From NCBI GenBank assembly GCA_902619485.1, contig CACNEF010000001.1, positions 124,001 to 188,000 on the forward strand: 64,000 bases of DNA. Reading direction: 5' to 3'. This document shows positions 1 through 64,000 of the stretch, one piece after another. This DNA comes from an uncultured SAR116 cluster alpha proteobacterium (GTDB lineage Bacteria > Pseudomonadota > Alphaproteobacteria > Puniceispirillales > Marisalimonadaceae). Each line of letters starts with the position of its first letter. Position 1 is the first letter of the stretch. A program made the position numbers and the translations under genes. The notes under the pieces were generated by a model. It did no database searches and had not been told where the DNA came from. It saw only the letters and a program-made list of their open reading frames with translations.

Positions 1-1393
1 AAAACTCTGTTCTAAAACCTATTAAACCTCTACTAGCAATACAATAATCTATACGCACCCTTCCTTTACTATCTGGCACCATATCTATCAATTGAGCTTT
101 TCTTTCACCTAATTTTTCCATTATTTTACCTTGATGAATTTCTTCAATATCAATGGTTAAGTTTTCAAATGGCTCATTTTTAACATTGTCTATGATTTTT
201 GTAATGACTTCTGGAGATGATACTCCCATTTCAAAACCTTCTCTTCTCATATTCTCGATAAGAATAGATAAGTGAAGTTCACCACGACCCGAAATTCTAA
301 ACTTATCTGGATTGTCTGTGTCTTCAACTCTTAATGCAACATTAGTTTTTAATTCTTGATGTAGTCGTTCACGGATAGATCTGCTAGTAACTAATTTTCC
401 TTCTTGACCTGCAAATGGGCTGTCGTTTACTTGGATCATGATACTAATAGTAGGTTCGTCCACAGACAGTTTTTCTAATGCCTCAAACTTTCCAACCTCA
501 CAAATTGTATCAGAAATTTTTAACTCTCCTAAACCACTAATTGCTACAATATCACCTGCGTTAGCCTCATCAATTTCCTTTTTTTCTAAACCATGAAAAT
601 TCATTATTTGTAGAACTTTACCTTGACGAATATTACCATTTTCATTTCCTATGGATACGTTTTGACCTTTTTTTAAATGGCCTCTTCTAATTCTTCCAGT
701 TCCTATTAAACCAACATAACTAGAATAATTTAAAGCTGATATTTGCATTTGAAGATTATTATTGGGGTCAACATTGGGATAAGGAACTTTGTTTATAATT
801 GTATCAAAAATCGCATCCATATTATCTTTTTTATCTGTCATATCATTGGTAGCCCAACCTTGAATTGCAGAAGAATAAACCACAGGAAAATCAAGTTGAG
901 TTTCATTAGCACCTAATTTATCAAAAAGATCGAAAGTTTGATCTAATACCCAATCTGGTCTGGCTCCGTCTCTATCAACTTTGTTTATTACGACAATAGG
1001 ACAAAGGCCTGCCTCAAGAGCTTTTTTAGTGACAAAACTAGTTTGTGGCATAGGACCATCAACAGCATCAACTAATAACAATACGGAATCTACCATAGAT
1101 AAAACTCTTTCAACCTCACCACCAAAATCTGCATGTCCTGGGGTATCTACAATATTAATTCTCCATTGTTTCCATCTTAGTCCTGTATTTTTTGACAAAA
1201 TTGTTATGCCACGTTCTTTTTCTAAATCATTTGAATCCATAACTCTTTCAACTAATTCTGAATGGGCAGCAAACGTACCAGATTGTTGTAACAACGCATC
1301 AACTAAAGTTGTTTTACCATGATCAACATGAGCTACTATGGCTATATTTCTAATTAATTTTATCATTTCTTCTGTTGAGTAATTATTTTTCAT
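1..1393 (-). CDS. typA: Ribosome-associated GTPase TypA/BipA (3' end beyond window)
   Basis: Translational GTPase of the EF-G/LepA class that binds the ribosome and aids assembly and stress growth. About 464 codons are present; the family is about 600 residues, so the C-terminal quarter lies left of the window. Visible motifs: the G1 loop HVDHGKTT at residues 22-29, an effector region with EKERGITI, the G3 motif DTPGHADF, and NKVD for guanine recognition. At the truncated end the family-specific ARGLIGFRTEF-like stretch appears as SRGLIGFRTEF, which separates TypA from LepA and EF-G. The ATG at 1393 has no clear Shine-Dalgarno; a second ATG at 1366 (MIKLIRNIAIVAH) matches the usual family start and may be the real one. 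Family identity is secure. Confidence 0.96.
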   Translation of the reverse strand, partial: MKNNYSTEEMIKLIRNIAIVAHVDHGKTTLVDALLQQSGTFAAHSELVERVMDSNDLEKERGITILSKNTGLRWKQWRINIVDTPGHADFGGEVERVLSMVDSVLLLVDAVDGPMPQTSFVTKKALEAGLCPIVVINKVDRDGARPDWVLDQTFDLFDKLGANETQLDFPVVYSSAIQGWATNDMTDKKDNMDAIFDTIINKVPYPNVDPNNNLQMQISALNYSSYVGLIGTGRIRRGHLKKGQNVSIGNENGNIRQGKVLQIMNFHGLEKKEIDEANAGDIVAISGLGELKISDTICEVGKFEALEKLSVDEPTISIMIQVNDSPFAGQEGKLVTSRSIRERLHQELKTNVALRVEDTDNPDKFRISGRGELHLSILIENMRREGFEMGVSSPEVITKIIDNVKNEPFENLTIDIEEIHQGKIMEKLGERKAQLIDMVPDSKGRVRIDYCIASRGLIGFRTEF

Positions 1394-1433
1394 TTTAGAT
1401 ATTTAATTATTAAAAATATTTTGCGACGTTGCT

Positions 1434-1463
1434 TATATAGCTTTTTATTAAGCCTTTTGTCAC
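1434..1463 (-). promoter_or_regulatory. Possible sigma70 promoter for typA
   Basis: On the minus strand, GTGACA (1463-1458) is followed after 18 bases by TATATA (1439-1434), about 40 bases ahead of the typA ATG. The -35 matches the consensus at five of six positions. This is a visual match in AT-rich DNA, so chance is a real alternative. Confidence 0.4.
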
Positions 1464-1497
1464 TAAATAAAAACAAAGATTAATAATTTAATTAGAA

Positions 1498-4400
1498 TTA
1501 AACAAATTCTTCTTGTTTAGTTTGAGAAATTGGTTTTACTTTTTCGAATTTTAGAGCTAAAGCAAGTAAAGGTGGAACCATAAGTAAAGTTAAAATAGCA
1601 GAGGTAGATAATCCTCCAAAAACAACAGTTCCAATACCACGGTATAATTCTGACCCAGAACCTGGGAAAATTACAAGTGGAATTAATCCGAACAAGCTTG
1701 TCAAGGTTGACATGAAAATCGGTCTTATCCTATTTCTAGTCGCTTCTGTTATAGCTTCTGAAATTTTCAAACTTTCATATCTAATATGCCAAAGAGTTTG
1801 CTCTACCATCAAAATGGAATTATTCACAACAATTCCAGTTAAAATTATAAAACCTAACATAGTGAGCATATCCATTGATTGCTCAGTAAATTGATTTAAA
1901 ATCACTAGTCCCATAACACCTCCTGCACCTGCTATAGGAACAGTTATGACAATAACAAATGGTAGAATAAATGACCTCATTAAAACTGTAAGCAATAAGA
2001 AAATAACAAAAAGTGCAATTACTACGTTATTTTTCATTGCAATCCATGTTCTTTCTAATTCACTTGCTGCACCGGATAAGTTTATTGAAATACCACTATG
2101 AATATCTTTCATTAGAGGTTCAATTACTGAGTTCTTTAGTTTTAAAACAGCATCTTCTAATGAGATACTTTCATGTGGACGTAATTGTAATGTAATCACT
2201 CTTCTGCCTGACAACCTTTTTATTTGTTTAGGAACACCAATCAAGTCAATCTCGGCGACTTGTGACAATCTTACTAATTCTCCTGTTTTAATAGTCAATG
2301 GTAAATTTTTTAAATCATCTATTTTGTTTATATTTGCTTTATTCGAAGTTAAGACAAGCTCAATTAATCTTCCTTCAAACGGTATCTCCAAGACCCTTAT
2401 CCCATCATTATAAACATCTAAAGATTGTGCTAAATCTCTTGCTGACATTCCTATGTCAGCTAATCTTTCTGGAATAGGTTTTATTAGTACTTGGGGAGAT
2501 CCTGTCCCCATTTGAGGAACTGATCTTACTTGATGTCCATTTTTAGGAGGAAATTTACTTCTTATATTTCTAAAAATTTTTTGGGCTGTGGGTTGTATTA
2601 AGTCTAGTGAAGGTCCTGTAATTTCAAGTTTTATTACTCTAGATCCACCCACCGACCTTCCAAATAATGAAGCTTGTTGAGCAAATGCTCTAGCGCCTGG
2701 TTGTGATCTTATCGGTTTTGTTAATACTGGTAAAATTTCTTTTACTCTGTTAGGATTTTCAGTAGCTGCTCCTGCAAATGCTCCACCTGAATAAGCTACA
2801 AAGAAGAAACGTGAAATCTTTGGTTTTCCATAAGGACCATCACTCTCAGCCTCCCAAAGTGGTTTTGCGGCTCTCTCCATCGCTCTAGATATTTCAATAG
2901 TTGATTCTTTATTATACCCTGGCGGTACAATTACACGAGCAAATACAAAATTTCTATTCCCATCAGGCAAATAATCAAGTGGAGGAATAAAAGATACTAT
3001 TATTAAACCAGCGGTTATTATTAAACATAAAACAACAGTCAAACCAGATTTCAAAGAACTAGTTGACCAAGAAGCATATGTTTGTATCGATTTTGCTAAC
3101 TTACCAGCAAAATTATCAATAAATTTAATAGAAAACCATTTTTCCTCTTTTTCTTTTGAACTCACAAGCATTCTAGAAGCTACAGTTGGTATTAATGTTA
3201 TTGAAATTATAACTGAGATTAATACCGATACTGAAATTGCTATGCCTATATCTCTAAATAATTGACCTACTGGCAAATCTAGTAATAAAATTGGAATGAA
3301 AACAACAACAGTAGTTAGTGCAGAACCTAGTATGGGTGTCCAAACTTGTTTTGAGCCCCTGTATGAAGCCATGGTAGCAGACATGCCTGACTGTTTTAGT
3401 CTATATATATTCTCTTGACTGACAATTGAAGCATCAACTACCATTCCAACAGCAAAGGCTAGTCCAGCCAAAGATATAACGTTCACCGAAAGACCCAACC
3501 ATGAAATTGCCACAAATGTACCAATAACAGAAACTGGTATTGCCAACATAATTATAGATGTAGGTCTGATGCTCCTTAAAAAAAACATTAATATACATAT
3601 TGCAAGAATTCCACCAATAATGATGTTTTGTTGAACTAATTTAATGGCAGCATTTATATAAACTGTTTCATCATAAACATTGTTCAAAACAAGACCATTT
3701 TCAGCAAGAATGCCATTATTTAATTTTTCAATTTCTATCTTTAAGTTTTTGATAATTTCTACAACGTTTGAATCAGGTTCTCTTATTACTGCAAAAGTGA
3801 TTGCATCCTGTCCGTTTAATCTTCTAAAACTAGTAGGTTTTTTGTAAGACATATATATTTTTGCTACATCTTCTAACTTCACATTTACCGGGATACCATC
3901 TAAACCCGTTTCAGATCTCAAAATTATATTTCTAGCAGTTGCTGGAGTATATGAAATAGCTTCAGCTCGAAGAGAATAAGTTCTTTTTCCCTCAATAATT
4001 TCTCCTGCCGTGACTTGTGCTGAACTAGCTCTCAGTGCCTCCAATACAGCTGGTATTGAAATTGAATATTCAGCTAATTTATCTATATCCAATGCTACTT
4101 TTAATTCTTTTTTTTGCCCTCCTCGGAATGTTATTTCTGAAACCCCTTCTATTCGTGATAATTTTTCTATAATTTCATATTCTACAAAATCACCTAAACT
4201 TCCTAGGTCTTGTACTTTAGATCCAGGTAATTTAATCATAGCCAATCTTGAAATTGGGCTATCATCTGAATTAGATGTACGAACAGTTGGCCGTTTTGAA
4301 TCAAAAGGTAAACCGTCAATTGAGGAAACTTTACTTAAGAGCTGCACAAGAGCAATGTCCATATCTTGACCAACAGAATATGTTAAGGTTACTCTTGCAG

Positions 4401-4665
4401 ATCCAAAACGACTATCTGATTCAACTCTTTCAATACCAGTAAGTGAACTAACCGCTAATTCAACCCTAGTGACAACTTCCCTTTCAACATCTTTAGGAGA
4501 AGCACCTGGCCATGAAACTCTTACCTGTAAAACTGGTTTGTCTATGTCAGGTGTCATTTGAATTGGTATTTTTTGTAAAGAGACAAAACCAAAAGCAATA
4601 ATAAGAAAAACCATTGCAGCAACTGCAATAGGTTGTTTAATTGCAAATTTGATTAAATTATCCAT
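1498..4665 (-). CDS. RND-family efflux permease (HAE1/AcrB type)
   Basis: Inner-membrane proton-driven drug or solute exporter of the AcrB/MdtB class, expected to work with the fusion protein encoded just upstream and an outer-membrane channel not seen here. At 1055 residues it has the full family length, with one N-terminal helix, two large periplasmic loops and two clusters of membrane segments. The TM4 motif reads GMVVDASIVSQENIYR: the first of the two AcrB proton-relay aspartates (D407) is kept, the second (D408) is alanine. The TM10 lysine position reads GIVVNNSILMVE, with Asn in place of K940. Such replacements occur in other HAE subgroups, so coupling may differ from AcrB. It lies 21 bases after the fusion protein, in one operon. 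Substrate cannot be told. Confidence 0.93.
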   Translation of the reverse strand: MDNLIKFAIKQPIAVAAMVFLIIAFGFVSLQKIPIQMTPDIDKPVLQVRVSWPGASPKDVEREVVTRVELAVSSLTGIERVESDSRFGSARVTLTYSVGQDMDIALVQLLSKVSSIDGLPFDSKRPTVRTSNSDDSPISRLAMIKLPGSKVQDLGSLGDFVEYEIIEKLSRIEGVSEITFRGGQKKELKVALDIDKLAEYSISIPAVLEALRASSAQVTAGEIIEGKRTYSLRAEAISYTPATARNIILRSETGLDGIPVNVKLEDVAKIYMSYKKPTSFRRLNGQDAITFAVIREPDSNVVEIIKNLKIEIEKLNNGILAENGLVLNNVYDETVYINAAIKLVQQNIIIGGILAICILMFFLRSIRPTSIIMLAIPVSVIGTFVAISWLGLSVNVISLAGLAFAVGMVVDASIVSQENIYRLKQSGMSATMASYRGSKQVWTPILGSALTTVVVFIPILLLDLPVGQLFRDIGIAISVSVLISVIISITLIPTVASRMLVSSKEKEEKWFSIKFIDNFAGKLAKSIQTYASWSTSSLKSGLTVVLCLIITAGLIIVSFIPPLDYLPDGNRNFVFARVIVPPGYNKESTIEISRAMERAAKPLWEAESDGPYGKPKISRFFFVAYSGGAFAGAATENPNRVKEILPVLTKPIRSQPGARAFAQQASLFGRSVGGSRVIKLEITGPSLDLIQPTAQKIFRNIRSKFPPKNGHQVRSVPQMGTGSPQVLIKPIPERLADIGMSARDLAQSLDVYNDGIRVLEIPFEGRLIELVLTSNKANINKIDDLKNLPLTIKTGELVRLSQVAEIDLIGVPKQIKRLSGRRVITLQLRPHESISLEDAVLKLKNSVIEPLMKDIHSGISINLSGAASELERTWIAMKNNVVIALFVIFLLLTVLMRSFILPFVIVITVPIAGAGGVMGLVILNQFTEQSMDMLTMLGFIILTGIVVNNSILMVEQTLWHIRYESLKISEAITEATRNRIRPIFMSTLTSLFGLIPLVIFPGSGSELYRGIGTVVFGGLSTSAILTLLMVPPLLALALKFEKVKPISQTKQEEFV

Positions 4666-4686
4666 ATTTTATAACTAAATCTTAGA

Positions 4687-5805
4687 TTATTTTTGTTTTC
4701 TTTTTATTTTAATCTCTTGGTTTGGTCTTAAATTTTCGTTTCCCTTCACCACTACTAATTGGCCTTCTTCTAAACCTTTTAAAATCTCTATTTTATCTCC
4801 AACTGATACCCCACTTTGAATAAACTTCTGTTTGGCTAAACCTTTATCAAAAATATACACAATTTGTTTATTAGCGGATGGAATTAGTGCATCTTTTGGT
4901 ATAAGCAATCTTGGTTTAATGTCTCCAAAAGGTATATATAAAGAAAATCTAGTACCAGAAGCATTAATATTTGTTGGCAAATCTTCATTCAAACTTATTC
5001 TAAGTTTCCTGGTTCCAGTTCTGACATTCTCAATGTTTACAATACCACGCACTTTCCCAGAAAATTTAGCTTTTTGACTAAAAATATCAACTTTTGAACC
5101 TATTTTAACTTCTGAAGCTAGATCTGATCTTAAATCAGTTTCTATCTCTTTAAATTTATTGTTCAGAATTGATGCTAAAATTTTACCTTTAGATGTCAAT
5201 GCACCAACTTGTGCATCTATATTGACAATGTTTCCATCTATTGGTGATAAAATCTTTGAAAAACTTAGATTTTCATTATTTTCACCAAGTAAAATTTCAA
5301 GCCTTTTAATATTATATTTTCTTTGAGCAATTTGTTGCTGATTTTCAAGAAGCAAAATATTAATGTCATCTAAGTTATCTTGAGTAATAATATTTTGTTT
5401 TTTTAAATTATTAGCATTTTGAACTTTAGATAGCCTCAATGAAAATTTTTTTTCCAAAATATCAAGTGTCTCATTCTCATATTTCATTTCAGCAGAAATT
5501 TGCTCTATGTTTCGTAAAATATCTTTCGTATCAAGAGTAAATAAAACATCATTTTTCTTAACATTATCTCCAATCTTATAATGAATTTTTAAAATTTCTT
5601 GATTGATTTTTGAAGATATAATAACTGGGTTAACTGCTACTAATCTGCCTATAGATTCAGTTTTTTCTGCTATATCAAAATATTGAACTTTGGTAACATT
5701 TACTAGAGAAGCTCTATTACCCTTGTTTTTAAAGGATGATTGAGCAAATAATGGAAGTGAAATAAAAATTGATAAATTAACTAAAAAAACAATTAAAATT
5801 TTCAT
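4687..5805 (-). CDS. RND efflux periplasmic membrane-fusion protein
   Basis: Adaptor linking the RND permease to an outer-membrane channel. The N-terminus is a Sec signal peptide (about residues 1-22, ending near LFAQS). A split lipoyl/barrel-sandwich domain (around IHYKIGDNVKKNDVLFTLDT, and later ILSPIDGNIVNIDAQVG) encloses a long coiled-coil-prone stretch at roughly residues 90-170 rich in Glu, Lys and Leu, followed by beta-barrel and membrane-proximal parts. At 372 residues it has normal length. GGAAA precedes the ATG at a suitable distance. First gene of a two-gene operon with the permease. Confidence 0.9.
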   Translation of the reverse strand: MKILIVFLVNLSIFISLPLFAQSSFKNKGNRASLVNVTKVQYFDIAEKTESIGRLVAVNPVIISSKINQEILKIHYKIGDNVKKNDVLFTLDTKDILRNIEQISAEMKYENETLDILEKKFSLRLSKVQNANNLKKQNIITQDNLDDINILLLENQQQIAQRKYNIKRLEILLGENNENLSFSKILSPIDGNIVNIDAQVGALTSKGKILASILNNKFKEIETDLRSDLASEVKIGSKVDIFSQKAKFSGKVRGIVNIENVRTGTRKLRISLNEDLPTNINASGTRFSLYIPFGDIKPRLLIPKDALIPSANKQIVYIFDKGLAKQKFIQSGVSVGDKIEILKGLEEGQLVVVKGNENLRPNQEIKIKRKQK

Positions 5806-5834
5806 TTTTTTCCGATCAGTAATATAAAAAATGC

Positions 5835-7445
5835 TTAAATTTGAGGCCCCGAAGCTAGTAGTCTTTTCCCATGATCATTATCACAAAATTTTTGAAAATT
5901 ATTTATGAATAATTGTGCTAATTCTTTGGCTTTTGTTTCCCATTCAGCACTTGAATTCCAAGATTTTCTAGGATCAATTACATTTGAAGAAATATTTTTA
6001 AGATTTTTTGGAATTGATAAATTAAAATAAGGTATAATATCAGTTTCTATATCTTTTAATTCATCATTTAATATAGCGTCTATAATTAACCTTGTATCCT
6101 TTAAGGAAATTCTATCACCTTTACCATTCCATCCTGTATTAACTAAAAAAACTTGTGAATTTGATTTTTTCATTTTTTTTGACAATACATTTGAATATTG
6201 TGTTGGATGTAGCATTAAAAAAGCTGCTCCATAACATGCTGAAAAAGCTGGCTGAGGTTCAGTTATTCCCCTTTCTGTACCAGCTAATTTTGCCGTAAAA
6301 CCTGAAAGAAAATGATACTCAGCTTGTTCATAAGAAAGTTTTGATATTGGCGGAAGAACTCCAAATGCGTCAGCTGTTAAAAATATAATTTTAGAGGCAT
6401 GCTCCCCTTTTGATATTGGCTTTACAATATTATCAATGTGATAAATTGGATATGATACCCTAGTATTTTGAGTGACAGAGGTATCATTGTAGTCAACAAT
6501 TCCATTTTCATTCACCGTAACATTTTCAAGAAGAGCGTCTCTTCTAATAGCTTTAAAAATATCTGGTTCTTTATCTTTATCAAGGTCAATGGTCTTTGCA
6601 TAACAACCGCCTTCAAAGTTAAATACACCTTCATTATCCCACCCATGTTCATCGTCGCCAATCAATTGTCTTTTTGGATCTGTTGATAAGGTTGTTTTTC
6701 CAGTACCTGAAAGACCAAAAAACAATGCAACTGATCCGTCTTGCCCCATATTTGCAGAACAATGCATTGATGCTATATTTTTTTGTGGTAAGAGATAATT
6801 CATTATAGAGAACATACCCTTTTTCATCTCACCACCGTACCAAGTACCTCCAATTATCTGGATTTTATCCGTTAAATTAAAAGCAATAAATGTTTCAGAA
6901 TTTAAACCTTGTTCTTTAAAATTTTTATTAACTGATTTAGATCCATTTAAAACGTGAAAATCTGGCTTAAAATCTTTTAGTTCTTCTTCAGACGGTCTTA
7001 TAAACATATTTTTTACAAAGTGAGCTTGCCATGCGACTTCCATCACAAATCTTACTTTGAGACAACTATCATTATTAGCTCCACATAATGCGTCTACTAC
7101 ATACAGTTTTTTGTTCGAAAGTTGATTACTGACTATTTTGTATAGATTATCCCATATATTTTTATTTATTGGTTTATTATCATTTTTTGAATTTTCTGAA
7201 CTCCACCATAAATTGTCTTTGGTTGTTTCATCTTTTAATATATACTTATCTTTAGGAGATCTGCCGGTATAAATACCCGTCATTACATTAACAGCACCAT
7301 ACTCTGTATTTTGAACCTTTTCAAATCCTGATAAACTTTCATCATTTTCTTCATTATAGAGAAGGTCGTAAGAAGGATTGTAAACAATTTCAGAAATATT
7401 ATTTATTCCTATGTAAGATAATTGTTTTTTTACTTTTATATGCAT
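5835..7445 (-). CDS. pckA: Phosphoenolpyruvate carboxykinase (ATP)
   Basis: Cytosolic gluconeogenic enzyme: oxaloacetate + ATP gives PEP + CO2 + ADP. Motifs of the ATP-dependent class are clear: the substrate-binding TGRSPKDK at residues 60-67, the kinase-1a loop GLSGTGKTT at 244-252, and the metal-binding GDDEHGW at 263-269. 536 residues is the usual length. It fits growth on organic acids, acetate and propionate, for which activating enzymes (acs, prpE) lie in this window. It stands alone, divergent from the monooxygenase gene, with a 211-base spacer that carries a 10-base direct repeat. No strong Shine-Dalgarno precedes the ATG. Confidence 0.97.
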
Positions 7446-7568
7446 AAATTGCTCAAAATTTAGTTATATTTGTGGTTCAATCTTTAGTATTTTTTATGAA
7501 AGTTCAAGTTATTTATAATCAATAATACTATATTAAAAAATTAAAATTAATGATGTAAAATATCAGTT

Positions 7569-7601
7569 TATCTAATATGATAGCCATATGATATCTAATA
7601 T
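7569..7601. repeat. 10-bp direct repeat in the pckA/monooxygenase divergent spacer
   Basis: TATCTAATAT occurs at 7569-7578 and again at 7592-7601, 23 bases apart start to start, close to two helical turns. Between the copies ATATGATA also occurs twice. The spacer separates two divergent genes, so a tandem operator is possible, but base composition makes short AT repeats cheap. Confidence 0.35.
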
Positions 7602-7656
7602 TTATATTTCAAGGTTTTATTCTTATTAAAATTAATAATATGTAGTTTATTAAAAG

Positions 7657-8772
7657 ATGAAAAAACATTTAACTATAATTGGTGGGGGGGTTTCTTCTTG
7701 GATAGCCGCAAGCGTTTTTGCTGATAGTGGTTACTCCATAGATATTTTCGAAGGAAAAAACAAGAGTTTTGGGTCCCAACAGATTACGCCCAATGGTTGG
7801 AAAGCATTATCAAGACTTATAGAACCAAAAAAAATTCAGAAATATTATGAACCATTTTATAATATTTACATAAAAAGATTAAATTCAAAAAATAATTTAG
7901 AACTTTTATACCATCGTAACCTAGTAGAACTAAATTATAATTACGGTTCTATTGAAAGAAAAAGTATAATTAGTTTTTTCAAAAAAAATGCACTTAAAAA
8001 AAATACAATTAAAATAATTAACTCTAATGTGACAAATATAATTTCAAATTATAAGTGTAATGAATTAATTGATGACAAAGGACAAATTTTTAAAACCAAT
8101 TTAGTGATTGGTTCTGATGGAATTGATGGAGTTAGTAGAAAGTTTGTGGTTGGGTCTAATAATTATATTAAAAAGAAAAAAATTTATAGATCAATCTCAT
8201 TTAAAAATAGTGCCTACAATTTATCAAAAACAATTTTGCAAGTATTGATTCAAGAAAATGGTTATTATGTAATTTATCCAACAATTATTAATAATAAAAA
8301 AGCAACAAATTATGTCTTTGTTCCACAAAACAATGAAACTAAACTACCAACCTTAAACAACAAAATTTTAAGTTACCTTATTCCTGAGGACTTAGAATGG
8401 AAAATAACATACTCTTCATTTAATAATGGAGAAAAAACTTCAATTTATAAAAATGGTCTATTTCTATTTGGAGATGCTGCTTTTGCAATACCACCACATA
8501 CTGCACAAGCAGGCAATCAAATATTAGAAGACGCTACTTACATCAAAAAATTATTGAATGCAAATTATGATTTTTATGAAATAGTAAATATGTTTATTAG
8601 AGAAAGATATTTAAAAAAAGATATGTTGGCTAAAAAATCAAAAATGGTTGGTGAGATACTTAATGCCCAAAATATTGCAAAATATTTTAGAGATTACAGC
8701 TTAAAGTTAAATGGGAATGATTTGTTAGATAAAATTTTGAACCCTATTTGGACAACAGAAAGTTATGAATAA
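7657..8772 (+). CDS. FAD-dependent aromatic hydroxylase-like monooxygenase
   Basis: Class A flavoprotein monooxygenase fold (salicylate hydroxylase/UbiH type), which uses NAD(P)H and O2 to hydroxylate a small, often aromatic, substrate. An N-terminal Rossmann motif at residues 9-14 (GGGVSS instead of the usual GxGxxG), a DG motif (VIGSDGIDGVSRKF near residue 150) and the second FAD motif GDAAFAIPPHTAQAGNQ near residue 272 are visible. The usual GDAAH is GDAAF and the last Rossmann Gly is Ser, so the protein is divergent. The first motif is encoded over a run of seven G, unusual in this genome. It overlaps the glutathione peroxidase gene by 8 bases, so the two are probably co-translated. Substrate unknown. 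Confidence 0.8.
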   Translation: MKKHLTIIGGGVSSWIAASVFADSGYSIDIFEGKNKSFGSQQITPNGWKALSRLIEPKKIQKYYEPFYNIYIKRLNSKNNLELLYHRNLVELNYNYGSIERKSIISFFKKNALKKNTIKIINSNVTNIISNYKCNELIDDKGQIFKTNLVIGSDGIDGVSRKFVVGSNNYIKKKKIYRSISFKNSAYNLSKTILQVLIQENGYYVIYPTIINNKKATNYVFVPQNNETKLPTLNNKILSYLIPEDLEWKITYSSFNNGEKTSIYKNGLFLFGDAAFAIPPHTAQAGNQILEDATYIKKLLNANYDFYEIVNMFIRERYLKKDMLAKKSKMVGEILNAQNIAKYFRDYSLKLNGNDLLDKILNPIWTTESYE

Positions 8773-9304
8773 AATTTTAATCTATATAATTTTGATAGGG
8801 ATATTAATGACTTCGGAAGTAAGAGCAAACGTTTATCAATTTAATTTTAAATCAATAGATGGAAAGGAAATTAATTTAAATGATTTCAAAGGGAAACCCA
8901 TTTTCATTGTTAATACCGCTTCGCTTTGTGGATTTACTTATCAATATGGCGATATCGAAACTCTTCAACAAAAATATAAGAAAGATGGATTAATTATTAT
9001 TGGCATACCCTCTAATGACTTTGGAAATCAGGAACTATCATCAAATCAAAAGGTCAAAGAATTTTGTACAATAAATTTTGATATTTCTTTCATGCTTACA
9101 GAAATAACCAAAATAAAAGGTGAAAAAGGTCACCCTTTTTTTAAATGGGTAAAAAAAGAAGCTGGATTTTTAGCTTTCCCAAAATGGAATTTCTATAAAT
9201 ATCTCATTAATAAGGAAGGTTTGTTAGTCAAATGGTATGCTAGCACTACTAGGCCAAACTCAAATAAAATTACAACAGAAATAAATAAGATAATCTTAAA
9301 ATAA
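8765..9304 (+). CDS. Glutathione peroxidase-like thiol peroxidase
   Basis: Reduces hydrogen peroxide and organic hydroperoxides with glutathione or thioredoxin. Catalytic Cys55 (TASLCGFT) stands where animal enzymes have selenocysteine; a conserved NDFGNQE segment near residue 84 and the WNF motif (FPKWNFYKYL) near residue 143 complete the site. A second Cys (EFCTIN, near 100) is where thioredoxin-dependent members have the resolving Cys. Residues 1-21 form a likely signal peptide, so it may be exported. Coupled by overlap to the upstream monooxygenase and followed at once by a terminator. Confidence 0.9.
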   Translation: MNKILIYIILIGILMTSEVRANVYQFNFKSIDGKEINLNDFKGKPIFIVNTASLCGFTYQYGDIETLQQKYKKDGLIIIGIPSNDFGNQELSSNQKVKEFCTINFDISFMLTEITKIKGEKGHPFFKWVKKEAGFLAFPKWNFYKYLINKEGLLVKWYASTTRPNSNKITTEINKIILK

Positions 9305-9331
9305 AAAAAGCCATCTTTCGATGGCTTTTTT
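9304..9331. terminator. Bidirectional intrinsic terminator
   Basis: GCCATC (9310-9315), loop TTTC, GATGGC (9320-9325), with an A-run before the stem and a T-run after it. It lies between the stops of convergent genes (peroxidase + and Bax-inhibitor-like gene -), so it can serve both. It is the clearest intrinsic terminator in the window. Confidence 0.9.
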
Positions 9332-9350
9332 CAAATTAACTTTATGAAAT

Positions 9351-10079
9351 TTATTCTCTATTACCTAAAAAAGCTAATAAGAATTGAAACATTAGGATAA
9401 AGTCTAGGTATAAAGTTAAGGCTCCTAATACAGATTTTTTCCCAGCTGCTTCATTATTATCACCAGCTAAATACATATTTTTTATTTTTTGAGTGTCATA
9501 GGCAGTTAAGCCAGCAAAGATTAATACCCCAACAATAGAAATCATAAAATCTAATTGTGTTGAGGCCATAAAAATATTTACTATCTGTGCTATTATAAGT
9601 CCAAATACTCCCATCATAAGGAAAGAACCTAAGCCTGAAAGGGATTTTTTAGTTGTATAACCATAAATAGACAATGCTGCGAAAGCTGCTGCTGTAACAA
9701 AGAAAGCTCTAACTACTGATGCGCCAGTATAAATTAGCAACAATGAAGATAAAGACAGACCCATTAGACCAGCATATATGTAAAACAAGTTTCTAGCCTT
9801 TTCAGCAGAAATACTATTTAGCTTTGCTGAGATATAGAATACCATCCCTAATGGTGCTAACATAACAACCCATTTAAGTGGACTTAAGAAAAATAATTCA
9901 CCAATGGGTGTTAATGCACCATTTGATATGGCAAGAAAATTTAATCCCAAAGCCATTAATCCTGTCAAAGCTAGGGCAGTTGTCATATGATTATAAACAC
10001 CAAGCATGTATGATCTAAGACCCAAATCAATTTGGGTAGCTTGAGCATTTGAGCTTGACATAAAGCGATTATTGTTCAT
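9351..10079 (-). CDS. Bax inhibitor-1/YccA family membrane protein
   Basis: Integral inner-membrane protein of the BI-1 (UPF0005) family; bacterial members are linked to FtsH control (YccA) or to calcium leak. The 242 residues form about seven hydrophobic segments. Family hallmarks include LTAYDTQKIKNMY near residue 195 and the C-terminal LTLYLDFILMFQFLLAFLG. AAGGAT lies upstream of the ATG. A single-gene unit ending at the shared terminator. Confidence 0.9.
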   Translation of the reverse strand: MNNNRFMSSSNAQATQIDLGLRSYMLGVYNHMTTALALTGLMALGLNFLAISNGALTPIGELFFLSPLKWVVMLAPLGMVFYISAKLNSISAEKARNLFYIYAGLMGLSLSSLLLIYTGASVVRAFFVTAAAFAALSIYGYTTKKSLSGLGSFLMMGVFGLIIAQIVNIFMASTQLDFMISIVGVLIFAGLTAYDTQKIKNMYLAGDNNEAAGKKSVLGALTLYLDFILMFQFLLAFLGNRE

Positions 10080-10110
10080 GTAGTTATTATCCTTTTAAAT
10101 AATTAAATTA

Positions 10111-10116
10111 ATTATA
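10111..10116 (-). promoter_or_regulatory. Possible -10 element for the BI-1-like gene
   Basis: The minus strand carries TATAAT here, about 30 bases ahead of the start codon. No good -35 is visible at 17 bases, so it is only a weak promoter candidate. Confidence 0.3.
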
Positions 10117-10171
10117 GTTAATGTAATACTTAATGTGCCCTAAAGCAATAGCTTGGCAAAAATTTAATATT

Positions 10172-11269
10172 TTAAAAGTTATGAATTGGCACAAGCTTAT
10201 TAATTTGAGATTTTCTTATTTTTTCACTATTTGACTTTAACTGCCCACAAGCAGCATAAATATCTTGTCCCCTTGGCTTTCTTATTGGAGAGGCAAATCC
10301 GGCATCCATCAAAATTTTAGCAAAGTTATCAATATTTTTCTGAGTTGATGTCTCAAACAACGACCCTGGCCAAGGATTAAAGGGAATTAAATTTATTTTA
10401 GATGGTATACCATTAATTAATTTTATTAAATTGATGGCGTCATCTGAAGTATCATTCACATCTTTTAACATTACATATTCCCATGTAATTCTTCTGGAGT
10501 TAGATAATTTAGGATAATTCCTACAGGATTTTATCAATGTTTGTAAATTATATTTTTTATTAATTGGAACTAATTTATTTCTCAATTCGTCATTAACAGC
10601 ATGAAGTGAGATAGCTAAATTAACACCTAACTCAATTCCAGTTTTTTCGATGTTTGGAATAATACCTGATGTAGATAAAGTAATTCTTCTTCTTGAAATG
10701 GCAATACCATCATCAGACATCATAATCTTTATTGCTTTGCAAACTTCATCATAATTAAGTAATGGTTCTCCCATACCCATCATTACAATGTTAGTTACTT
10801 TTCTATTATTCTTTCCTGAAGGCCAATCATTTAGATGGTCCATAACAATCATCAATTGTCCGATAATTTCACCTGATGTTAGGTTTCTTACTAAAGCCTG
10901 TGTTCCAGTATGACAAAATGAGCAATTAAGAGTACAACCTACTTGACTAGAAAGACAAACAGTTCCTCGATCATCCTGTGGTATATAGACAGTCTCTACT
11001 TCAGAATTATCTTTTAATTTTATCAACCATTTTATAGTACCATCTGTGCTAATTTGCATTTCAGAAATTTGAGGTCTGGAAATTAAAGAAATATCATTTA
11101 GCAATTCCCTAGTAGATTTTGAGATATTATTCATTTCATAAAATGATTTTAATCCAAAACAATACATCCATCTCCAGATTTGAGAAGCTCTAAATTTTGG
11201 GAGATTTTTGTTTTTACAAAAATCTTGTAATTCAACAAAACTAAAATCAATAAGATCCTGTTTAAACAT
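10172..11269 (-). CDS. rlmN: 23S rRNA/tRNA adenine-C2 methyltransferase RlmN
   Basis: Radical-SAM enzyme that methylates C2 of A2503 in 23S rRNA and A37 in some tRNAs. The iron-sulfur cluster motif CxxxCxxC is C112, C116, C119 (CTLNCSFC); [10 protein letters not shown] is the SAM-binding segment; a conserved Cys near residue 341 (YAACGQL) is the expected methyl-carrying Cys. 365 residues is the usual length. It lies 27 bases after the ialB-like gene on the same strand. The neighbourhood ialB, rlmN, argG is, from memory, a common alphaproteobacterial arrangement. Confidence 0.96.
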
Positions 11270-11296
11270 TATAAATATCTCATAAATTGTTTTTGC

Positions 11297-11809
11297 TTAA
11301 GAACAATTTTTGTCAATTAATCTAAGTGCTTTTGTAAAACCTGACAATGAATAAGTGTCGATAATTTTATTGCCAGGAGTAGATATGCCCGTAACTATTA
11401 ATTTTTGCCCCCTCCTCATTGATTGAACCAAAAATCTATCAATTTTAGAACTTTCAGACCATGCTCTATCATCCACTGGAAATAATTTTGTTTTCTTTCC
11501 GTCAACATCAAATATTACATCTTTATTTTTTTTAAAATTAAAACCTGCCTTAATAGATACTTCATGATTAGTTCCATTTTTTATGTTTGTTACAAAAACA
11601 TAGGGTTTTCCTCTGTTGTCTTTATTAAATTTACCTTCAGTCCTTATTGGCTCAGAAGTAATAAAACAGGTTTTTGTATTATCTATTTTTGTTGAATATG
11701 CCTTCCAATATTTTTCTGTACCCAACAATTTTGTTTCACTAAACGCATGAGTTGTATAAAGAATTGATACTGTCATAAAAAACAGAATTTTGTAGAATTT
11801 GTAAATCAT
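11297..11809 (-). CDS. Invasion-associated locus B (IalB) family exported protein
   Basis: Small periplasmic protein of the IalB family, widespread in free-living alphaproteobacteria in spite of the name; molecular role unknown. From the ATG at 11809 a compact signal peptide (MIYKFYKILFFMTVS to about AFS) precedes a mature part with a W-x-x-Y-like opening, a Cys in KTCFITSEP and a C-terminal Cys (DKNCS) that can form the family's disulfide. An upstream in-frame ATG at 11836 adds nine residues but has no ribosome site and lengthens the signal peptide awkwardly, so the inner start is preferred. Same strand and close to rlmN; divergent from argG. Confidence 0.8.
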   Translation of the reverse strand: MIYKFYKILFFMTVSILYTTHAFSETKLLGTEKYWKAYSTKIDNTKTCFITSEPIRTEGKFNKDNRGKPYVFVTNIKNGTNHEVSIKAGFNFKKNKDVIFDVDGKKTKLFPVDDRAWSESSKIDRFLVQSMRRGQKLIVTGISTPGNKIIDTYSLSGFTKALRLIDKNCS

Positions 11810-12060
11810 TATCCCAAATCTCTTTAAAATAATCATAGACTATGCAAATTTATGACCATATCAATTTTATTTAAATAAAATAAATTTTTTTTAGTACAAT
11901 ATATAACATAACATACAATATTTATTAATAGTGACAACCCTTTAATAAATAAGATTACTTAAGAATATTAAAAAATTTATTTTACATAATTACAAAGTTA
12001 TAATTTGAAGCTATACATAAAATTGTAATTTCTGATAATTTTGTAACATAAGGAAAAAGA

Positions 12061-13287
12061 ATGCCAAATGAAAATTCTAAAATAAAAAAAATAGTTTTAG
12101 CTTATTCTGGAGGACTTGATACATCAGTTATTTTAAAGTGGTTGCAAGACAATTATCAATGTGAAGTTGTAACTTTCACAGCTGATATTGGTCAAGGTGA
12201 AGAAGTAGAGCCTGCTAGGAAAAAGGCTGAATTATTAGGTGTAAAGGAAATTTTCATTGATGATTTAAAAGAAGAATTTGTAAAAGATTTTGTTTTTCCC
12301 ATGTTTAGGGCAAATGCTTTATATGAGGGTGTTTATCTACTAGGTACATCTATAGCTAGACCTCTGATTGCTAAAAGGCAAATAGAAATTGCTAATTTGA
12401 CAGGTTCTGATGCTGTATCACACGGAGCTACAGGTAAAGGAAATGATCAAGTAAGATTTGAATTAGGTTACTACAGCTTACAACCAAATATCAAAGTAAT
12501 TTCCCCCTGGAGAGAATGGAACCTATCCAGTAGGACAAACCTGATTAAATACGCAGAAGAAAATCAAATAAAAGTTCCCAAAGATAAAAGAGGTGAAGCA
12601 CCTTTTAGTGTTGACGCAAACTTATTACACATATCAGCTGAAGGAAAAATTCTTGAAGATCCTTGGGTTGAACCCGAAGAGTTTATTTATTCCAGAACTA
12701 AGTCACCTTTTGACGCTCCAAATAAACCAACAGAAATAACATTAGAGTTTTTGAATGGTGATCCAGTAAGTTTAAATGGGAAAGATTTATCTCCGGCTAA
12801 AATGTTACATCAATTAAATATTTTGGGAGGAGAAAATGGTATAGGAAGAATAGATTTAGTTGAAAATAGATTTGTTGGAATGAAATCCAGAGGCGTTTAT
12901 GAAACACCTGGTGGTACAATTCTCTTTCATATGCGAAGAGCAATTGAGTCTATAACTTTAGACAGAGGTGCTGCACATCTTAAAGATGAGTTAATGCCAA
13001 AATATGCTTCTTTAATATATAATGGTTTCTGGTTTTCTCCTGAAAGAGAAATGTTACAATCAGCAATTGATAAATCTCAGAAGAACGTATCTGGTACTGT
13101 ACGAGCAAAACTTTATAAAGGCAACGTTATAATTACTGGAAGAAAATCACCATTTTCTTTATATAGCGAGAGCTTAGTAACTTTTGAAGAAGGAACAGCT
13201 GATTATAATCATTCAGATGCAGAAGGTTTCATCAAATTAAATGCTCTTAGACTTAGAGTAAAAAAATTGATTGAGAACTCTAAATAA
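12061..13287 (+). CDS. argG: Argininosuccinate synthase
   Basis: Joins citrulline and aspartate with ATP to give argininosuccinate in arginine synthesis. The N-type ATP pyrophosphatase P-loop is [12 protein letters not shown] near residues 12-23; later conserved stretches include [15 protein letters not shown] and the C-terminal [13 protein letters not shown]. 408 residues is typical. AAGGAAAAAGA before the ATG is a good ribosome site. argF and argD are also in this window but argH is not, so the arginine genes are scattered. Confidence 0.97.
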
Positions 13288-13291
13288 AAAA

Positions 13292-13519
13292 TTATTTAAT
13301 ACAAACTGGACCTATTGAACCATCCTTCGAAACTTGTTTTAAAACAACCTTACCATTTTGAGCTAATACGTAACTATCTTTTAATTTTCCAGATAAACAG
13401 TCTTTTGGTTTTACAAAACTATATTTAATTGGACCAGATTTAGAAGCCTCAACTAGGAATTCTTTAACATGTGGTTGTTCAAGGGCTAGAACTGAATAAA
13501 TTGCTATAAAAAATATCAT
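13292..13519 (-). CDS. Small exported protein of unknown function (75 aa)
   Basis: I do not recognise this protein. Residues 1-12 (MIFFIAIYSVLA) look like a short signal peptide. The mature part is about 60 residues, with Lys, Ser and Val, and two Cys (KDCLSG and the near-terminal PVCIK) that could form one disulfide in the periplasm. AGAGGAG lies 7 bases before the ATG, one of the best ribosome sites in the window, which argues that it is a real gene. It converges on argG with a 4-base gap. Confidence 0.7.
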   Translation of the reverse strand: MIFFIAIYSVLALEQPHVKEFLVEASKSGPIKYSFVKPKDCLSGKLKDSYVLAQNGKVVLKQVSKDGSIGPVCIK

Positions 13520-13623
13520 TTTGTTTCTCCTCTTTTATATTATAGCTTATTTCATTATTAGATGGCTATAGTTTGACAAAATTAGACGAAATTTTGGCAA
13601 TTATATTAATTTAGGAGATTAAA

Positions 13624-14637
13624 GTGAAAAAAGAATTTTTAAATATACCAAAAAACATGCAGGCTATAGAAATAGAAGAATTTGGGAAAGCTGAGAATTT
13701 AAAACTTTGTATTAGACCAACTCCTCAAATTTCTAATAATCAAATATTAATTAAAGTATCGTTTGCTGGAGTTAATAGACCAGATATTTTGCAAAGACAA
13801 GGTAATTACAGAGTTCCTGAAGATGCATCAGACTTACCTGGTTTAGAAGTTTCTGGAATAGTGGTTGAAATAAAAGGTTCTAGTGTAAAATTTAATGTTG
13901 GCGATAAAGTTTGCGCACTTTGTCATGGTGGTGGATATGCCGAATATGTTGCTGTAGACGAGGGTCACTGTATGCCATTACCTAAGGGCTATTCGATGGC
14001 GGAAGCAGCATGTATACCAGAAACTTTCATAACAGTTTGGAGCAATTTATTTATGAGAGGGAAATTAGAAAAGAATGAAAGTGTCCTAATTCATGGTGGT
14101 GCAAGTGGTATAGGTACAACTGCAATTCAATTGGCTAAACACTTTGGTGCTAAAGTTTATGCAACTGCTGGACGCGATGAAAAATGTCAGGCCGTAGAAA
14201 AACTAGGAGCTATAAAATGTTTTAACTATAAAACAAAAGAATTTGAGAACGAGATAAATCAGCTTACAAATGAACAAGGTGTAGATGTAATTTTGGATAT
14301 GGTTGCAGGACCCTATATTTCGAGAAATTTAAAATGTCTAGGTGTTAATGGAAGGTTAGTTATAATTGCTGTTCAGGGTGGAATTAAGGATGAAGTGAAT
14401 TTTGCAAATATCATGATTAAAAGACAAACAATAACAGGATCAACATTGAGACCTCAACCATCAAAAAGAAAAACAGAATATGTAAATAGTTTAATTAAAA
14501 ATGCTTGGGAATATTTAGAAAAAGGTAAAATTAAACCAATAATTCAAAAAGAATTTCTATTAAGCGATGCGAGTAAAGCACATAAGGCTCTTGAAAAAGG
14601 AGATCACATTGGAAAATTTATTATGAAAGTTTCATGA
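13624..14637 (+). CDS. Zinc-free NAD(P)H:quinone oxidoreductase (PIG3 type)
   Basis: MDR-superfamily reductase that uses NADPH to reduce quinones or enals. It has a GroES-like N-domain without zinc ligands (VSFAGVNRPDILQRQGNY), and a Rossmann domain with HGGASGIGTTAIQLAKHFGAKV near residues 158-178. Length 337 is normal. The GTG at 13624 is chosen because TTAGGAG lies 5 bases before it; an inner ATG at 13657 (MQAIEIEEFG) would match the shortest family members. Exact substrate unknown. It converges on prpE. Confidence 0.85.
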   Translation: MKKEFLNIPKNMQAIEIEEFGKAENLKLCIRPTPQISNNQILIKVSFAGVNRPDILQRQGNYRVPEDASDLPGLEVSGIVVEIKGSSVKFNVGDKVCALCHGGGYAEYVAVDEGHCMPLPKGYSMAEAACIPETFITVWSNLFMRGKLEKNESVLIHGGASGIGTTAIQLAKHFGAKVYATAGRDEKCQAVEKLGAIKCFNYKTKEFENEINQLTNEQGVDVILDMVAGPYISRNLKCLGVNGRLVIIAVQGGIKDEVNFANIMIKRQTITGSTLRPQPSKRKTEYVNSLIKNAWEYLEKGKIKPIIQKEFLLSDASKAHKALEKGDHIGKFIMKVS

Positions 14638-14645
14638 AGTTTAAA

Positions 14646-16532
14646 TTAATAGCCTAATGGTTTTAAAGCCTCTTCAATTTCTTTAAAAACCTGTGGATTA
14701 TCAACAGTTGCAGGCATTTCCCATTCAACTTTATCTGCTATTTTTCTTATAGTGGCTCTTAAAATTTTTCCAGATCTAGTCTTTGGAAGAGCAGAAACAA
14801 CAGCCACTGATTTAAATGCAGCAACTGGCCCTATTTCATTTCGAACTAAATCTACAACTTCTTTACACACATCTTCATTAGTTTTATTACATCCTCTATT
14901 CAAGCAAATCAATCCTAGTGGGACTTGTCCTTTTAAATAATCTGAAACACCCACAACTGCACATTCAGCTACATCTACATGATTAGATAAAGTTTCTTCC
15001 ATTGCGCCTGTCGAAAGCCTATGACCTGCAACATTTATTACATCATCAGTTCTTGACATAATATATAAATAACCATCTTCGTCTTGATAACCCGCGTCTC
15101 CAGTTTCATAGAAACCTTCAAAAGTTGATAAATAAGCCTCTATAAATCTATCATCTGCATTCCACAAACTAGGTAAAGATCCTGGTGGCAAAGGTAATTT
15201 TATTGAAATTGCTCCTAATGTTCCTTTTGGAACCTCATTGCCATCCTCTGATAAAACCCTAACATCATATCCTGGCATAGCTAAAGTTGGGGAACCAGTT
15301 TTAATTGGAAGCGGTTCTATACCTAGAGGATTTGCTGCCACAGGCCATCCAGTTTCAGTTTGCCACCAATGATCAATTATAGGAATATTTAATTTTTTTT
15401 CCAGCCACAACACCGTATCAGGATCAGCTCTTTCTCCAGCAAGAAATAGAGACTGTAAAGATGTTAAATCAAATTTTTTAATAAACTTCCCATTAGGATC
15501 ATCTCTTTTAACAGCTCTTAGAGCTGTTGGAGCTGTAAATAATACCTTGACCTTATACTCAGAAATAATTCTCCAAAATGTCCCAGCATCTGGTGTCCCA
15601 ACAGGTTTCCCTTCAAATAAAATTGTCGTGCAACCATGAAGCAAAGGTGCATAAACGATATAAGAATGACCAACCACCCATCCGATATCCGACGCAGCCC
15701 AATACACATCACCGGGTTCTACATTATAAATATTTTTCATTGACCATTTTAGAGACACCGCATGTCCTCCATTGTCCCTAACAACTCCTTTAGGTTTTCC
15801 AGTTGTTCCTGATGTATATAAAATATATAAAGGGTCGTTTGCTTGTACTTCAACAGGATCAGTCAATGAAACATCTTTAACAACCTCATTCCAATCTACA
15901 TCTTGGCCCGGAATAAGCTCAACATTTAGGGCTTCACGTTGATAAATGATGCATTTTTCCACTTGATGACTGGCAATTTTAATTGCGTTGTCAAGTAAGG
16001 GTTTATATTCAACAATTCTATTTGGTTCATGCCCGCACGATGCTGACACGATTATTTTTGGCTTACAATCATCAATTCTTACAGCTAGTTCATTTGAAGC
16101 AAACCCCCCAAATACAACAGAATGAATTGCTCCTAGTCTAGAACAAGCTAGCATGGCCACCAACGCTTCAGGTATCATTGGCATATAAATGATTACACGA
16201 TCCCTCTTTAAAACTCCTAATTTTTTAAGTGCTCCAGCAAAAATTGTAACTTGATGTTTAAGTTCTAAATAGGTGATTTTCTTTTTTGTGTTTGTAACTG
16301 GACTATCATACAAAATTGCGTCTTGTTCACCTCTCCCATTTAGGACATGTCTGTCAACTGCATTGAAACATGTATTCAAAATTCCATCTGGATACCATTT
16401 AAAAAATGGTTTGTTATCATCATCTAATATCTTTGTAGGTTTTCTTCCCCAATGAATATTATCAGATTGTTCTTTCCAAAATTTTTTTGGGTCTTTTTGC
16501 CAATTATTATAAATTTCTTTGTAATTTCCCAA
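14646..16532 (-). CDS. prpE: Propionyl-CoA synthetase (PrpE-like)
   Basis: AMP-forming acyl-CoA ligase that activates propionate to propionyl-CoA, feeding the carboxylase and mutase genes next to it. It has the acetyl-CoA-synthetase N-terminal domain (FWKEQSDNIHWGRKP), the AMP loop YTSGTTGKPKG, the WWQTETGWP motif and the C-terminal [17 protein letters not shown] with the Lys that acetylation silences. The WW/GWP pattern and short N-terminus fit PrpE better than Acs; a separate Acs is at 32074. Start: GGAGG (16542-16538) stands 5 bases before TTG at 16532 (MGNYKEIYNNW), giving 628 residues; an upstream TTG at 16547 lies ahead of that ribosome site and is less likely. Last gene of the propionate operon. 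Confidence 0.9.
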   Translation of the reverse strand: MGNYKEIYNNWQKDPKKFWKEQSDNIHWGRKPTKILDDDNKPFFKWYPDGILNTCFNAVDRHVLNGRGEQDAILYDSPVTNTKKKITYLELKHQVTIFAGALKKLGVLKRDRVIIYMPMIPEALVAMLACSRLGAIHSVVFGGFASNELAVRIDDCKPKIIVSASCGHEPNRIVEYKPLLDNAIKIASHQVEKCIIYQREALNVELIPGQDVDWNEVVKDVSLTDPVEVQANDPLYILYTSGTTGKPKGVVRDNGGHAVSLKWSMKNIYNVEPGDVYWAASDIGWVVGHSYIVYAPLLHGCTTILFEGKPVGTPDAGTFWRIISEYKVKVLFTAPTALRAVKRDDPNGKFIKKFDLTSLQSLFLAGERADPDTVLWLEKKLNIPIIDHWWQTETGWPVAANPLGIEPLPIKTGSPTLAMPGYDVRVLSEDGNEVPKGTLGAISIKLPLPPGSLPSLWNADDRFIEAYLSTFEGFYETGDAGYQDEDGYLYIMSRTDDVINVAGHRLSTGAMEETLSNHVDVAECAVVGVSDYLKGQVPLGLICLNRGCNKTNEDVCKEVVDLVRNEIGPVAAFKSVAVVSALPKTRSGKILRATIRKIADKVEWEMPATVDNPQVFKEIEEALKPLGY

Positions 16533-16560
16533 ATTCACCTCCACCAAAGACTAAAAACAA

Positions 16561-18735
16561 TTATTTCATTCTAGCTTTCCTAAAATTATGCATTCTCATT
16601 AATTGTTCGGCTGCTTTATTTATTGTTGTTGATGCAGCATCAGGAATAGGTGTGCCGGGTCCAAAGATTGCTGCAACACCAGCGTCATATAAAAATTGGT
16701 AATCTTGTGCAGGGATTACACCTCCACAAACTACAAGAATATCATCAGCTTGTCTTTTTTTTAGCTCTTCTATTAATTCAGGTATCAATGTTTTATGACC
16801 TGCTGCTAGAGAGGATACACCAATGACGTGCACCCCTAAATCTATAGCAAGATTAACAGCCTCTTTAGGAGTTTGAAACAAAGTACCAATTTCGACAGAG
16901 AAACCAATATCTGTAAAAGCAGATGCAATTACTTTTGCTCCTCTATCATGACCATCTTGTCCAAGTTTAGCCATAAAGATTTTCGGATTTTCACCTGCAA
17001 TATTTTTAAAATTAGATAGAGCAATATTCACCTCTTTAAAGTCTTCTTCATTTTGATAAGAACTTTTATATACATCTTTAATTATATCTTGTTTTACTCC
17101 ATAACGACCATAGACTTCTTCTAGAGCATAAGACACCTCACCAACAGTTGCTCTTGCCTTAATTGCAACAATTGTCAAATCTAATAAGTTACCTTTATTT
17201 TCTTTTGCAGCTTGTTTTAAGTTTTGTAATGCTTTGTTGACTTCTTTAGAATTTCTAGCTTGTTTTATTTCATTTAATTTTTTAATTTGCTCTTCACGAA
17301 CTGCTTTATTATCAATATCTAAAACGTCTACCTTTTCTTTTTCATCTGATTTATATTTGTTCACTCCTACAATTACTTGTTCTCCAGAATCAATTTTTGC
17401 TTGACGTTTTGTCGCGGAAATTTCTATTTCAGATTTTGGGAAACCATTAATTACAGCTACAGTCATACCTCCCATTTCTTCGATTTTTTCAATTAATTCA
17501 TTAGATTTATCAATTAACTCTTTTGTCATACTCTCAACAAAATAACTACCTGCAAGTGGATCCACTGTATCTGTAATACCTGTTTCATGTTGAAGGATTA
17601 ATTGAGTATTTCTAGCTATTTTAGCAGAAAATTCAGTGGGCAAACCTATTGCTTCATCAAATGAATTTGTATGTAAAGATTGTGTCCCCCCTAAAATAGC
17701 CGCTAGAGCTTCAATAGTAGTTCTAATAATATTATTGTAAGGATCTTGCTCTTGTAAACTTGCCCCAGACGTTTGACAATGAGTCCTAAGCATTTGTGAT
17801 TTTGGATTTTGACAATTAAACAACTTTTTTGTCCATTGTGACCATAAATATCTCGCTGCTCTCAATTTAGCAGCTTCCATAAAAAAATTCATTCCTATAG
17901 CAAAGAAAAAGGATAATCTAGGTGCAAAATCATCAACAAATAACCCACTTTTTGTTGCTGCTCTTATGTATTCTAATCCATCTGCAATGGTAAAAGCTAA
18001 TTCTTGAACGAGAGAGGCACCTGCCTCCTGCATATGATAACCTGAAATAGATATAGAATTAAATTTTGGCATTTCTTTTGATGTAAAATTGATAATATCA
18101 GAGACAATTCTCATAGACGGTTCTGGGGGGTAAATATAAGTATTCCTAACCATGAATTCTTTAAGAATATCATTCTGTATAGTTCCGCTAAGTTCTCTTG
18201 TACTTACACCTTGTTCTTGTGCCGCAACTATATAACCTGCTAACACAGGAAGAACTGCTCCATTCATTGTCATTGATACCGACATTTTATCAAGAGGAAT
18301 ACCATCAAAAAGAATTTTCATATCCTCTACACTATCTATAGCAACACCAGCTTTGCCTACATCTCCATATACCCTCTCATGATCTGAATCGTAGCCCCTG
18401 TGAGTTGCTAGATCAAAAGCAACTGACAAACCTTTTTGTCCAGAGGCCAGATTTTTTTTATAAAATTTATTCGATTCTGAAGCTGTTGAAAAACCAGCAT
18501 ATTGCCGAATTGTCCAAGGTCTACCTGTATACATTGTGGCTTTAGGGCCTCTTAAAAATGGAGGTTCACCAGGATAGCTATCAAGATGACTAATATTTTC
18601 ATTGTCTTCTGAAGTGTATAATGGCTTTATATTAATTCCTTCTGGTGTGTCAATGAAGATATTATCAACATTTGGAGTTTTTAACTCATTAATAGCGTTT
18701 TTCTTCCAGTTTTCTAAATTATCTTTTTTCTCCAT
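16561..18735 (-). CDS. Methylmalonyl-CoA mutase (single-chain, B12-dependent)
   Basis: Adenosylcobalamin enzyme converting (R)-methylmalonyl-CoA to succinyl-CoA. The 724 residues hold both the N-terminal TIM-barrel substrate domain ([27 protein letters not shown]) and the C-terminal cobalamin domain with the base-off His motif DGHDRG near residues 593-598, followed by the GVSSLAAGH and CGGVIP strands. This resembles the large catalytic subunit (MutB/Mcm); no small subunit and no MeaB chaperone gene are nearby. It sits between pccA (24-base gap) and prpE (28-base gap to the chosen start). Confidence 0.96.
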
Positions 18736-18759
18736 ACAAATCTCTTACTTTTATAATTT

Positions 18760-20829
18760 TTATTTAAATGAAAACTCCATAATGACTTGTTCAACAGATA
18801 ACGTGTCACCTTCTTTATAATTGATTTTTTTAATAGTGCATTGTTTTGGAGCAACTAATGTATTCTCCATTTTCATTGCCTCTACAACACATAAAGATTG
18901 CCCTTCTTCAATAATCTGATTTTCTTTAACTAGTATTTTAATTAATTTTCCTGGCATTGGGCAGATTAATAGATTTGATTTATCTAAGTTTTTTATTGGT
19001 TTCATAAATTTATGATAATCAGCTACGTGTTTAGGAAACACATTTACCGACATTGTAATTCCTCTATATTGAAACTCGATATTAGTATTTTTGCAATTTA
19101 ATCTACATTGAATATTTTGAGGTTCATTTGATGGATCTTGTGAGTTTATTTTGAATGTAACTAATTTTTTTATAAAATCTTGGTACACTTCAATTGTAAA
19201 AAAATCATCAATCAGACCGTTTGTTATTTGATTTTGCATTGGCTTTATACAAACAAAAGGCAAATTTAAATTATCTTTATTGATCATATATTTCAATTTT
19301 GAAGGATTTTGTGGGGATTGCTTGTAATGAAGATAAACTTCCCACTCATCAGAAATCTGATCATTTTCAAAAATTTCAAAATTTTTTGAAATTTCACAGA
19401 TATGATATGCTAAAACTAAAGATCCTAGGGTCCACTCCAATTTCTTGTTTGGAATTATTCCTTGAAATCCTTCTCTAAATTCCTCTTCTATAAATGCAGT
19501 GTTTATATCGCCAGATTTAAATCTTTTATTTGATAAAATAGCTGAAAGAAAGGATATATTATGATCTATCCCTTCAAGTAAAAAGTTGTCTAAGTCAGAT
19601 TCCATTCTATTAATGGATAAATCACGTGTTTTCCCCCAAGAACATAATTTTGCAATCATAGGATCATAGAACATTGATACATCATCACCTTCTCTAACTC
19701 CAGTGTCATTTCTAGTAATTGTGCCATCCAGATGTTGCGTTTCTTTAGGTGGATTATATTTAGTCAATCTTCCAATCGAGGGTAGAAAGTTTTTGTAAGG
19801 ATTTTCTGCATATATTCTAGTTTCAATTGCTGAGCCATTTAAACAAACATCATTTTGGGTAATTTCTAGTTTTTTTCCATATGCTATTTTAATCATCTGC
19901 TCTACTAAATCTATACCCGTGATTAATTCAGTAACAGGATGCTCAACTTGAAGACGTGTATTCATCTCTAAAAAATAAAAGTTTTTATTTTTATCGACTA
20001 TAAATTCAACTGTACCAGCGCTACTATAGCCAACTTTTCTTGATAATTGAACGGCTTGATCACCCATTTTTTTTCTTGTTTGTTCGTCTAAAAAAGGTGA
20101 CGGCGCCTCTTCAATTACCTTTTGGTTTCTTCTTTGAATAGAACATTCTCTCTCACCTAAATAAATTACATTGCCAAAATTATCTGCTAATACTTGTATT
20201 TCAATATGTCTTGGTTCGGTGATAAATTTTTCTATAAAAATACGTTTGTCACCAAAACTCTTAAGAGCCTCACTTGAAGCTCTTTCAAAATTATCTTCTA
20301 CCTGATCACTTGAAAATGCAATACGCATACCTTTGCCGCCGCCACCCGCACTAGCCTTTATCATTACCGGATAGCCTATTTCATCTGCAATCTTTATTGC
20401 TTCATTTTTATTCTTTATTATTCCAATATGACCGGGAACAGTATTGACATTTGCTGACTTAGCGATTTTTTTAGATTCAATCTTATCTCCCATTAATGCT
20501 ATCGCTGATTTTGAAGGGCCAATAAAAGTAATTCCAGCTTTATTTAAAGCTTCTGGAAAACTAGAGTTTTCTGATAAAAATCCATACCCTGGATGCAAAG
20601 CGTCACATTTATTTTCTATACAAGCATTAATTATCAAATCGGCTCTAAGATAACTCTCTGAAGCTGGAGATGGTCCTAGATAAACTGCTTCATCTGCTAA
20701 ACGAACATGTTCTGCATACCTGTCAGCATCTGAAAAAACTGCAACAGTTTTAATTTTCATTTTTTTTGCAGTTTTAATTATTCTACAAGCTATTTCTCCA
20801 CGATTTGCAATTAAGATTTTTTTAAACAT
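18760..20829 (-). CDS. pccA: Propionyl-CoA carboxylase alpha subunit (biotin carboxylase + BCCP)
   Basis: Carboxylates its biotin with ATP and bicarbonate for transfer by PccB to propionyl-CoA. Domains: biotin carboxylase at about 1-450 (KILIANRGEIACRI; the glycine-rich ATP loop KASAGGGGKGMRIAF; EMNTRLQVEHPVTE), a BT/linker region, and a C-terminal biotinyl domain with EAMKMEN where K653 is the biotin site. 689 residues is normal for PccA and too long for AccC. The start ATG has no visible ribosome site, so translation may depend on pccB, whose stop is 18 bases upstream. Confidence 0.95.
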   Translation of the reverse strand: MFKKILIANRGEIACRIIKTAKKMKIKTVAVFSDADRYAEHVRLADEAVYLGPSPASESYLRADLIINACIENKCDALHPGYGFLSENSSFPEALNKAGITFIGPSKSAIALMGDKIESKKIAKSANVNTVPGHIGIIKNKNEAIKIADEIGYPVMIKASAGGGGKGMRIAFSSDQVEDNFERASSEALKSFGDKRIFIEKFITEPRHIEIQVLADNFGNVIYLGERECSIQRRNQKVIEEAPSPFLDEQTRKKMGDQAVQLSRKVGYSSAGTVEFIVDKNKNFYFLEMNTRLQVEHPVTELITGIDLVEQMIKIAYGKKLEITQNDVCLNGSAIETRIYAENPYKNFLPSIGRLTKYNPPKETQHLDGTITRNDTGVREGDDVSMFYDPMIAKLCSWGKTRDLSINRMESDLDNFLLEGIDHNISFLSAILSNKRFKSGDINTAFIEEEFREGFQGIIPNKKLEWTLGSLVLAYHICEISKNFEIFENDQISDEWEVYLHYKQSPQNPSKLKYMINKDNLNLPFVCIKPMQNQITNGLIDDFFTIEVYQDFIKKLVTFKINSQDPSNEPQNIQCRLNCKNTNIEFQYRGITMSVNVFPKHVADYHKFMKPIKNLDKSNLLICPMPGKLIKILVKENQIIEEGQSLCVVEAMKMENTLVAPKQCTIKKINYKEGDTLSVEQVIMEFSFK

Positions 20830-20847
20830 TATATACTTCTATTATTA

Positions 20848-22392
20848 TTATAGCGGAATATTCCCAAATTTTTTATCTGGATTTTTTTGTGTCTTATTTT
20901 TTAATTTAGAAAATGCTTGTATCAACCTAAATCTGGAATTGCTAGGTATAATAACATCATCTAAGAAACCTCTTTCTGCAGCTATAAATGGATTTGCAAA
21001 TCTTTCCTCATATTCTAATGTTCTAGTTTCTATTTTTTTTGAGTTATTTAATTCATTTCGGAAAAGAATTTCTACTGCCCCTTTTGCTCCCATTACTGCA
21101 ATTTCAGCAGTAGGCCAAGCATAATTAGCATCCCCTCTTAAATGTTTTGAGCTCATAACATCATATGCTCCACCATATGCTTTTCTGGTAATTAGAGTAA
21201 CCTTTGGTGTTGTGGCTTCCGCATATGCAAATAAAAGTTTCGCTCCATGCTTTATTATACCACCATACTCTTGTGCAGTGCCTGGCATAAACCCTGGCAC
21301 ATCTACTAATGTCAATATGGGAATATTGAAAGCGTCACAAAATCTTACAAATCTTGCTGCTTTTCTAGAAGAATCATTGTCCAAACAACCTGCTAAAACC
21401 ATAGGTTGATTTGCTACAACCCCAATAGTTTTGCCATCTAACCTTATAAAACCAATAAGAATGTTTTTTGCAAAATTTTCTTGCAACTCAAAGAAATCAT
21501 ATTCATCAGCTATTGATACAATAAGTTCTTTCATATCATACGGTAAATTTGGATTTTCAGGTATCAAAGTATCTAATGCTAAAGAAATTCTTTTTTTTGG
21601 GTCATCAGTTTTTCTTTTCACATCTAGGTATTCATTACTAGATGGCAAAAAACTGAGAAATTTTCTTAATACATTTAAAGCTTCAATATCATTATTAAAT
21701 GATCCGTCTGCTACTGAAGAGATTGTTGTATGAGTTTCAGCTCCACCTAGTTCTTCTGCGGTAACTTCTTCGGAGGTGACAGTTTTAACAACATCAGGGC
21801 CTGTTACAAACATATAACTTGTTTCTTTGACCATGAATGTGAAATCCGTCATAGCTGGAGAGTAAACAGCTCCTCCAGCACACGGTCCCATAATCATAGA
21901 AATTTGTGGGACAACCCCAGAAGCAAGAGCATTCTGCAAAAAAACATCCGCGTAACCACCTAAAGATTCAACGCCCTCTTGGATCCTTGCTCCTCCACTA
22001 TCATTCAAGCCAATGATAGGTGCTTTGTTTTGTATTGCTAATTTCATTATTTTTACAATTTTTTTTGCGTGATCTGATGATAACGAACCACCAAAAACGG
22101 TAAAATCCTGAGCATAAATATAGACTAATTTGCCATTAACTTTACCAGATCCTGTAATAACACCATCACCTGGAATAGTTTTCCCATCCATTCCAAAATC
22201 TCTTATTCGATGGATAACAAACATATCAGTTTCTTCAAATGAACCTTCATCTAAAAGAGTATTTATTCTCTCTCTTGCAGTAAGTTTCCCAAGTGAATGT
22301 TGTTTTTCTATCCTTTTTTTTCCACCACCAAGCCGTGCTTTTTCTCTTCTTGACTGTAATTCAGAAATTATTTCTCTACTTGATTTCTTGAT
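20848..22392 (-). CDS. pccB: Propionyl-CoA carboxylase beta subunit, apparent AUC start
   Basis: Carboxyltransferase subunit moving CO2 from biotin to propionyl-CoA. The N-half has [25 protein letters not shown], the C-half [13 protein letters not shown] and the [11 protein letters not shown] end. The first ATG in frame (22224, MFVIHR) would delete about 56 conserved residues: in the same frame upstream lie [18 protein letters not shown] and [10 protein letters not shown], standard PccB N-terminal text. Between the in-frame TGA just upstream and 22224 there is no ATG, GTG or TTG. AAGGAG (22405-22400) is 7 bases ahead of an in-frame ATC at 22392, giving 514 residues, the family length. An ATG at 22397 is out of frame and only 2 bases from the ribosome site. 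So translation starts at AUC, or one base is missing in the sequence. First gene of the operon. Confidence 0.88.
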
Positions 22393-22405
22393 AACATTTC
22401 TCCTT
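22390..22405 (-). promoter_or_regulatory. pccB ribosome site and putative AUC start
   Basis: Minus strand: AAGGAG (22405-22400), then AAATGTT, then ATC (22392-22390) opening the pccB frame. The intervening ATG (22397-22395) opens a frame that ends after nine codons. The same AAGGAG-N7-ATC arrangement precedes dctQ. Confidence 0.6.
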
Positions 22406-22538
22406 CAGAAAACACTAAGAAATAATATTTAGCAAAATTTGATAAAATTAACTAGTAATAATCAATCTTTGATAATTGAAAATTATTAAAATTAAATATA
22501 ACTTGTTTAAGAAAGTTTAGTTTGTTTTGGAGTATTAT

Positions 22539-22964
22539 ATGGAAGGATTTTATTCAAATATCGGAAGACTTAATCATATTGCTATTGCTGTTCCTAATAT
22601 AACAAAAGCCTCTGATATGTGGCAAAAGGCCTTAGGCGCTAATGTCAGCAAACCTCAAGCTTTACCTGAACATGGAGTTAAAGTAGTATTTATAGAATCA
22701 CCAAACACAAAGGTTGAACTTCTTGAACCGTTAAATGAGAATAGTCCAATTAGTAAGTTTCTTATGAAAAATCCAAATGGAGGTATGCATCATATTTGTT
22801 ATGAGGTTAGTGATTTAAAATCTGCCTCAAAAAAACTTAAAGAAGTAGGAGCAACAATTTTAGGTGACGGCAACCCAAAGATTGGGGCTCATGGAAACCC
22901 TGTAATATTTTTGAAACCATCAGATTTTTCAGGAACTCTCATTGAATTAGAAGAAATTAAATAA
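22539..22964 (+). CDS. mce: Methylmalonyl-CoA epimerase
   Basis: Interconverts (S)- and (R)-methylmalonyl-CoA, linking propionyl-CoA carboxylase to the mutase. It is a vicinal-oxygen-chelate fold protein with two beta-alpha-beta units; metal-binding residues are seen in RLNHIAIAV, in GGMHHICYEV and in the C-terminal GTLIELEE Glu. The ATG at 22539 is chosen because GGAG lies 6 bases ahead; an upstream TTG at 22527 lies ahead of that site. 141 residues is typical. It is divergent from pccB, completing the module on the other strand. Confidence 0.95.
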   Translation: MEGFYSNIGRLNHIAIAVPNITKASDMWQKALGANVSKPQALPEHGVKVVFIESPNTKVELLEPLNENSPISKFLMKNPNGGMHHICYEVSDLKSASKKLKEVGATILGDGNPKIGAHGNPVIFLKPSDFSGTLIELEEIK

Positions 22965-22967
22965 TTT

Positions 22968-23477
22968 CTATAAATTTTTCTTATAACAAACAGAGGCTCC
23001 ACATTTTCTACAAATTAAATTTAATTTTCGCCTATGTGTTTTCTGTTCCCAACAAAAATTTTCACAGTACCTTATCCATTTATAATCTGAAAATTCTAGA
23101 GTATGACACCTCTTTGCTGAGCACCCAAGCTTTTTAGCCATTTTTTTCCATACGATGTCATGACCATGATTAGGACCTACAAGGGCATGAGCTATTTCAT
23201 GAAGAATTGTGTCATAAATTTCTGACTGATTTGAATTTTTAATGAAATTCCTTGAAAACGAGATTTTTTTCTCTCTAAAAAAACATGCACCTGCCCTCAC
23301 TTTTGCATTATCTAGATCTAATTTCCAATCAAATAGTCCATTTTTGTCCATTTCAAACCTTGCTAGATCCAAAAATTTTCTAAAAGACTCGAAATCTTTA
23401 GGCTGTTTATTCTTAATAGAACTATTATTGCTAATGAGATTAAACACATTTTTTATTTTTAAAATTTCTTTTATCAT
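22968..23477 (-). CDS. SprT-like zinc metalloprotease-fold protein
   Basis: SprT-like domain related to Spartan/SprT. The zinc motif HEIAH is at residues 93-97, and a further His lies in the GPNHGHDIVW stretch. A C-terminal zinc-ribbon-like part has CENFCW and later ICRKCGASVC. Eukaryotic relatives cut DNA-protein crosslinks; the bacterial role is not settled. 169 residues is normal. It converges on mce with a 3-base gap. Confidence 0.82.
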   Translation of the reverse strand: MIKEILKIKNVFNLISNNSSIKNKQPKDFESFRKFLDLARFEMDKNGLFDWKLDLDNAKVRAGACFFREKKISFSRNFIKNSNQSEIYDTILHEIAHALVGPNHGHDIVWKKMAKKLGCSAKRCHTLEFSDYKWIRYCENFCWEQKTHRRKLNLICRKCGASVCYKKNL

Positions 23478-23515
23478 TTATTTTTTATAAGTTTTTAACT
23501 AAAGGTTATCTGACT

Positions 23516-24163
23516 TTGCTTGAATTAATTAACATATCATTGAAATGGAATTCTCCAAAAGAAAAACCATTTATCAAAAATCTTAGTCTAAAGATCAATA
23601 ATGGTAATATTTTATGTTTGTTTGGGAAAAGTGGAGTTGGAAAATCTTCATTAATTAACGTTATAGCAGGCACTACTGAAGATAACTTATCATTTGAAGG
23701 TGAAATAATTTTAAATGGCAAAATTTTGAATAACATTCCAACTGAAAAAAGAAAAATCGGACTTTTATTGCAAGAGGGTGCCTTATTCCCTCATTTGACT
23801 GTCGAACAAAATATATATTTTGGAATGAATAGAAAGCTTAAATCAAAAGAAAAATTATTATTAATAGATGAAAATTTAAAAAAGGCTAATATGGAGGGCT
23901 TTCAAAATAGATATCCACATACTCTTTCAGGAGGTCAAAAAGCAAGGATAGCTTGTCTTAGAGCAGTAATGTCAGAACCTGAATTATTATTACTTGATGA
24001 ACCCTTTTCATCTTTAGATCCTGAACACAGAAATACTTTTAGAAATTTTGTCATTAGTATGATTAGAGAGAGTAAAATTCCTTGTTTGTTAGTTACGCAC
24101 GATGAAGCAGATAAAAAAATTAGTCATGAAAAACCCATAAATTTGAATTTATTTTTAAAGTAA
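23516..24163 (+). CDS. ABC transporter ATPase, YnjD-like, without partners nearby
   Basis: Cytoplasmic ATPase subunit with Walker A GKSGVGKSS (near 38-46), Q-loop LLLQEGALFP, signature LSGGQKAR and Walker B LLLLDEPFSSLD. The line-up NGKILNNIPTEKRKIGLLLQEGALFPHLTVEQN and the short C-terminus resemble E. coli YnjD, the ATPase of the uncharacterised YnjBCD importer related to thiamine and putrescine ATPases. No YnjB or YnjC homologue is next to it, so it must pair with subunits elsewhere or act alone. TTG start, with AAAGG about 9 bases ahead. Confidence 0.82.
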   Translation: MLELINISLKWNSPKEKPFIKNLSLKINNGNILCLFGKSGVGKSSLINVIAGTTEDNLSFEGEIILNGKILNNIPTEKRKIGLLLQEGALFPHLTVEQNIYFGMNRKLKSKEKLLLIDENLKKANMEGFQNRYPHTLSGGQKARIACLRAVMSEPELLLLDEPFSSLDPEHRNTFRNFVISMIRESKIPCLLVTHDEADKKISHEKPINLNLFLK

Positions 24164-24251
24164 ATATTTTTTTAATTTGTAATAAAACAATAATACGTTG
24201 CTTAAATAATATTATTCGTTAAGAATTAATTATAAAAATTAAAGGTGCACA

Positions 24252-24866
24252 ATGAATTCATCTATTAATGCTTCAAAGATTATAATTGATAATGAAGATG
24301 ACAAAATTATTTCAAAAGCGGAAGCTGAAGAAGCGGTTAAAACCTTAATACGATACATAGGCGAAGATCCAGAAAGAGAAGGCTTAATAGAAACGCCTAA
24401 AAGAGTAATAAAATCATTTAACGAATTTTATGCAGGTTACAGCCAAGATCCTGAAATATTTTTATCTAAAACTTTTGAAGATATTGAAGGTTATAACGAT
24501 ATTGTTTTGTTAAAAAATATAAATTTTGAAAGTCATTGTGAACACCATATGGTTCCTATTATTGGCAGAGCTTCTATAGGTTATTATCCAGACAAAAGGG
24601 TTGTTGGAATTTCAAAACTAGCGAGAGTGTTAGATCTATATGCTAAAAGACTTCAAACTCAAGAGACTATGACTGCACAAATATTAAATTGTATCGATAA
24701 AACTCTACTGCCCAAAGGAACCGCAGTATTTATTGATGCAGAACATCACTGTATGAGTACTAGAGGTGTTTTAAAAAATGATGTTACAATGACTACTAAC
24801 CTTTTTAGTGGTTGTTTTTTAAAAGATACTAATTTACAAGATAGATTTTTAAAAATGGCAACTTAA
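24252..24866 (+). CDS. folE: GTP cyclohydrolase I
   Basis: Converts GTP to dihydroneopterin triphosphate, the first step to folate (and queuosine). Zinc and catalytic residues are in ESHCEHHMVPIIGRASIGY near residue 97 and in EHHCMSTRGV near residue 165; GISKLARVLDLYAKRLQTQE is the family signature. 204 residues is normal. AAAGGTG lies ahead of the ATG. Confidence 0.97.
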   Translation: MNSSINASKIIIDNEDDKIISKAEAEEAVKTLIRYIGEDPEREGLIETPKRVIKSFNEFYAGYSQDPEIFLSKTFEDIEGYNDIVLLKNINFESHCEHHMVPIIGRASIGYYPDKRVVGISKLARVLDLYAKRLQTQETMTAQILNCIDKTLLPKGTAVFIDAEHHCMSTRGVLKNDVTMTTNLFSGCFLKDTNLQDRFLKMAT

Positions 24867-24912
24867 GGAAATTTAAATTAAATAGTCTTTAAAATAGCTC
24901 ACAGAATAAATC

Positions 24913-26358
24913 ATGAAATTTTCACCAATTATTTATCTCATTGGAATGTTATTATGCATTCTTTCTATGTTTATGGTAGTACCTGCATTTGTAGATTGGT
25001 TCTATGGCAATGAAAACTGGCCTGCATTTGTTGGATCTTCAATGGCTACATTATTTGTAGGATTAATACTTTTCCTCACCAAAAAAGGAAGTGCAACTGA
25101 ACATTTGGAATTGAGACAGGCATTTTTATTGACAAATAGTGCATGGATCTCAATCGCTATATTTGGATCATTGCCATTTCTACTATCCGACATTAATATG
25201 AGTTTTGTTGACGCTTTTTTTGAGTCAACATCTGGAATTACAACTACGGGCGCAACTGTAATTGAAAATTTAGAAGAAAAATCTCACGGAATTTTAATTT
25301 GGCGCGCCCTTCTTCAATGGCTTGGTGGTGTAGGTATAATTGTAATGGCTTTAGCTGTATTACCAATGTTATCAATTGGTGGTATGCAACTCTTTAAAAC
25401 TGAGTCATATGAAACTCCTGACAAAGTTGTCCCAAAAGCAGCAAGCTTTGCTACAGGAATTAGTATTGTTTATATAACTTTAACTGTTATTTGGGCATTC
25501 ATGTTATGGGGTGCTGGAATGCCAATATTTGACTCAATTGCACATGCAATGACAACTCTTGCTACCGGGGGATATTCAACAAAGTCTGAATCTTTGGCGG
25601 CATTTAATTCATCAACGATTGAAATAATTATTATTTTTGGGATGTTGGTTGGATCACTTCCTTTTGTTCATTATTTAGCATTAACCAAAAATGGTATAAA
25701 AAATCTAATAAAAGATGATCAAGTTAAACTATTCTTGACTCTGGTTTTCTTTGTGGTTCTGATCATGTCATTATATTTAAGTTCAAATAACATACCATAT
25801 CTTGAAGCTTTAAGATTGGCTTCTTTTAACGTGATTTCAATAATTACTGGAACCGGTTTTGGGACGTCTGATTTTAATAATTGGGGTGGTTTTCCTACAA
25901 CTATTTTACTCATTCTTATGTTTGTAGGAGGTTGTGCCGGATCGACAACTTGTGGCTTAAGAATGGCTAGAATTCAAGTTTTGATAGCAAATGCAAAAGC
26001 ACAAGTTTCTAAGCTTATAAGACCACATGCAGTGGTAGTATATTATTACAATCAAAAACCAATTCCAGAAAATGTGGCAGAGTCTGTTATGGGTTTTTTC
26101 TTTTTATATATAATTTCTTTCGCTATTATTGCTTCTTTATTGGGAGGATTAGGGCTAGATATAGTCACTGCCATTTCCGGTGCAGCTTCTGCAATTGGAA
26201 ATGTCGGTCCTGGTTTAGGTGATATAATTGGACCGTCAGGATCATATCAATCTATTCCAGAGTTAGGAAAATTAATTTTGTGTGCAGGCATGATATTGGG
26301 TCGACTGGAAATTTTTGCAATATTAGTTATGTTCTCACCATTATTTTGGAAGAATTAA
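24913..26358 (+). CDS. trkH: Trk-type potassium uptake membrane subunit (TrkH family)
   Basis: Integral membrane K+ translocation subunit. The four selectivity-loop repeats are visible: SGITTTGATV, TTLATGGYST, IITGTGFGTSD and SAIGNVGPGLGD. 481 residues with about ten hydrophobic segments. The regulatory TrkA partner is not in the window. Its stop codon interleaves with that of hslO in a shared TTAA. Confidence 0.94.
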   Translation: MKFSPIIYLIGMLLCILSMFMVVPAFVDWFYGNENWPAFVGSSMATLFVGLILFLTKKGSATEHLELRQAFLLTNSAWISIAIFGSLPFLLSDINMSFVDAFFESTSGITTTGATVIENLEEKSHGILIWRALLQWLGGVGIIVMALAVLPMLSIGGMQLFKTESYETPDKVVPKAASFATGISIVYITLTVIWAFMLWGAGMPIFDSIAHAMTTLATGGYSTKSESLAAFNSSTIEIIIIFGMLVGSLPFVHYLALTKNGIKNLIKDDQVKLFLTLVFFVVLIMSLYLSSNNIPYLEALRLASFNVISIITGTGFGTSDFNNWGGFPTTILLILMFVGGCAGSTTCGLRMARIQVLIANAKAQVSKLIRPHAVVVYYYNQKPIPENVAESVMGFFFLYIISFAIIASLLGGLGLDIVTAISGAASAIGNVGPGLGDIIGPSGSYQSIPELGKLILCAGMILGRLEIFAILVMFSPLFWKN

Positions 26359-27236
26359 TTGTAAGTTTTACTAGGAAATATTCTTTCTGTTTTACAAAAC
26401 TCACAGACAACCCTCATGTTTCCATTTTCGTCTGCAATTTCTTTTAATTCTTTTTTACTTAAATTTTTAATAGCAAATTTAATCTTTTCGTCTGAACACC
26501 TGCATTGATCTTTGATGGTTATTTCATTATAAACTGTTATTTCCAGTTCATTAAATAATCTATAAAGAATTTCTTCTGATGTAAGGTTAGTTGATAAAAA
26601 CTCTTCTTTACCTAATGTTGATAAAAAATTTAATGAATTTTGCCAAACTTCTTCATTGCTTTCCTCGTCAAAGCTACTTTTGACAGGCAATTTTTGTAAC
26701 ATTATAAGTCCTGCAGAAAATAAATTTTTTCTATTGCTTATATCAATGTCGTAAAAATTAAAGGTAAGAAATTTTGTTTCTAACTGTTCAGAATTATTAA
26801 AATAAAGTTCTGTTGTTTTAGACATGTCTGGTTCTTCAAGAGAAACTATACCTTGGTATCTTTTGATATATTTTCCTTGATCTAACGTGAATGAAATATG
26901 TCCTGAACCCATTAAAGAATTTAAGTTACTGTCTGCACTTTTAAAACCTGCGTTTAGACCAACATAACCCCTAAGAAACCCATCACTTGTTAAGTCAGAA
27001 AATAAAGTGTGAACGTCTCCTGTACCTTTAGCCTGAATAGTAAAAACACCATCATGCTTCATTCTAGACCCTAAACATGCAGTAATGGTTAGTGTATCAG
27101 CAAATAAACTTTCTACATTTGTGGGATATTTATGGCGCTTTACTATTTCAGAAACAACAGTTTGAAGTCTTACTATACTACCTCTAACACTATTGTTGCC
27201 TAATTGGAATGGAATTACGTGATTATTAAAAGTCAT
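26355..27236 (-). CDS. hslO: Redox-regulated chaperone Hsp33
   Basis: Heat-shock holdase switched on by oxidation. The C-terminal zinc site is complete: CxC (DQCRCSDEK) and CxxC (VCEFCKTE). The N-terminal domain contains the family's GRIVRLQ-like start (GSIVRLQTVV) and PTNVESLFADTL. 293 residues is normal. The only gene of its strand run before argF, 26 bases downstream of the argF end on the same strand, so probably the last gene of argD-argF-hslO. Confidence 0.95.
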   Translation of the reverse strand: MTFNNHVIPFQLGNNSVRGSIVRLQTVVSEIVKRHKYPTNVESLFADTLTITACLGSRMKHDGVFTIQAKGTGDVHTLFSDLTSDGFLRGYVGLNAGFKSADSNLNSLMGSGHISFTLDQGKYIKRYQGIVSLEEPDMSKTTELYFNNSEQLETKFLTFNFYDIDISNRKNLFSAGLIMLQKLPVKSSFDEESNEEVWQNSLNFLSTLGKEEFLSTNLTSEEILYRLFNELEITVYNEITIKDQCRCSDEKIKFAIKNLSKKELKEIADENGNMRVVCEFCKTERIFPSKTYN

Positions 27237-27262
27237 TTTAGAAATATAAGTTACTCAAATTT

Positions 27263-28150
27263 TTATTTAAGACAAAATTGCATGATTGCTTTTTGTGCGT
27301 GTAATCTATTCTCAGCTTCGTCAAATACAACAGATTGACTTCCTTCTAGCACTTCAGAACTTACCTCTTTATTTCTATAAGCGGGAAGACAATGCATAAA
27401 GATCGCGTTCTTATCTGCTAATTCCATTATTTTTTTATTTACTTGAAATGGTATGAATTGATCTTCAGGAAATGGGCTTTTGTCACCCATTGATCTCCAT
27501 GTATCAGTAATAATACAGTTAGCACCTTCTGCAGCTTCTTGAGGATTATGTGTGATAGAAATATTATTATTTCTTTTAAGAGCCCATGATATTGTTTTTG
27601 CATCTGGTTTTATACCCTCTGGACAAGCTATGTTAAATTCAAAATTTAGTAAACCAGAAGCCTCTATCCAGCTTTGTAAAACGTTATTACAGTCACCAAA
27701 CCAGGTTATTTTTTTGTTTTCAAAATCTTTTAGATGTTCTTTTATAGTAATTAAATCTGCTACAACTTGGCAAGGATGACTGAAATCTGTAAGAGCATTA
27801 ATTACAGGAACCTTGGATATATTTGCATACTTTATTAACTGATCATGTCCAAAGCATCTTATAATTACCATATCAGCATATCGTTCTAAAACTCTAGCAG
27901 TATCCTCGACAGTCTCTCTTTCACCTAACTGCATTTCTTTTTCATTCAAAAGATAGCTATTTCCACCTAATTGATTTATTCCTACTTCAAAAGATATTCG
28001 AGTTCTTAAAGAAGGTTTTTCAAAGATAAGAACAACATTTTTATCTTTCATAAATTGAGCACAATTATTGTCCTTCCATTCTAAAGACAATGAAATTAAA
28101 TCAATAAGTTGATCTTTTTTTAGATCCTTTAAATCAATAAAATTTGGCAT
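27263..28150 (-). CDS. argF: Ornithine carbamoyltransferase
   Basis: Makes citrulline from ornithine and carbamoyl phosphate. The carbamoyl-phosphate loop is EKPSLRTRISFE near residues 49-59, HPCQVVADL binds the carbamoyl group, and HCLPAYR near residue 250 holds the catalytic Cys. 295 residues. Six bases after argD, clearly one operon. Confidence 0.97.
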   Translation of the reverse strand: MPNFIDLKDLKKDQLIDLISLSLEWKDNNCAQFMKDKNVVLIFEKPSLRTRISFEVGINQLGGNSYLLNEKEMQLGERETVEDTARVLERYADMVIIRCFGHDQLIKYANISKVPVINALTDFSHPCQVVADLITIKEHLKDFENKKITWFGDCNNVLQSWIEASGLLNFEFNIACPEGIKPDAKTISWALKRNNNISITHNPQEAAEGANCIITDTWRSMGDKSPFPEDQFIPFQVNKKIMELADKNAIFMHCLPAYRNKEVSSEVLEGSQSVVFDEAENRLHAQKAIMQFCLK

Positions 28151-28156
28151 AATATT

Positions 28157-29353
28157 TTAGTTTTTTTTAATTTCCTTAATAACTTCACTTAAAATTTCAA
28201 AAGCTTGGTCTATTTCTTCTTTAGAAGTATTAAGTGGTGGTAGTAATCTAATTGTATTTTCTGCAGCGCCTACTAGCAACAACCCTTTTTCTCTTGAAAT
28301 GTTTCCAAAATCACCTGCGGCAATATTTTCTGTTAACTGAAAACCCCTTAACATTCCTGAGCCTTTTTTACATAATATTACGGGAAAGACATTGTCGTCA
28401 TCATTTACTAAGGCATCCATCTTATTTTCAAAGTAAATAATATTTTCTCTTAAGTTTTTGAGAAAATCATCCTCTAATAGAAGATCTAAAACAGCATTGG
28501 CGGATCGCATAGCTAGAGGGTTGCCTCCAAATGTACTGCCATGAGTACCTGGTATCATTGCATCACCTACTTTGGCTTTTGCCATAACTGCTCCTACAGG
28601 GAACCCCCCACCTAGACCCTTAGCTAACGCTATTATGTCTGGTTCAATATTTTCTTGTTGATAAGCAAAAAGGGTCCCTGACCTACCCATTCCAATTTGC
28701 ACTTCATCTGAAATCAACAAAGCTCCATTTTCATTTGCAATATCTTGCAGTAATTTAAGGTAGCCATTAGGAGCTTTTCTGGCACCACCTTCTCCTTGAA
28801 CTGGTTCAACTAAAATAGCCGCAACATGTTTACCTATTTTATTTTTTAAATTTTCAATGTCTCCCCATTCAACATGTGTGAAGCCTTGGGCAGATGGTCC
28901 AAATCCTTCTCTAAATAATGGTCTATCATTTGCTGCCAACATTGCTAAAGTTCGGCCATGAAAAGCTCCAGTAGCACAAATAATTTCTGTTCTATCTTTT
29001 TCACCGTTTGCCCATGCAAACCTTCTAGCAACTTTAACAGCTCCCTCAGTCGCTTCAGCACCAGAATTACAGAAGAAGACCCTATCTGCACATGAATTCT
29101 CTGCAAGTTTTTCTGCAACTGTTTCTTGTTCAGGGATCCTGTAAAGATTAGACGTATGCCATAATTTGGAGGCTTGATCTTTTAAAGCCTCCACCAACTT
29201 TGGATGACAATGTCCAAAAGCATTAACAGCAATACCACTTGCATAATCTAAATATTTTTTTCCATCTTCTGAGTATAAATAACTTCCCTCACCATGCGTA
29301 AAGGCTAGATCAATCCTTCCATATGTTGTCATTATTGATGGGCTTATTGTCAT
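28157..29353 (-). CDS. argD: Acetylornithine aminotransferase
   Basis: PLP enzyme of arginine synthesis (and possibly lysine via the succinylated substrate). Class III aminotransferase features: NSGAEATEGAVKVAR, GAFHGRT, LISDEVQIGMGRSG and the PLP Lys in ALAKGLGGGFPVGA. 398 residues. First gene of argD-argF; argG lies 15 kb away on the other strand. Confidence 0.95.
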   Translation of the reverse strand: MTISPSIMTTYGRIDLAFTHGEGSYLYSEDGKKYLDYASGIAVNAFGHCHPKLVEALKDQASKLWHTSNLYRIPEQETVAEKLAENSCADRVFFCNSGAEATEGAVKVARRFAWANGEKDRTEIICATGAFHGRTLAMLAANDRPLFREGFGPSAQGFTHVEWGDIENLKNKIGKHVAAILVEPVQGEGGARKAPNGYLKLLQDIANENGALLISDEVQIGMGRSGTLFAYQQENIEPDIIALAKGLGGGFPVGAVMAKAKVGDAMIPGTHGSTFGGNPLAMRSANAVLDLLLEDDFLKNLRENIIYFENKMDALVNDDDNVFPVILCKKGSGMLRGFQLTENIAAGDFGNISREKGLLLVGAAENTIRLLPPLNTSKEEIDQAFEILSEVIKEIKKN

Positions 29354-29417
29354 ACTAAAACTTTCATAAATTATTAAGAATATACAATAATAATTAAAAA
29401 GAAATAAATAAGAAATT

Positions 29418-30566
29418 TTAAATAAAATGCTTAGCTAATTTTAGTCCTTGAGCTTGATAATTATTTGAGCTTCCAGCCTCACCATACAAGATACTTGGTA
29501 CATTTGCCATTGGTTCATAAACAAGTCTACATACAGTCTGGTCTTGTTCTATTAAAAAAGGAACGTCATGAGATCTTACCTCCAATACTGCTTTGGTTTT
29601 AGATGCACCAAGTTCTGTTATACCAAATCCAGGGTCAAAAAAACCAGCATAATGAGCTCTAAATTCACCAACCTTGGTATCATAAGCTCTCATCTCTGCA
29701 GCATACTTTGATGGAACAGAAACGTATTCTTTACTAGCTAATATGTAAAACGCATCAGGGCTGAGTATTAAACTACCCTGATTATTTTTATTCTGATAAT
29801 CACCACCTTGGTATAAAAGATCTTCTACAGTTATTTTTTCCCAAAACAATTCGCGTTTATAATGATTTGGTTTATCGATATCTATAAGCATAGAATGTTT
29901 TCTCGCTTTGTAGCCAATCAAACCATTTTCACCAACTAAATCTACAGATAAAGGAACACCATTTTTTATTTTATCAAGGAGATTGATATTATCTTGATTT
30001 CTAACCAATCCAACATGTTCTTGCAATATTTCCATTTCTTTATCTGAAGTAAATGACTGTCCTCTTCTTAATCTTAACTGATTAAGTCGAGAACCAGTTC
30101 TTACTAAAACAGAAAATGTCCTAGGAGATATTTCTGCATATAAGGGTCCCTGATATCCAGCTGGAACTTCTTCAAATTCCATTGCACCATCTACAATTAA
30201 CCTTGTGAAAACGTCTAGTCGTCCAGTAGAACTTTTGGGATTTGCAATTCCAGTTAAATTATCAGTCAAACTTACTTCCTCTAACAACTTGACGATATAC
30301 ACACATCCACACTCTAGAACAGCACCATCTATTAGGCTAAATTCGTGCATTGCAAGGTCTTTTAATCTACTAGATACTTTATTTCCCTTACCTGGAAGAA
30401 AGGAGGCAGGCACTCTCCATGCTTTTACACCCAATCTTAAATCAATAGAGGCTGGTTGGATTAGATCTTTTTCAATACCATTTCCACTAGTAATTAGGTC
30501 TTTTTTAATCAATTCTAAAATTTCTTGACTTGATAAAACACCAGCGATTTTTTGAATTTTATTCAT
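29418..30566 (-). CDS. dcd: 2'-Deoxycytidine 5'-triphosphate deaminase, double-domain form
   Basis: Deaminates dCTP to dUTP for thymidylate synthesis. At 382 residues it is twice the E. coli length because it has two dUTPase-like halves: the first with NPKSSTGRLDVFTRLI and VPAGYQGPLYAEISP, the second with MRAYDTKVGEFRAHYAGFFDPGFG. The long form is known in alphaproteobacteria, and by analogy with two-domain Dcd proteins it probably forms pseudo-trimers. GGAAA lies ahead of the ATG. Confidence 0.9.
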   Translation of the reverse strand: MNKIQKIAGVLSSQEILELIKKDLITSGNGIEKDLIQPASIDLRLGVKAWRVPASFLPGKGNKVSSRLKDLAMHEFSLIDGAVLECGCVYIVKLLEEVSLTDNLTGIANPKSSTGRLDVFTRLIVDGAMEFEEVPAGYQGPLYAEISPRTFSVLVRTGSRLNQLRLRRGQSFTSDKEMEILQEHVGLVRNQDNINLLDKIKNGVPLSVDLVGENGLIGYKARKHSMLIDIDKPNHYKRELFWEKITVEDLLYQGGDYQNKNNQGSLILSPDAFYILASKEYVSVPSKYAAEMRAYDTKVGEFRAHYAGFFDPGFGITELGASKTKAVLEVRSHDVPFLIEQDQTVCRLVYEPMANVPSILYGEAGSSNNYQAQGLKLAKHFI

Positions 30567-30590
30567 TCTAGATTTCCAAAATTATTTTAA

Positions 30591-31400
30591 CTAAGACCTA
30601 AGCCTATAACCTGTTTTTAGTATATACCAAGCAAATATACTTAATACAAAGTTACAACAAAGTAAAACTGCACTTCCCAATATTGGAGATGCATCACTTA
30701 ATCCAATAAAACTAAATCTTAACCCATCAATAGCATAAAAAAATGGATTACAATAAGCTAAAATTTTTAGAGATTCAGGTAGTCTTTCAATTGAATAAAA
30801 AGTGCCAGATAAAAATGCTAGTGGTTGAATAACAAAATTTGAAATTATTGATAATTGATCGAATTTTTGAGCCCATATTCCAGCAAGTAATCCAATTATG
30901 GCCAATGTGATACCTCCCTGAATTAAATACAACATCATCCAAAAAATATTTTTAGGAAAATCTATGATCCCTAAAATCCATAACAATAAAAAAGAAGCTG
31001 TAAAAACACATAATCCTCTTGTGACGCTAGCTAAAGTATGGGCAATCAAAATTTCTATTGGTCCTAAAGGTGCCATTAGTAAGTCCACAATAGATCCTTG
31101 GACTTTTGCAGTCATAAAAGCTGAAGAAGCATTTGCAAAAGAATTTTGGATAACACTCATCATTATCAAACCTGGAACCAAGAATGTTATGAACGGAACT
31201 TGACGAAATCCAGCATTTCTGTCAATCGCAATTGAAAATACAATTACAAACAGTAAAGTAGTTACCATTGGGGCTGTAATAGTTTGTAAAAACACACTCG
31301 TAAACCTCTTTACTTCTTTAATGTATAAAGTAAATAAAGCCGTCCAATTTACTTTTCCAATTTCTCTTTTAACCCCAAGTTGTAAATTTTTATTTTTCAA
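30591..31400 (-). CDS. ABC-2 type transporter permease
   Basis: Membrane subunit of an ABC exporter (YadH/NodJ/DrrB type) with six hydrophobic segments and the family stretch QNSFANASSAFMTAKVQGSIVDLLMAPLGPIEIL. No ATPase gene is next to it. TTG start at 31400 with GGAG 8-9 bases ahead. Substrate unknown; polysaccharide, lipid or drug export are the usual roles. Confidence 0.85.
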   Translation of the reverse strand: MKNKNLQLGVKREIGKVNWTALFTLYIKEVKRFTSVFLQTITAPMVTTLLFVIVFSIAIDRNAGFRQVPFITFLVPGLIMMSVIQNSFANASSAFMTAKVQGSIVDLLMAPLGPIEILIAHTLASVTRGLCVFTASFLLLWILGIIDFPKNIFWMMLYLIQGGITLAIIGLLAGIWAQKFDQLSIISNFVIQPLAFLSGTFYSIERLPESLKILAYCNPFFYAIDGLRFSFIGLSDASPILGSAVLLCCNFVLSIFAWYILKTGYRLRS

Positions 31401-31480
31401 AAATTTATCTCCAGTAATATAAATATTTATAATTTTAATAATCTATATATATTAATAAATAACTATATTTATTAAAAAAA

Positions 31481-32053
31481 ATGAAATTTCACATGAATGA
31501 AGAAGAAAAAGTAATTAAGAAACTCAGAAAATCTGCAATGTCTTATTTAGCTAGATATGAAGTTTCAGTTCACCAGTTTGAAAAGACAATGAAACGAAAA
31601 CTATCTAACTTAAAAGCTAATTTAGAAGACTTAGATAAAATAAAAATAATAAGAAATTTAAAAAATGAGATGATATTAGCAAAATTTATTGATGACAAGC
31701 GTTTTGCTGAGACCAAAATTCGTTCAATAAGACGTCAAGGTGGTTCAGAAAGATTTATCTATGCAAAATTAAATGAAAAAGGAATATCAAATGATATAAT
31801 CAAATGTGCTATTAATACAGTAGACGAGGGTCATGAAAACGCAGAAATGATCGCAGCAATAAATTTTATTAAGAAAAAAAATATAGGCATATATTATAAA
31901 AAGAATTTAGAGAATAAAATTGACGAATTTGAATTAAAAAATAAATGGTATGGAGCTCTCTCAAGAAGAGGTTTTTCATTAGACACTGTTAAAAAGGTTT
32001 TTGAAATTAATGATATTGAAAAAGCTAATTTAATTTTAGAAGATAATTTATAG
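31481..32053 (+). CDS. recX: RecX-family regulator
   Basis: RecX blocks RecA filament growth. The 190-residue protein is helical and basic, with the three-helix repeats typical of RecX: SAMSYLARYEVSVHQFEKTMKRKL, then FIDDKRFAETKIRSIRRQGGSERFIYAKLNEKGIS. No recA is adjacent. An inner ATG at 31493 is also possible. The match is by pattern, not by a strict motif. Confidence 0.75.
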   Translation: MKFHMNEEEKVIKKLRKSAMSYLARYEVSVHQFEKTMKRKLSNLKANLEDLDKIKIIRNLKNEMILAKFIDDKRFAETKIRSIRRQGGSERFIYAKLNEKGISNDIIKCAINTVDEGHENAEMIAAINFIKKKNIGIYYKKNLENKIDEFELKNKWYGALSRRGFSLDTVKKVFEINDIEKANLILEDNL

Positions 32054-32073
32054 AAATATAAAAGGATTAGAAA

Positions 32074-34014
32074 ATGACTAATAAAGATTTATATGAACCA
32101 TCCTCTGACATAATTAAAAATTCTCATGCAAATAAAGCTTTATATGAAAAAATGTATGAAGAATCTATTACTTCTCCTGAAAAATTTTGGGAAAAACATG
32201 GTAAAAGAATTGACTGGATGAAGCCCTACACAAAAATTAGAGATGTGTCCTATAATAAAGAAGATCTTCATATCAAATGGTATGAGGATGGAACATTAAA
32301 CGCTAGTTATAATTGTTTAGACAGACATCTAGAAACCAAAGGTAATAATACAGCAATTATTTGGGAAGGTGACGATCCAAATGAGTCGAAACATATTAGC
32401 TATAATGAACTTTATGAACAGGTATGTAAATTTTCTAATGTATTAATAAATGCTGGTGCAAAAAAAGGTGATCGAATAACAATCTATATGCCAATGATCC
32501 CAGAAGCAACAGTTGCAATGTTAGCATGTACTAGAATAGGAGCTATTCATTCAGTTGTCTTTGGTGGTTTTTCTCCAGACGCTCTAGCTGGAAGAATTGA
32601 GGATTGTAATTCAACAATTATTATTACTGCGGATGAGGGTATAAGAGGAGGAAAAAAGATACCTTTAAAATCTAATACTGATGAGGCCATTTCTAAAGCT
32701 AAAATATGCAAAACTACAATTGTAGTTAAAAGAACAGGAGCTGAAATTAATTGGATAGACGGCCAAGATATTTGGTATCATGAAGAAATGGAAAAAGCAT
32801 CAGGTAATTGTCCACCCACTGAATTAAATGCCGAAGATCCAATGTTCATATTATATACTTCAGGATCGACTGGTAAACCCAAAGGAGTTCTTCATACAAC
32901 TGGAGGATATATGGTTTATGCTTCTATGACACATCATTATGTTTTTGATTATCAAGAAAATGAAATTTATTGGTGTACTGCAGACGTAGGCTGGGTAACA
33001 GGACATTCTTATATAGTTTATGGACCACTATCAAATGGCGCTACTACATTAATGTTTGAGGGTGTACCAAACTACCCAACAGTAAGTAGATTCTGGGAAA
33101 TAGTGGATAAACATAAAGTTAATATATTCTACACTGCTCCTACAGCAATAAGAGCATTGATGGCTGAAGGCAGTGAACCAGTTAAAAAAACAAAACGAGA
33201 CAGCCTGAGAATTTTAGGTAGTGTTGGAGAACCAATTAATCCAGAAGCATGGAATTGGTATAACAATGTTGTCGGTGATGGAAGGTGTCCAGTAGTGGAC
33301 ACTTGGTGGCAAACTGAAACTGGAGGAATTTTAATTACCCCTTTACCAGGAGCCACTGATACAAAACCAGGTTCTGCTACAAAACCTTTTTTTGGAATAT
33401 TGCCAGTTATTGTTGACAGTGATAACAAAGAATTAACTGGAGCCACTGAAGGGAATCTATGTATTAATATGTCTTGGCCAGGTCAAATGAGGACAGTTTT
33501 TGGTGACCACCAACGTTTTATAGATACATATTTTTCAACTTTTCCCGGAAGATACTTTTCTGGTGACGGATGTAGAAGAGATGATGACGGATATTATTGG
33601 ATAACAGGAAGAGTTGATGATGTAATAAATGTTTCTGGTCACAGAATGGGTACAGCAGAAGTTGAGTCTGCTCTCGTAGCTCACACAGATATTGCTGAAG
33701 CAGCAGTTGTTGGTTACCCACATGACATTAAGGGTCAAGGCATTTATGCCTACGTTACTGTGAATATTGGCGTAAAAACATCAGAAGAATTATTGACAGA
33801 ATTAAAACAATGGGTAAGGAAAGAAATTGGTCCTATTGCTACACCAGATTTAATTCAATTTGCCCCAGGTCTTCCTAAAACAAGGTCAGGTAAAATAATG
33901 AGACGAATATTAAGAAAAATAGCTGCAAATGAGCATGAAGAGTTGGGTGACGTATCGACATTGGCTGATCCACAAGTTGTTCAAAATTTAGTGCAAAACA
34001 GAAAAAACACTTAA
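32074..34014 (+). CDS. acs: Acetyl-CoA synthetase
   Basis: AMP-forming activation of acetate to acetyl-CoA. It carries the ACS N-terminal domain ([20 protein letters not shown]), the loop [11 protein letters not shown], the acetate-pocket motif [10 protein letters not shown], and [11 protein letters not shown] with the regulatory Lys. 646 residues matches Acs. AAAGGA precedes the ATG; recX ends 20 bases upstream on the same strand. Its stop interleaves with that of the TVP38-like gene. Confidence 0.96.
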
Positions 34015-34691
34015 ATATTATTTAGCTTGGTAAAATAGTTCATTAAAAACTTTATCAAAATTGGAAGAATAGCTACTAATGTAAAACTTACTATAAGTGT
34101 AAATGACATAATGTCATTAATGCTATTAACTTTCGAAATTTCTGAGCCAGCATTTACATAAATGACTGTTGCAGGAAGCATTCCTAATTGACTTATATAG
34201 TAAAACCTAAAAAGCGAAATAGGTAATACTCCCATAATTAAATTTATTAATACAAACGAAATAGTAGGTATTAATCTAAGACTTAAAAGATAATAAATAC
34301 CATTTTTGCTAAATTTATTGTCTATAATGACTTTTGTTTTTTCAAATTTATTATTAATGAAATCTTCTAAAAGATATCTCGATAACATAAAACAAATGCA
34401 TGCCCCAACCGTAGATGCAAAGGAAACTATAATGACACCTTCAATAACTCCAAACAAAGCTCCAGCGGCAATTGTCAAAATAGTAGGAACAACAGGGAAA
34501 GACAAACCTGAAAATATAACATAAAAAGTAAAAAATGAAATCCTTGATATATAAATTTCTTCGATAACCCATGTTTTCAGAAATATAATATGTTCTTTTA
34601 GTTTATCTAAATTGATTACTTCTTGTAGATATATGTAAGATATTAAAAAAGTACTAATTAAAATAAAAATTAATAGTGCGGGTCTTCTCAT
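34011..34691 (-). CDS. TVP38/TMEM64 (DedA-like) membrane protein
   Basis: Polytopic inner-membrane protein of the SNARE-associated/VTT family. Features: the glycine- and proline-rich [26 protein letters not shown], the amphipathic [12 protein letters not shown], and [21 protein letters not shown]. 226 residues is normal. VTT relatives move lipids or maintain membrane potential; no specific role can be assigned. It lies 6 bases after the CoA-transferase-like B gene. Confidence 0.85.
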
Positions 34692-34697
34692 TATCAG

Positions 34698-35438
34698 TTA
34701 AACACCCCAAATTCTATCGGCAAATTCTGGATAAAATTCTGAGACCATATAGGAAATCTTATTTCTTAATATATCTATACGAGTTTTATTAGGGATTGAC
34801 ATATTTGTTATTTTATCATGAATGTCAAATTTAAATCCTGTAAGTTTAATGATATTTTCTAAGCTTTCATTATTATGAATTTTTAAAAGACAAAAACGTT
34901 TCTTTTGTTTGTTAAATTTGAATAGAGCTCTATTAGTTAATAGAAATTTTGGTCCTCCAGGTCTGAAGATATTTTCGTCAGAAAATCCAGGCGCAGAAAT
35001 AAAGTCTACCTGATCGACTAGAGTTCTTGGTGAATGTTCTTCTCTAAATAAAATAATTTGTGGAACTACGAAATACATCAAAGCAGAACCAAATGAACCT
35101 GGAAATCTTTTTTGTATTTTTTCATAACTACCAGTCCCTACTAAATTTATATTAGCTTCACCATCAATTTGAACACCTCCTAGAAAGAAAGTATCTATTC
35201 TGCCTTGAGCAGCACAATCAAAAAGTTCTCTAGCACCATCAGTAAAATTGTTATATTTATTTGAATGTAATATTGTAACTCTTAATCTATTGTTTTGAAG
35301 TTTAGCTTCTTCTTTTACCAACAGCGCTGCTGCACCAGGAATTGGCGATGCAGCACCTACAGCTATATGCTTATCATTTACCAGTAAATCAGCTAATTCA
35401 CTTATTAATAACTCTTCTCTCTTAAGTTCAATCAACAA
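34698..35438 (-). CDS. CoA-transferase family I, beta-type subunit (IpdB/GctB-like)
   Basis: Beta subunit of a class I CoA-transferase-fold heterodimer with the gene just upstream. GAASPIPGAAALL and GGVQIDGEANINLVG are family text. The strand that in true transferases ends in the catalytic Glu (ESG/SENG) reads VTILHSNKYN here, so the nucleophile seems absent, as in IpdAB, which hydrolyses a ring of a CoA-linked steroid intermediate. The pair may therefore be a C-C hydrolase, not a transferase. Start is TTG TTG, with AAAGG ahead. Substrate unknown. Confidence 0.75.
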   Translation of the reverse strand: MLIELKREELLISELADLLVNDKHIAVGAASPIPGAAALLVKEEAKLQNNRLRVTILHSNKYNNFTDGARELFDCAAQGRIDTFFLGGVQIDGEANINLVGTGSYEKIQKRFPGSFGSALMYFVVPQIILFREEHSPRTLVDQVDFISAPGFSDENIFRPGGPKFLLTNRALFKFNKQKKRFCLLKIHNNESLENIIKLTGFKFDIHDKITNMSIPNKTRIDILRNKISYMVSEFYPEFADRIWGV

Positions 35439-35452
35439 ATTAAACCTTTAAA

Positions 35453-36274
35453 TTAATTATATAAGTAATTTTTCATGTAATCCTCAAAGCCTTTTTGTGT
35501 CTTTGCAGCGATAGAGTACTTTTTAATTTCATCATTATCTGCACCATAAACTCCAGGCAAAGCGCATGGCCAAGCTCCATTTTTAACCACAGATATTCCA
35601 TCAATATACAATGCCGGCAGACAAGTAGCAGCAGATAATTCATCATCAAATAAATCAATATCCAGAATTCGTTCAGTTGTAACAAATACATTTTTTGAGG
35701 CATGCGCAAGAGTTGCTAATTCTCTTCTCCTCCCAATTTGAATATTTCCATTTTTATCTACGCAAGGTGCGTGAAATATTAATATATCTAATTGGACCGC
35801 AGGAAGTAACAAGATTGGTTCATTCTTGTTACCTGAGAATTTCATCGGATTTTCTATAATTTGCCAGTCTTTTCTGTATTTTTGTATATCTGAGCCAATT
35901 ACTCCTCGAAGAGGCATAAATGGTACAGATTTTTCAGTAGCTTGAAGTTGAGCATGTAATGCTGGACATGTGGAATCTTTTATAATTATTTTACCTGACT
36001 CTACAGCTTCTGAAAATCTAGGTGCTAAACCAAATTCACCTAAAGTTACAGCTGCTGCTTCAACTTCAGAAACGCAACCGCTACCTATTAACATATCACC
36101 TTGAATAGTTGTCAATGGAAGACAATATAATTTTAAGTCCTTTACACCCTTTTTTATTAGTTCTTTTGTAAACTCCATAGGAACTCCGGAATAGTCTGCT
36201 GGAATTCCAATTAAATCTCCATCTTTAACTTCATCAACAATTTCTAAGAGAGATAATTCATCAAATTGTTTCAT
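35453..36274 (-). CDS. CoA-transferase family I, alpha-type subunit (IpdA/GctA-like)
   Basis: Alpha subunit partner of the following gene (14-base gap). It shows the GctA/IpdA-type order: an N-terminal LLEIVDEVKDGDLIGI, a central VSEVEAAAVTLGEFGLAPRF, and VQLDILIFHAPCVDKNGNIQIGRRRELATLAHASKNVFVTTERI. The usual opening GGF/GFG oxyanion motif is replaced by GIPADYSGVP. GGGAGA stands before the ATG. The operon is alpha, beta, TVP38-like; the TPR gene just upstream shares the strand (31-base gap). Confidence 0.78.
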   Translation of the reverse strand: MKQFDELSLLEIVDEVKDGDLIGIPADYSGVPMEFTKELIKKGVKDLKLYCLPLTTIQGDMLIGSGCVSEVEAAAVTLGEFGLAPRFSEAVESGKIIIKDSTCPALHAQLQATEKSVPFMPLRGVIGSDIQKYRKDWQIIENPMKFSGNKNEPILLLPAVQLDILIFHAPCVDKNGNIQIGRRRELATLAHASKNVFVTTERILDIDLFDDELSAATCLPALYIDGISVVKNGAWPCALPGVYGADNDEIKKYSIAAKTQKGFEDYMKNYLYN

Positions 36275-36305
36275 TATATATTCTCCCTTATTTAAAATAT
36301 AATGT

Positions 36306-36806
36306 TTAATATGAGCTCTTCTGACCCTTATTATACTTCATTATTGATTCTTTTAACATTTTTTCTTCCTTACACCCAAGGAAACATATTTTTTTGAGTT
36401 TTTTTAGATTAGCTTCGGCTTTTTTCAAATTTCCTTTAGTAAGAAACATTTCTCCTTGATATTCAAGAGCACCCTTATGCTTTGGAGAAATTTTAAGAGC
36501 TTTATCATAGTATTGGGCAGCTTTATCAAGATTACCCATTTTTCTATATGAGAAACCTAAATAATTATATATATCTGCATCTTTTTTATTGGTTTTTTCA
36601 GCCTTGAGAAGATTATCTACAGCGGCCTTATATGATTTTTTATTAATTAATTTAACAGCTTCATAGTAATAATTTGATTTAACATCCATCTTTTTACTGT
36701 CATCTCCACCACCACCAGCTGCAAAGGAGGATAGTACTAGTAATTGACTTAAAGAAATTATTGTAAAAAATTTTATGAATTTTTTGAAAAAGTTTTGATA
36801 AAACAT
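36306..36806 (-). CDS. Exported TPR protein
   Basis: An N-terminal signal peptide (to about SSFAAG) is followed by a glycine- and lysine-rich linker and about three tetratricopeptide repeats: YYEAVKLINKKSYKAAVDNLLKAEK, ADIYNYLGFSYRKMGNLDKAAQYYDKALKISP and HKGALEYQGEMFLTKGNLKKAEANL. Such proteins mediate protein contacts in the periplasm. AGGAG lies 5 bases before the ATG. The Cys in KKICFLGCKEEK could pair. No specific function. Confidence 0.85.
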   Translation of the reverse strand: MFYQNFFKKFIKFFTIISLSQLLVLSSFAAGGGGDDSKKMDVKSNYYYEAVKLINKKSYKAAVDNLLKAEKTNKKDADIYNYLGFSYRKMGNLDKAAQYYDKALKISPKHKGALEYQGEMFLTKGNLKKAEANLKKLKKICFLGCKEEKMLKESIMKYNKGQKSSY

Positions 36807-36874
36807 TAATGCTCCTATTAATTTAAGAAATATAATATTATATATAAATTACTTTGAATTTTTCTAGGATAAAC

Positions 36875-37333
36875 ATGCGATTATTTCTTATTACTTCTTT
36901 TATTTTTATTTTAATCAACATAAACAAGGCTATTAGCGATATTTTGCCAAATGATTTATTTTCGTCAGTAGAAGTTGTTGAACTTCAAATGAGCTCCCTT
37001 CAGACAAACTCAATAAAAAATAATTCTGGAATATACCAATGTTGGCTATTTGCACACCCAGAAAATAAGAGATATACAGGACCATTTGGTAATTTTAAAA
37101 AAATGATTTCTGATACATCTTATAAAATATTGTTAAATTCAACTAAATTCAAAATTAAACTAATCGAAGAAAATAAAAACAAAGCTGCGTATTCAGTTAA
37201 TGTAGACGCATACAATAATAAACGCTACAATTTAACATGGCTTTTAGAAAAAGCATCCGTTAGTAAAGATTGCAAAAATTGTTGGATGACGACTGCGGTT
37301 ACACAACCACAATTTATAGGGCAGTTGAACTAA
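36875..37333 (+). CDS. Exported DUF4864-like protein
   Basis: Residues 1-22 are a signal peptide (MRLFLITSFIFILININKAIS). The mature part has a NTF2-like layout: a helix (LQMSSLQTN), then YQCWLFAHPENKRYTGPFGNFKKMI, and a C-terminal NCWMTTAVTQPQ. This order resembles the DUF4864 pattern of ...FASPxNKxxTGP... and ...GCWMTxxV, recalled from memory. Start at ATG 36875 has AGGA ahead; an upstream TTG at 36854 is unlikely. Function unknown. Confidence 0.6.
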   Translation: MRLFLITSFIFILININKAISDILPNDLFSSVEVVELQMSSLQTNSIKNNSGIYQCWLFAHPENKRYTGPFGNFKKMISDTSYKILLNSTKFKIKLIEENKNKAAYSVNVDAYNNKRYNLTWLLEKASVSKDCKNCWMTTAVTQPQFIGQLN

Positions 37334-37351
37334 AATAAAGTGGAGAAAAAT

Positions 37352-37729
37352 ATGAAAACAGCAAAAGATTACCTTCAAGAAGCTAATGAAGTTGTGAAAA
37401 AAATTGACGTAAAGGAAGCAATTGAAAAGCATAAATCAAAATCAGCAATTTTTATAGATGTACGAGATAGTTCTGATATTAAAAAAACAGGAACAATTTT
37501 AGATGGTCTAGAAATTCCAAGAGGCCTAATTGAGTTTGTTGCTGATGAGGCAACTCCACTCTACAATAATAACCTAAAAAAAGATGCGGAAATAATACTT
37601 ATCTGTGGAGTTGGCGGCCAGGCCGCGTTAACTGGTAAGACACTTATAGAAATGGGGTATAAAAATGTTCTTAATGTAGGAGGCATTCCAGATTGGGAAA
37701 AAAATGGTGGCCCAATGAAAAAGTACTAA
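37352..37729 (+). CDS. Rhodanese-domain sulfurtransferase-like protein
   Basis: Single rhodanese domain of 125 residues with the CH2A-like IFIDVRDSSDIKKTGTI and the active loop IILICGVGGQAALTGKTL, whose Cys is the persulfide carrier. It transfers sulfane sulfur to thiol or cyanide acceptors. ATG 37352 has GGAG about 7 bases ahead; an upstream GTG at 37340 is only an alternative. It runs with the DUF4864-like gene upstream (18-base gap). Confidence 0.88.
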   Translation: MKTAKDYLQEANEVVKKIDVKEAIEKHKSKSAIFIDVRDSSDIKKTGTILDGLEIPRGLIEFVADEATPLYNNNLKKDAEIILICGVGGQAALTGKTLIEMGYKNVLNVGGIPDWEKNGGPMKKY

Positions 37730-37749
37730 AACATTTATTTTAAAATTTT

Positions 37750-38631
37750 ATGTCAAAAACAATTGCAATATTAATGCCTGGAGATATGGGCCATGGATGC
37801 GGAAAAGCATTTAAAAATAATAATTTTAGAGTTGTAACTTGTTTAAGTCAGAGAAGTATTAGAACTAAAAAACTGGCTGAATTATCCGGTTTTGAAGATT
37901 TAGGTACGATTGAAAATGTTGTTGAAAATTCTGATATTATATTGTCAATACTGCCTCCTGAATTTGCTCTTCAACAAGCTAAAATAGTCAACGATGTAAT
38001 TTTAAAAAAAGAAAAACACATTACTTATGTTGATTGCAATGCTGTATCTCCTGAAACAGCATTAAAAATCAATGATTCAATATCCTCTAAGTTTTGTAAT
38101 TTTATAGATGGTGGTATTATTGGGTTTAATCCGATTGTAGAAAATGGACAAACGAGATTATATATATCTGGACCTAATACTAAACCAGTTAAATTACTCC
38201 ACAAAAAAGGATTTATAATAAAAGATTTAGGTTTAGAAATAGGCAAAGCTTCTGCAATGAAAATGGTTTACGCTAGCGCAACAAAAGGAACTTTTGCACT
38301 TCATGCAGCAGTTTTGACAACTGCTCATAAACTCGGTCTTACATCTGAATATTTTGATGAATTGGAATATAGCAAACCTGATATATTATCAGCAATGGAA
38401 AAGATGGTTCCAAGAATTCCTCTTGATGCAGCAAGATGGGAAGGAGAAATGTTTGAAATTGCTAATACTTTTACTTATGCTGGAGTTACCTCAAAATTCC
38501 ACGAAGGTGCAGCCGATATAATGTCACTAGCAAATAAAACACCAATTGCTAGAGAGACTAGAGAAACGGTCGATGAAACAAGATCTTTGAATGATGTACT
38601 TGATATGTACGTAAATGCAATTAAAAAATAA
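37750..38631 (+). CDS. 6PGDH/3-hydroxyisobutyrate dehydrogenase-like oxidoreductase (DUF1932)
   Basis: NAD(P)-binding N-domain with AILMPGDMGHGCGKAF (the Rossmann turn) and DIILSILPPEFALQQA, then a helical C-domain including GLEIGKASAMKMVYASATKGTFAL, where the Lys near residue 175 matches the catalytic Lys position of beta-hydroxyacid dehydrogenases. The C-terminal part looks like DUF1932. It oxidises some beta-hydroxy acid; substrate unknown. 20 bases after the rhodanese gene. Confidence 0.82.
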   Translation: MSKTIAILMPGDMGHGCGKAFKNNNFRVVTCLSQRSIRTKKLAELSGFEDLGTIENVVENSDIILSILPPEFALQQAKIVNDVILKKEKHITYVDCNAVSPETALKINDSISSKFCNFIDGGIIGFNPIVENGQTRLYISGPNTKPVKLLHKKGFIIKDLGLEIGKASAMKMVYASATKGTFALHAAVLTTAHKLGLTSEYFDELEYSKPDILSAMEKMVPRIPLDAARWEGEMFEIANTFTYAGVTSKFHEGAADIMSLANKTPIARETRETVDETRSLNDVLDMYVNAIKK

Positions 38632-38680
38632 AGTATAAAAACACTTGTAAATTAGTTAACAAATGAAGTAAATCATTAAC

Positions 38681-39958
38681 ATGTTTCTTGCTAATAAAAA
38701 ATTTTTCGAAGCTACAAAAGACAAATTCTTCTACGGCTGGGTAATTGTTGGAATTGGGAGTCTCGGTATTTTTACGAGTGGAGCAGGACAATCTCATACC
38801 TTTAGTCCTTTTATACCAGTAATATCTCAAGATCTTAAAATTTCCAGTACTTCAATTACTACTGCTTATATGATAGCAACTTTAATTGCTGCTTTTCTAT
38901 TGCCAAAAATGGGAAAATTAGTTGACAAATATGGACCAAGAAAAATTTTAATATATACCGTCTTACTCCTTGGAATTGGATGTATGATTTTTGGAGCTGC
39001 ATCAAACTTTCTTATGTTGGCCATCGCATTTGGATTTTTAAGATTTTTTGGGCAAGGCTCTCTAATGCTTGGTTCTGCGAATATTATAACTCAGTGGTTT
39101 GATAAGAAAAGAGGGTTTGCATTAGGATTAATGGGTTTAGGGTTTGCTATTTCTATGGGTTTACATCCATATATCTCTGACTTTTTAATTTCAAGTTACG
39201 GATGGAGAATGGCATGGGTTATTTTAGGTTTGTCTACATGGTTGATCATGTTACCATCATTAATTTTCTTAGCAATAGATAAACCTGAAGATGTAAGCAT
39301 TAAACCAGATGGAATTTTAGAAAATTATAATAAGAGTAAAAATAATGAAAAAATTTTTGGTCTCAATCTTGAAGAAGCCCTAAAGGAAAAAAGCTTCTAC
39401 ATACTTGCATTCTCATTTTTTTCTATATCTTCATTAGTAACTGCACTTCATTTTTTTCAAGTTACAATTTTAAGTCAATACTTTGGAATGTCGAGTAGCA
39501 CTGCAGCTGCTTTATTCATACCAACAATGGTTTCGATGATTATCTTTATTCCTATTGCAGGTAAAATTTTAGACAGATTTGAAACTCATAATATTATTGG
39601 AGTTGCATTATTAATAACCACGGCTTCACTATTATCCATAACCTTTGCACGTGATTCTACCTTTTCCATGATTTATGCGATCATTTTTGGGATTAATAAT
39701 GGCTTTAATTTATCTTTATTTGGCTATATCTGGCCAAGGTATTTTGGAAGACTACATGTTGGTAGTATTCAAGGCACAGGTCAAATGATATTAGTTGTAG
39801 GGGCATCAATTGGTGCAATGCCGTTCGCAATATCAATGGATCTTGATTATGACTTAATTACAACTATAAGACTTTCTGCATTATATCCCTTTTTCTCAGC
39901 ATTTTTATGTTTTTTCTTTTTAAGAGAAAGTAAAAAACTTACAGAAATGAAGAAATAA
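38681..39958 (+). CDS. MFS transporter (OFA/monocarboxylate type)
   Basis: Twelve-helix major facilitator. Motif A is GKLVDKYGPRKILI near residue 78; the N-terminus FFYGWVIVGIGSLGIFTSGAGQSHTFSPFIPVI is typical of the oxalate/formate antiporter-like group that carries monocarboxylates. 425 residues. Six bases ahead of the next transporter gene, so co-transcribed. Confidence 0.85.
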   Translation: MFLANKKFFEATKDKFFYGWVIVGIGSLGIFTSGAGQSHTFSPFIPVISQDLKISSTSITTAYMIATLIAAFLLPKMGKLVDKYGPRKILIYTVLLLGIGCMIFGAASNFLMLAIAFGFLRFFGQGSLMLGSANIITQWFDKKRGFALGLMGLGFAISMGLHPYISDFLISSYGWRMAWVILGLSTWLIMLPSLIFLAIDKPEDVSIKPDGILENYNKSKNNEKIFGLNLEEALKEKSFYILAFSFFSISSLVTALHFFQVTILSQYFGMSSSTAAALFIPTMVSMIIFIPIAGKILDRFETHNIIGVALLITTASLLSITFARDSTFSMIYAIIFGINNGFNLSLFGYIWPRYFGRLHVGSIQGTGQMILVVGASIGAMPFAISMDLDYDLITTIRLSALYPFFSAFLCFFFLRESKKLTEMKK

Positions 39959-39964
39959 ATTAAA

Positions 39965-40852
39965 TTGAATTTAATAACCATTTATAAAAATACTTCTAAT
40001 AATTTTAGAGCCATCCTAGCTATGATTTTGGCTGTATTTTGCGTAACTATTATGAGCGTTCAAGCCAAATTAGTAGGTATTGAATACCATGCTGTACAGA
40101 TTACATTTGCAAGAGCCATGGTTGTAATAATTCTTTTATTACCTCTAATTTACAAGCTAGGAGGCATAAAATTTTTAAAAACAAATAAACCTTATCTTCA
40201 TTTCTTTAGAAGCTTAGCAGGACTTACTGGGAACATAATGTTTTTTTTAGCCTTTCAAAGATTACCTGTTGCAGATGTTACAGTAATATCTCAAGCAGTA
40301 CCAATTTTTTCATGTATTTTTGCAATAATCTTTCTTAACGAAATAATAGGGTGGCGAAGATGGTTGGCTATTTTAATTGGATTTGGTGGAGTAGTAATTG
40401 CAATAAATCCAACTGGTTCCATAGCAATTGCTTCAATTTATGCCTTAATTGGCACTTTAATGTGGTCTACTACTATTATTTTTTTAAGATTACTAGGGAC
40501 AACTGAACATCCTGTAAAAACAGTCTTTTACTTTATGTTAGTGAGTTTTATTCTAACTTCTTTTTTTCAACCATTTTTGTGGAAAGAACCTTCATTAAGA
40601 GTCATTTTGTTATTTATTGGACTAGGTGTATCAGCTTTTTTAACACAATTGTTAATGACTTACGCATTACAAAAAGCACCTGCTTCAATTGTAAGTCCAT
40701 TTAATTATACAGGAATTGTATGGGCAATTATTTTTGATTACTTGATATGGAACTCGCATCCAATAATTTCTACAATTGTAGGAGGATTCGTTATAACAAT
40801 TTCAGGTATATATATCTTCAAAAGAGAGGCTAAAATAAAATCAATTAAATAA
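39965..40852 (+). CDS. DMT-superfamily (EamA) transporter
   Basis: Ten hydrophobic segments in two EamA repeats (second starts near ASIYALIGTLMWSTTIIFLRLL). 295 residues. EamA proteins export or import metabolites; no substrate can be inferred. Start is TTG at 39965 right after the MFS stop, with no ribosome site of its own, consistent with translational coupling. Confidence 0.85.
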   Translation: MNLITIYKNTSNNFRAILAMILAVFCVTIMSVQAKLVGIEYHAVQITFARAMVVIILLLPLIYKLGGIKFLKTNKPYLHFFRSLAGLTGNIMFFLAFQRLPVADVTVISQAVPIFSCIFAIIFLNEIIGWRRWLAILIGFGGVVIAINPTGSIAIASIYALIGTLMWSTTIIFLRLLGTTEHPVKTVFYFMLVSFILTSFFQPFLWKEPSLRVILLFIGLGVSAFLTQLLMTYALQKAPASIVSPFNYTGIVWAIIFDYLIWNSHPIISTIVGGFVITISGIYIFKREAKIKSIK

Positions 40853-42043
40853 ATTATTTTTAAATTTAAAGTATAAAATCAATTTAAATATGAAATAACC
40901 AATAATTGGCATTATTATAAGACCATTACTTAAAGGAGTGAATTCACCCACAAATCCTAAAATTATACCTCCAACTGTTAATGATCCAAAAGAAATGCTT
41001 GACCACCAAGTTAAGACTCTAGCCCTATAAACTTCTTCTACTTCTAATTGGATAATTGTTTGAGTTCCAATACCAACTGCAGTTGTAGTAAAACCGACAA
41101 CTGTAAAAAATATTGCCATTGTATAAACTTCTGAAAAAAAGCCAATAATGCAGCTTATTATCAGACCAAGCATTAACATTGATACTAATTTAGTTTCAAT
41201 TTTACTTTTATTACTATTTCTAAAACCTATCCAAATTGATGCCAATAAGGCCCCAATACCCGCAGTAGTTGTAATTAAAGATAATCCAAAACTCCCTTGT
41301 TTTAATATTTCTCCTGCAATTGTTGGTTGAATTTCAAGCATCCCTCTGATAAAAAAGGCGCTTACAAAAACAACAAATAAACTTTTTAGAATAATGGGGG
41401 TCCTTAACGCAAATTTTCCACCTTCCAAAAATCTATGAAAAAAATTTCCTTGTAAAACTTCTTTCTTAATCCTTGTTCTTAAGGGCATATAAATTAAGAC
41501 TGGAATCAATGGAAGATAAGTTAATGCAGCAATCAAAAAAGTTACTTCAAGATTAAAAAAAGCTATCAATCCTCCAGCAAAAGCAGGACCAACAACTCTT
41601 GATCCATTAAAGGATGCAGAATTTAGACCTACAGCACTAGAGAGTAAATTTTTTGGAACAACAATAGAGACAAAAACCAATCTTACAGGGTGATAACAAG
41701 CACTTAATAAACCTTGTAAAACAGACAAAAAAGCTAAAGTAAATAGTGTATGTTGATCTAAATATTGTAAGAACCAAATTAATATTCCAATTAAAAACAT
41801 TAATATTTTTAATATTACACTTGCTACCCTCATATTCCAATTTTCTGCAAATACAGCAAAAAATGGTCCTAACACTCCTGCAGGTGCCATAAGAGCTAAA
41901 GTTACAAAACTTGTCCAAAATGTAGATTCTGTAATTTCCCAAGTAAGCCAACCAACTCCAATTTTTTGTATCCAGAGCCCAAAAAGAGAAACCGTATTAC
42001 TAAAAAAATATAAGCTAAATGGTCTATTTGATAACGCATTCAT
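40841..42043 (-). CDS. MFS exporter (EntS/MFS_3 type)
   Basis: Major facilitator with the EntS-like opening NRPFSLYFFSNTVSLFGLWIQKIGVGWLTWEIT and the region AVGLNSASFNGSRVVGPAFAGGLIA. 400 residues, 12 hydrophobic segments. It overlaps the alpha/beta hydrolase gene by four bases (ATGA), so the pair is co-translated, and its 3' end overlaps the convergent DMT gene by 12 bases. Export of a small hydrophobic compound is plausible but unproven. Confidence 0.83.
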   Translation of the reverse strand: MNALSNRPFSLYFFSNTVSLFGLWIQKIGVGWLTWEITESTFWTSFVTLALMAPAGVLGPFFAVFAENWNMRVASVILKILMFLIGILIWFLQYLDQHTLFTLAFLSVLQGLLSACYHPVRLVFVSIVVPKNLLSSAVGLNSASFNGSRVVGPAFAGGLIAFFNLEVTFLIAALTYLPLIPVLIYMPLRTRIKKEVLQGNFFHRFLEGGKFALRTPIILKSLFVVFVSAFFIRGMLEIQPTIAGEILKQGSFGLSLITTTAGIGALLASIWIGFRNSNKSKIETKLVSMLMLGLIISCIIGFFSEVYTMAIFFTVVGFTTTAVGIGTQTIIQLEVEEVYRARVLTWWSSISFGSLTVGGIILGFVGEFTPLSNGLIIMPIIGYFIFKLILYFKFKNNLFN

Positions 42044-42867
42044 GAATTAAAAAAAGTTTCTATAGCTTCGTTAAAGTCAGATGAGTTTTCACAATAAGGT
42101 GCGTGGCCAACATTTGAAAGCTCTAATACTTTTGCATGAGGTAATGATTGTTGTAATCTATTAGAACGATCGTTTGATACAACAATATCTTTTGAACCTT
42201 TTAATATAAGACATGGTTGATTAACTTTTAACAAACTAGTTGAAGTATCAAGTGTTTGCATAGCCATTCCACCTGACATTATGGAACCTTCTGTAATTTC
42301 TTCACTAATAATAGATAAGAAACTGAATATTTCTTTATCTTTCAATTCAGGCAACATCTTTTTAATTCTTAATTTACCAAATTCTTTATTAGACATCTTT
42401 TTTCTTTCTTCAAGTCTTTGACTATAGGGTTTCCTTAAAGGGCTCTGAGGCGGTAATGCGTAACCTTTATGAGTACATGACAAAACTAATTTATTTACAC
42501 TATCGGAAAAGTCAGCTGAAACAATTTGAGCTAACATGCCACCCATCGAGTGACCTACTAAGTCAAATTTCTTAATTCCTAAATTTGTTAGTAAGTTATT
42601 CACTAGCTTTGCAATCTCAAACATATTTAAATCCGCAGCATCTGATTTTCCAAAACCAGGTGCATCAATTGCAATTACTGACCTTTTATCTCTAAAATGT
42701 AAAAATTGAAAAGCCCAACTTTTGCTATTCCCGTTAAAACCATGCAAGAATACAATTGGTATATTATCATCAAATTTATTGATCCTAAAAGATGTGTTTA
42801 AATTATATTCTTTATCACTAAATATTTGTAATTCGGGAAGTTTTTTCAAAATTTCTAAGTGGTTCAA
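42040..42867 (-). CDS. Alpha/beta-hydrolase
   Basis: Serine hydrolase fold. An oxyanion HGFNG motif near residue 42, the nucleophile elbow GHSMGG near residue 105, an acid in ILKGSKDIVVSNDRS and the catalytic His in VGHAPYCENS. 275 residues. Start is TTG with AGGAGG 5 bases before it. Similar to lactone or ester hydrolases; substrate unknown. Confidence 0.85.
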   Translation of the reverse strand: MNHLEILKKLPELQIFSDKEYNLNTSFRINKFDDNIPIVFLHGFNGNSKSWAFQFLHFRDKRSVIAIDAPGFGKSDAADLNMFEIAKLVNNLLTNLGIKKFDLVGHSMGGMLAQIVSADFSDSVNKLVLSCTHKGYALPPQSPLRKPYSQRLEERKKMSNKEFGKLRIKKMLPELKDKEIFSFLSIISEEITEGSIMSGGMAMQTLDTSTSLLKVNQPCLILKGSKDIVVSNDRSNRLQQSLPHAKVLELSNVGHAPYCENSSDFNEAIETFFNS

Positions 42868-42939
42868 TGTCGCCTCCTGTAATTACTTTTTATAATAAAA
42901 AAAACAAAAAAGATTTAATTATATAAATTTATTTTATCT

Positions 42940-42968
42940 TTTGACTCTATGTTATTTTTAATTCAATG
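42940..42968 (+). promoter_or_regulatory. Possible promoter for the peptide-binding protein gene
   Basis: TTGACT (42940-42945) and, 17 bases later, CAATGT (42963-42968). The -35 is good, the -10 is poor. Candidate only. Confidence 0.28.
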
Positions 42969-42998
42969 TTTTTTTAAGGATATTTTAGGAGAGTAAAA

Positions 42999-44588
42999 AT
43001 GAAATTAATCAACAGACTTTTTATTATTTTGATAAGTTGTCTTTTATCAAGTGTTGCACTGGCAAAAGACCTCACTGTTGGATTGAAATCAGAGCCCAGC
43101 TCTATTGATCCACATTATCATAATCTTGGTCCAAATAATGCATTTGCAACCCATATTTATGGGACATTAGTTGGGTCAGACGAAAACCAACAACATTATC
43201 CAGATTTAGCTACTTCGTGGAAACCTATCAATGACACCACTTGGGAATTTAAGCTCAGAAAAGGTGTAAAGTTTCATGACGGAAGTGATTTTACTGCAGA
43301 TGATGTTCTCTTTACGGCTCAAAGAGCACAAAATGTTCCAAAATCTCCATCAGGTTTTGGTACTTACTTAAAGGGAAAGGAATTTATTAAAATTGATAGT
43401 CATACAATTCACATAAAAACTAAGAAACCCTATCCTTTGATGCCAAATGATATCATGACAGTTAAAATTATATCAAAGAAAAATGGACAAGGCGCAACCA
43501 CAGCTGACTATAATAGTGGTAAAGCAGCAATTGGTACTGGTCCTTATAAGTTTGTAGAGTGGGTGCCAGGAGATAAAATAGTATTAAAAGCTAACGAAAA
43601 TTATCATGGTGCAGGTACTGGAGCGCCTAAATACAAAAATATTTTATTTAAGCCAATTAAATCTGGTCCCGCAAGAATTGCAGCACTATTAGCTAAGGAT
43701 GTAGATTTTATAGATAATGTACCTCCTTTAAATGTTGCAAAAATGAAAAAAAATCCAACTATTAAGTTAAATAGCGGATCATCAAATAGAGTGATTTATC
43801 TTCATATGGACCAATTTAGAGAGGATTCACCTCATATTACAGCAATAGGTGGTGGTAAAATTAAAAATCCTCTAATGGATGTTAGAGTGAGAAAAGCTCT
43901 TTCTTTAGCAATTAATCGTGATGCAATGGTTTCAAAAGTGATGGAAGGTATTGCTGTAAAGGCAGGCCAATTATTACCAGCAGGTTTCCATGGTGTCTCA
44001 GATAAAATGAAACCAGATCCATATGATCCAGAAGCTGCAAAAAAGTTATTGGCAGATGCTGGTTATGGAAAAGGGTTTGAAATGACTATTCATGGTCCAA
44101 ATGATAGATACATCAATGATGCAAAAATTGCTGAGGCACTTGCACAGATGTTCTCAAGGATAGGTATTAAAGCAAAAGTTGAAACAATGCCAAAAGCTGT
44201 TTACTTCAAAAGAGCATCAAGAGGTGGTCCAAATAAGAGCCCTGAATTTAGTTTTATGGTCCTTGGTTGGGGTGCTGGTTCTGGAGAAGCATCATCTCCA
44301 TTAAGAGCTTTATTACATACTTATGACAAATCTATTGGTATGGGTAGAGCAAATAGAGGAAGACATTCTGATCCAGTTGTTGATAAGCTAATTCAAAAGG
44401 CGCTTGGAACAGTTGATTCAGACGCCAGAGGTAAACTTTTAGCTGAAGCTACCGAAGTGGCAGTTGGTAAAAACTATGGTGTTATTCCAATTCATTATCA
44501 AATGAATACTTGGGCTGCAAAATCTTCTTGTAGCTACACTCCAAGAACTGATGAAAGAACAATAGCAACATATTTAAAATGTAAATAA
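42999..44588 (+). CDS. ABC transporter periplasmic solute-binding protein (peptide/nickel class)
   Basis: Family 5 solute-binding protein (DppA/OppA class) that brings peptides or other polar solutes to the DppBC-like permeases that follow. Signal peptide to about LSSVALA, then DLTVGLKSEPSSIDPHYHN, LRKGVKFHDGSDFTADDVLFT and DVRVRKALSLAINRDAMV. 529 residues. GGAGAG precedes the ATG. A strong hairpin follows the stop, which usually keeps the binding-protein mRNA abundant. Confidence 0.93.
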   Translation: MKLINRLFIILISCLLSSVALAKDLTVGLKSEPSSIDPHYHNLGPNNAFATHIYGTLVGSDENQQHYPDLATSWKPINDTTWEFKLRKGVKFHDGSDFTADDVLFTAQRAQNVPKSPSGFGTYLKGKEFIKIDSHTIHIKTKKPYPLMPNDIMTVKIISKKNGQGATTADYNSGKAAIGTGPYKFVEWVPGDKIVLKANENYHGAGTGAPKYKNILFKPIKSGPARIAALLAKDVDFIDNVPPLNVAKMKKNPTIKLNSGSSNRVIYLHMDQFREDSPHITAIGGGKIKNPLMDVRVRKALSLAINRDAMVSKVMEGIAVKAGQLLPAGFHGVSDKMKPDPYDPEAAKKLLADAGYGKGFEMTIHGPNDRYINDAKIAEALAQMFSRIGIKAKVETMPKAVYFKRASRGGPNKSPEFSFMVLGWGAGSGEASSPLRALLHTYDKSIGMGRANRGRHSDPVVDKLIQKALGTVDSDARGKLLAEATEVAVGKNYGVIPIHYQMNTWAAKSSCSYTPRTDERTIATYLKCK

Positions 44589-44598
44589 GTTATAACCT

Positions 44599-44628
44599 AA
44601 GAACCAGAGCAGGTTTGCTCTGGTTCTT
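44599..44628 (+). terminator. Intercistronic hairpin after the binding-protein gene
   Basis: A perfect 12-bp stem: AAGAACCAGAGC (44599-44610), loop AGGTTT, GCTCTGGTTCTT (44617-44628). No real T-run follows (ATTATTAAAG), so it probably acts as a partial terminator or 3'-end stabiliser between the binding protein and the permeases, not a full stop. Confidence 0.75.
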
Positions 44629-44647
44629 ATTATTAAAGAATTCTAAA

Positions 44648-45625
44648 ATGACAGCATTTATTTGTACAAGATTCGCTCAAAGTATACTTGTTTTATTTAT
44701 TATGTCTCTTTTGGTTTTTGGAGGTGTAAATCTAGTAGGTGATCCTGTAGAAATGCTAATTAATCCTGAAGCTGATCAAGCCGAAGTAGAAAGAGTTATC
44801 CGCGAACTTGGACTCGATAGACCTGTAACAGAACAGTATTGGTATTTTTTAGTAAACGCCTTTAAAGGGGATTTAGGAAGCTCATTTATTTTTGGAGAAC
44901 CTGCCCTAAAGTTAATAATCCAAAGAATGCCAGCTACATTAGAACTGGCCTTGTTCTCATTATTTATATCCTTAATTATAGCAATACCTTTAGGTATATA
45001 CGCAGGATATAACCCTGACAGCAAAGCAAGTAAGGTTATTATGGCAGGTTCTATCTTAGGCTTTTCTATGCCAACATTTTGGGTTGGTATTATATTTATT
45101 ATGATATTTGCTGTTCAACTTGGATGGTTACCATCAACTGGTAGAGGTGAGATTGGAACCTTTATGGGCATAAATAGTTCTTTGTTTACTCTAAATGGAC
45201 TATCTCATGTTTTTTTACCTGCACTAAATTTGGCTTTATTTAAAATTTCTTCAGTCATACGTCTAACACGAGCCGGAACAAGAGAAATAATTCTTCAAGA
45301 TTATATTACGTTTGCTAGGTCTAAGGGAATTTCTGAAAAAAGAGTTGTATTGATACATGTTTTGAAAAATATTTTAATTCCAATTGTCACTGTTGTTGGC
45401 CTTGAATTTGGTTCCTTAATCGCCTTCTCAACAGTTACTGAAACTGTGTTCGCATGGCCTGGGATGGGAAAGTTAATAATTGATTCAATTTACAATCTTG
45501 ATCGCCCAGTTATTGTTGCATACTTAATGATCATTGTAACATTTTTCGTATTTTTAAACTTAATTGTCGATATAATTTATACGTTCTTAGATCCACGAGT
45601 AAGAATTAAAGGGGATCATCAATGA
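44648..45625 (+). CDS. ABC transporter permease, DppB-like
   Basis: Inner-membrane permease of the peptide class with six hydrophobic segments and the EAA-type loop RLTRAGTREIILQDYITFARSKGIS near residue 212. ATG 44648 (MTAFICTRFAQ) is the start; an upstream TTG at 44615 lies inside the hairpin stem and would add a non-family tail. 325 residues. Its stop overlaps the next start (ATGA). Confidence 0.93.
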   Translation: MTAFICTRFAQSILVLFIMSLLVFGGVNLVGDPVEMLINPEADQAEVERVIRELGLDRPVTEQYWYFLVNAFKGDLGSSFIFGEPALKLIIQRMPATLELALFSLFISLIIAIPLGIYAGYNPDSKASKVIMAGSILGFSMPTFWVGIIFIMIFAVQLGWLPSTGRGEIGTFMGINSSLFTLNGLSHVFLPALNLALFKISSVIRLTRAGTREIILQDYITFARSKGISEKRVVLIHVLKNILIPIVTVVGLEFGSLIAFSTVTETVFAWPGMGKLIIDSIYNLDRPVIVAYLMIIVTFFVFLNLIVDIIYTFLDPRVRIKGDHQ

Positions 45626-46500
45626 ACCCAAAATTAAGAAAATTTCTAGAATTCTGTAAAGATTTTTCTTCAAACAAGGTTGCTCTTGTCGCTTTTTTTA
45701 TTTTTTTACTTATTCTATTCGTAGCAATATTTGCACCTTTAGTATCTCCGACTGATCCTTACGATCTCAATACTGTTAGTATTATGAATAGTAGATTACC
45801 ACCATTTTCAGAAGATTTTTCTGGTAATTATTTTTTACTTGGTACTGATGGCGCAGGTAGGGACATGGTTTCAGCTATATTCTATGGATTGAGGGTAAGT
45901 TTAGGAGTTGGCGTTCTATCAGGTATTTTTGCTCTGATAATAGGTTCATTTTTTGGAATTTCTGCAGCTTTTTTTGGTGGTAGATACGAATCATTAATTA
46001 TGAGAATTGTGGACATTCAGCTAAGCTTTCCGTCTATTTTAGTTGCTTTAATTATCTTAGCTGCTTTTGGAAAAGGTGTTGAAAAAACTATCATTGCTCT
46101 AATTTTAGTACAGTGGGCTTATTACGCTAGAACAGCACGATCAAGTGCTCTAGTTGAAATAAATAAAGAATATGTTGATGCTGCTAGATGTTTAGCATTC
46201 GGAAACACACGAATAATGTTTAAACATATATTGCCTAACTGTATGGCTCCGTTAATTGTTGTTGGTACTTTGCAAACTGCACACGCAATTTCTTTAGAAG
46301 CCACACTAAGTTTTTTGGGTTTAGGTCTTCCAATAACAGAACCTTCTTTGGGTCTTCTAATAGGAAATGGTTTTGAATATATGTATAGTGGCGACTTTTG
46401 GATTAGCATATTTCCTGGCGTTGCATTACTTATAACTGTCGCTTCTATAAATTTAGTCGGAGATCATCTGCGGGATATGTTTAACCCAAGGCTTCACTAA
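45622..46500 (+). CDS. ABC transporter permease, DppC-like
   Basis: Second permease, with the family N-terminal FAPLVSPTDPYDLN, LGTDGAGRDMVS and the EAA loop YVDAARCLAFGNTRIMFKHILPN near residue 183. 292 residues. GGGGAT lies ahead of the ATG. The ATPase of this transporter is encoded on the other strand 1 kb downstream. Confidence 0.93.
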   Translation: MNPKLRKFLEFCKDFSSNKVALVAFFIFLLILFVAIFAPLVSPTDPYDLNTVSIMNSRLPPFSEDFSGNYFLLGTDGAGRDMVSAIFYGLRVSLGVGVLSGIFALIIGSFFGISAAFFGGRYESLIMRIVDIQLSFPSILVALIILAAFGKGVEKTIIALILVQWAYYARTARSSALVEINKEYVDAARCLAFGNTRIMFKHILPNCMAPLIVVGTLQTAHAISLEATLSFLGLGLPITEPSLGLLIGNGFEYMYSGDFWISIFPGVALLITVASINLVGDHLRDMFNPRLH

Positions 46501-46505
46501 AATTT

Positions 46506-47495
46506 CTAATAATAGTCACTTAATTTATACGCAAGTCTTACTGCTGTTTTACCTGGAAACAATCTTTTGGAAGGCATAATTAAAATAGTTTCTTCGAAGG
46601 GAGCATATACTTTTTCATTATCATCTTTCCCAATCAATACTCCCTTTTTTAAGGTTTCAAAACCTTGCCAATCTTGATCAAATTTAAAATTTTCACTTTT
46701 GATAGTTATAATTTTTCCAACTTTATAAACATCGTTTTGAAAGTTTAATACTTTATTTTTAAAGATAAAATCATCTGCAAAATTTTCATCCATTATTGAA
46801 GTAGTTCGTAAAAATCTTATCATAGTCTCAATTGCAACAATTTCAGATGACTTGGCCCAATGTTGCCCACATTCAACTAGAAGAGCATTTTTTTGACTTT
46901 CTTTATTAGAAAAGCCAAAATAATCTCTCATTCTCATTCCTTCATTATGTCCGGTATCAGATATTATTGGCATTTGCATGCCTACATCGCGAGCGAAATC
47001 AATACCTTTATTTAACATTCCAGCCATCATAAGAGGTACGCAAGGTTTTTGCATTGAATGTATATCCAACAAATAATCAACTTGAGACACAATATTTTTA
47101 ACTTCATTAGCTCTTAAAAATTCACTAGTTCTTTTTCTTTTGGGATCTTCTAAGACACCTTCTGCCCACAATCTATTAAAATCCTCTTCAACCCATCTTG
47201 TTCTATTTGGATTAAGAGGATCAAATGCTAAATAAGCCTCAATATTCATAAAACCTAGAGTTAATTTTCCACTTAATGGTCTATAGTCATTTTTAAGAAA
47301 CCAATCTATAGCAAGTGCCCCACAAGGTTCATTACCATGTACAATTGATGATATAAAAACGTGTGGACCACTTAAACCACTATCTAATGTAATAACATAG
47401 TCAATACCTGTGTTAGAATTTTTGTAAGGAGAAATGTCAGGATTAACTAATTCAACAGGAAATTCATTTTTATAATCTAATTTAGGGTCATTCAT
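46506..47495 (-). CDS. Succinylglutamate desuccinylase/aspartoacylase family protein
   Basis: Zinc carboxypeptidase-like amidase of the AstE/AspA/DoeB group, which removes an acyl group from N-acyl amino acids. Zinc site: VHGNEPCG near residue 53 (HxxE) and LDIHSMQ near residue 145. The catalytic Glu is probably in ALLVECGQHW. 329 residues. Its gene starts 5 bases after the stop of the ABC ATPase gene, on the same strand. Exact acyl and amino acid are unknown. Confidence 0.85.
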   Translation of the reverse strand: MNDPKLDYKNEFPVELVNPDISPYKNSNTGIDYVITLDSGLSGPHVFISSIVHGNEPCGALAIDWFLKNDYRPLSGKLTLGFMNIEAYLAFDPLNPNRTRWVEEDFNRLWAEGVLEDPKRKRTSEFLRANEVKNIVSQVDYLLDIHSMQKPCVPLMMAGMLNKGIDFARDVGMQMPIISDTGHNEGMRMRDYFGFSNKESQKNALLVECGQHWAKSSEIVAIETMIRFLRTTSIMDENFADDFIFKNKVLNFQNDVYKVGKIITIKSENFKFDQDWQGFETLKKGVLIGKDDNEKVYAPFEETILIMPSKRLFPGKTAVRLAYKLSDYY

Positions 47496-47500
47496 ATCTT

Positions 47501-49405
47501 TTAATTTTGGAGCTTCATTCCATCAAATGGTTTAACGTAGTGATCCTCTCCAAGTTTAATCATTTGAACATATTCAGGTTCATAGCCTATTGGTTTTAAC
47601 AAACTAGGAATTTCATCATTCATCAAGTTTAACTTCTTTTTTCTCTTAGTTGGATCTGCAATTGGAACTGCTGCCATCAATTTTTTTGTGTAAGGGTGTT
47701 GAGGATTTTCAAAAATTTGGCTTCTAAGTCCAATTTCAACTATTTCACCCAGATACATTACTCCTATTCTATGGCTTACTCTCTCAATTACAGCCATATC
47801 ATGGCTTATGAATAGATAAGTTAAACCGAATTCTTCTTGTAGCTCCATCATCAAGTTTACTACTTGAGCCTGAATAGAAACATCTAGTGCTGAAACTGCT
47901 TCATCAGCTATTATTAACTTAGGTTCTAATGCCAGAGCTCTAGCTATTCCAATTCTTTGTCTCTGTCCTCCAGAGAGTTCATGTGGATATCTAGAGTAAT
48001 ATTGTTCATCAAGTCCAACGCGATTTAATAATTTTATTACCCTACTATTTGATCCCAACTTAGGCTCTAATCCGTGCACCATTATTGGTTCCGCTATAAT
48101 TTGACCAACAGTCATTCTTGGATTTAAAGAAGCAAAAGGATCTTGAAAAATCATTTGCATCTTTTTTCTATATTCTATCATTTCTCTATTATTTAAATTA
48201 GTTAAGTCTACGCCTTCAAAAAAAACTTCGCCTCTTGTTGGTGACGTTAATCCTATTATACTTCTTCCTGTTGTGGACTTTCCACAACCACTCTCTCCAA
48301 CCAATCCAAGTGTTTCGCCTGGTTGCAAATTAAAACTTATATTTTCAACTGCATGAATATTTCCACCTGCTCTTCCAAAGTCTTGTTTGATTAAAAACCT
48401 TGTAGTCAGACCTTTGACTTCAAGCAATGGAGAAGAAGTCCTATTTACAGTATCTTTCATTTCTACAACCGTTTTTGTTGAAATTTTCTCTTTATTTTTG
48501 TGTTCATCAGAAGATTTAACATCAAGATTAACAAATTTTGCGGGTAGTTTTTTACCAATCATACTTCCAAGTTTTGGGACAGCTGCCAATAAAGACCTAG
48601 TGTATGGATGTTTAGGATTTTGAAATATTTCAATAGCAGTGCCTTCTTCAACTTTTTTACCTGCAAACATGACAACGACACTGTCAGCAACCTCAGCCAC
48701 AACACCCATATCATGAGTAATAAACATTACTGACATACCTATGTCTCTTTGTAACATTTTTATCAAATCCAGTATTTGTGCTTGTATTGTGACGTCCAAT
48801 GCTGTTGTAGGTTCATCTGCAATTAATAATGAGGGCTTACAACTTAATGCCATTGCAATCATAACTCTTTGTCTCATTCCACCAGAGAGTTCATGTGGAT
48901 ATTGATTTAACCTTTTTTCTGGTTCAGGTATTCTTACCAACTTGATCATTTCAAGTGCAATTTCAAAAGCTTCTTTTTTTGTTTTGCCTTGATGCTTAAT
49001 TATTGTTTCAGTAATTTGCATACCAATAGTAAAAACTGGATTTAGTGATGTCATAGGTTCTTGAAATATCATTGAGATGTCATTGCCTCTGATATCTCTC
49101 ATTTTTTCTTGATCAAGCCGAGTTAAATTTAGATTAAGATTGTTTTTTGATTGAAGGTTTATTTCACCAGAAACTATTCTACCTCCAGAATAATCAGTAA
49201 GTCTCATTAAAGATAATGCCGTAACAGACTTACCTGAGCCTGATTCACCTACTATTGCAATAGTCTCACCTTTATTGATTTTAAAAGAAATGCCATCAAC
49301 AGCTTTTACAACTTTATCTTTTAATTGAAATTGAACTTTAAGGTCTTTTACTTCAACAACTGATTCAGGAGTCTTATTTTTGATATTCAAATTACTTTTA
49401 TTCAT
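47501..49405 (-). CDS. Fused dual-ATPase of a peptide ABC transporter (DppD-DppF/GsiA-like)
   Basis: Two complete ATPases in one chain of 634 residues. First: GESGSGKSVTA (near 55), LSGGMRQRV, LLIADEPTTALD. Second: GESGCGKSTTG, LSGGQRQRI, LIIADEAVSALD. Each is followed by the oligopeptide C-terminal tail (KHPYTRSLLAAVP, QHPYTKKLMAAVP). It should energise the DppBC-like permeases encoded convergently at 44648-46500. It overlaps the upstream gene by four bases. Confidence 0.93.
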   Translation of the reverse strand: MNKSNLNIKNKTPESVVEVKDLKVQFQLKDKVVKAVDGISFKINKGETIAIVGESGSGKSVTALSLMRLTDYSGGRIVSGEINLQSKNNLNLNLTRLDQEKMRDIRGNDISMIFQEPMTSLNPVFTIGMQITETIIKHQGKTKKEAFEIALEMIKLVRIPEPEKRLNQYPHELSGGMRQRVMIAMALSCKPSLLIADEPTTALDVTIQAQILDLIKMLQRDIGMSVMFITHDMGVVAEVADSVVVMFAGKKVEEGTAIEIFQNPKHPYTRSLLAAVPKLGSMIGKKLPAKFVNLDVKSSDEHKNKEKISTKTVVEMKDTVNRTSSPLLEVKGLTTRFLIKQDFGRAGGNIHAVENISFNLQPGETLGLVGESGCGKSTTGRSIIGLTSPTRGEVFFEGVDLTNLNNREMIEYRKKMQMIFQDPFASLNPRMTVGQIIAEPIMVHGLEPKLGSNSRVIKLLNRVGLDEQYYSRYPHELSGGQRQRIGIARALALEPKLIIADEAVSALDVSIQAQVVNLMMELQEEFGLTYLFISHDMAVIERVSHRIGVMYLGEIVEIGLRSQIFENPQHPYTKKLMAAVPIADPTKRKKKLNLMNDEIPSLLKPIGYEPEYVQMIKLGEDHYVKPFDGMKLQN

Positions 49406-50268
49406 AAAATACCTTTTTCAATTTGTAATTTAATATCATTTAACAGACTTCCAATATTTGTTTTTAAAAGATCAAAATTGTCTGATTTTATTCTTGTTAT
49501 TTCATCCATATATAATCTTCTATTAACTTCAATTTGGACTGAATTCTTATTTGTTTTAGGATCACTATATGCATCTGTAAGTTCCATACCTTTATATGGA
49601 TCATTAATATCAACAGAGTAGTTTAAACTTCTTAAAAAATCTACAATAAGGTCAGTAAATTCTCTTTTACAAGATGTTCCATCTCTATCACCAATAACAA
49701 AATCTGGTCTCCTAGTACCTTTTTCTTGATCTGACATTGCTGTGGCTTTGTTTTGCATTGAATGAGCGTTTATGTGATAAAATTTTCCAAAACGTTGATA
49801 AGTACTACTCATAATTTCTTTAAGTGTTTTATGATAAGGTCTATGATAATTTTTAACCCTGTGAATGAATTCGCTAAATTTTATTTTATTTGCATACATA
49901 GGCTCTCCATTTGGAGGAATGCGCAACCAAATCAGACCAATCCCTAATTCACTCTTAATTGTAGGGTTGAATAAAAATTTTTCTTTCTTGACATCAAAAT
50001 CAATAAGTTCTTCACTTGGAAAATCAGTTTCTGCTCTATTGGGATCTATATATGATCTAGGAAAATTAGCATTTAGAATTACACCACCTATTTCAGAAAC
50101 ATAATTATATAATTCATCAACATATGAGTCTTCTGCTTGTCTTAATTTTGAAAATTCAGCCTGATGATTAAAATCAGATGGATAAATAACTCCACTATGA
50201 GGAGAATCGACTATTAAAGGAATAGATTGACCTTCTTCTCCATCAACGTTTAAAATCGTATCTAGCAA
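49402..50268 (-). CDS. N-formylglutamate amidohydrolase family protein
   Basis: Zinc amidohydrolase (HutG-like fold) that cleaves N-formyl-glutamate or a similar N-acyl amino acid. Typical text: IPLIVDSPHSGVIYP, DSYVDELYNYV, NFPRSYIDPNRAETDF and FYHINAHSMQNKA. 288 residues. No hut genes for histidine breakdown are near, so the role is more likely tied to the transporter in this operon. TTG start with AAGGA about 7 bases ahead. Confidence 0.88.
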   Translation of the reverse strand: MLDTILNVDGEEGQSIPLIVDSPHSGVIYPSDFNHQAEFSKLRQAEDSYVDELYNYVSEIGGVILNANFPRSYIDPNRAETDFPSEELIDFDVKKEKFLFNPTIKSELGIGLIWLRIPPNGEPMYANKIKFSEFIHRVKNYHRPYHKTLKEIMSSTYQRFGKFYHINAHSMQNKATAMSDQEKGTRRPDFVIGDRDGTSCKREFTDLIVDFLRSLNYSVDINDPYKGMELTDAYSDPKTNKNSVQIEVNRRLYMDEITRIKSDNFDLLKTNIGSLLNDIKLQIEKGIL

Positions 50269-50318
50269 AATGGATTCCTTATTTTCAAAATGTATAAATA
50301 TTATTGAGTGTAGTAAAA

Positions 50319-51491
50319 ATGAATATCAAGCAAAAAATTAAAGACATAGTTCCAGAAATGACGGAATGGAGACGTCAAATACATGAGAAACCAGAAATAG
50401 CATATCAAGAAAAAGTTACATCTAAATTTATAGCCAATAAATTAAAAGATTTTGGAATAGAAGTAATTGAAGAATTTGGCAAAACAGGTGTTGTAGGAAT
50501 TATTCAAGGAAAAGAAAATAAAGGACAAGAAAAATCTATTGCGATTCGTGCAGATATGGATGCACTTCCAATGACTGAAAAGACTAATTTGCCATATTCT
50601 TCAAAAAATGAAGGAGCAATGCATGCTTGTGGACATGACGGACATTCTACAATGTTATTAGGAGCTGCAAAATATTTATCTGAGACAAAAAATTTTTATG
50701 GAAAAGTTTACTGTGTTTTTCAACCTGCAGAAGAAGGAGGTAATGCAGGCGCTAAAGCTATGATAAATGATGGCCTTTTCAAGAAATTTAAAATTGATAG
50801 TGTTTGGGGAGCTCACAATTGGCCTGGTGTTCCTGTTGGTGAAGCAGTTATTCACGAAGGTTTTGCTATGGCTGGTGGTGATATAATTGTAATTGAAGTA
50901 AAAGGTAAAGGTGGACATGCAGCACAGCCCCAACATTCAAATGATCCTTTGTTAGCTGCCGGCTTAACTATCACTGCACTCCAAAGTTTAATATCAAGAC
51001 AATTAGATCCTTTTAAAAGTGCTGTCTTGTCTATAACTAAAATTGAAGGTGGATCTGCATTTAATGTAATTCCTGACATTGTAACTATTGGTGGAACACT
51101 TAGATCTACAGATCAAAAAAATAGAAATATGATGCTAGATAAAATAAAAAAGGTTGTGTCTAACGCGTGTGCAATAAGTAATTGTGAAGTGAGCATTGAA
51201 ATTCGTCCAGGTTATCCACCGACTATAAACAACAAGGAATGCGCTAAACTTGCATCTAAAATTTTTAAAAAAACTTATGGTGAAAATTCAATTAATTTAA
51301 ATGAAACACCAACGATGGGTTCAGAAGATTTTTCTTACATGCTTGAAGAAAAACCAGGAGCATATATATGGCTTGGTTCTGGAGAAAATTCAGAAAAGCT
51401 ACATAGTCCATTTTATGATTTTAATGACGAGCTTTTACCTGTTGGAGCTCAATACTGGTCAGATCTAGCTGAAAATATTCTAGTAGAATAA
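50319..51491 (+). CDS. M20 metallo-amidohydrolase (hippurate/N-acyl amino acid hydrolase type)
   Basis: Di-zinc hydrolase of the M20D group. AIRADMDALPMTEKTNLPY, MHACGHDGHSTML, FQPAEEGGNAGAKAMI and PTMGSEDFSYML give the metal and catalytic residues. 390 residues from ATG 50319; an upstream TTG at 50304 is less likely. Divergent from the amidohydrolase-ATPase operon, with a 50-base spacer. It probably releases amino acids from acylated or aromatic N-acyl forms. Confidence 0.9.
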   Translation: MNIKQKIKDIVPEMTEWRRQIHEKPEIAYQEKVTSKFIANKLKDFGIEVIEEFGKTGVVGIIQGKENKGQEKSIAIRADMDALPMTEKTNLPYSSKNEGAMHACGHDGHSTMLLGAAKYLSETKNFYGKVYCVFQPAEEGGNAGAKAMINDGLFKKFKIDSVWGAHNWPGVPVGEAVIHEGFAMAGGDIIVIEVKGKGGHAAQPQHSNDPLLAAGLTITALQSLISRQLDPFKSAVLSITKIEGGSAFNVIPDIVTIGGTLRSTDQKNRNMMLDKIKKVVSNACAISNCEVSIEIRPGYPPTINNKECAKLASKIFKKTYGENSINLNETPTMGSEDFSYMLEEKPGAYIWLGSGENSEKLHSPFYDFNDELLPVGAQYWSDLAENILVE

Positions 51492-51494
51492 AGT

Positions 51495-52226
51495 TCATAA
51501 AAGAATTTTTCCATTAATATAATTTTGAGCTTCTTTTGTTTTTGGCTTTGCAAAAAAATTTATAGCTTTAGTTTGTTCAAGTAGTTTACCCTTATCAAAA
51601 AAAAGTATCTCCTTCGCTAATCTTTTGGCTTGGCCCATATCATGTGTAGTTAGGATTATAGTCTTACCTTTTTTATTTTCATCTAAAATTATTTCTTCAA
51701 TTAAATTTAAACTGTAAGGGTCTAAATTGGCAGTAGGCTCATCTAAAAGTAACAGGGACGGATTAATTAATAAAGCTCTTGCTAGAGACAATCTTTGTTG
51801 TTCTCCGCCTGACAATAATCTAGCAGGTTTGTGTTTGTATGTATCTAAACCTACTTTTTGTAAATGATTCATGATTTCAAGATTAGAAAGCTTGTTTTTT
51901 TTCTCTAAAACAAACTGCATATTCTCTAAAACAGTCCTTCTTAAAAGCGTAGGCTTTTGAAAAACCAATGCTATCTCTTTTCTTATCTGATAATTAATTT
52001 CTTTTGAATTAAATTTAATTTTTCCAGATTCGACTGGAGTTAATCCGTTTATAGTTTTAAGAAATAAACTCTTGCCAGCTCCATTTGGGCCTAAAACTGC
52101 AATAATTGATTTATTATGAATTTTACATTTAATTTTATCCAAAATTTTAGTTTTACCTAATAAAAGAGATAAATTAGAAATAACTATAGGAGTTAATGAT
52201 TTTGATTTTTTTTGTTCATCAAACAT
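51495..52226 (-). CDS. tupC: Tungstate ABC transporter ATPase (TupC-like)
   Basis: ATPase with GPNGAGKS, LLSGGEQQRLSLARAL and LLLLDEPTANLDP. It overlaps the permease gene by eight bases and lacks the ModC C-terminal molybdate domain at 243 residues, as TupC does. Powers oxyanion uptake by TupB with TupA. GGAGAA lies ahead of the ATG. Confidence 0.9.
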   Translation of the reverse strand: MFDEQKKSKSLTPIVISNLSLLLGKTKILDKIKCKIHNKSIIAVLGPNGAGKSLFLKTINGLTPVESGKIKFNSKEINYQIRKEIALVFQKPTLLRRTVLENMQFVLEKKNKLSNLEIMNHLQKVGLDTYKHKPARLLSGGEQQRLSLARALLINPSLLLLDEPTANLDPYSLNLIEEIILDENKKGKTIILTTHDMGQAKRLAKEILFFDKGKLLEQTKAINFFAKPKTKEAQNYINGKILL

Positions 52227-52920
52227 ACATTCTCCTTTTTGCTCTGGTTTTTAAACTGATTAAAATTAGGTTTATAGTTAAGGCAATCAATAAAAGAATA
52301 ATACCTAAGGCTAAAGCCAAAGATAAATTTCCCTTGGAGGTTTCTAAAGCTATTGTTGTCGTCATAACTCTTGTTAAGTGATCTATATTACCGCCTACAA
52401 TTATTACAGCGCCAACTTCAGAAACAGCTCTACCAAACCCAGCTAAAATTACTGTTAAAATTGAATATCTAGCATCATATAAACATGCGATAAGAGCTTT
52501 ATGAGATGAAATAACTAGAGATTTAAAAAGGTCTTTATATTCTTCATTAATTTCTTCAATTATTTGAGCTGTTAATGAAACTACAATAGGGGTAATCAAA
52601 ATCATTTGAGCTATAATCATAGCCGTAGGTGTATATAATACACCTAACCAACCAAATGGACCTGATCGTGAAATTAACAAATATACAATTAATCCTACAA
52701 CAACTGGAGGCAAACCCATCATGGCATTAAACATAATTAAAACAGTATCTCTACCCCAAAAATTTTTAATAGCCAAATATGTCCCCAACGGTAAACCCAT
52801 TAAACAAGATAGGAGTAATGAAAGAAAACTAACTTTCATTGAAAGTAGAAGAATCTCAAAAAAGTCTTTGTCTAAAGTTAAAACCAAATCAAATGCATGT
52901 GTAAATGATTCTAATATCAT
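52219..52920 (-). CDS. tupB: Tungstate ABC transporter permease (TupB-like)
   Basis: Five to six hydrophobic segments with the TupB-like stretch MLPPVVVGLIVYLLISRSGPFGW (seen as MGLPPVVVGL...), and LAGFGRAVSEVGAVIIVGGNIDHLTRVMTT. 233 residues. First gene of tupBC. The TTATGT repeats of the divergent spacer reach into its ribosome site. Confidence 0.9.
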   Translation of the reverse strand: MILESFTHAFDLVLTLDKDFFEILLLSMKVSFLSLLLSCLMGLPLGTYLAIKNFWGRDTVLIMFNAMMGLPPVVVGLIVYLLISRSGPFGWLGVLYTPTAMIIAQMILITPIVVSLTAQIIEEINEEYKDLFKSLVISSHKALIACLYDARYSILTVILAGFGRAVSEVGAVIIVGGNIDHLTRVMTTTIALETSKGNLSLALALGIILLLIALTINLILISLKTRAKRRMYV

Positions 52921-52978
52921 ACATAATTACCTTGATTATTTATGTTTTAATATGTTAATTTATGTGAAATTTACATAA
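52921..52978. promoter_or_regulatory. TTATGT/ACATAA repeats between tupB and tupA (putative oxyanion-responsive operator)
   Basis: The spacer between divergent tupBC and tupA holds four copies of one hexamer: ACATAA at 52921, TTATGT at 52940, TTATGT at 52960 and ACATAA at 52973. The last two form an inverted repeat with a 7-base spacer (52960-52978), and the two TTATGT copies are 20 bases apart. It is placed to control both units. A ModE-like regulator is encoded at 63305, but a link is only inferred. Confidence 0.45.
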
Positions 52979-53001
52979 TATGCAATGTATTTACGTTTTT
53001 G

Positions 53002-53817
53002 ATGTTTGTTTTATTTAAAAATTTATTTTTATTATTTTTATTATTTTTTCTTCCAAAGCTTAGCTTTGGTAAAGAGTCATTAATTATTCAATCAACAACC
53101 TCTACTTATAACTCTGGTTTTTATAATTATATACTCCCAATAGTAAAATCAAAAATTAATGTGGACGCACATGTGGTATCTGTTGGCACTGGCGCAGCAT
53201 TAAAAAACGCCAGTAATTGTGATGGTGATGTTGTAATAGTTCATGCAAAAGAAAGAGAAATAGATTTTGTTAAAAAAGGCTTTGGCGTAAATAGAAAAGA
53301 CCTTATGTACAATGATTTCATAATTATTGGACCTAAAGAAAACCCTGCGCAAATAAATTATAAAGACAGTCCTTTAGAAGCATTTAAAAAAATATTTGAA
53401 ACATCATCTATCTTTGTCTCACGAGGTGATGATTCAGGTACTCATTTTAAAGAAATGAGTATTTGGAAAAGAACTAAATTAAATCCATTAAAATTTTCGG
53501 GTTCATGGTACAGAGAAGTTGGGTCTGGAATGGGAGCAACTCTTAATTTAGCAAATGGTATGGGAGCTTATACTATCACAGATAGGGCATCATGGATAAA
53601 TTTTAATAATAAAGATGAGTTGAAAATGTTTACCGAAAAAAGTGATGTTTTATTTAATCAGTATGGAATAACACTGGTAAACCCAGCTAGATGTCCAAAT
53701 GTAAAATTTAATATTGCCAATAAGTTTATCAAATGGCTTACCTCTTCTGAAGGACAAACCAAAATAAAGGCATTTAAAGTAAAAGGTGAGCAATTATTTT
53801 TCCCAAACGCTAACTAA
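53002..53817 (+). CDS. tupA: Tungstate-binding periplasmic protein (TupA-like)
   Basis: Solute-binding protein of the TupA class. Signal peptide to about LSFG; oxyanion-binding serine/threonine segment STTSTYNSGFY near residue 31; VGTGAALKNASNCDGDVVIVHA, MYNDFIIIGPKENP and RGDDSGTHFKEMSIWKR are TupA signatures. 271 residues from ATG 53002. Tungstate is favoured over molybdate by family, not by a measured residue. Unlike the usual tupABC order, it is read divergently from tupBC. Its stop interleaves with the Lrp gene stop (CTAA). Confidence 0.92.
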   Translation: MFVLFKNLFLLFLLFFLPKLSFGKESLIIQSTTSTYNSGFYNYILPIVKSKINVDAHVVSVGTGAALKNASNCDGDVVIVHAKEREIDFVKKGFGVNRKDLMYNDFIIIGPKENPAQINYKDSPLEAFKKIFETSSIFVSRGDDSGTHFKEMSIWKRTKLNPLKFSGSWYREVGSGMGATLNLANGMGAYTITDRASWINFNNKDELKMFTEKSDVLFNQYGITLVNPARCPNVKFNIANKFIKWLTSSEGQTKIKAFKVKGEQLFFPNAN

Positions 53818-54284
53818 TTTTTAAATTGATTAAGAGGTAAAATATGAGAGTTTTTCATTTCTTGAAGGGATATGCTTGAAGACATTTTAGTAAACTCAAG
53901 CTCTCCAATTAACTTTTGTTGAAAATTATCATACTCTTCTATGCTTGGAGCAACAATCTTTAGCATATAATCAGTATCTGAACCCGTAAGCCTATGAGTT
54001 TCAATTATTTCATCATACTTATTTATTATATTTTGAAATCTATCTATCCAGTCTTTTGAATGATGACTTACTCTAATTGATAAAAAAACAACAATTGACA
54101 AGTTGATAGCTTTTCTATTAAGGACAATTGTCCTCGCAGAAATGACACCTACTTCTTCCATTTTTTTTATTCTGTTCCAACACGGGGTAGGAGACACACC
54201 TACTCTTTTAGAAATTTCAGATAAGGGTAATCCAGCATTTTTTTGAACGACATTTAAAATTTTGATATCAATATCATCTAACAA
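53814..54284 (-). CDS. Lrp/AsnC family transcriptional regulator
   Basis: N-terminal winged HTH (DDIDIKILNVVQKNAGLPLSEISKRVGVSPTPCWNRIKKMEEVGVI) and C-terminal RAM domain (RLTGSDTDYMLKIVAPSIEEYDNF) that senses amino acids. 156 residues. TTG start with GAGGT ahead. It may regulate amino-acid use, possibly the N-acyl amino acid cluster nearby, but no target is visible. Confidence 0.92.
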   Translation of the reverse strand: MLDDIDIKILNVVQKNAGLPLSEISKRVGVSPTPCWNRIKKMEEVGVISARTIVLNRKAINLSIVVFLSIRVSHHSKDWIDRFQNIINKYDEIIETHRLTGSDTDYMLKIVAPSIEEYDNFQQKLIGELEFTKMSSSISLQEMKNSHILPLNQFKN

Positions 54285-54379
54285 AGCAACCTCTAAAAGA
54301 AAATTTTTCTTATATAAAAAGATGTAGAGAAATTTTTTATGATAATCAAATAAATTTTTTTAATTTTAAGAATATTTAT

Positions 54380-55150
54380 CTACAGTGATGCAGTTATTCC
54401 ACCATCAACATAAAGAGTATGACCATTTACAAAATTTGAGGCAGCAGAACTTAAAAATATACTAGCGCCTACTAATTCATGAACCTCACCCCACCTGCCT
54501 GCTGGAGTTCTTTTTTTTAACCAAGCTGTAAACTCACTATCAGAAACAAGAGCAGCGTTTAAAGGTGTATCAAAATAGCCTGGAGCAATAGCATTGCATT
54601 GAATACCATATTTCGCCCAATCTGTTGCCATACCTTTTGTGATATTTCCTACAGCACCCTTGGTCGCTGTATAGGGAGCAATACCTGGTCTAGCAAGAGA
54701 TGTTTGAACACTTGCTATATTTATAATCTTACCTTCGCCTCTTTTAATCATATATTTTGCAACAACTTGACTTACATTAAAAACTGAAGAGACATTTGTC
54801 TTTAACAATTCCTCAAACTTTTCTCGTGGGAAGTCTTCTAAGGCAGTTCTAAATTGCATTCCAGCATTATTAATCAAAATATCAATTGGACTAATTTCTT
54901 TTTCAAATTTATCAATGGACAGCTTAATTTGTTCATAATTAGTAACATCAAAGCATAGTTGATAGATCTCTTGCTTAGTATTAACTAATTCAGCTGATTT
55001 TCTTAACTTTTCAATATTTCTACCATTTAGAATTATATCACAACCTGCTTCGGCCAAACCCTCAGCTAAAGCGTATCCAATTCCCTGTGATGAACCAGTT
55101 ATGAGAGCGGTTTTACCCGTTAAGTCGAATAATTTTAACCCTGAAACCAT
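54380..55150 (-). CDS. Short-chain dehydrogenase (gluconate 5-dehydrogenase/KduD-like)
   Basis: Classical SDR: LFDLTGKTALITGSSQGIGYALAEGLAEAG (cofactor), NNAGMQ, the Ser in NIASVQTSLA and YTATK as catalytic pair. The opening FDLTGKTALITG and VHELVGASIFLSSAASNFVNGHTLYVDGG resemble gluconate 5-dehydrogenase and KduD. 256 residues. Divergent from the MDR dehydrogenase at the head of the sugar island. Confidence 0.88.
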   Translation of the reverse strand: MVSGLKLFDLTGKTALITGSSQGIGYALAEGLAEAGCDIILNGRNIEKLRKSAELVNTKQEIYQLCFDVTNYEQIKLSIDKFEKEISPIDILINNAGMQFRTALEDFPREKFEELLKTNVSSVFNVSQVVAKYMIKRGEGKIINIASVQTSLARPGIAPYTATKGAVGNITKGMATDWAKYGIQCNAIAPGYFDTPLNAALVSDSEFTAWLKKRTPAGRWGEVHELVGASIFLSSAASNFVNGHTLYVDGGITASL

Positions 55151-55257
55151 TTCTTTTCCAATTTAAATTTATGTAAAAGTACATCAATAATAAAAAGATT
55201 GCTAATTATCTTTATAGAATTTAAGTTTTACAATCTAAATTGACAAAGGCTTAATCG

Positions 55258-56289
55258 ATGAAATCTCTGAAGATTCATGGTCCATTAGATTTAAGGATAG
55301 AAGATTATCCTGTAGATAATTTGAAACCTAATCAAGTTGAAATTAAGATTGCTATCGGTGGTATTTGTGGAACAGATCTGCATTATTATAAACATGGTGG
55401 ATTTGGACAAATTAAGTTACGAGAGCCAATGATATTAGGTCACGAAATTTCCGGATTTATTTCAAAAATTGGATCAAATGTAAAAAAATTATCAATTGGA
55501 CAACTAGTTTCTGTATCGCCATCAAGGCCATGTAATAAATGCAATTTTTGCCTTAACGGAAACCAAATTCAATGCATAGATATGAAATTTTATGGCTCTG
55601 CTATGCCATTTCCACATATACAAGGTGCATTTAGGGAAATATTAATAGTTGAAGATTATCAATGTGTTTCCGCTGACGGGCTTTCTTCAGAAGAAGCTGC
55701 AATGGCAGAACCACTTGCAGTCTGTCTTCATGCCATAAAACAAGCAGAGAAAATTTTTGGACAAAAAGTTTTAATTACTGGATCAGGACCTATCGGTACA
55801 TTATGCGTAGCAGCTGCCAGAAGAGCTGGAGCAGAAGAAATAATAGTTACAGATGTTTCTACAAATGCTCTGACGTTTTCAAATTCTGTAGGAGCGGATA
55901 AAGTTATAAATGTCCTAGAAGAATATGATAAACTAAAAAACTATCAATCTAATAAAGGGTATTTTGATATAGCTATTGAATGTTCAGGATCTGCGCAAGG
56001 TATAAGCGACGCAATAAATTGTCTTAAGCCAAAGGGTACCATGATTCAACTTGGTCTAGGAGGAGATGTCTTGATACCACTTGTATCAGTTACAACAAAA
56101 GAGTTAAATTTAAGAGGCTCATTTAGGTTTCATTCAGAGTTTGAACTGGCTGTTAATATGATGAAAAAAAAATTGATAAATGTAAATCCATTAATTACCC
56201 ATAAATTAGATTTTAAATCCGCTAAAGAAGCTTTTGAACTGGCAATGAACAATGATAAAAAAAGTATGAAAGTACAATTATCATTCTAA
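55258..56289 (+). CDS. Zinc-dependent dehydrogenase (L-idonate 5-dehydrogenase-like)
   Basis: Medium-chain dehydrogenase with the catalytic zinc (GGICGTDLHYYKHG, LGHEISGFI) and the structural-zinc loop CNKCNFCLNGNQIQC. The ITGSGPIGTLCVAAARRAGAEEIIVTD Rossmann motif ends in Asp, so NAD is favoured. 343 residues. HYYKHGGFG is characteristic of idonate 5-dehydrogenase. Oxidises a polyol or sugar acid; first of the dctPQM operon's strand run. Confidence 0.87.
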   Translation: MKSLKIHGPLDLRIEDYPVDNLKPNQVEIKIAIGGICGTDLHYYKHGGFGQIKLREPMILGHEISGFISKIGSNVKKLSIGQLVSVSPSRPCNKCNFCLNGNQIQCIDMKFYGSAMPFPHIQGAFREILIVEDYQCVSADGLSSEEAAMAEPLAVCLHAIKQAEKIFGQKVLITGSGPIGTLCVAAARRAGAEEIIVTDVSTNALTFSNSVGADKVINVLEEYDKLKNYQSNKGYFDIAIECSGSAQGISDAINCLKPKGTMIQLGLGGDVLIPLVSVTTKELNLRGSFRFHSEFELAVNMMKKKLINVNPLITHKLDFKSAKEAFELAMNNDKKSMKVQLSF

Positions 56290-56315
56290 AACCAATTTGA
56301 AGTTGACTCTTATAA

Positions 56316-56336
56316 TTTAATCAATGCATGATTAAA
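56316..56336. promoter_or_regulatory. 8-bp inverted repeat upstream of dctP
   Basis: TTTAATCA (56316-56323), five bases ATGCA, TGATTAAA (56329-56336): a perfect dyad 28 bases ahead of dctP. It has no T-run, so an operator for a GntR- or LacI-type sugar-acid regulator is more likely than a terminator. The regulator is not identified here. Confidence 0.5.
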
Positions 56337-56363
56337 AGTAATATAATTATAAGGGGAGTTTAA

Positions 56364-57350
56364 ATGAGAAATCTTAAAAACATAATACTTAGCTTTTCTG
56401 CTTTAGCTATAGCGTCTACTTTATCTACTGTAGCTATTGCTAAGGAATGGCGTGGATGGAATATTCATAAACCAGGCTATCCAAATACAGTTGCTATGGA
56501 TAAATTTGCAGAGTTAGTAAAACAAAAAACCGGTGGTGAAATTTCATTAAAAATGTTTCACTCTGGTGTATTAGGCAATCAACCTGATGCTATCGAACAA
56601 GTCAGAATAGGTGGACTTGAAATTGGTAATTTTAACTTGGGACCTATGGGACCAATGGCCCCAGAAGCAAATGTAGTATCTTTGCCATTTATTTTTAAGA
56701 ATATGGGACATATGCATCGCGCTTTAGATGGAGCTGCTGGTGATCAAATAAGTGCAGGAATGGAAAAGATAGGTATTGTTGCACTTGCTTGGTATGACTC
56801 AGGTGCTCGATCATTTTATAATTCAAAGAAACCAATTATGAAACCATCTGATGTTAAGGGATTAAAGGTTAGAGTGATGAATAATGACCTTTATTCTGGA
56901 ATGATCTCTGCCTTAGGTGGAAATCCTTCGCCTATGGCATTTTCAGAAGTTTATCAATCATTAAAAACAGGTGTTGTTGATGGAGCAGAAAATAATTGGC
57001 CATCATATGAATCAACGGGTCACTTTGAGGTTGCTAAATATTATTCTTTATCTCAACATTTAATTATACCTGAATGTGTTTGCATTAATGATAAAGTATA
57101 TAATAGCTTATCTGATAAAAACAAAAAGGCAGTAAAGGAAGCTGCACGTGAGTCAGCAAAATTACAAAGAGCATTATGGGAAAAAAGAGCTATTTCAAGT
57201 CGTGAAAAAGTAATGAAAGCTGGGGTTGAATTTAATGAAATCCCTAATAAGAAAGCATTTATGGATGCCATGCAACCTGTTCACACTAAATATTTATCAG
57301 CTAATCCCAACTTAGTTCCATTAGTTGATTTAATAAAAAATACTAAATAA
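56364..57350 (+). CDS. dctP: TRAP transporter solute-binding protein DctP
   Basis: Periplasmic binding protein for a carboxylate, probably a sugar acid. Signal peptide to about STVAIA; GLKVRVMNNDLY carries the Arg that binds the substrate carboxylate; EVYQSLKTGVVDGAENNWPSYES is the family's second signature. 328 residues. GGGGAG lies ahead of the ATG. Confidence 0.94.
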   Translation: MRNLKNIILSFSALAIASTLSTVAIAKEWRGWNIHKPGYPNTVAMDKFAELVKQKTGGEISLKMFHSGVLGNQPDAIEQVRIGGLEIGNFNLGPMGPMAPEANVVSLPFIFKNMGHMHRALDGAAGDQISAGMEKIGIVALAWYDSGARSFYNSKKPIMKPSDVKGLKVRVMNNDLYSGMISALGGNPSPMAFSEVYQSLKTGVVDGAENNWPSYESTGHFEVAKYYSLSQHLIIPECVCINDKVYNSLSDKNKKAVKEAARESAKLQRALWEKRAISSREKVMKAGVEFNEIPNKKAFMDAMQPVHTKYLSANPNLVPLVDLIKNTK

Positions 57351-57360
57351 CATTAAAATT

Positions 57361-57394
57361 ATTATTGGCCATATTATTATGGCCAATAATTTTT
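57361..57394 (+). terminator. Hairpin between dctP and dctQ
   Basis: A perfect 12-bp stem: ATTATTGGCCAT (57361-57372), loop ATTATT, ATGGCCAATAAT (57379-57390), followed by TTTTA. It probably lets most transcripts end after the abundant binding protein while some read on into dctQM. The dctQ ribosome site is 14 bases further on. Confidence 0.8.
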
Positions 57395-57403
57395 ATATAC
57401 TAA

Positions 57404-57419
57404 AAGGAGATTTATTATC
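57404..57419 (+). promoter_or_regulatory. dctQ ribosome site and putative AUC (or AUU) start
   Basis: AAGGAG (57404-57409), ATTTATT, then ATC (57417-57419) in the dctQ frame. The codon before it, ATT at 57414, has a spacing of 4 and is the other possible start. Same AAGGAG-N7-ATC as pccB. Confidence 0.58.
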
Positions 57420-57932
57420 CCAAAAAGATCTTCGCAATTTTTAGAAATCTTTACACATTTCCTTGACAAAGTAGCTTATGTTTGTGAGGTGCTTACAGGT
57501 TTTGCACTTGTGACCATGACTGTCATATTCAGTTGGCTAGTATATGGAAGATATGTTCTAAATGCCACTCCAACATGGGTAGAGCAAGCTTCATTGTTAC
57601 TAATTGTTTTTATAGGTTTTTTGGGAGCTGCTGTTGGGATACATAATAAAACCCATTTGGGTGTAACTTTTTTTAGAGACAATGCTCCTACTCCAATTAA
57701 AATCATATTAGATATGATAAACCATGTTTTCATCATGATATTCGGGTTTATTATGATGATTTATAGTTATGAATTAGTGTTGTTTAAATGGGGCACTCAA
57801 ATACCTTTGATACATCTTCCTGAGGGCTTGCGAGCAGTACCAATTATGATTTGTGGTGGTCTAATTTTACTTTTTTCTATTGGTCACATCGTTAAATATA
57901 AAAATGCATTAACCAATAAAAATCCTAAATGA
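57417..57932 (+). CDS. dctQ: TRAP transporter small permease DctQ, apparent non-AUG start
   Basis: Four-helix membrane subunit of the TRAP carrier. The first usual start codon in frame is GTG at 57489, which lies inside the first membrane helix (VLTGFALVTMTVIFSW) and has no ribosome site. In the same frame upstream are 24 codons (IPKRSSQFLEIFTHF then LDKVAYVCE) that look like the amphipathic DctQ N-terminus. They begin at an ATC 7 bases after AAGGAG, or at the ATT before it. With the ATC the protein has 171 residues, the family norm; WVEQASLLLIVFIGFLGAAVGI and the Arg of LPEGLRAVPI are family text. Confidence 0.85.
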   Translation: MPKRSSQFLEIFTHFLDKVAYVCEVLTGFALVTMTVIFSWLVYGRYVLNATPTWVEQASLLLIVFIGFLGAAVGIHNKTHLGVTFFRDNAPTPIKIILDMINHVFIMIFGFIMMIYSYELVLFKWGTQIPLIHLPEGLRAVPIMICGGLILLFSIGHIVKYKNALTNKNPK

Positions 57933-57940
57933 GGTAGTCA

Positions 57941-59221
57941 ATGGGTCTATTGATAATGATGGGAATTTTTGCCTTTGGAGTTGTTATTGGTATTCCAGTA
58001 GCATTTGCCCTTGGCATAGGAGCGGTTTCGGCGTTTTATTTCGAAGGACTGCCTCTAATAATTGCTTTTCAAAGAATTATTTCAGGCATAAATGTTTTTT
58101 CTCTACTTGCTATTCCATTTTTTATTTTTGCTGGTGAATTAATGTTCCATGGTGGAATAGCTGTAAGACTTGTAAGATTAGCTTCATCTGCTGTTGGAGC
58201 CATAAGAGGCGGTCTTGGTGTTGTAAATGTATTTGCCTCAATGCTATTTGGCGGTATTTCAGGGTCAGCTGTAGCTGACGTTTCAGCTCTTGGTTCCATC
58301 CTAATACCAGTGATGAAAGAAAAAGGGTATGACGAAGATTACGCTGTAAATGTGACAGTTACGTCTTCCATAGCTGGGATTATGATACCCCCAAGTCATA
58401 ATATGATTTTGTTTGCTGTTGCTACTGGAGGAGGTGTTTCAATAACCCAACTTTTTTTATCAGGAATAATTCCAGGTGTTGTTATGTGTATTTGCTTAGC
58501 ATTGGTTGCCTATTTAGTTGCCGTAAAAAGAGGATATAAATCTGAGTTGTTTCCTGGATATTATACCCTATTTTTGCATTTTGTAACTGCCTTACCAGGC
58601 TTGTTCACAGCAGTTATTATTGTAGGAGGTGTGCTTTCAGGAATTTTCACTGTTACTGAGTCTGGCGCTTTTGGAACAATGTATGCTTTTGTTGTCACAA
58701 TAATAGTTTATAGAGCACTAACTTGGAAAAATTTCAAACTTGCTGTTGTTAATTCGGTAAAAACAACATCCATGGTGATGATACTTGTTGCTAGTGCGTC
58801 GGCATTTGGATACATGCTTACTTTTTACCAAGTGCCATCTCAAATGATAAGTTTTATGAATGGTATATCAAGCAACCCCATAGTTATTTTATTAATGATT
58901 AATATTATGCTATTGGTATTAGGCATGATAATGGACATGGCAGCCTTAATATTAATCTGCACCCCAATTTTTTTACCTTTAGCCATGTCTTTAGGTATGG
59001 ATCCACTTCAGTTTGGTATGATTTTAATGATGAACCTTGGGCTTGGCTTATGTACACCACCAGTCGGCGCTTGTCTTTTTGTTGGTTGTGCAATCGGCAA
59101 AGTACCAATAGAAAAAGCTGTTAAAACAATTTGGCCATTTTATTTTGCTATCTTTCTGGCTCTTATGTTGATAACATTTATTCCGGCCATTTCATTAACA
59201 TTACCCAATTTAGTGAGATAA
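57941..59221 (+). CDS. dctM: TRAP transporter large permease DctM
   Basis: About twelve hydrophobic segments, sodium-driven translocation channel. IPVAFALGIGAVSAFY, FAGELMFHGGIAVRL, FGGISGSAVADVSALGSILIP and MIPPSHNMI are DctM signatures. 426 residues. GAGGT precedes the ATG; the dctQ stop is 8 bases upstream. Confidence 0.94.
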   Translation: MGLLIMMGIFAFGVVIGIPVAFALGIGAVSAFYFEGLPLIIAFQRIISGINVFSLLAIPFFIFAGELMFHGGIAVRLVRLASSAVGAIRGGLGVVNVFASMLFGGISGSAVADVSALGSILIPVMKEKGYDEDYAVNVTVTSSIAGIMIPPSHNMILFAVATGGGVSITQLFLSGIIPGVVMCICLALVAYLVAVKRGYKSELFPGYYTLFLHFVTALPGLFTAVIIVGGVLSGIFTVTESGAFGTMYAFVVTIIVYRALTWKNFKLAVVNSVKTTSMVMILVASASAFGYMLTFYQVPSQMISFMNGISSNPIVILLMINIMLLVLGMIMDMAALILICTPIFLPLAMSLGMDPLQFGMILMMNLGLGLCTPPVGACLFVGCAIGKVPIEKAVKTIWPFYFAIFLALMLITFIPAISLTLPNLVR

Positions 59222-59252
59222 TAAGTACAAAGTAAATTTAAAAATACAGATT

Positions 59253-60149
59253 ATGAACTATATTAATGTATATTGTGTTTTAGACATAAAAGCTAATTTA
59301 GGAGAAAACCCAATTTGGTCGAAAAAAGACCAAATTTTATATTGGGTTGATATTAATAATCACTTGATATGTAAATTTGATCCTAGAAAGAAAAAAAATA
59401 GTTCTATTAATGTTGGTGATTTTATAGGATGTTTTGCTCTTAAAGAAAACTTAAATATTGTGTTAGCCTTAACTAATGGTTTTTTTGAATTAGAACAACA
59501 AAATGGAATAAAATCTTTTCTTTGTAATCCTAAAGATTACAATCCTGAAAACAGATTCAATGACGGAACAGTTGACCAAAGGGGAAGATTTTATGCAGGA
59601 ACTATGTCCTTAAATCCAATAAAAAAAACAGAAAAACCAAAAGGAAGTCTGTATTGCCTTCATCCATCAGGAGATGTAAATAAAGTTTTAGGAGGATTTT
59701 ACACTATTAATGGGCTAGCATTTTCTCCAGATTATAAGACAGCTTATGTTTCTGATAGTGCTCCATGGATCAGAACTATATGGTCTTATGATTATGATTT
59801 AGAAGATGGTGTTTGGTCTAATAAAAAAGTTTTTTTTGAAACTCACCAGATTAATGGTAGACCTGACGGTGGATGTGTTGATTCTGAGGGTTGTTATTGG
59901 ATGGCAGGAGTTTCTGGTTGGGAATTAGTTAGAATTACTCCAAAAGGTAAAATAGATATGATTATAAAAATGCCGATAGAAAAACCAACAAAAATAGCTT
60001 TTGGTGGCTCCAAACTTGATACTATGTATGTTACGTCAATAGGTAGCGATATTACACAAGGAACAATTAATAAACAGCCAAAAGCTGGGGGTATTTTTGC
60101 ATTAACAATACCTGGTATAAAAGGAATTGACTTCCCTTTTTATGGTTAA
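59253..60149 (+). CDS. SMP-30/gluconolactonase family lactonase
   Basis: Six-bladed beta-propeller hydrolase that opens sugar lactones. Metal-binding residues are in LGENPIWSKKD (Glu), RFNDGTVDQRGRFYAG (Asn) and GRPDGGCVDSEGCYW (Asp). 298 residues. It follows the TRAP genes on the same strand, so a lactone from an oxidised sugar is the expected substrate. Stop shared with the epimerase gene in TTAA. Confidence 0.88.
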   Translation: MNYINVYCVLDIKANLGENPIWSKKDQILYWVDINNHLICKFDPRKKKNSSINVGDFIGCFALKENLNIVLALTNGFFELEQQNGIKSFLCNPKDYNPENRFNDGTVDQRGRFYAGTMSLNPIKKTEKPKGSLYCLHPSGDVNKVLGGFYTINGLAFSPDYKTAYVSDSAPWIRTIWSYDYDLEDGVWSNKKVFFETHQINGRPDGGCVDSEGCYWMAGVSGWELVRITPKGKIDMIIKMPIEKPTKIAFGGSKLDTMYVTSIGSDITQGTINKQPKAGGIFALTIPGIKGIDFPFYG

Positions 60150-61036
60150 AAATTGTCTATTTCAAACTTTATTAAGCCTTTAATTTTCTTATTAGGCATC
60201 AAGACGTCACAATTTACATTTTCAATCTTTTTATAGGCTAAATTGAAACCATCAGTAGGATGACTTACAGGCTCTACACAAAAATACTTAGCATGTTCTG
60301 GAACATGTATTATTAAATGTTTGAAAATTTTATCTGTTTTAATCTTAACCTTTTTTCGATTAGTGATCCAAAAAATTTCTATCTCTTGTTGGAAATTTTC
60401 ATAACATATTGTTTTTTGTTTTTTCCATAGTTCACTTCCTTTCTTATAATCAAAATTATTTTTCACAATTTTAGTTTTTATTGGAAATTCTTCTGGACTA
60501 CCCACCCATTCTTTTTCAGCATAAAATTTCAATTTGACCTTATCATTAAAATTAAAATATGGATGTATGCCAAACCCAAATGGCATTGGATTATTTGATT
60601 TGTTTGAAATTTCTAATTCAAAAAAAATATTATTATCTTCTAAAGTTATTGTTTGAAATACTTCATAAGACCACGGCCAACCAAATTTATTTGCTAAATG
60701 CTCATAAACAATAACTGCAGAGCTATCTGTTTTTTTTAATACATTCCATTTTCCCAAATATGCATGCCCATGAATCGAATTAGGAGGATCATTCTTCGCT
60801 AATTTATATTCTAATTGATTAAAATTGAACTTTGAGTTTTTGATTCTGTTTGAAAAAGGTACTAAACAAAAGCTTCCACCTTTATAAGACTGTAATGGTT
60901 TAATAACTTGAATTTGAAAAGGAAAAAAAATATCAAATTCATTAAAAACTAATTGATTTACTCTACCTCCAAGTTCTGGCAAAAGATCTAATTTTAGTCT
61001 GTCAGTTAAAAGATTTATTACATTTGAATAACTCAT
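60146..61036 (-). CDS. Aldose 1-epimerase-like protein
   Basis: Galactose mutarotase fold: interconverts anomers of a sugar. ELGGRVNQLVFNEFD opens the domain; His residues are in SIHGHAY and GFGIHPYFNF, and the Glu in FCVEPVSHPTDGFN is the expected base. 296 residues. It overlaps the dehydratase gene by four bases, so the two form one unit and point to a sugar substrate. Confidence 0.85.
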   Translation of the reverse strand: MSYSNVINLLTDRLKLDLLPELGGRVNQLVFNEFDIFFPFQIQVIKPLQSYKGGSFCLVPFSNRIKNSKFNFNQLEYKLAKNDPPNSIHGHAYLGKWNVLKKTDSSAVIVYEHLANKFGWPWSYEVFQTITLEDNNIFFELEISNKSNNPMPFGFGIHPYFNFNDKVKLKFYAEKEWVGSPEEFPIKTKIVKNNFDYKKGSELWKKQKTICYENFQQEIEIFWITNRKKVKIKTDKIFKHLIIHVPEHAKYFCVEPVSHPTDGFNLAYKKIENVNCDVLMPNKKIKGLIKFEIDNF

Positions 61037-62259
61037 ATATCTTTTGAAGTAGTAATTTTTTTTGAAGTATCTTGAGAATTTAACAAAGAACTATTTAAAT
61101 CAACACCTAATCCAATACCATTCATTGGTAATGCAAAACCATTTTGAACTTCAGGTAAATTATCAACTAAAATTTTATAAAAACCATTATAAAAGGATCT
61201 AACACTCTCTAAAATCATTACATTCGGATATGCAAGACTGATATGTAAGTTTGCAATCCAAACTACTGGCCCTGTACAATCGTGAGGGCACATCATCCTG
61301 TTATTTCCATGAGCTATACCAGATATTTTGATTGCTTCTGTAATACCTCCGATCCAACCTAAATCATAATGCATATAATCAATGGCTCCAAGAGAAAGAG
61401 CATCGCGATACCATAGAGCTGTACCTAAAGCCTCACTTCCTGCGACTGGTGCAATTGTATTTTGCTTAAATTCTGCTAAATCTTTTAAATGTGCCATATT
61501 AATTGGATCTTCGTGCCAAAAAACATCAAATTCATCAACATGTTTAGCAATTTTTAATGCTGGTGCTAGTTGCCACAATGAGTGATATTCTAACATAATA
61601 TCAATATTGCTACCAACTGCATCACGAATTTTTTTTATTCTATCTAGACCCTTTTTAAGATCTTGTGATGAAATCATTTGACCTTTGGAAATAAAAGCAA
61701 ATTCATCAAATGGCCAAATTTTCATTGCTTTTATACCTTCATCTAAAAGACTTTGTGCAAGGTCTCCTGGATTTTTTGTCTGAAGCTCCAAATCATCATA
61801 TGATTCTTTATTTTGATTGGATTTAAGCTCACTCACTAATCTAGATGAAGAATTCGCATTCCAGTTATATCCACTAGCAGCACAAGTATTGTAAATTGGT
61901 ATTTTATCTCTGCACGGTCCACCTAAAATATCAACTAATTTTAAATTACTTGATTTAGCCTTTAAGTCCCATAAAGCAATATCAATTGCTGAGTTACCCC
62001 TATACTCAACAGATCTTGTTGGATAACCAATATATCTGTTGGCAGTCCAATTTAATAAATTATCAGCATGTTCATTAATTCTAAGTGGGTCTTTTCCTAA
62101 CAAATAAGGTGCACAACTTTCATGAATGTAACTAACAATGGCATTTGGATTTCTAAAAGTTTCACCCAATCCTGTAATACCTTCGTTAGTATGAATTTTA
62201 ACCCATACTAAGTTAGAAAAATTTTTATTTTGTATAGTTTCTATCGCTGTAATTTTCAT
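61033..62259 (-). CDS. Enolase-superfamily (mandelate racemase group) sugar-acid dehydratase
   Basis: Removes water from an aldonate or aldarate to give a 2-keto-3-deoxy acid. The three metal ligands are in IDIMLEYHS, FDVFWHEDPI and PVAGSEALG, the Lys side in GIKAMKIWPFDEFA, and the general-acid/base His in MCPHDCTGPV. Exact sugar acid cannot be read. 408 residues; the first ATG at 62259 is used (a TTG directly before it is ignored). Ten bases after a 33-codon ORF. Confidence 0.85.
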   Translation of the reverse strand: MKITAIETIQNKNFSNLVWVKIHTNEGITGLGETFRNPNAIVSYIHESCAPYLLGKDPLRINEHADNLLNWTANRYIGYPTRSVEYRGNSAIDIALWDLKAKSSNLKLVDILGGPCRDKIPIYNTCAASGYNWNANSSSRLVSELKSNQNKESYDDLELQTKNPGDLAQSLLDEGIKAMKIWPFDEFAFISKGQMISSQDLKKGLDRIKKIRDAVGSNIDIMLEYHSLWQLAPALKIAKHVDEFDVFWHEDPINMAHLKDLAEFKQNTIAPVAGSEALGTALWYRDALSLGAIDYMHYDLGWIGGITEAIKISGIAHGNNRMMCPHDCTGPVVWIANLHISLAYPNVMILESVRSFYNGFYKILVDNLPEVQNGFALPMNGIGLGVDLNSSLLNSQDTSKKITTSKDI

Positions 62260-62269
62260 CAAAAAACTT

Positions 62270-62371
62270 CTATAAACTCGTAATAATGAAAGATTTAATT
62301 CCTAAAAAGAAAAAAAATAATGTTAAAATTATCAGAACACCTAACAACCCCATTCCTATTTCTTTCAACAT
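62270..62371 (-). CDS. Putative 33-aa single-span membrane microprotein
   Basis: A short ORF between two co-directional genes. Codons: MLKEIGMGLLGVLII, then LTLFFFFLGIKSFIITSL. One strong hydrophobic segment with a charged N-terminal end (KE) and a single Lys inside. AGG is 8 bases before the ATG; the stop is 10 bases before the dehydratase. It fills the only coding-sized gap between the two genes. No known family recognised. Could be chance in T-rich DNA. Confidence 0.5.
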   Translation of the reverse strand: MLKEIGMGLLGVLIILTLFFFFLGIKSFIITSL

Positions 62372-62380
62372 TAATTATAC

Positions 62381-63247
62381 CTATTTACTATTAAAGTGGA
62401 TTACACCAAGATTTTTTATATCATAACCCTTTAAACTTGAAGCAATATCAAAAAATTCAGTAGTTTTAGAAAATTGTAAAAGTTTTTGAAATGGAACTTC
62501 AAACCAAGAAAATCTATCAATTACTAAATCAAATCTTTCTTTAACTACTGGAATAAATTTAAGTTTATACTTTTCTGCCTCTGAGGCTATACCTAGAGTT
62601 ACATCAGCTTGCCCAGATAAAACTAATGAAACTGCGTCAATTTCAGAATAAACAATTTCTGTTTTAACAAAATCTGATAAATTTAAATTTTCACTTTTTA
62701 ACAAATTCTTTAAATAATTATCCGCACCTGAACCAGGTTGTCTAGTGACTAATCTTAGACCTTTAAAATCTGTTATGCTCTTTTTTGGTTCATTAAGAGG
62801 TTGAAATATCAAACCTCTTTCTCTTTTTGCCCATTCCATAAGAACAAAATCTTTGTCATTTAAATATTTTTCAACACTAGGAATATTCCATTTTTTTGAG
62901 CTAAAATTATAAATATGAAGTCCTGATGCAATTCCTTGGTTTAATTTAAACCTTTCAAGCCCCTTATTACTACCATCAAAAGATAAAGCTATACCTGATC
63001 CAGATTTTTTTATTGCATATTCAAGGAGAGGATCATGACTCCCTAAAATTACATCTGGTAAATAATTTTTATTTTCGACAGAGTTATTATTGCCAGCTAT
63101 CCAGTTAGCCACTTCTTCTTTAGAAAATAATAATTTGCCCATTACTCTCGAAAATGGAACTTCTTCTTTAGAAACTAGATCATAAATTTTTCTTGGTTTA
63201 ACTCTAAGAAACTCCGCTAATTCATCAGTTGTAAAATAATCAGACAA
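62381..63247 (-). CDS. HTH + PBP-like regulator (excisionase-type HTH, PF12727-like domain)
   Basis: N-terminal excisionase/MerR-type helix-turn-helix (FTTDELAEFLRVKPRKIYDLVSKEEVPFSRVMGKLLFSKEEVANWI, residues 5-50) fused to a periplasmic-binding-like domain with RLVTRQPGSGADNYLKNLL and SLVLSGQADVTLGIASEA. In other bacteria such proteins lie with molybdenum cofactor or formate dehydrogenase genes, which fits fdhD 0.5 kb away. 288 residues; start is TTG at 63247 without a good ribosome site. Confidence 0.85.
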   Translation of the reverse strand: MSDYFTTDELAEFLRVKPRKIYDLVSKEEVPFSRVMGKLLFSKEEVANWIAGNNNSVENKNYLPDVILGSHDPLLEYAIKKSGSGIALSFDGSNKGLERFKLNQGIASGLHIYNFSSKKWNIPSVEKYLNDKDFVLMEWAKRERGLIFQPLNEPKKSITDFKGLRLVTRQPGSGADNYLKNLLKSENLNLSDFVKTEIVYSEIDAVSLVLSGQADVTLGIASEAEKYKLKFIPVVKERFDLVIDRFSWFEVPFQKLLQFSKTTEFFDIASSLKGYDIKNLGVIHFNSK

Positions 63248-63304
63248 ATGTTTATACCATAAAAATATTTAGTTTATTTTAGCATTATATTCTATAATCA
63301 GTTA

Positions 63305-63691
63305 ATGAAAAGTAGATCAACAAACATAAAACGTTCTTCCTTACCACCCAACTTGGTAAAAGAAAATGAAAATGGTATTCGAATTAAAGTATATATTCAG
63401 GGCCACATGATTGGTGCTGGTAAGATGGAACTTTTCCATTTAGTTCATCAAAAAGGGTCAGTAAGAGCTGCAGCAAATTTCATGGGCATGAGTACCAAGC
63501 GCGCAAAACTTTTGCTCAACACTATAGAAGAAGCATTTCCAACTCCTATTTTAGAAAAGCAAAAAGGAAATAAGGGAACACTTTTAACATCTTTTGGGAA
63601 AGAATTATTAACAAAATATTTAAGCTTAAATAAACATCTATCAGATGAGGCAGAAAATTTTATTCAATGGGCAACTTCTAAACAACGATAA
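63305..63691 (+). CDS. ModE-type single-domain HTH regulator
   Basis: Winged helix like the N-terminal domain of ModE: GAGKMELFHLVHQKGSVRAAANFMGMSTKRAKLLLNTIEEAFPTPILEKQKGNKGTLLTSFGKELL. It lacks the molybdate-binding (TOBE-like) C-terminal part, so it would need another sensor or act constitutively. 128 residues. Divergent from the HTH-PBP gene, 15 bases ahead of fdhD. The regulator of the tup operator is a possible role. Confidence 0.86.
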   Translation: MKSRSTNIKRSSLPPNLVKENENGIRIKVYIQGHMIGAGKMELFHLVHQKGSVRAAANFMGMSTKRAKLLLNTIEEAFPTPILEKQKGNKGTLLTSFGKELLTKYLSLNKHLSDEAENFIQWATSKQR

Positions 63692-63706
63692 AAATTAGGT
63701 TTAAAA

Positions 63707-64000
63707 ATGAAAAATAGTAAAGAATTTCTAATATCACCAGATTTAGAGAATGATAATTTAACAAAAGAGATTGAAGGAATTAACGAAGCCGGAGAAAGTA
63801 TAAAACTTCCCGTAGTTAAAGAAATACCTTTAACAATTTATTTAAACAAACAGGAAATAGTCACTGCAATGACACTTGGTGACATGCCTGATCTACTTGC
63901 AGTCGGATATTTATTAAACCAAAATATGCTAAAAAAAAATGATGTAATTTCTGAAGTTACATACGATGAAGACTTACAAGTTGTAATAGTAAGGACAAAA
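63707..64000 (+). CDS. fdhD: Formate dehydrogenase accessory sulfurtransferase FdhD (5' part, runs off window)
   Basis: 98 codons from ATG 63707. After a 40-residue lead, VKEIPLTIYLNKQEIVTAMTLGDMPDLLAVGYLLNQNML matches the FdhD start (PLTIYVN..., ...DLxxLAxGFLLxE). FdhD passes sulfur from IscS to the Mo/W cofactor of formate dehydrogenase. The protein is cut at about one third; the rest lies to the right, probably followed by formate dehydrogenase genes. Confidence 0.85.
   Translation, partial: MKNSKEFLISPDLENDNLTKEIEGINEAGESIKLPVVKEIPLTIYLNKQEIVTAMTLGDMPDLLAVGYLLNQNMLKKNDVISEVTYDEDLQVVIVRTK

Follow-up and report, generated by a model that had tools for sequence, protein, structure and literature searches.

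A probable AUC start codon in pccB and apparent AUH starts in further conserved genes of a SAR116-cluster genus

The pccB locus

The window, the whole 64-kb stretch of DNA that was analysed, comes from a draft genome (G000; 1.62 Mb in 43 contigs, 77.91% complete) and carries pccB within a group of genes with related functions (Table 1). The predicted PccB is a full-length carboxyl transferase (PF01039, E 9.9e-188). The best NCBIfam model, TIGR01117, scored under its cut-off and no NCBIfam model passed; the name is nevertheless sound, because membership of the carboxyl transferase family is joined by biotin carboxylase, mutase and epimerase genes as neighbours. Similar genes in named records were mostly proteobacterial, at 64 to 72% identity.

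An earlier note on this DNA, made from the sequence alone, had claimed that pccB lacks a standard start for 56 codons up to the upstream TGA, and that AAGGAG stands seven bases before an in-frame ATC. Both claims were borne out on the window sequence, which has no ATG, GTG or TTG in the pccB frame from the TGA to codon 56. The first in-frame ATG (22224-22222, minus strand) follows 56 codons after the ATC. A 100-codon open frame also runs antisense to the pccB start (window 22130-22432, plus strand) and is probably a shadow frame.

Table 1. Features at and around the start of pccB (window positions).
Feature	Position	Strand	Remarks
pccB, propionyl-CoA carboxylase-type carboxyl transferase subunit, 514 aa counted from ATC	20848..22392	-	Pfam PF01039; name from neighbours
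ATC, probable start codon of pccB	22390..22392	-	sequence; ATH column in 26/26 genus genomes; fMet would be expected
Shine-Dalgarno AAGGAG	22400..22405	-	sequence; 7 nt before ATC
In-frame TGA closing the pccB frame upstream	22405..22407	-	four codons between TGA and ATC
Out-of-frame ATG, short frame ending in TAA	22395..22397	-	2 nt after AAGGAG; not conserved
pccB codons 2-56, conserved coding stretch from ATC to first in-frame ATG (22222-22224)	22225..22389	-	
pccA-type biotin carboxylase subunit, ATG start	18760..20829	-	downstream of pccB, likely operon
Methylmalonyl-CoA mutase, ATG start	16561..18735	-	downstream of pccB, likely operon
Methylmalonyl-CoA epimerase, divergent neighbour of pccB	22527..22964	+	TIGR03081, E 3.1e-47

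The pccB start column in related genomes

Forty genomes of the same genus were searched, and 26 of them, the window's own included, yielded a pccB ortholog (E up to 1e-200). The frame was intact in all 26, and the start column held ATC in 13 genomes, ATT in 12 and ATA in one (ATH for the three together); since these genomes are drafts related by shared ancestry, the counts are not independent. Between the upstream stop and the ATH codon, 23 of the 26 orthologs had no in-frame ATG, GTG or TTG, while L024, L113 and L114 had an in-frame ATG upstream of it. The position of the upstream stop varied among genomes, and in L025 and L026 a single codon separates it from the ATT. A purine-rich Shine-Dalgarno motif was found at every ortholog: AAGGAG in 17, GGGGAG in five, GGGGG in two, and TGGAG and GGGAGG in one each.

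These alignments bear on the possibility that a base was lost, i.e. that the true pccB has an in-frame ATG and the window sequence is wrong or that of a recent mutant. The fragmented and incomplete state of the draft would allow such an error, but the same frame recurs in 26 of 26 genomes with ATC, ATT or ATA in place of ATG, and we give this explanation practically no weight. The one-base deletion that the earlier note had kept as an alternative is thereby excluded, and its proposed alignment of the locus in relatives showed no in-frame ATG at the column in any of the 26 genus genomes.

Outside the genus the column reads differently. All six order relatives that were fetched (L027-L032, of 15 strong matches in the order) had ATG at this position, and in L027 the ATG AAA aligns ungapped with the ATC AAG of the window. 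As a control, 80 pccB loci of other bacteria were scanned by script. An in-frame standard codon lay at or before the N terminus in 76 (the last such codon being ATG in 65, TTG in six and GTG in five), a result that speaks for the availability of a standard codon at this place and not for its use. In the remaining loci an ATG followed a few codons into the match (L038, L057, L077) or the sequence was cut at its end (L112).

Translation might instead begin at the out-of-frame ATG (22397-22395) and then shift into the pccB frame. This ATG is present in 16 of the 26 orthologs; its absence from the other ten (L005, L020-L026, L113, L114) means that an ATG conserved in another frame, as a programmed frameshift would call for, was not found at pccB. 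It also lies only 2 nt from the Shine-Dalgarno motif. The earlier note had doubted this start on account of its spacing, and the comparison makes it very improbable.

Codons 2-56 differed between the window and L021 (genome G021) by 25 synonymous and no non-synonymous changes, in agreement with the earlier reading of this stretch as intact, conserved PccB sequence. The corresponding counts were 26 and none against L020, and 23 and ten against the more distant L025. Close relatives gave small counts that are not clearly selective (synonymous/non-synonymous: L005 2/2, L013 2/3, L016 3/4, L018 3/3). Given the 25 to 0 ratio against L021, codons 2-56 are very probably translated and under purifying selection. 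This evidence also weighs on a shorter PccB that would start at a downstream standard codon. Such a codon exists in every genome: in 15 of the 26 it is an ATG at a distance of 56 codons (22224 in the window), in the remaining 11 a TTG at 9 to 46 codons (11 codons in L020-L023, nine in L026 and L114). Its position, however, varies by species, no downstream standard codon lies at Shine-Dalgarno distance from AAGGAG, and the codons that would be lost are those free of non-synonymous change against L021. We therefore regard a shorter protein as unlikely.

The AUC start put forward in the earlier note is thus supported by an ATH codon and a preserved frame in all 26 genus genomes. We put the probability that pccB is translated from this AUC, or from AUU or AUA in sister species, at roughly 0.9 on these sequence comparisons. 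A FastTree phylogeny was built from the 26 genes with the start codon left out, and parsimony on it required at least six changes among C, T and A at the third base of that codon. That G never stands at this position says little about selection, methionine being likewise absent from 35 of 37 other isoleucine columns.

ATH starts in other genes and the initiator tRNA

Stop-to-stop frames were compared between 1.23 Mb of G000 and 1.19 Mb of the same-genus genome G021 (92% PccB identity). Of 828 G000 frames, 79 had at least six aligned codons ahead of the first standard codon. On inspection nine of these were judged real genes needing an ATH start: infC, pccB, hemD, dnaX, clpB, tlyA, a tcuA-like flavoprotein gene and two epimerase-like genes, the second of which presumably merits that name. 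The match between G000 and G021 is weak for both epimerase-like genes (54% and 22% identity), and the second lacks an ortholog in the fetched part of G021. Of the nine, pccB alone lies within the window. The need for an ATH start thus concerned about 1% of the surveyed frames of this one genus (9/828, G000 against G021), a figure to be read in the knowledge that chance standard codons hide further cases and that some of the 828 frames are spurious. A reverse survey with a stricter filter kept 21 of 819 G021 frames, pccB, dnaX and tlyA among them. Further candidates in G021 were genes that we take to be nitrilase-like, HD-domain and EamA-type. Two genes exchange ATH for ATG between the genomes: the tcuA-like flavoprotein gene has ATT in G000 and ATG in G021, and the nitrilase-like gene has ATA in G021 and ATG in G000.

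The rest of the 79 frames were dropped as antisense shadows, rRNA or tRNA regions, short alignments or genes with plausible standard starts. A presumably oxidoreductase-like frame (G000 C2:87206) was set aside as ambiguous. So was a frame that we take to be MoaC-like (G000 C2:19697-20266), in which the first standard codon, a TTG, comes after 23 aligned codons. We also observed a 21-base stretch, GGAGAGAAAGAGTTTACGGTC, before the ATG of a presumably photolyase-like gene; it is identical in G000 (region C1:662141-662200) and G021 (region C1:110252-110311) and is perhaps a regulatory element.

Start columns were then compiled for five of the genes. infC, which begins with AUU in E. coli, where IF3 autoregulates its own synthesis, and with AUA in S. 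aureus, is the known IF3 case and served as positive control for ATH starts. ATA stood at the expected place in all 26 readable infC loci out of 30 in the order, 13 of them in this genus, and a few infC frames also had a standard codon further upstream. The dnaX column held ATA in 19 and ATC in two of the 21 genomes examined (of 26 with that N terminus), the clpB column ATA in 18 and ATT in one of 19 examined (of 25 with an unbroken match), and the tlyA column ATA in 21 and ATT in one of 22 examined (of 31). For hemD, 22 of the 25 genus genomes with that N terminus had ATT, and the other three had TTG or ATG nearby. Upstream of these codons no in-frame standard codon was found in 21 of 25 genomes for hemD, 19 of 21 for dnaX, 18 of 19 for clpB and 19 of 22 for tlyA, a few stretches having ended before a stop was reached. 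The Shine-Dalgarno motifs of dnaX and clpB are weak.

For dnaX the start is narrowed to the ATA/ATC column, as in G034 a stop directly precedes the ATA and G027 is without the second ATT. By eye, a relative from family f3 of the order (G044, stretch L361) has ATG. In the G000 frame of dnaX the first standard codon is codon 146, and the stretch ahead of it contains GVGKTT, which we take to be the P-loop; a downstream start in dnaX would cost the protein this motif, a further point against downstream starts. tlyA has an ATG nine codons downstream of the ATH codon in 19 of 22 genomes, and its position inside the S4 domain makes it the less likely start. dnaX, clpB, tlyA and hemD thus appear, from their sequences, to begin with AUH like pccB, and the recurrence of ATH columns in these four genes indicates that such starts are not special to pccB.

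The initiator tRNA gene of G000 (C1:629965) has the anticodon CAU. This rules out a changed initiator anticodon in G000, with no sign of recoding, and at an AUH codon it would leave the third base mismatched. Its anticodon stem (C1:629986-630011, L230) carries A29:U41 instead of G29:C41, in a numbering that we assume to apply. The same replacement was seen in all 32 matches, which came from families f1, f2, f3 and f4 of the order and from 29 of 61 genomes, the other 32 giving no match; the G29:C41 pattern occurred in none of the 40 genus genomes. A29:U41 may permit ATH starts. As the sole cause it was rejected: being found in four families of the order, among them ones whose fetched members start pccB with ATG, it cannot alone explain a trait of the genus. 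G000 also holds three copies of the 3' half of the initiator tRNA gene (C1:631273 and C1:635759, L230; C1:722262, L234), and partial copies occur in some of the other genomes of the genus (L209, L211, L212, L217). In appearance they resemble remnants of attachment sites left by integrated islands.

Regulation, tolerance and known systems

In the mechanism that we propose for pccB, AAGGAG would place the ribosome at the AUC, and the ordinary initiator tRNA (CAU) would pair with its first two bases, so that PccB would start with fMet. Initiation at such a codon is expected to be inefficient. IF3, encoded by infC with its AUA start, could keep pccB, dnaX, clpB, tlyA and hemD low or couple them to IF3 activity. 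By analogy with infC, pcnB, sigR and ccpN we expect low translation of pccB, and its sensitivity to IF3 is quite probable. That the set of AUH starts serves a regulatory purpose is a more tentative proposal, somewhat short of an even chance.

The AUH starts could also be real and have no regulatory role, if the lineage tolerates near-cognate starts and ATG drifts to ATH at little cost. We consider this not far from an even prospect. Tolerance is suggested by the lineage-specific exchanges with ATG in the tcuA-like flavoprotein and nitrilase-like genes and by the free drift of the pccB third base among C, T and A; the A29:U41 initiator stem would also fit it. The codon type is, however, fairly constant elsewhere (ATA in 21 of 22 tlyA and 18 of 19 clpB genes, ATT in 22 of 25 hemD genes), which suggests regulation, and A29:U41 is shared with order families that have ATG at pccB. 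Under either account, we think it rather likely that AUC, AUU and AUA form a standing class of start codons in this genus, used by about 1% or more of its genes, the core replication gene dnaX included, either as a regulon of metabolic and maintenance genes that IF3 tunes or through relaxed start-codon discrimination.

Gene finders restricted to ATG, GTG and TTG would, by this reasoning, shorten PccB by 56 residues in the window genome. From DnaX they would remove 141 residues in G000 and 123 in G021, the ATP-binding motif included, and any control at the level of translation would go unseen. Several conserved AUH starts in one lineage would offer a natural set in which to study the role of IF3 outside infC and the extent to which the rules for start codons can drift.

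AUH codons are already known as non-canonical starts, and the published cases found in the open-licence PubMed Central literature concern single or few genes per organism. No genus in which four or more conserved genes, dnaX included, appear to use AUH starts in addition to infC and pccB was found in that literature. Third-base mismatch starts belong to the class that IF3 discriminates against (PMC5472188), E. coli infC and pcnB use AUU (PMC1780047; for pcnB also PMC13009471), and a title terms pcnB the second chromosomal example in E. coli (PMC1780047, PMC13009471). AUU was likewise inferred for lepA of two bacteria (PMC1780047). Four E. coli genes are listed with ATT starts in the Colibri database, and re-annotation gave three genes of B. 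subtilis the starts ATC, ATT and CTG; atypical starts other than ATT fell mostly in defective or unknown genes (PMC1805508). These annotated non-NTG starts are of the same kind as the probable ATC start of pccB. In some published single cases the start was inferred, as for pccB, from a conserved protein that would otherwise be truncated, in the excerpts seen without a genus-wide comparison.

infC and pccB are alike in keeping an AUH start across species. infC, however, is the regulator's own gene, whereas pccB, dnaX, clpB, tlyA and hemD were not found as members of this class in the literature searched. The conserved GTC start of sigR in Streptomyces is repressed by IF3 and has a GTT variant in two of 34 species (PMC5472188). 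It resembles pccB in its conserved non-standard codon, strong Shine-Dalgarno motif and minor codon variant; it differs in having GTC where pccB has ATH, and the IF3 effect was demonstrated for sigR, whereas for pccB it is expected by analogy. Expression from AUU and AUA starts in S. aureus reached about 10% of the AUG level in poor medium, and up to 30% for ccpN when the medium was rich (PMC13009471). The cvfC1 AUU and ccpN AUA of that species are conserved AUH starts like that of pccB, but they have extended Shine-Dalgarno motifs, number two genes besides infC, and belong to another phylum (PMC13009471). A further comparable gene is pcnB, which is limited by its AUU start; it is termed the second case in E. 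coli, whereas in the present genus the trait appears to extend, beyond infC and pccB, to at least four conserved genes.
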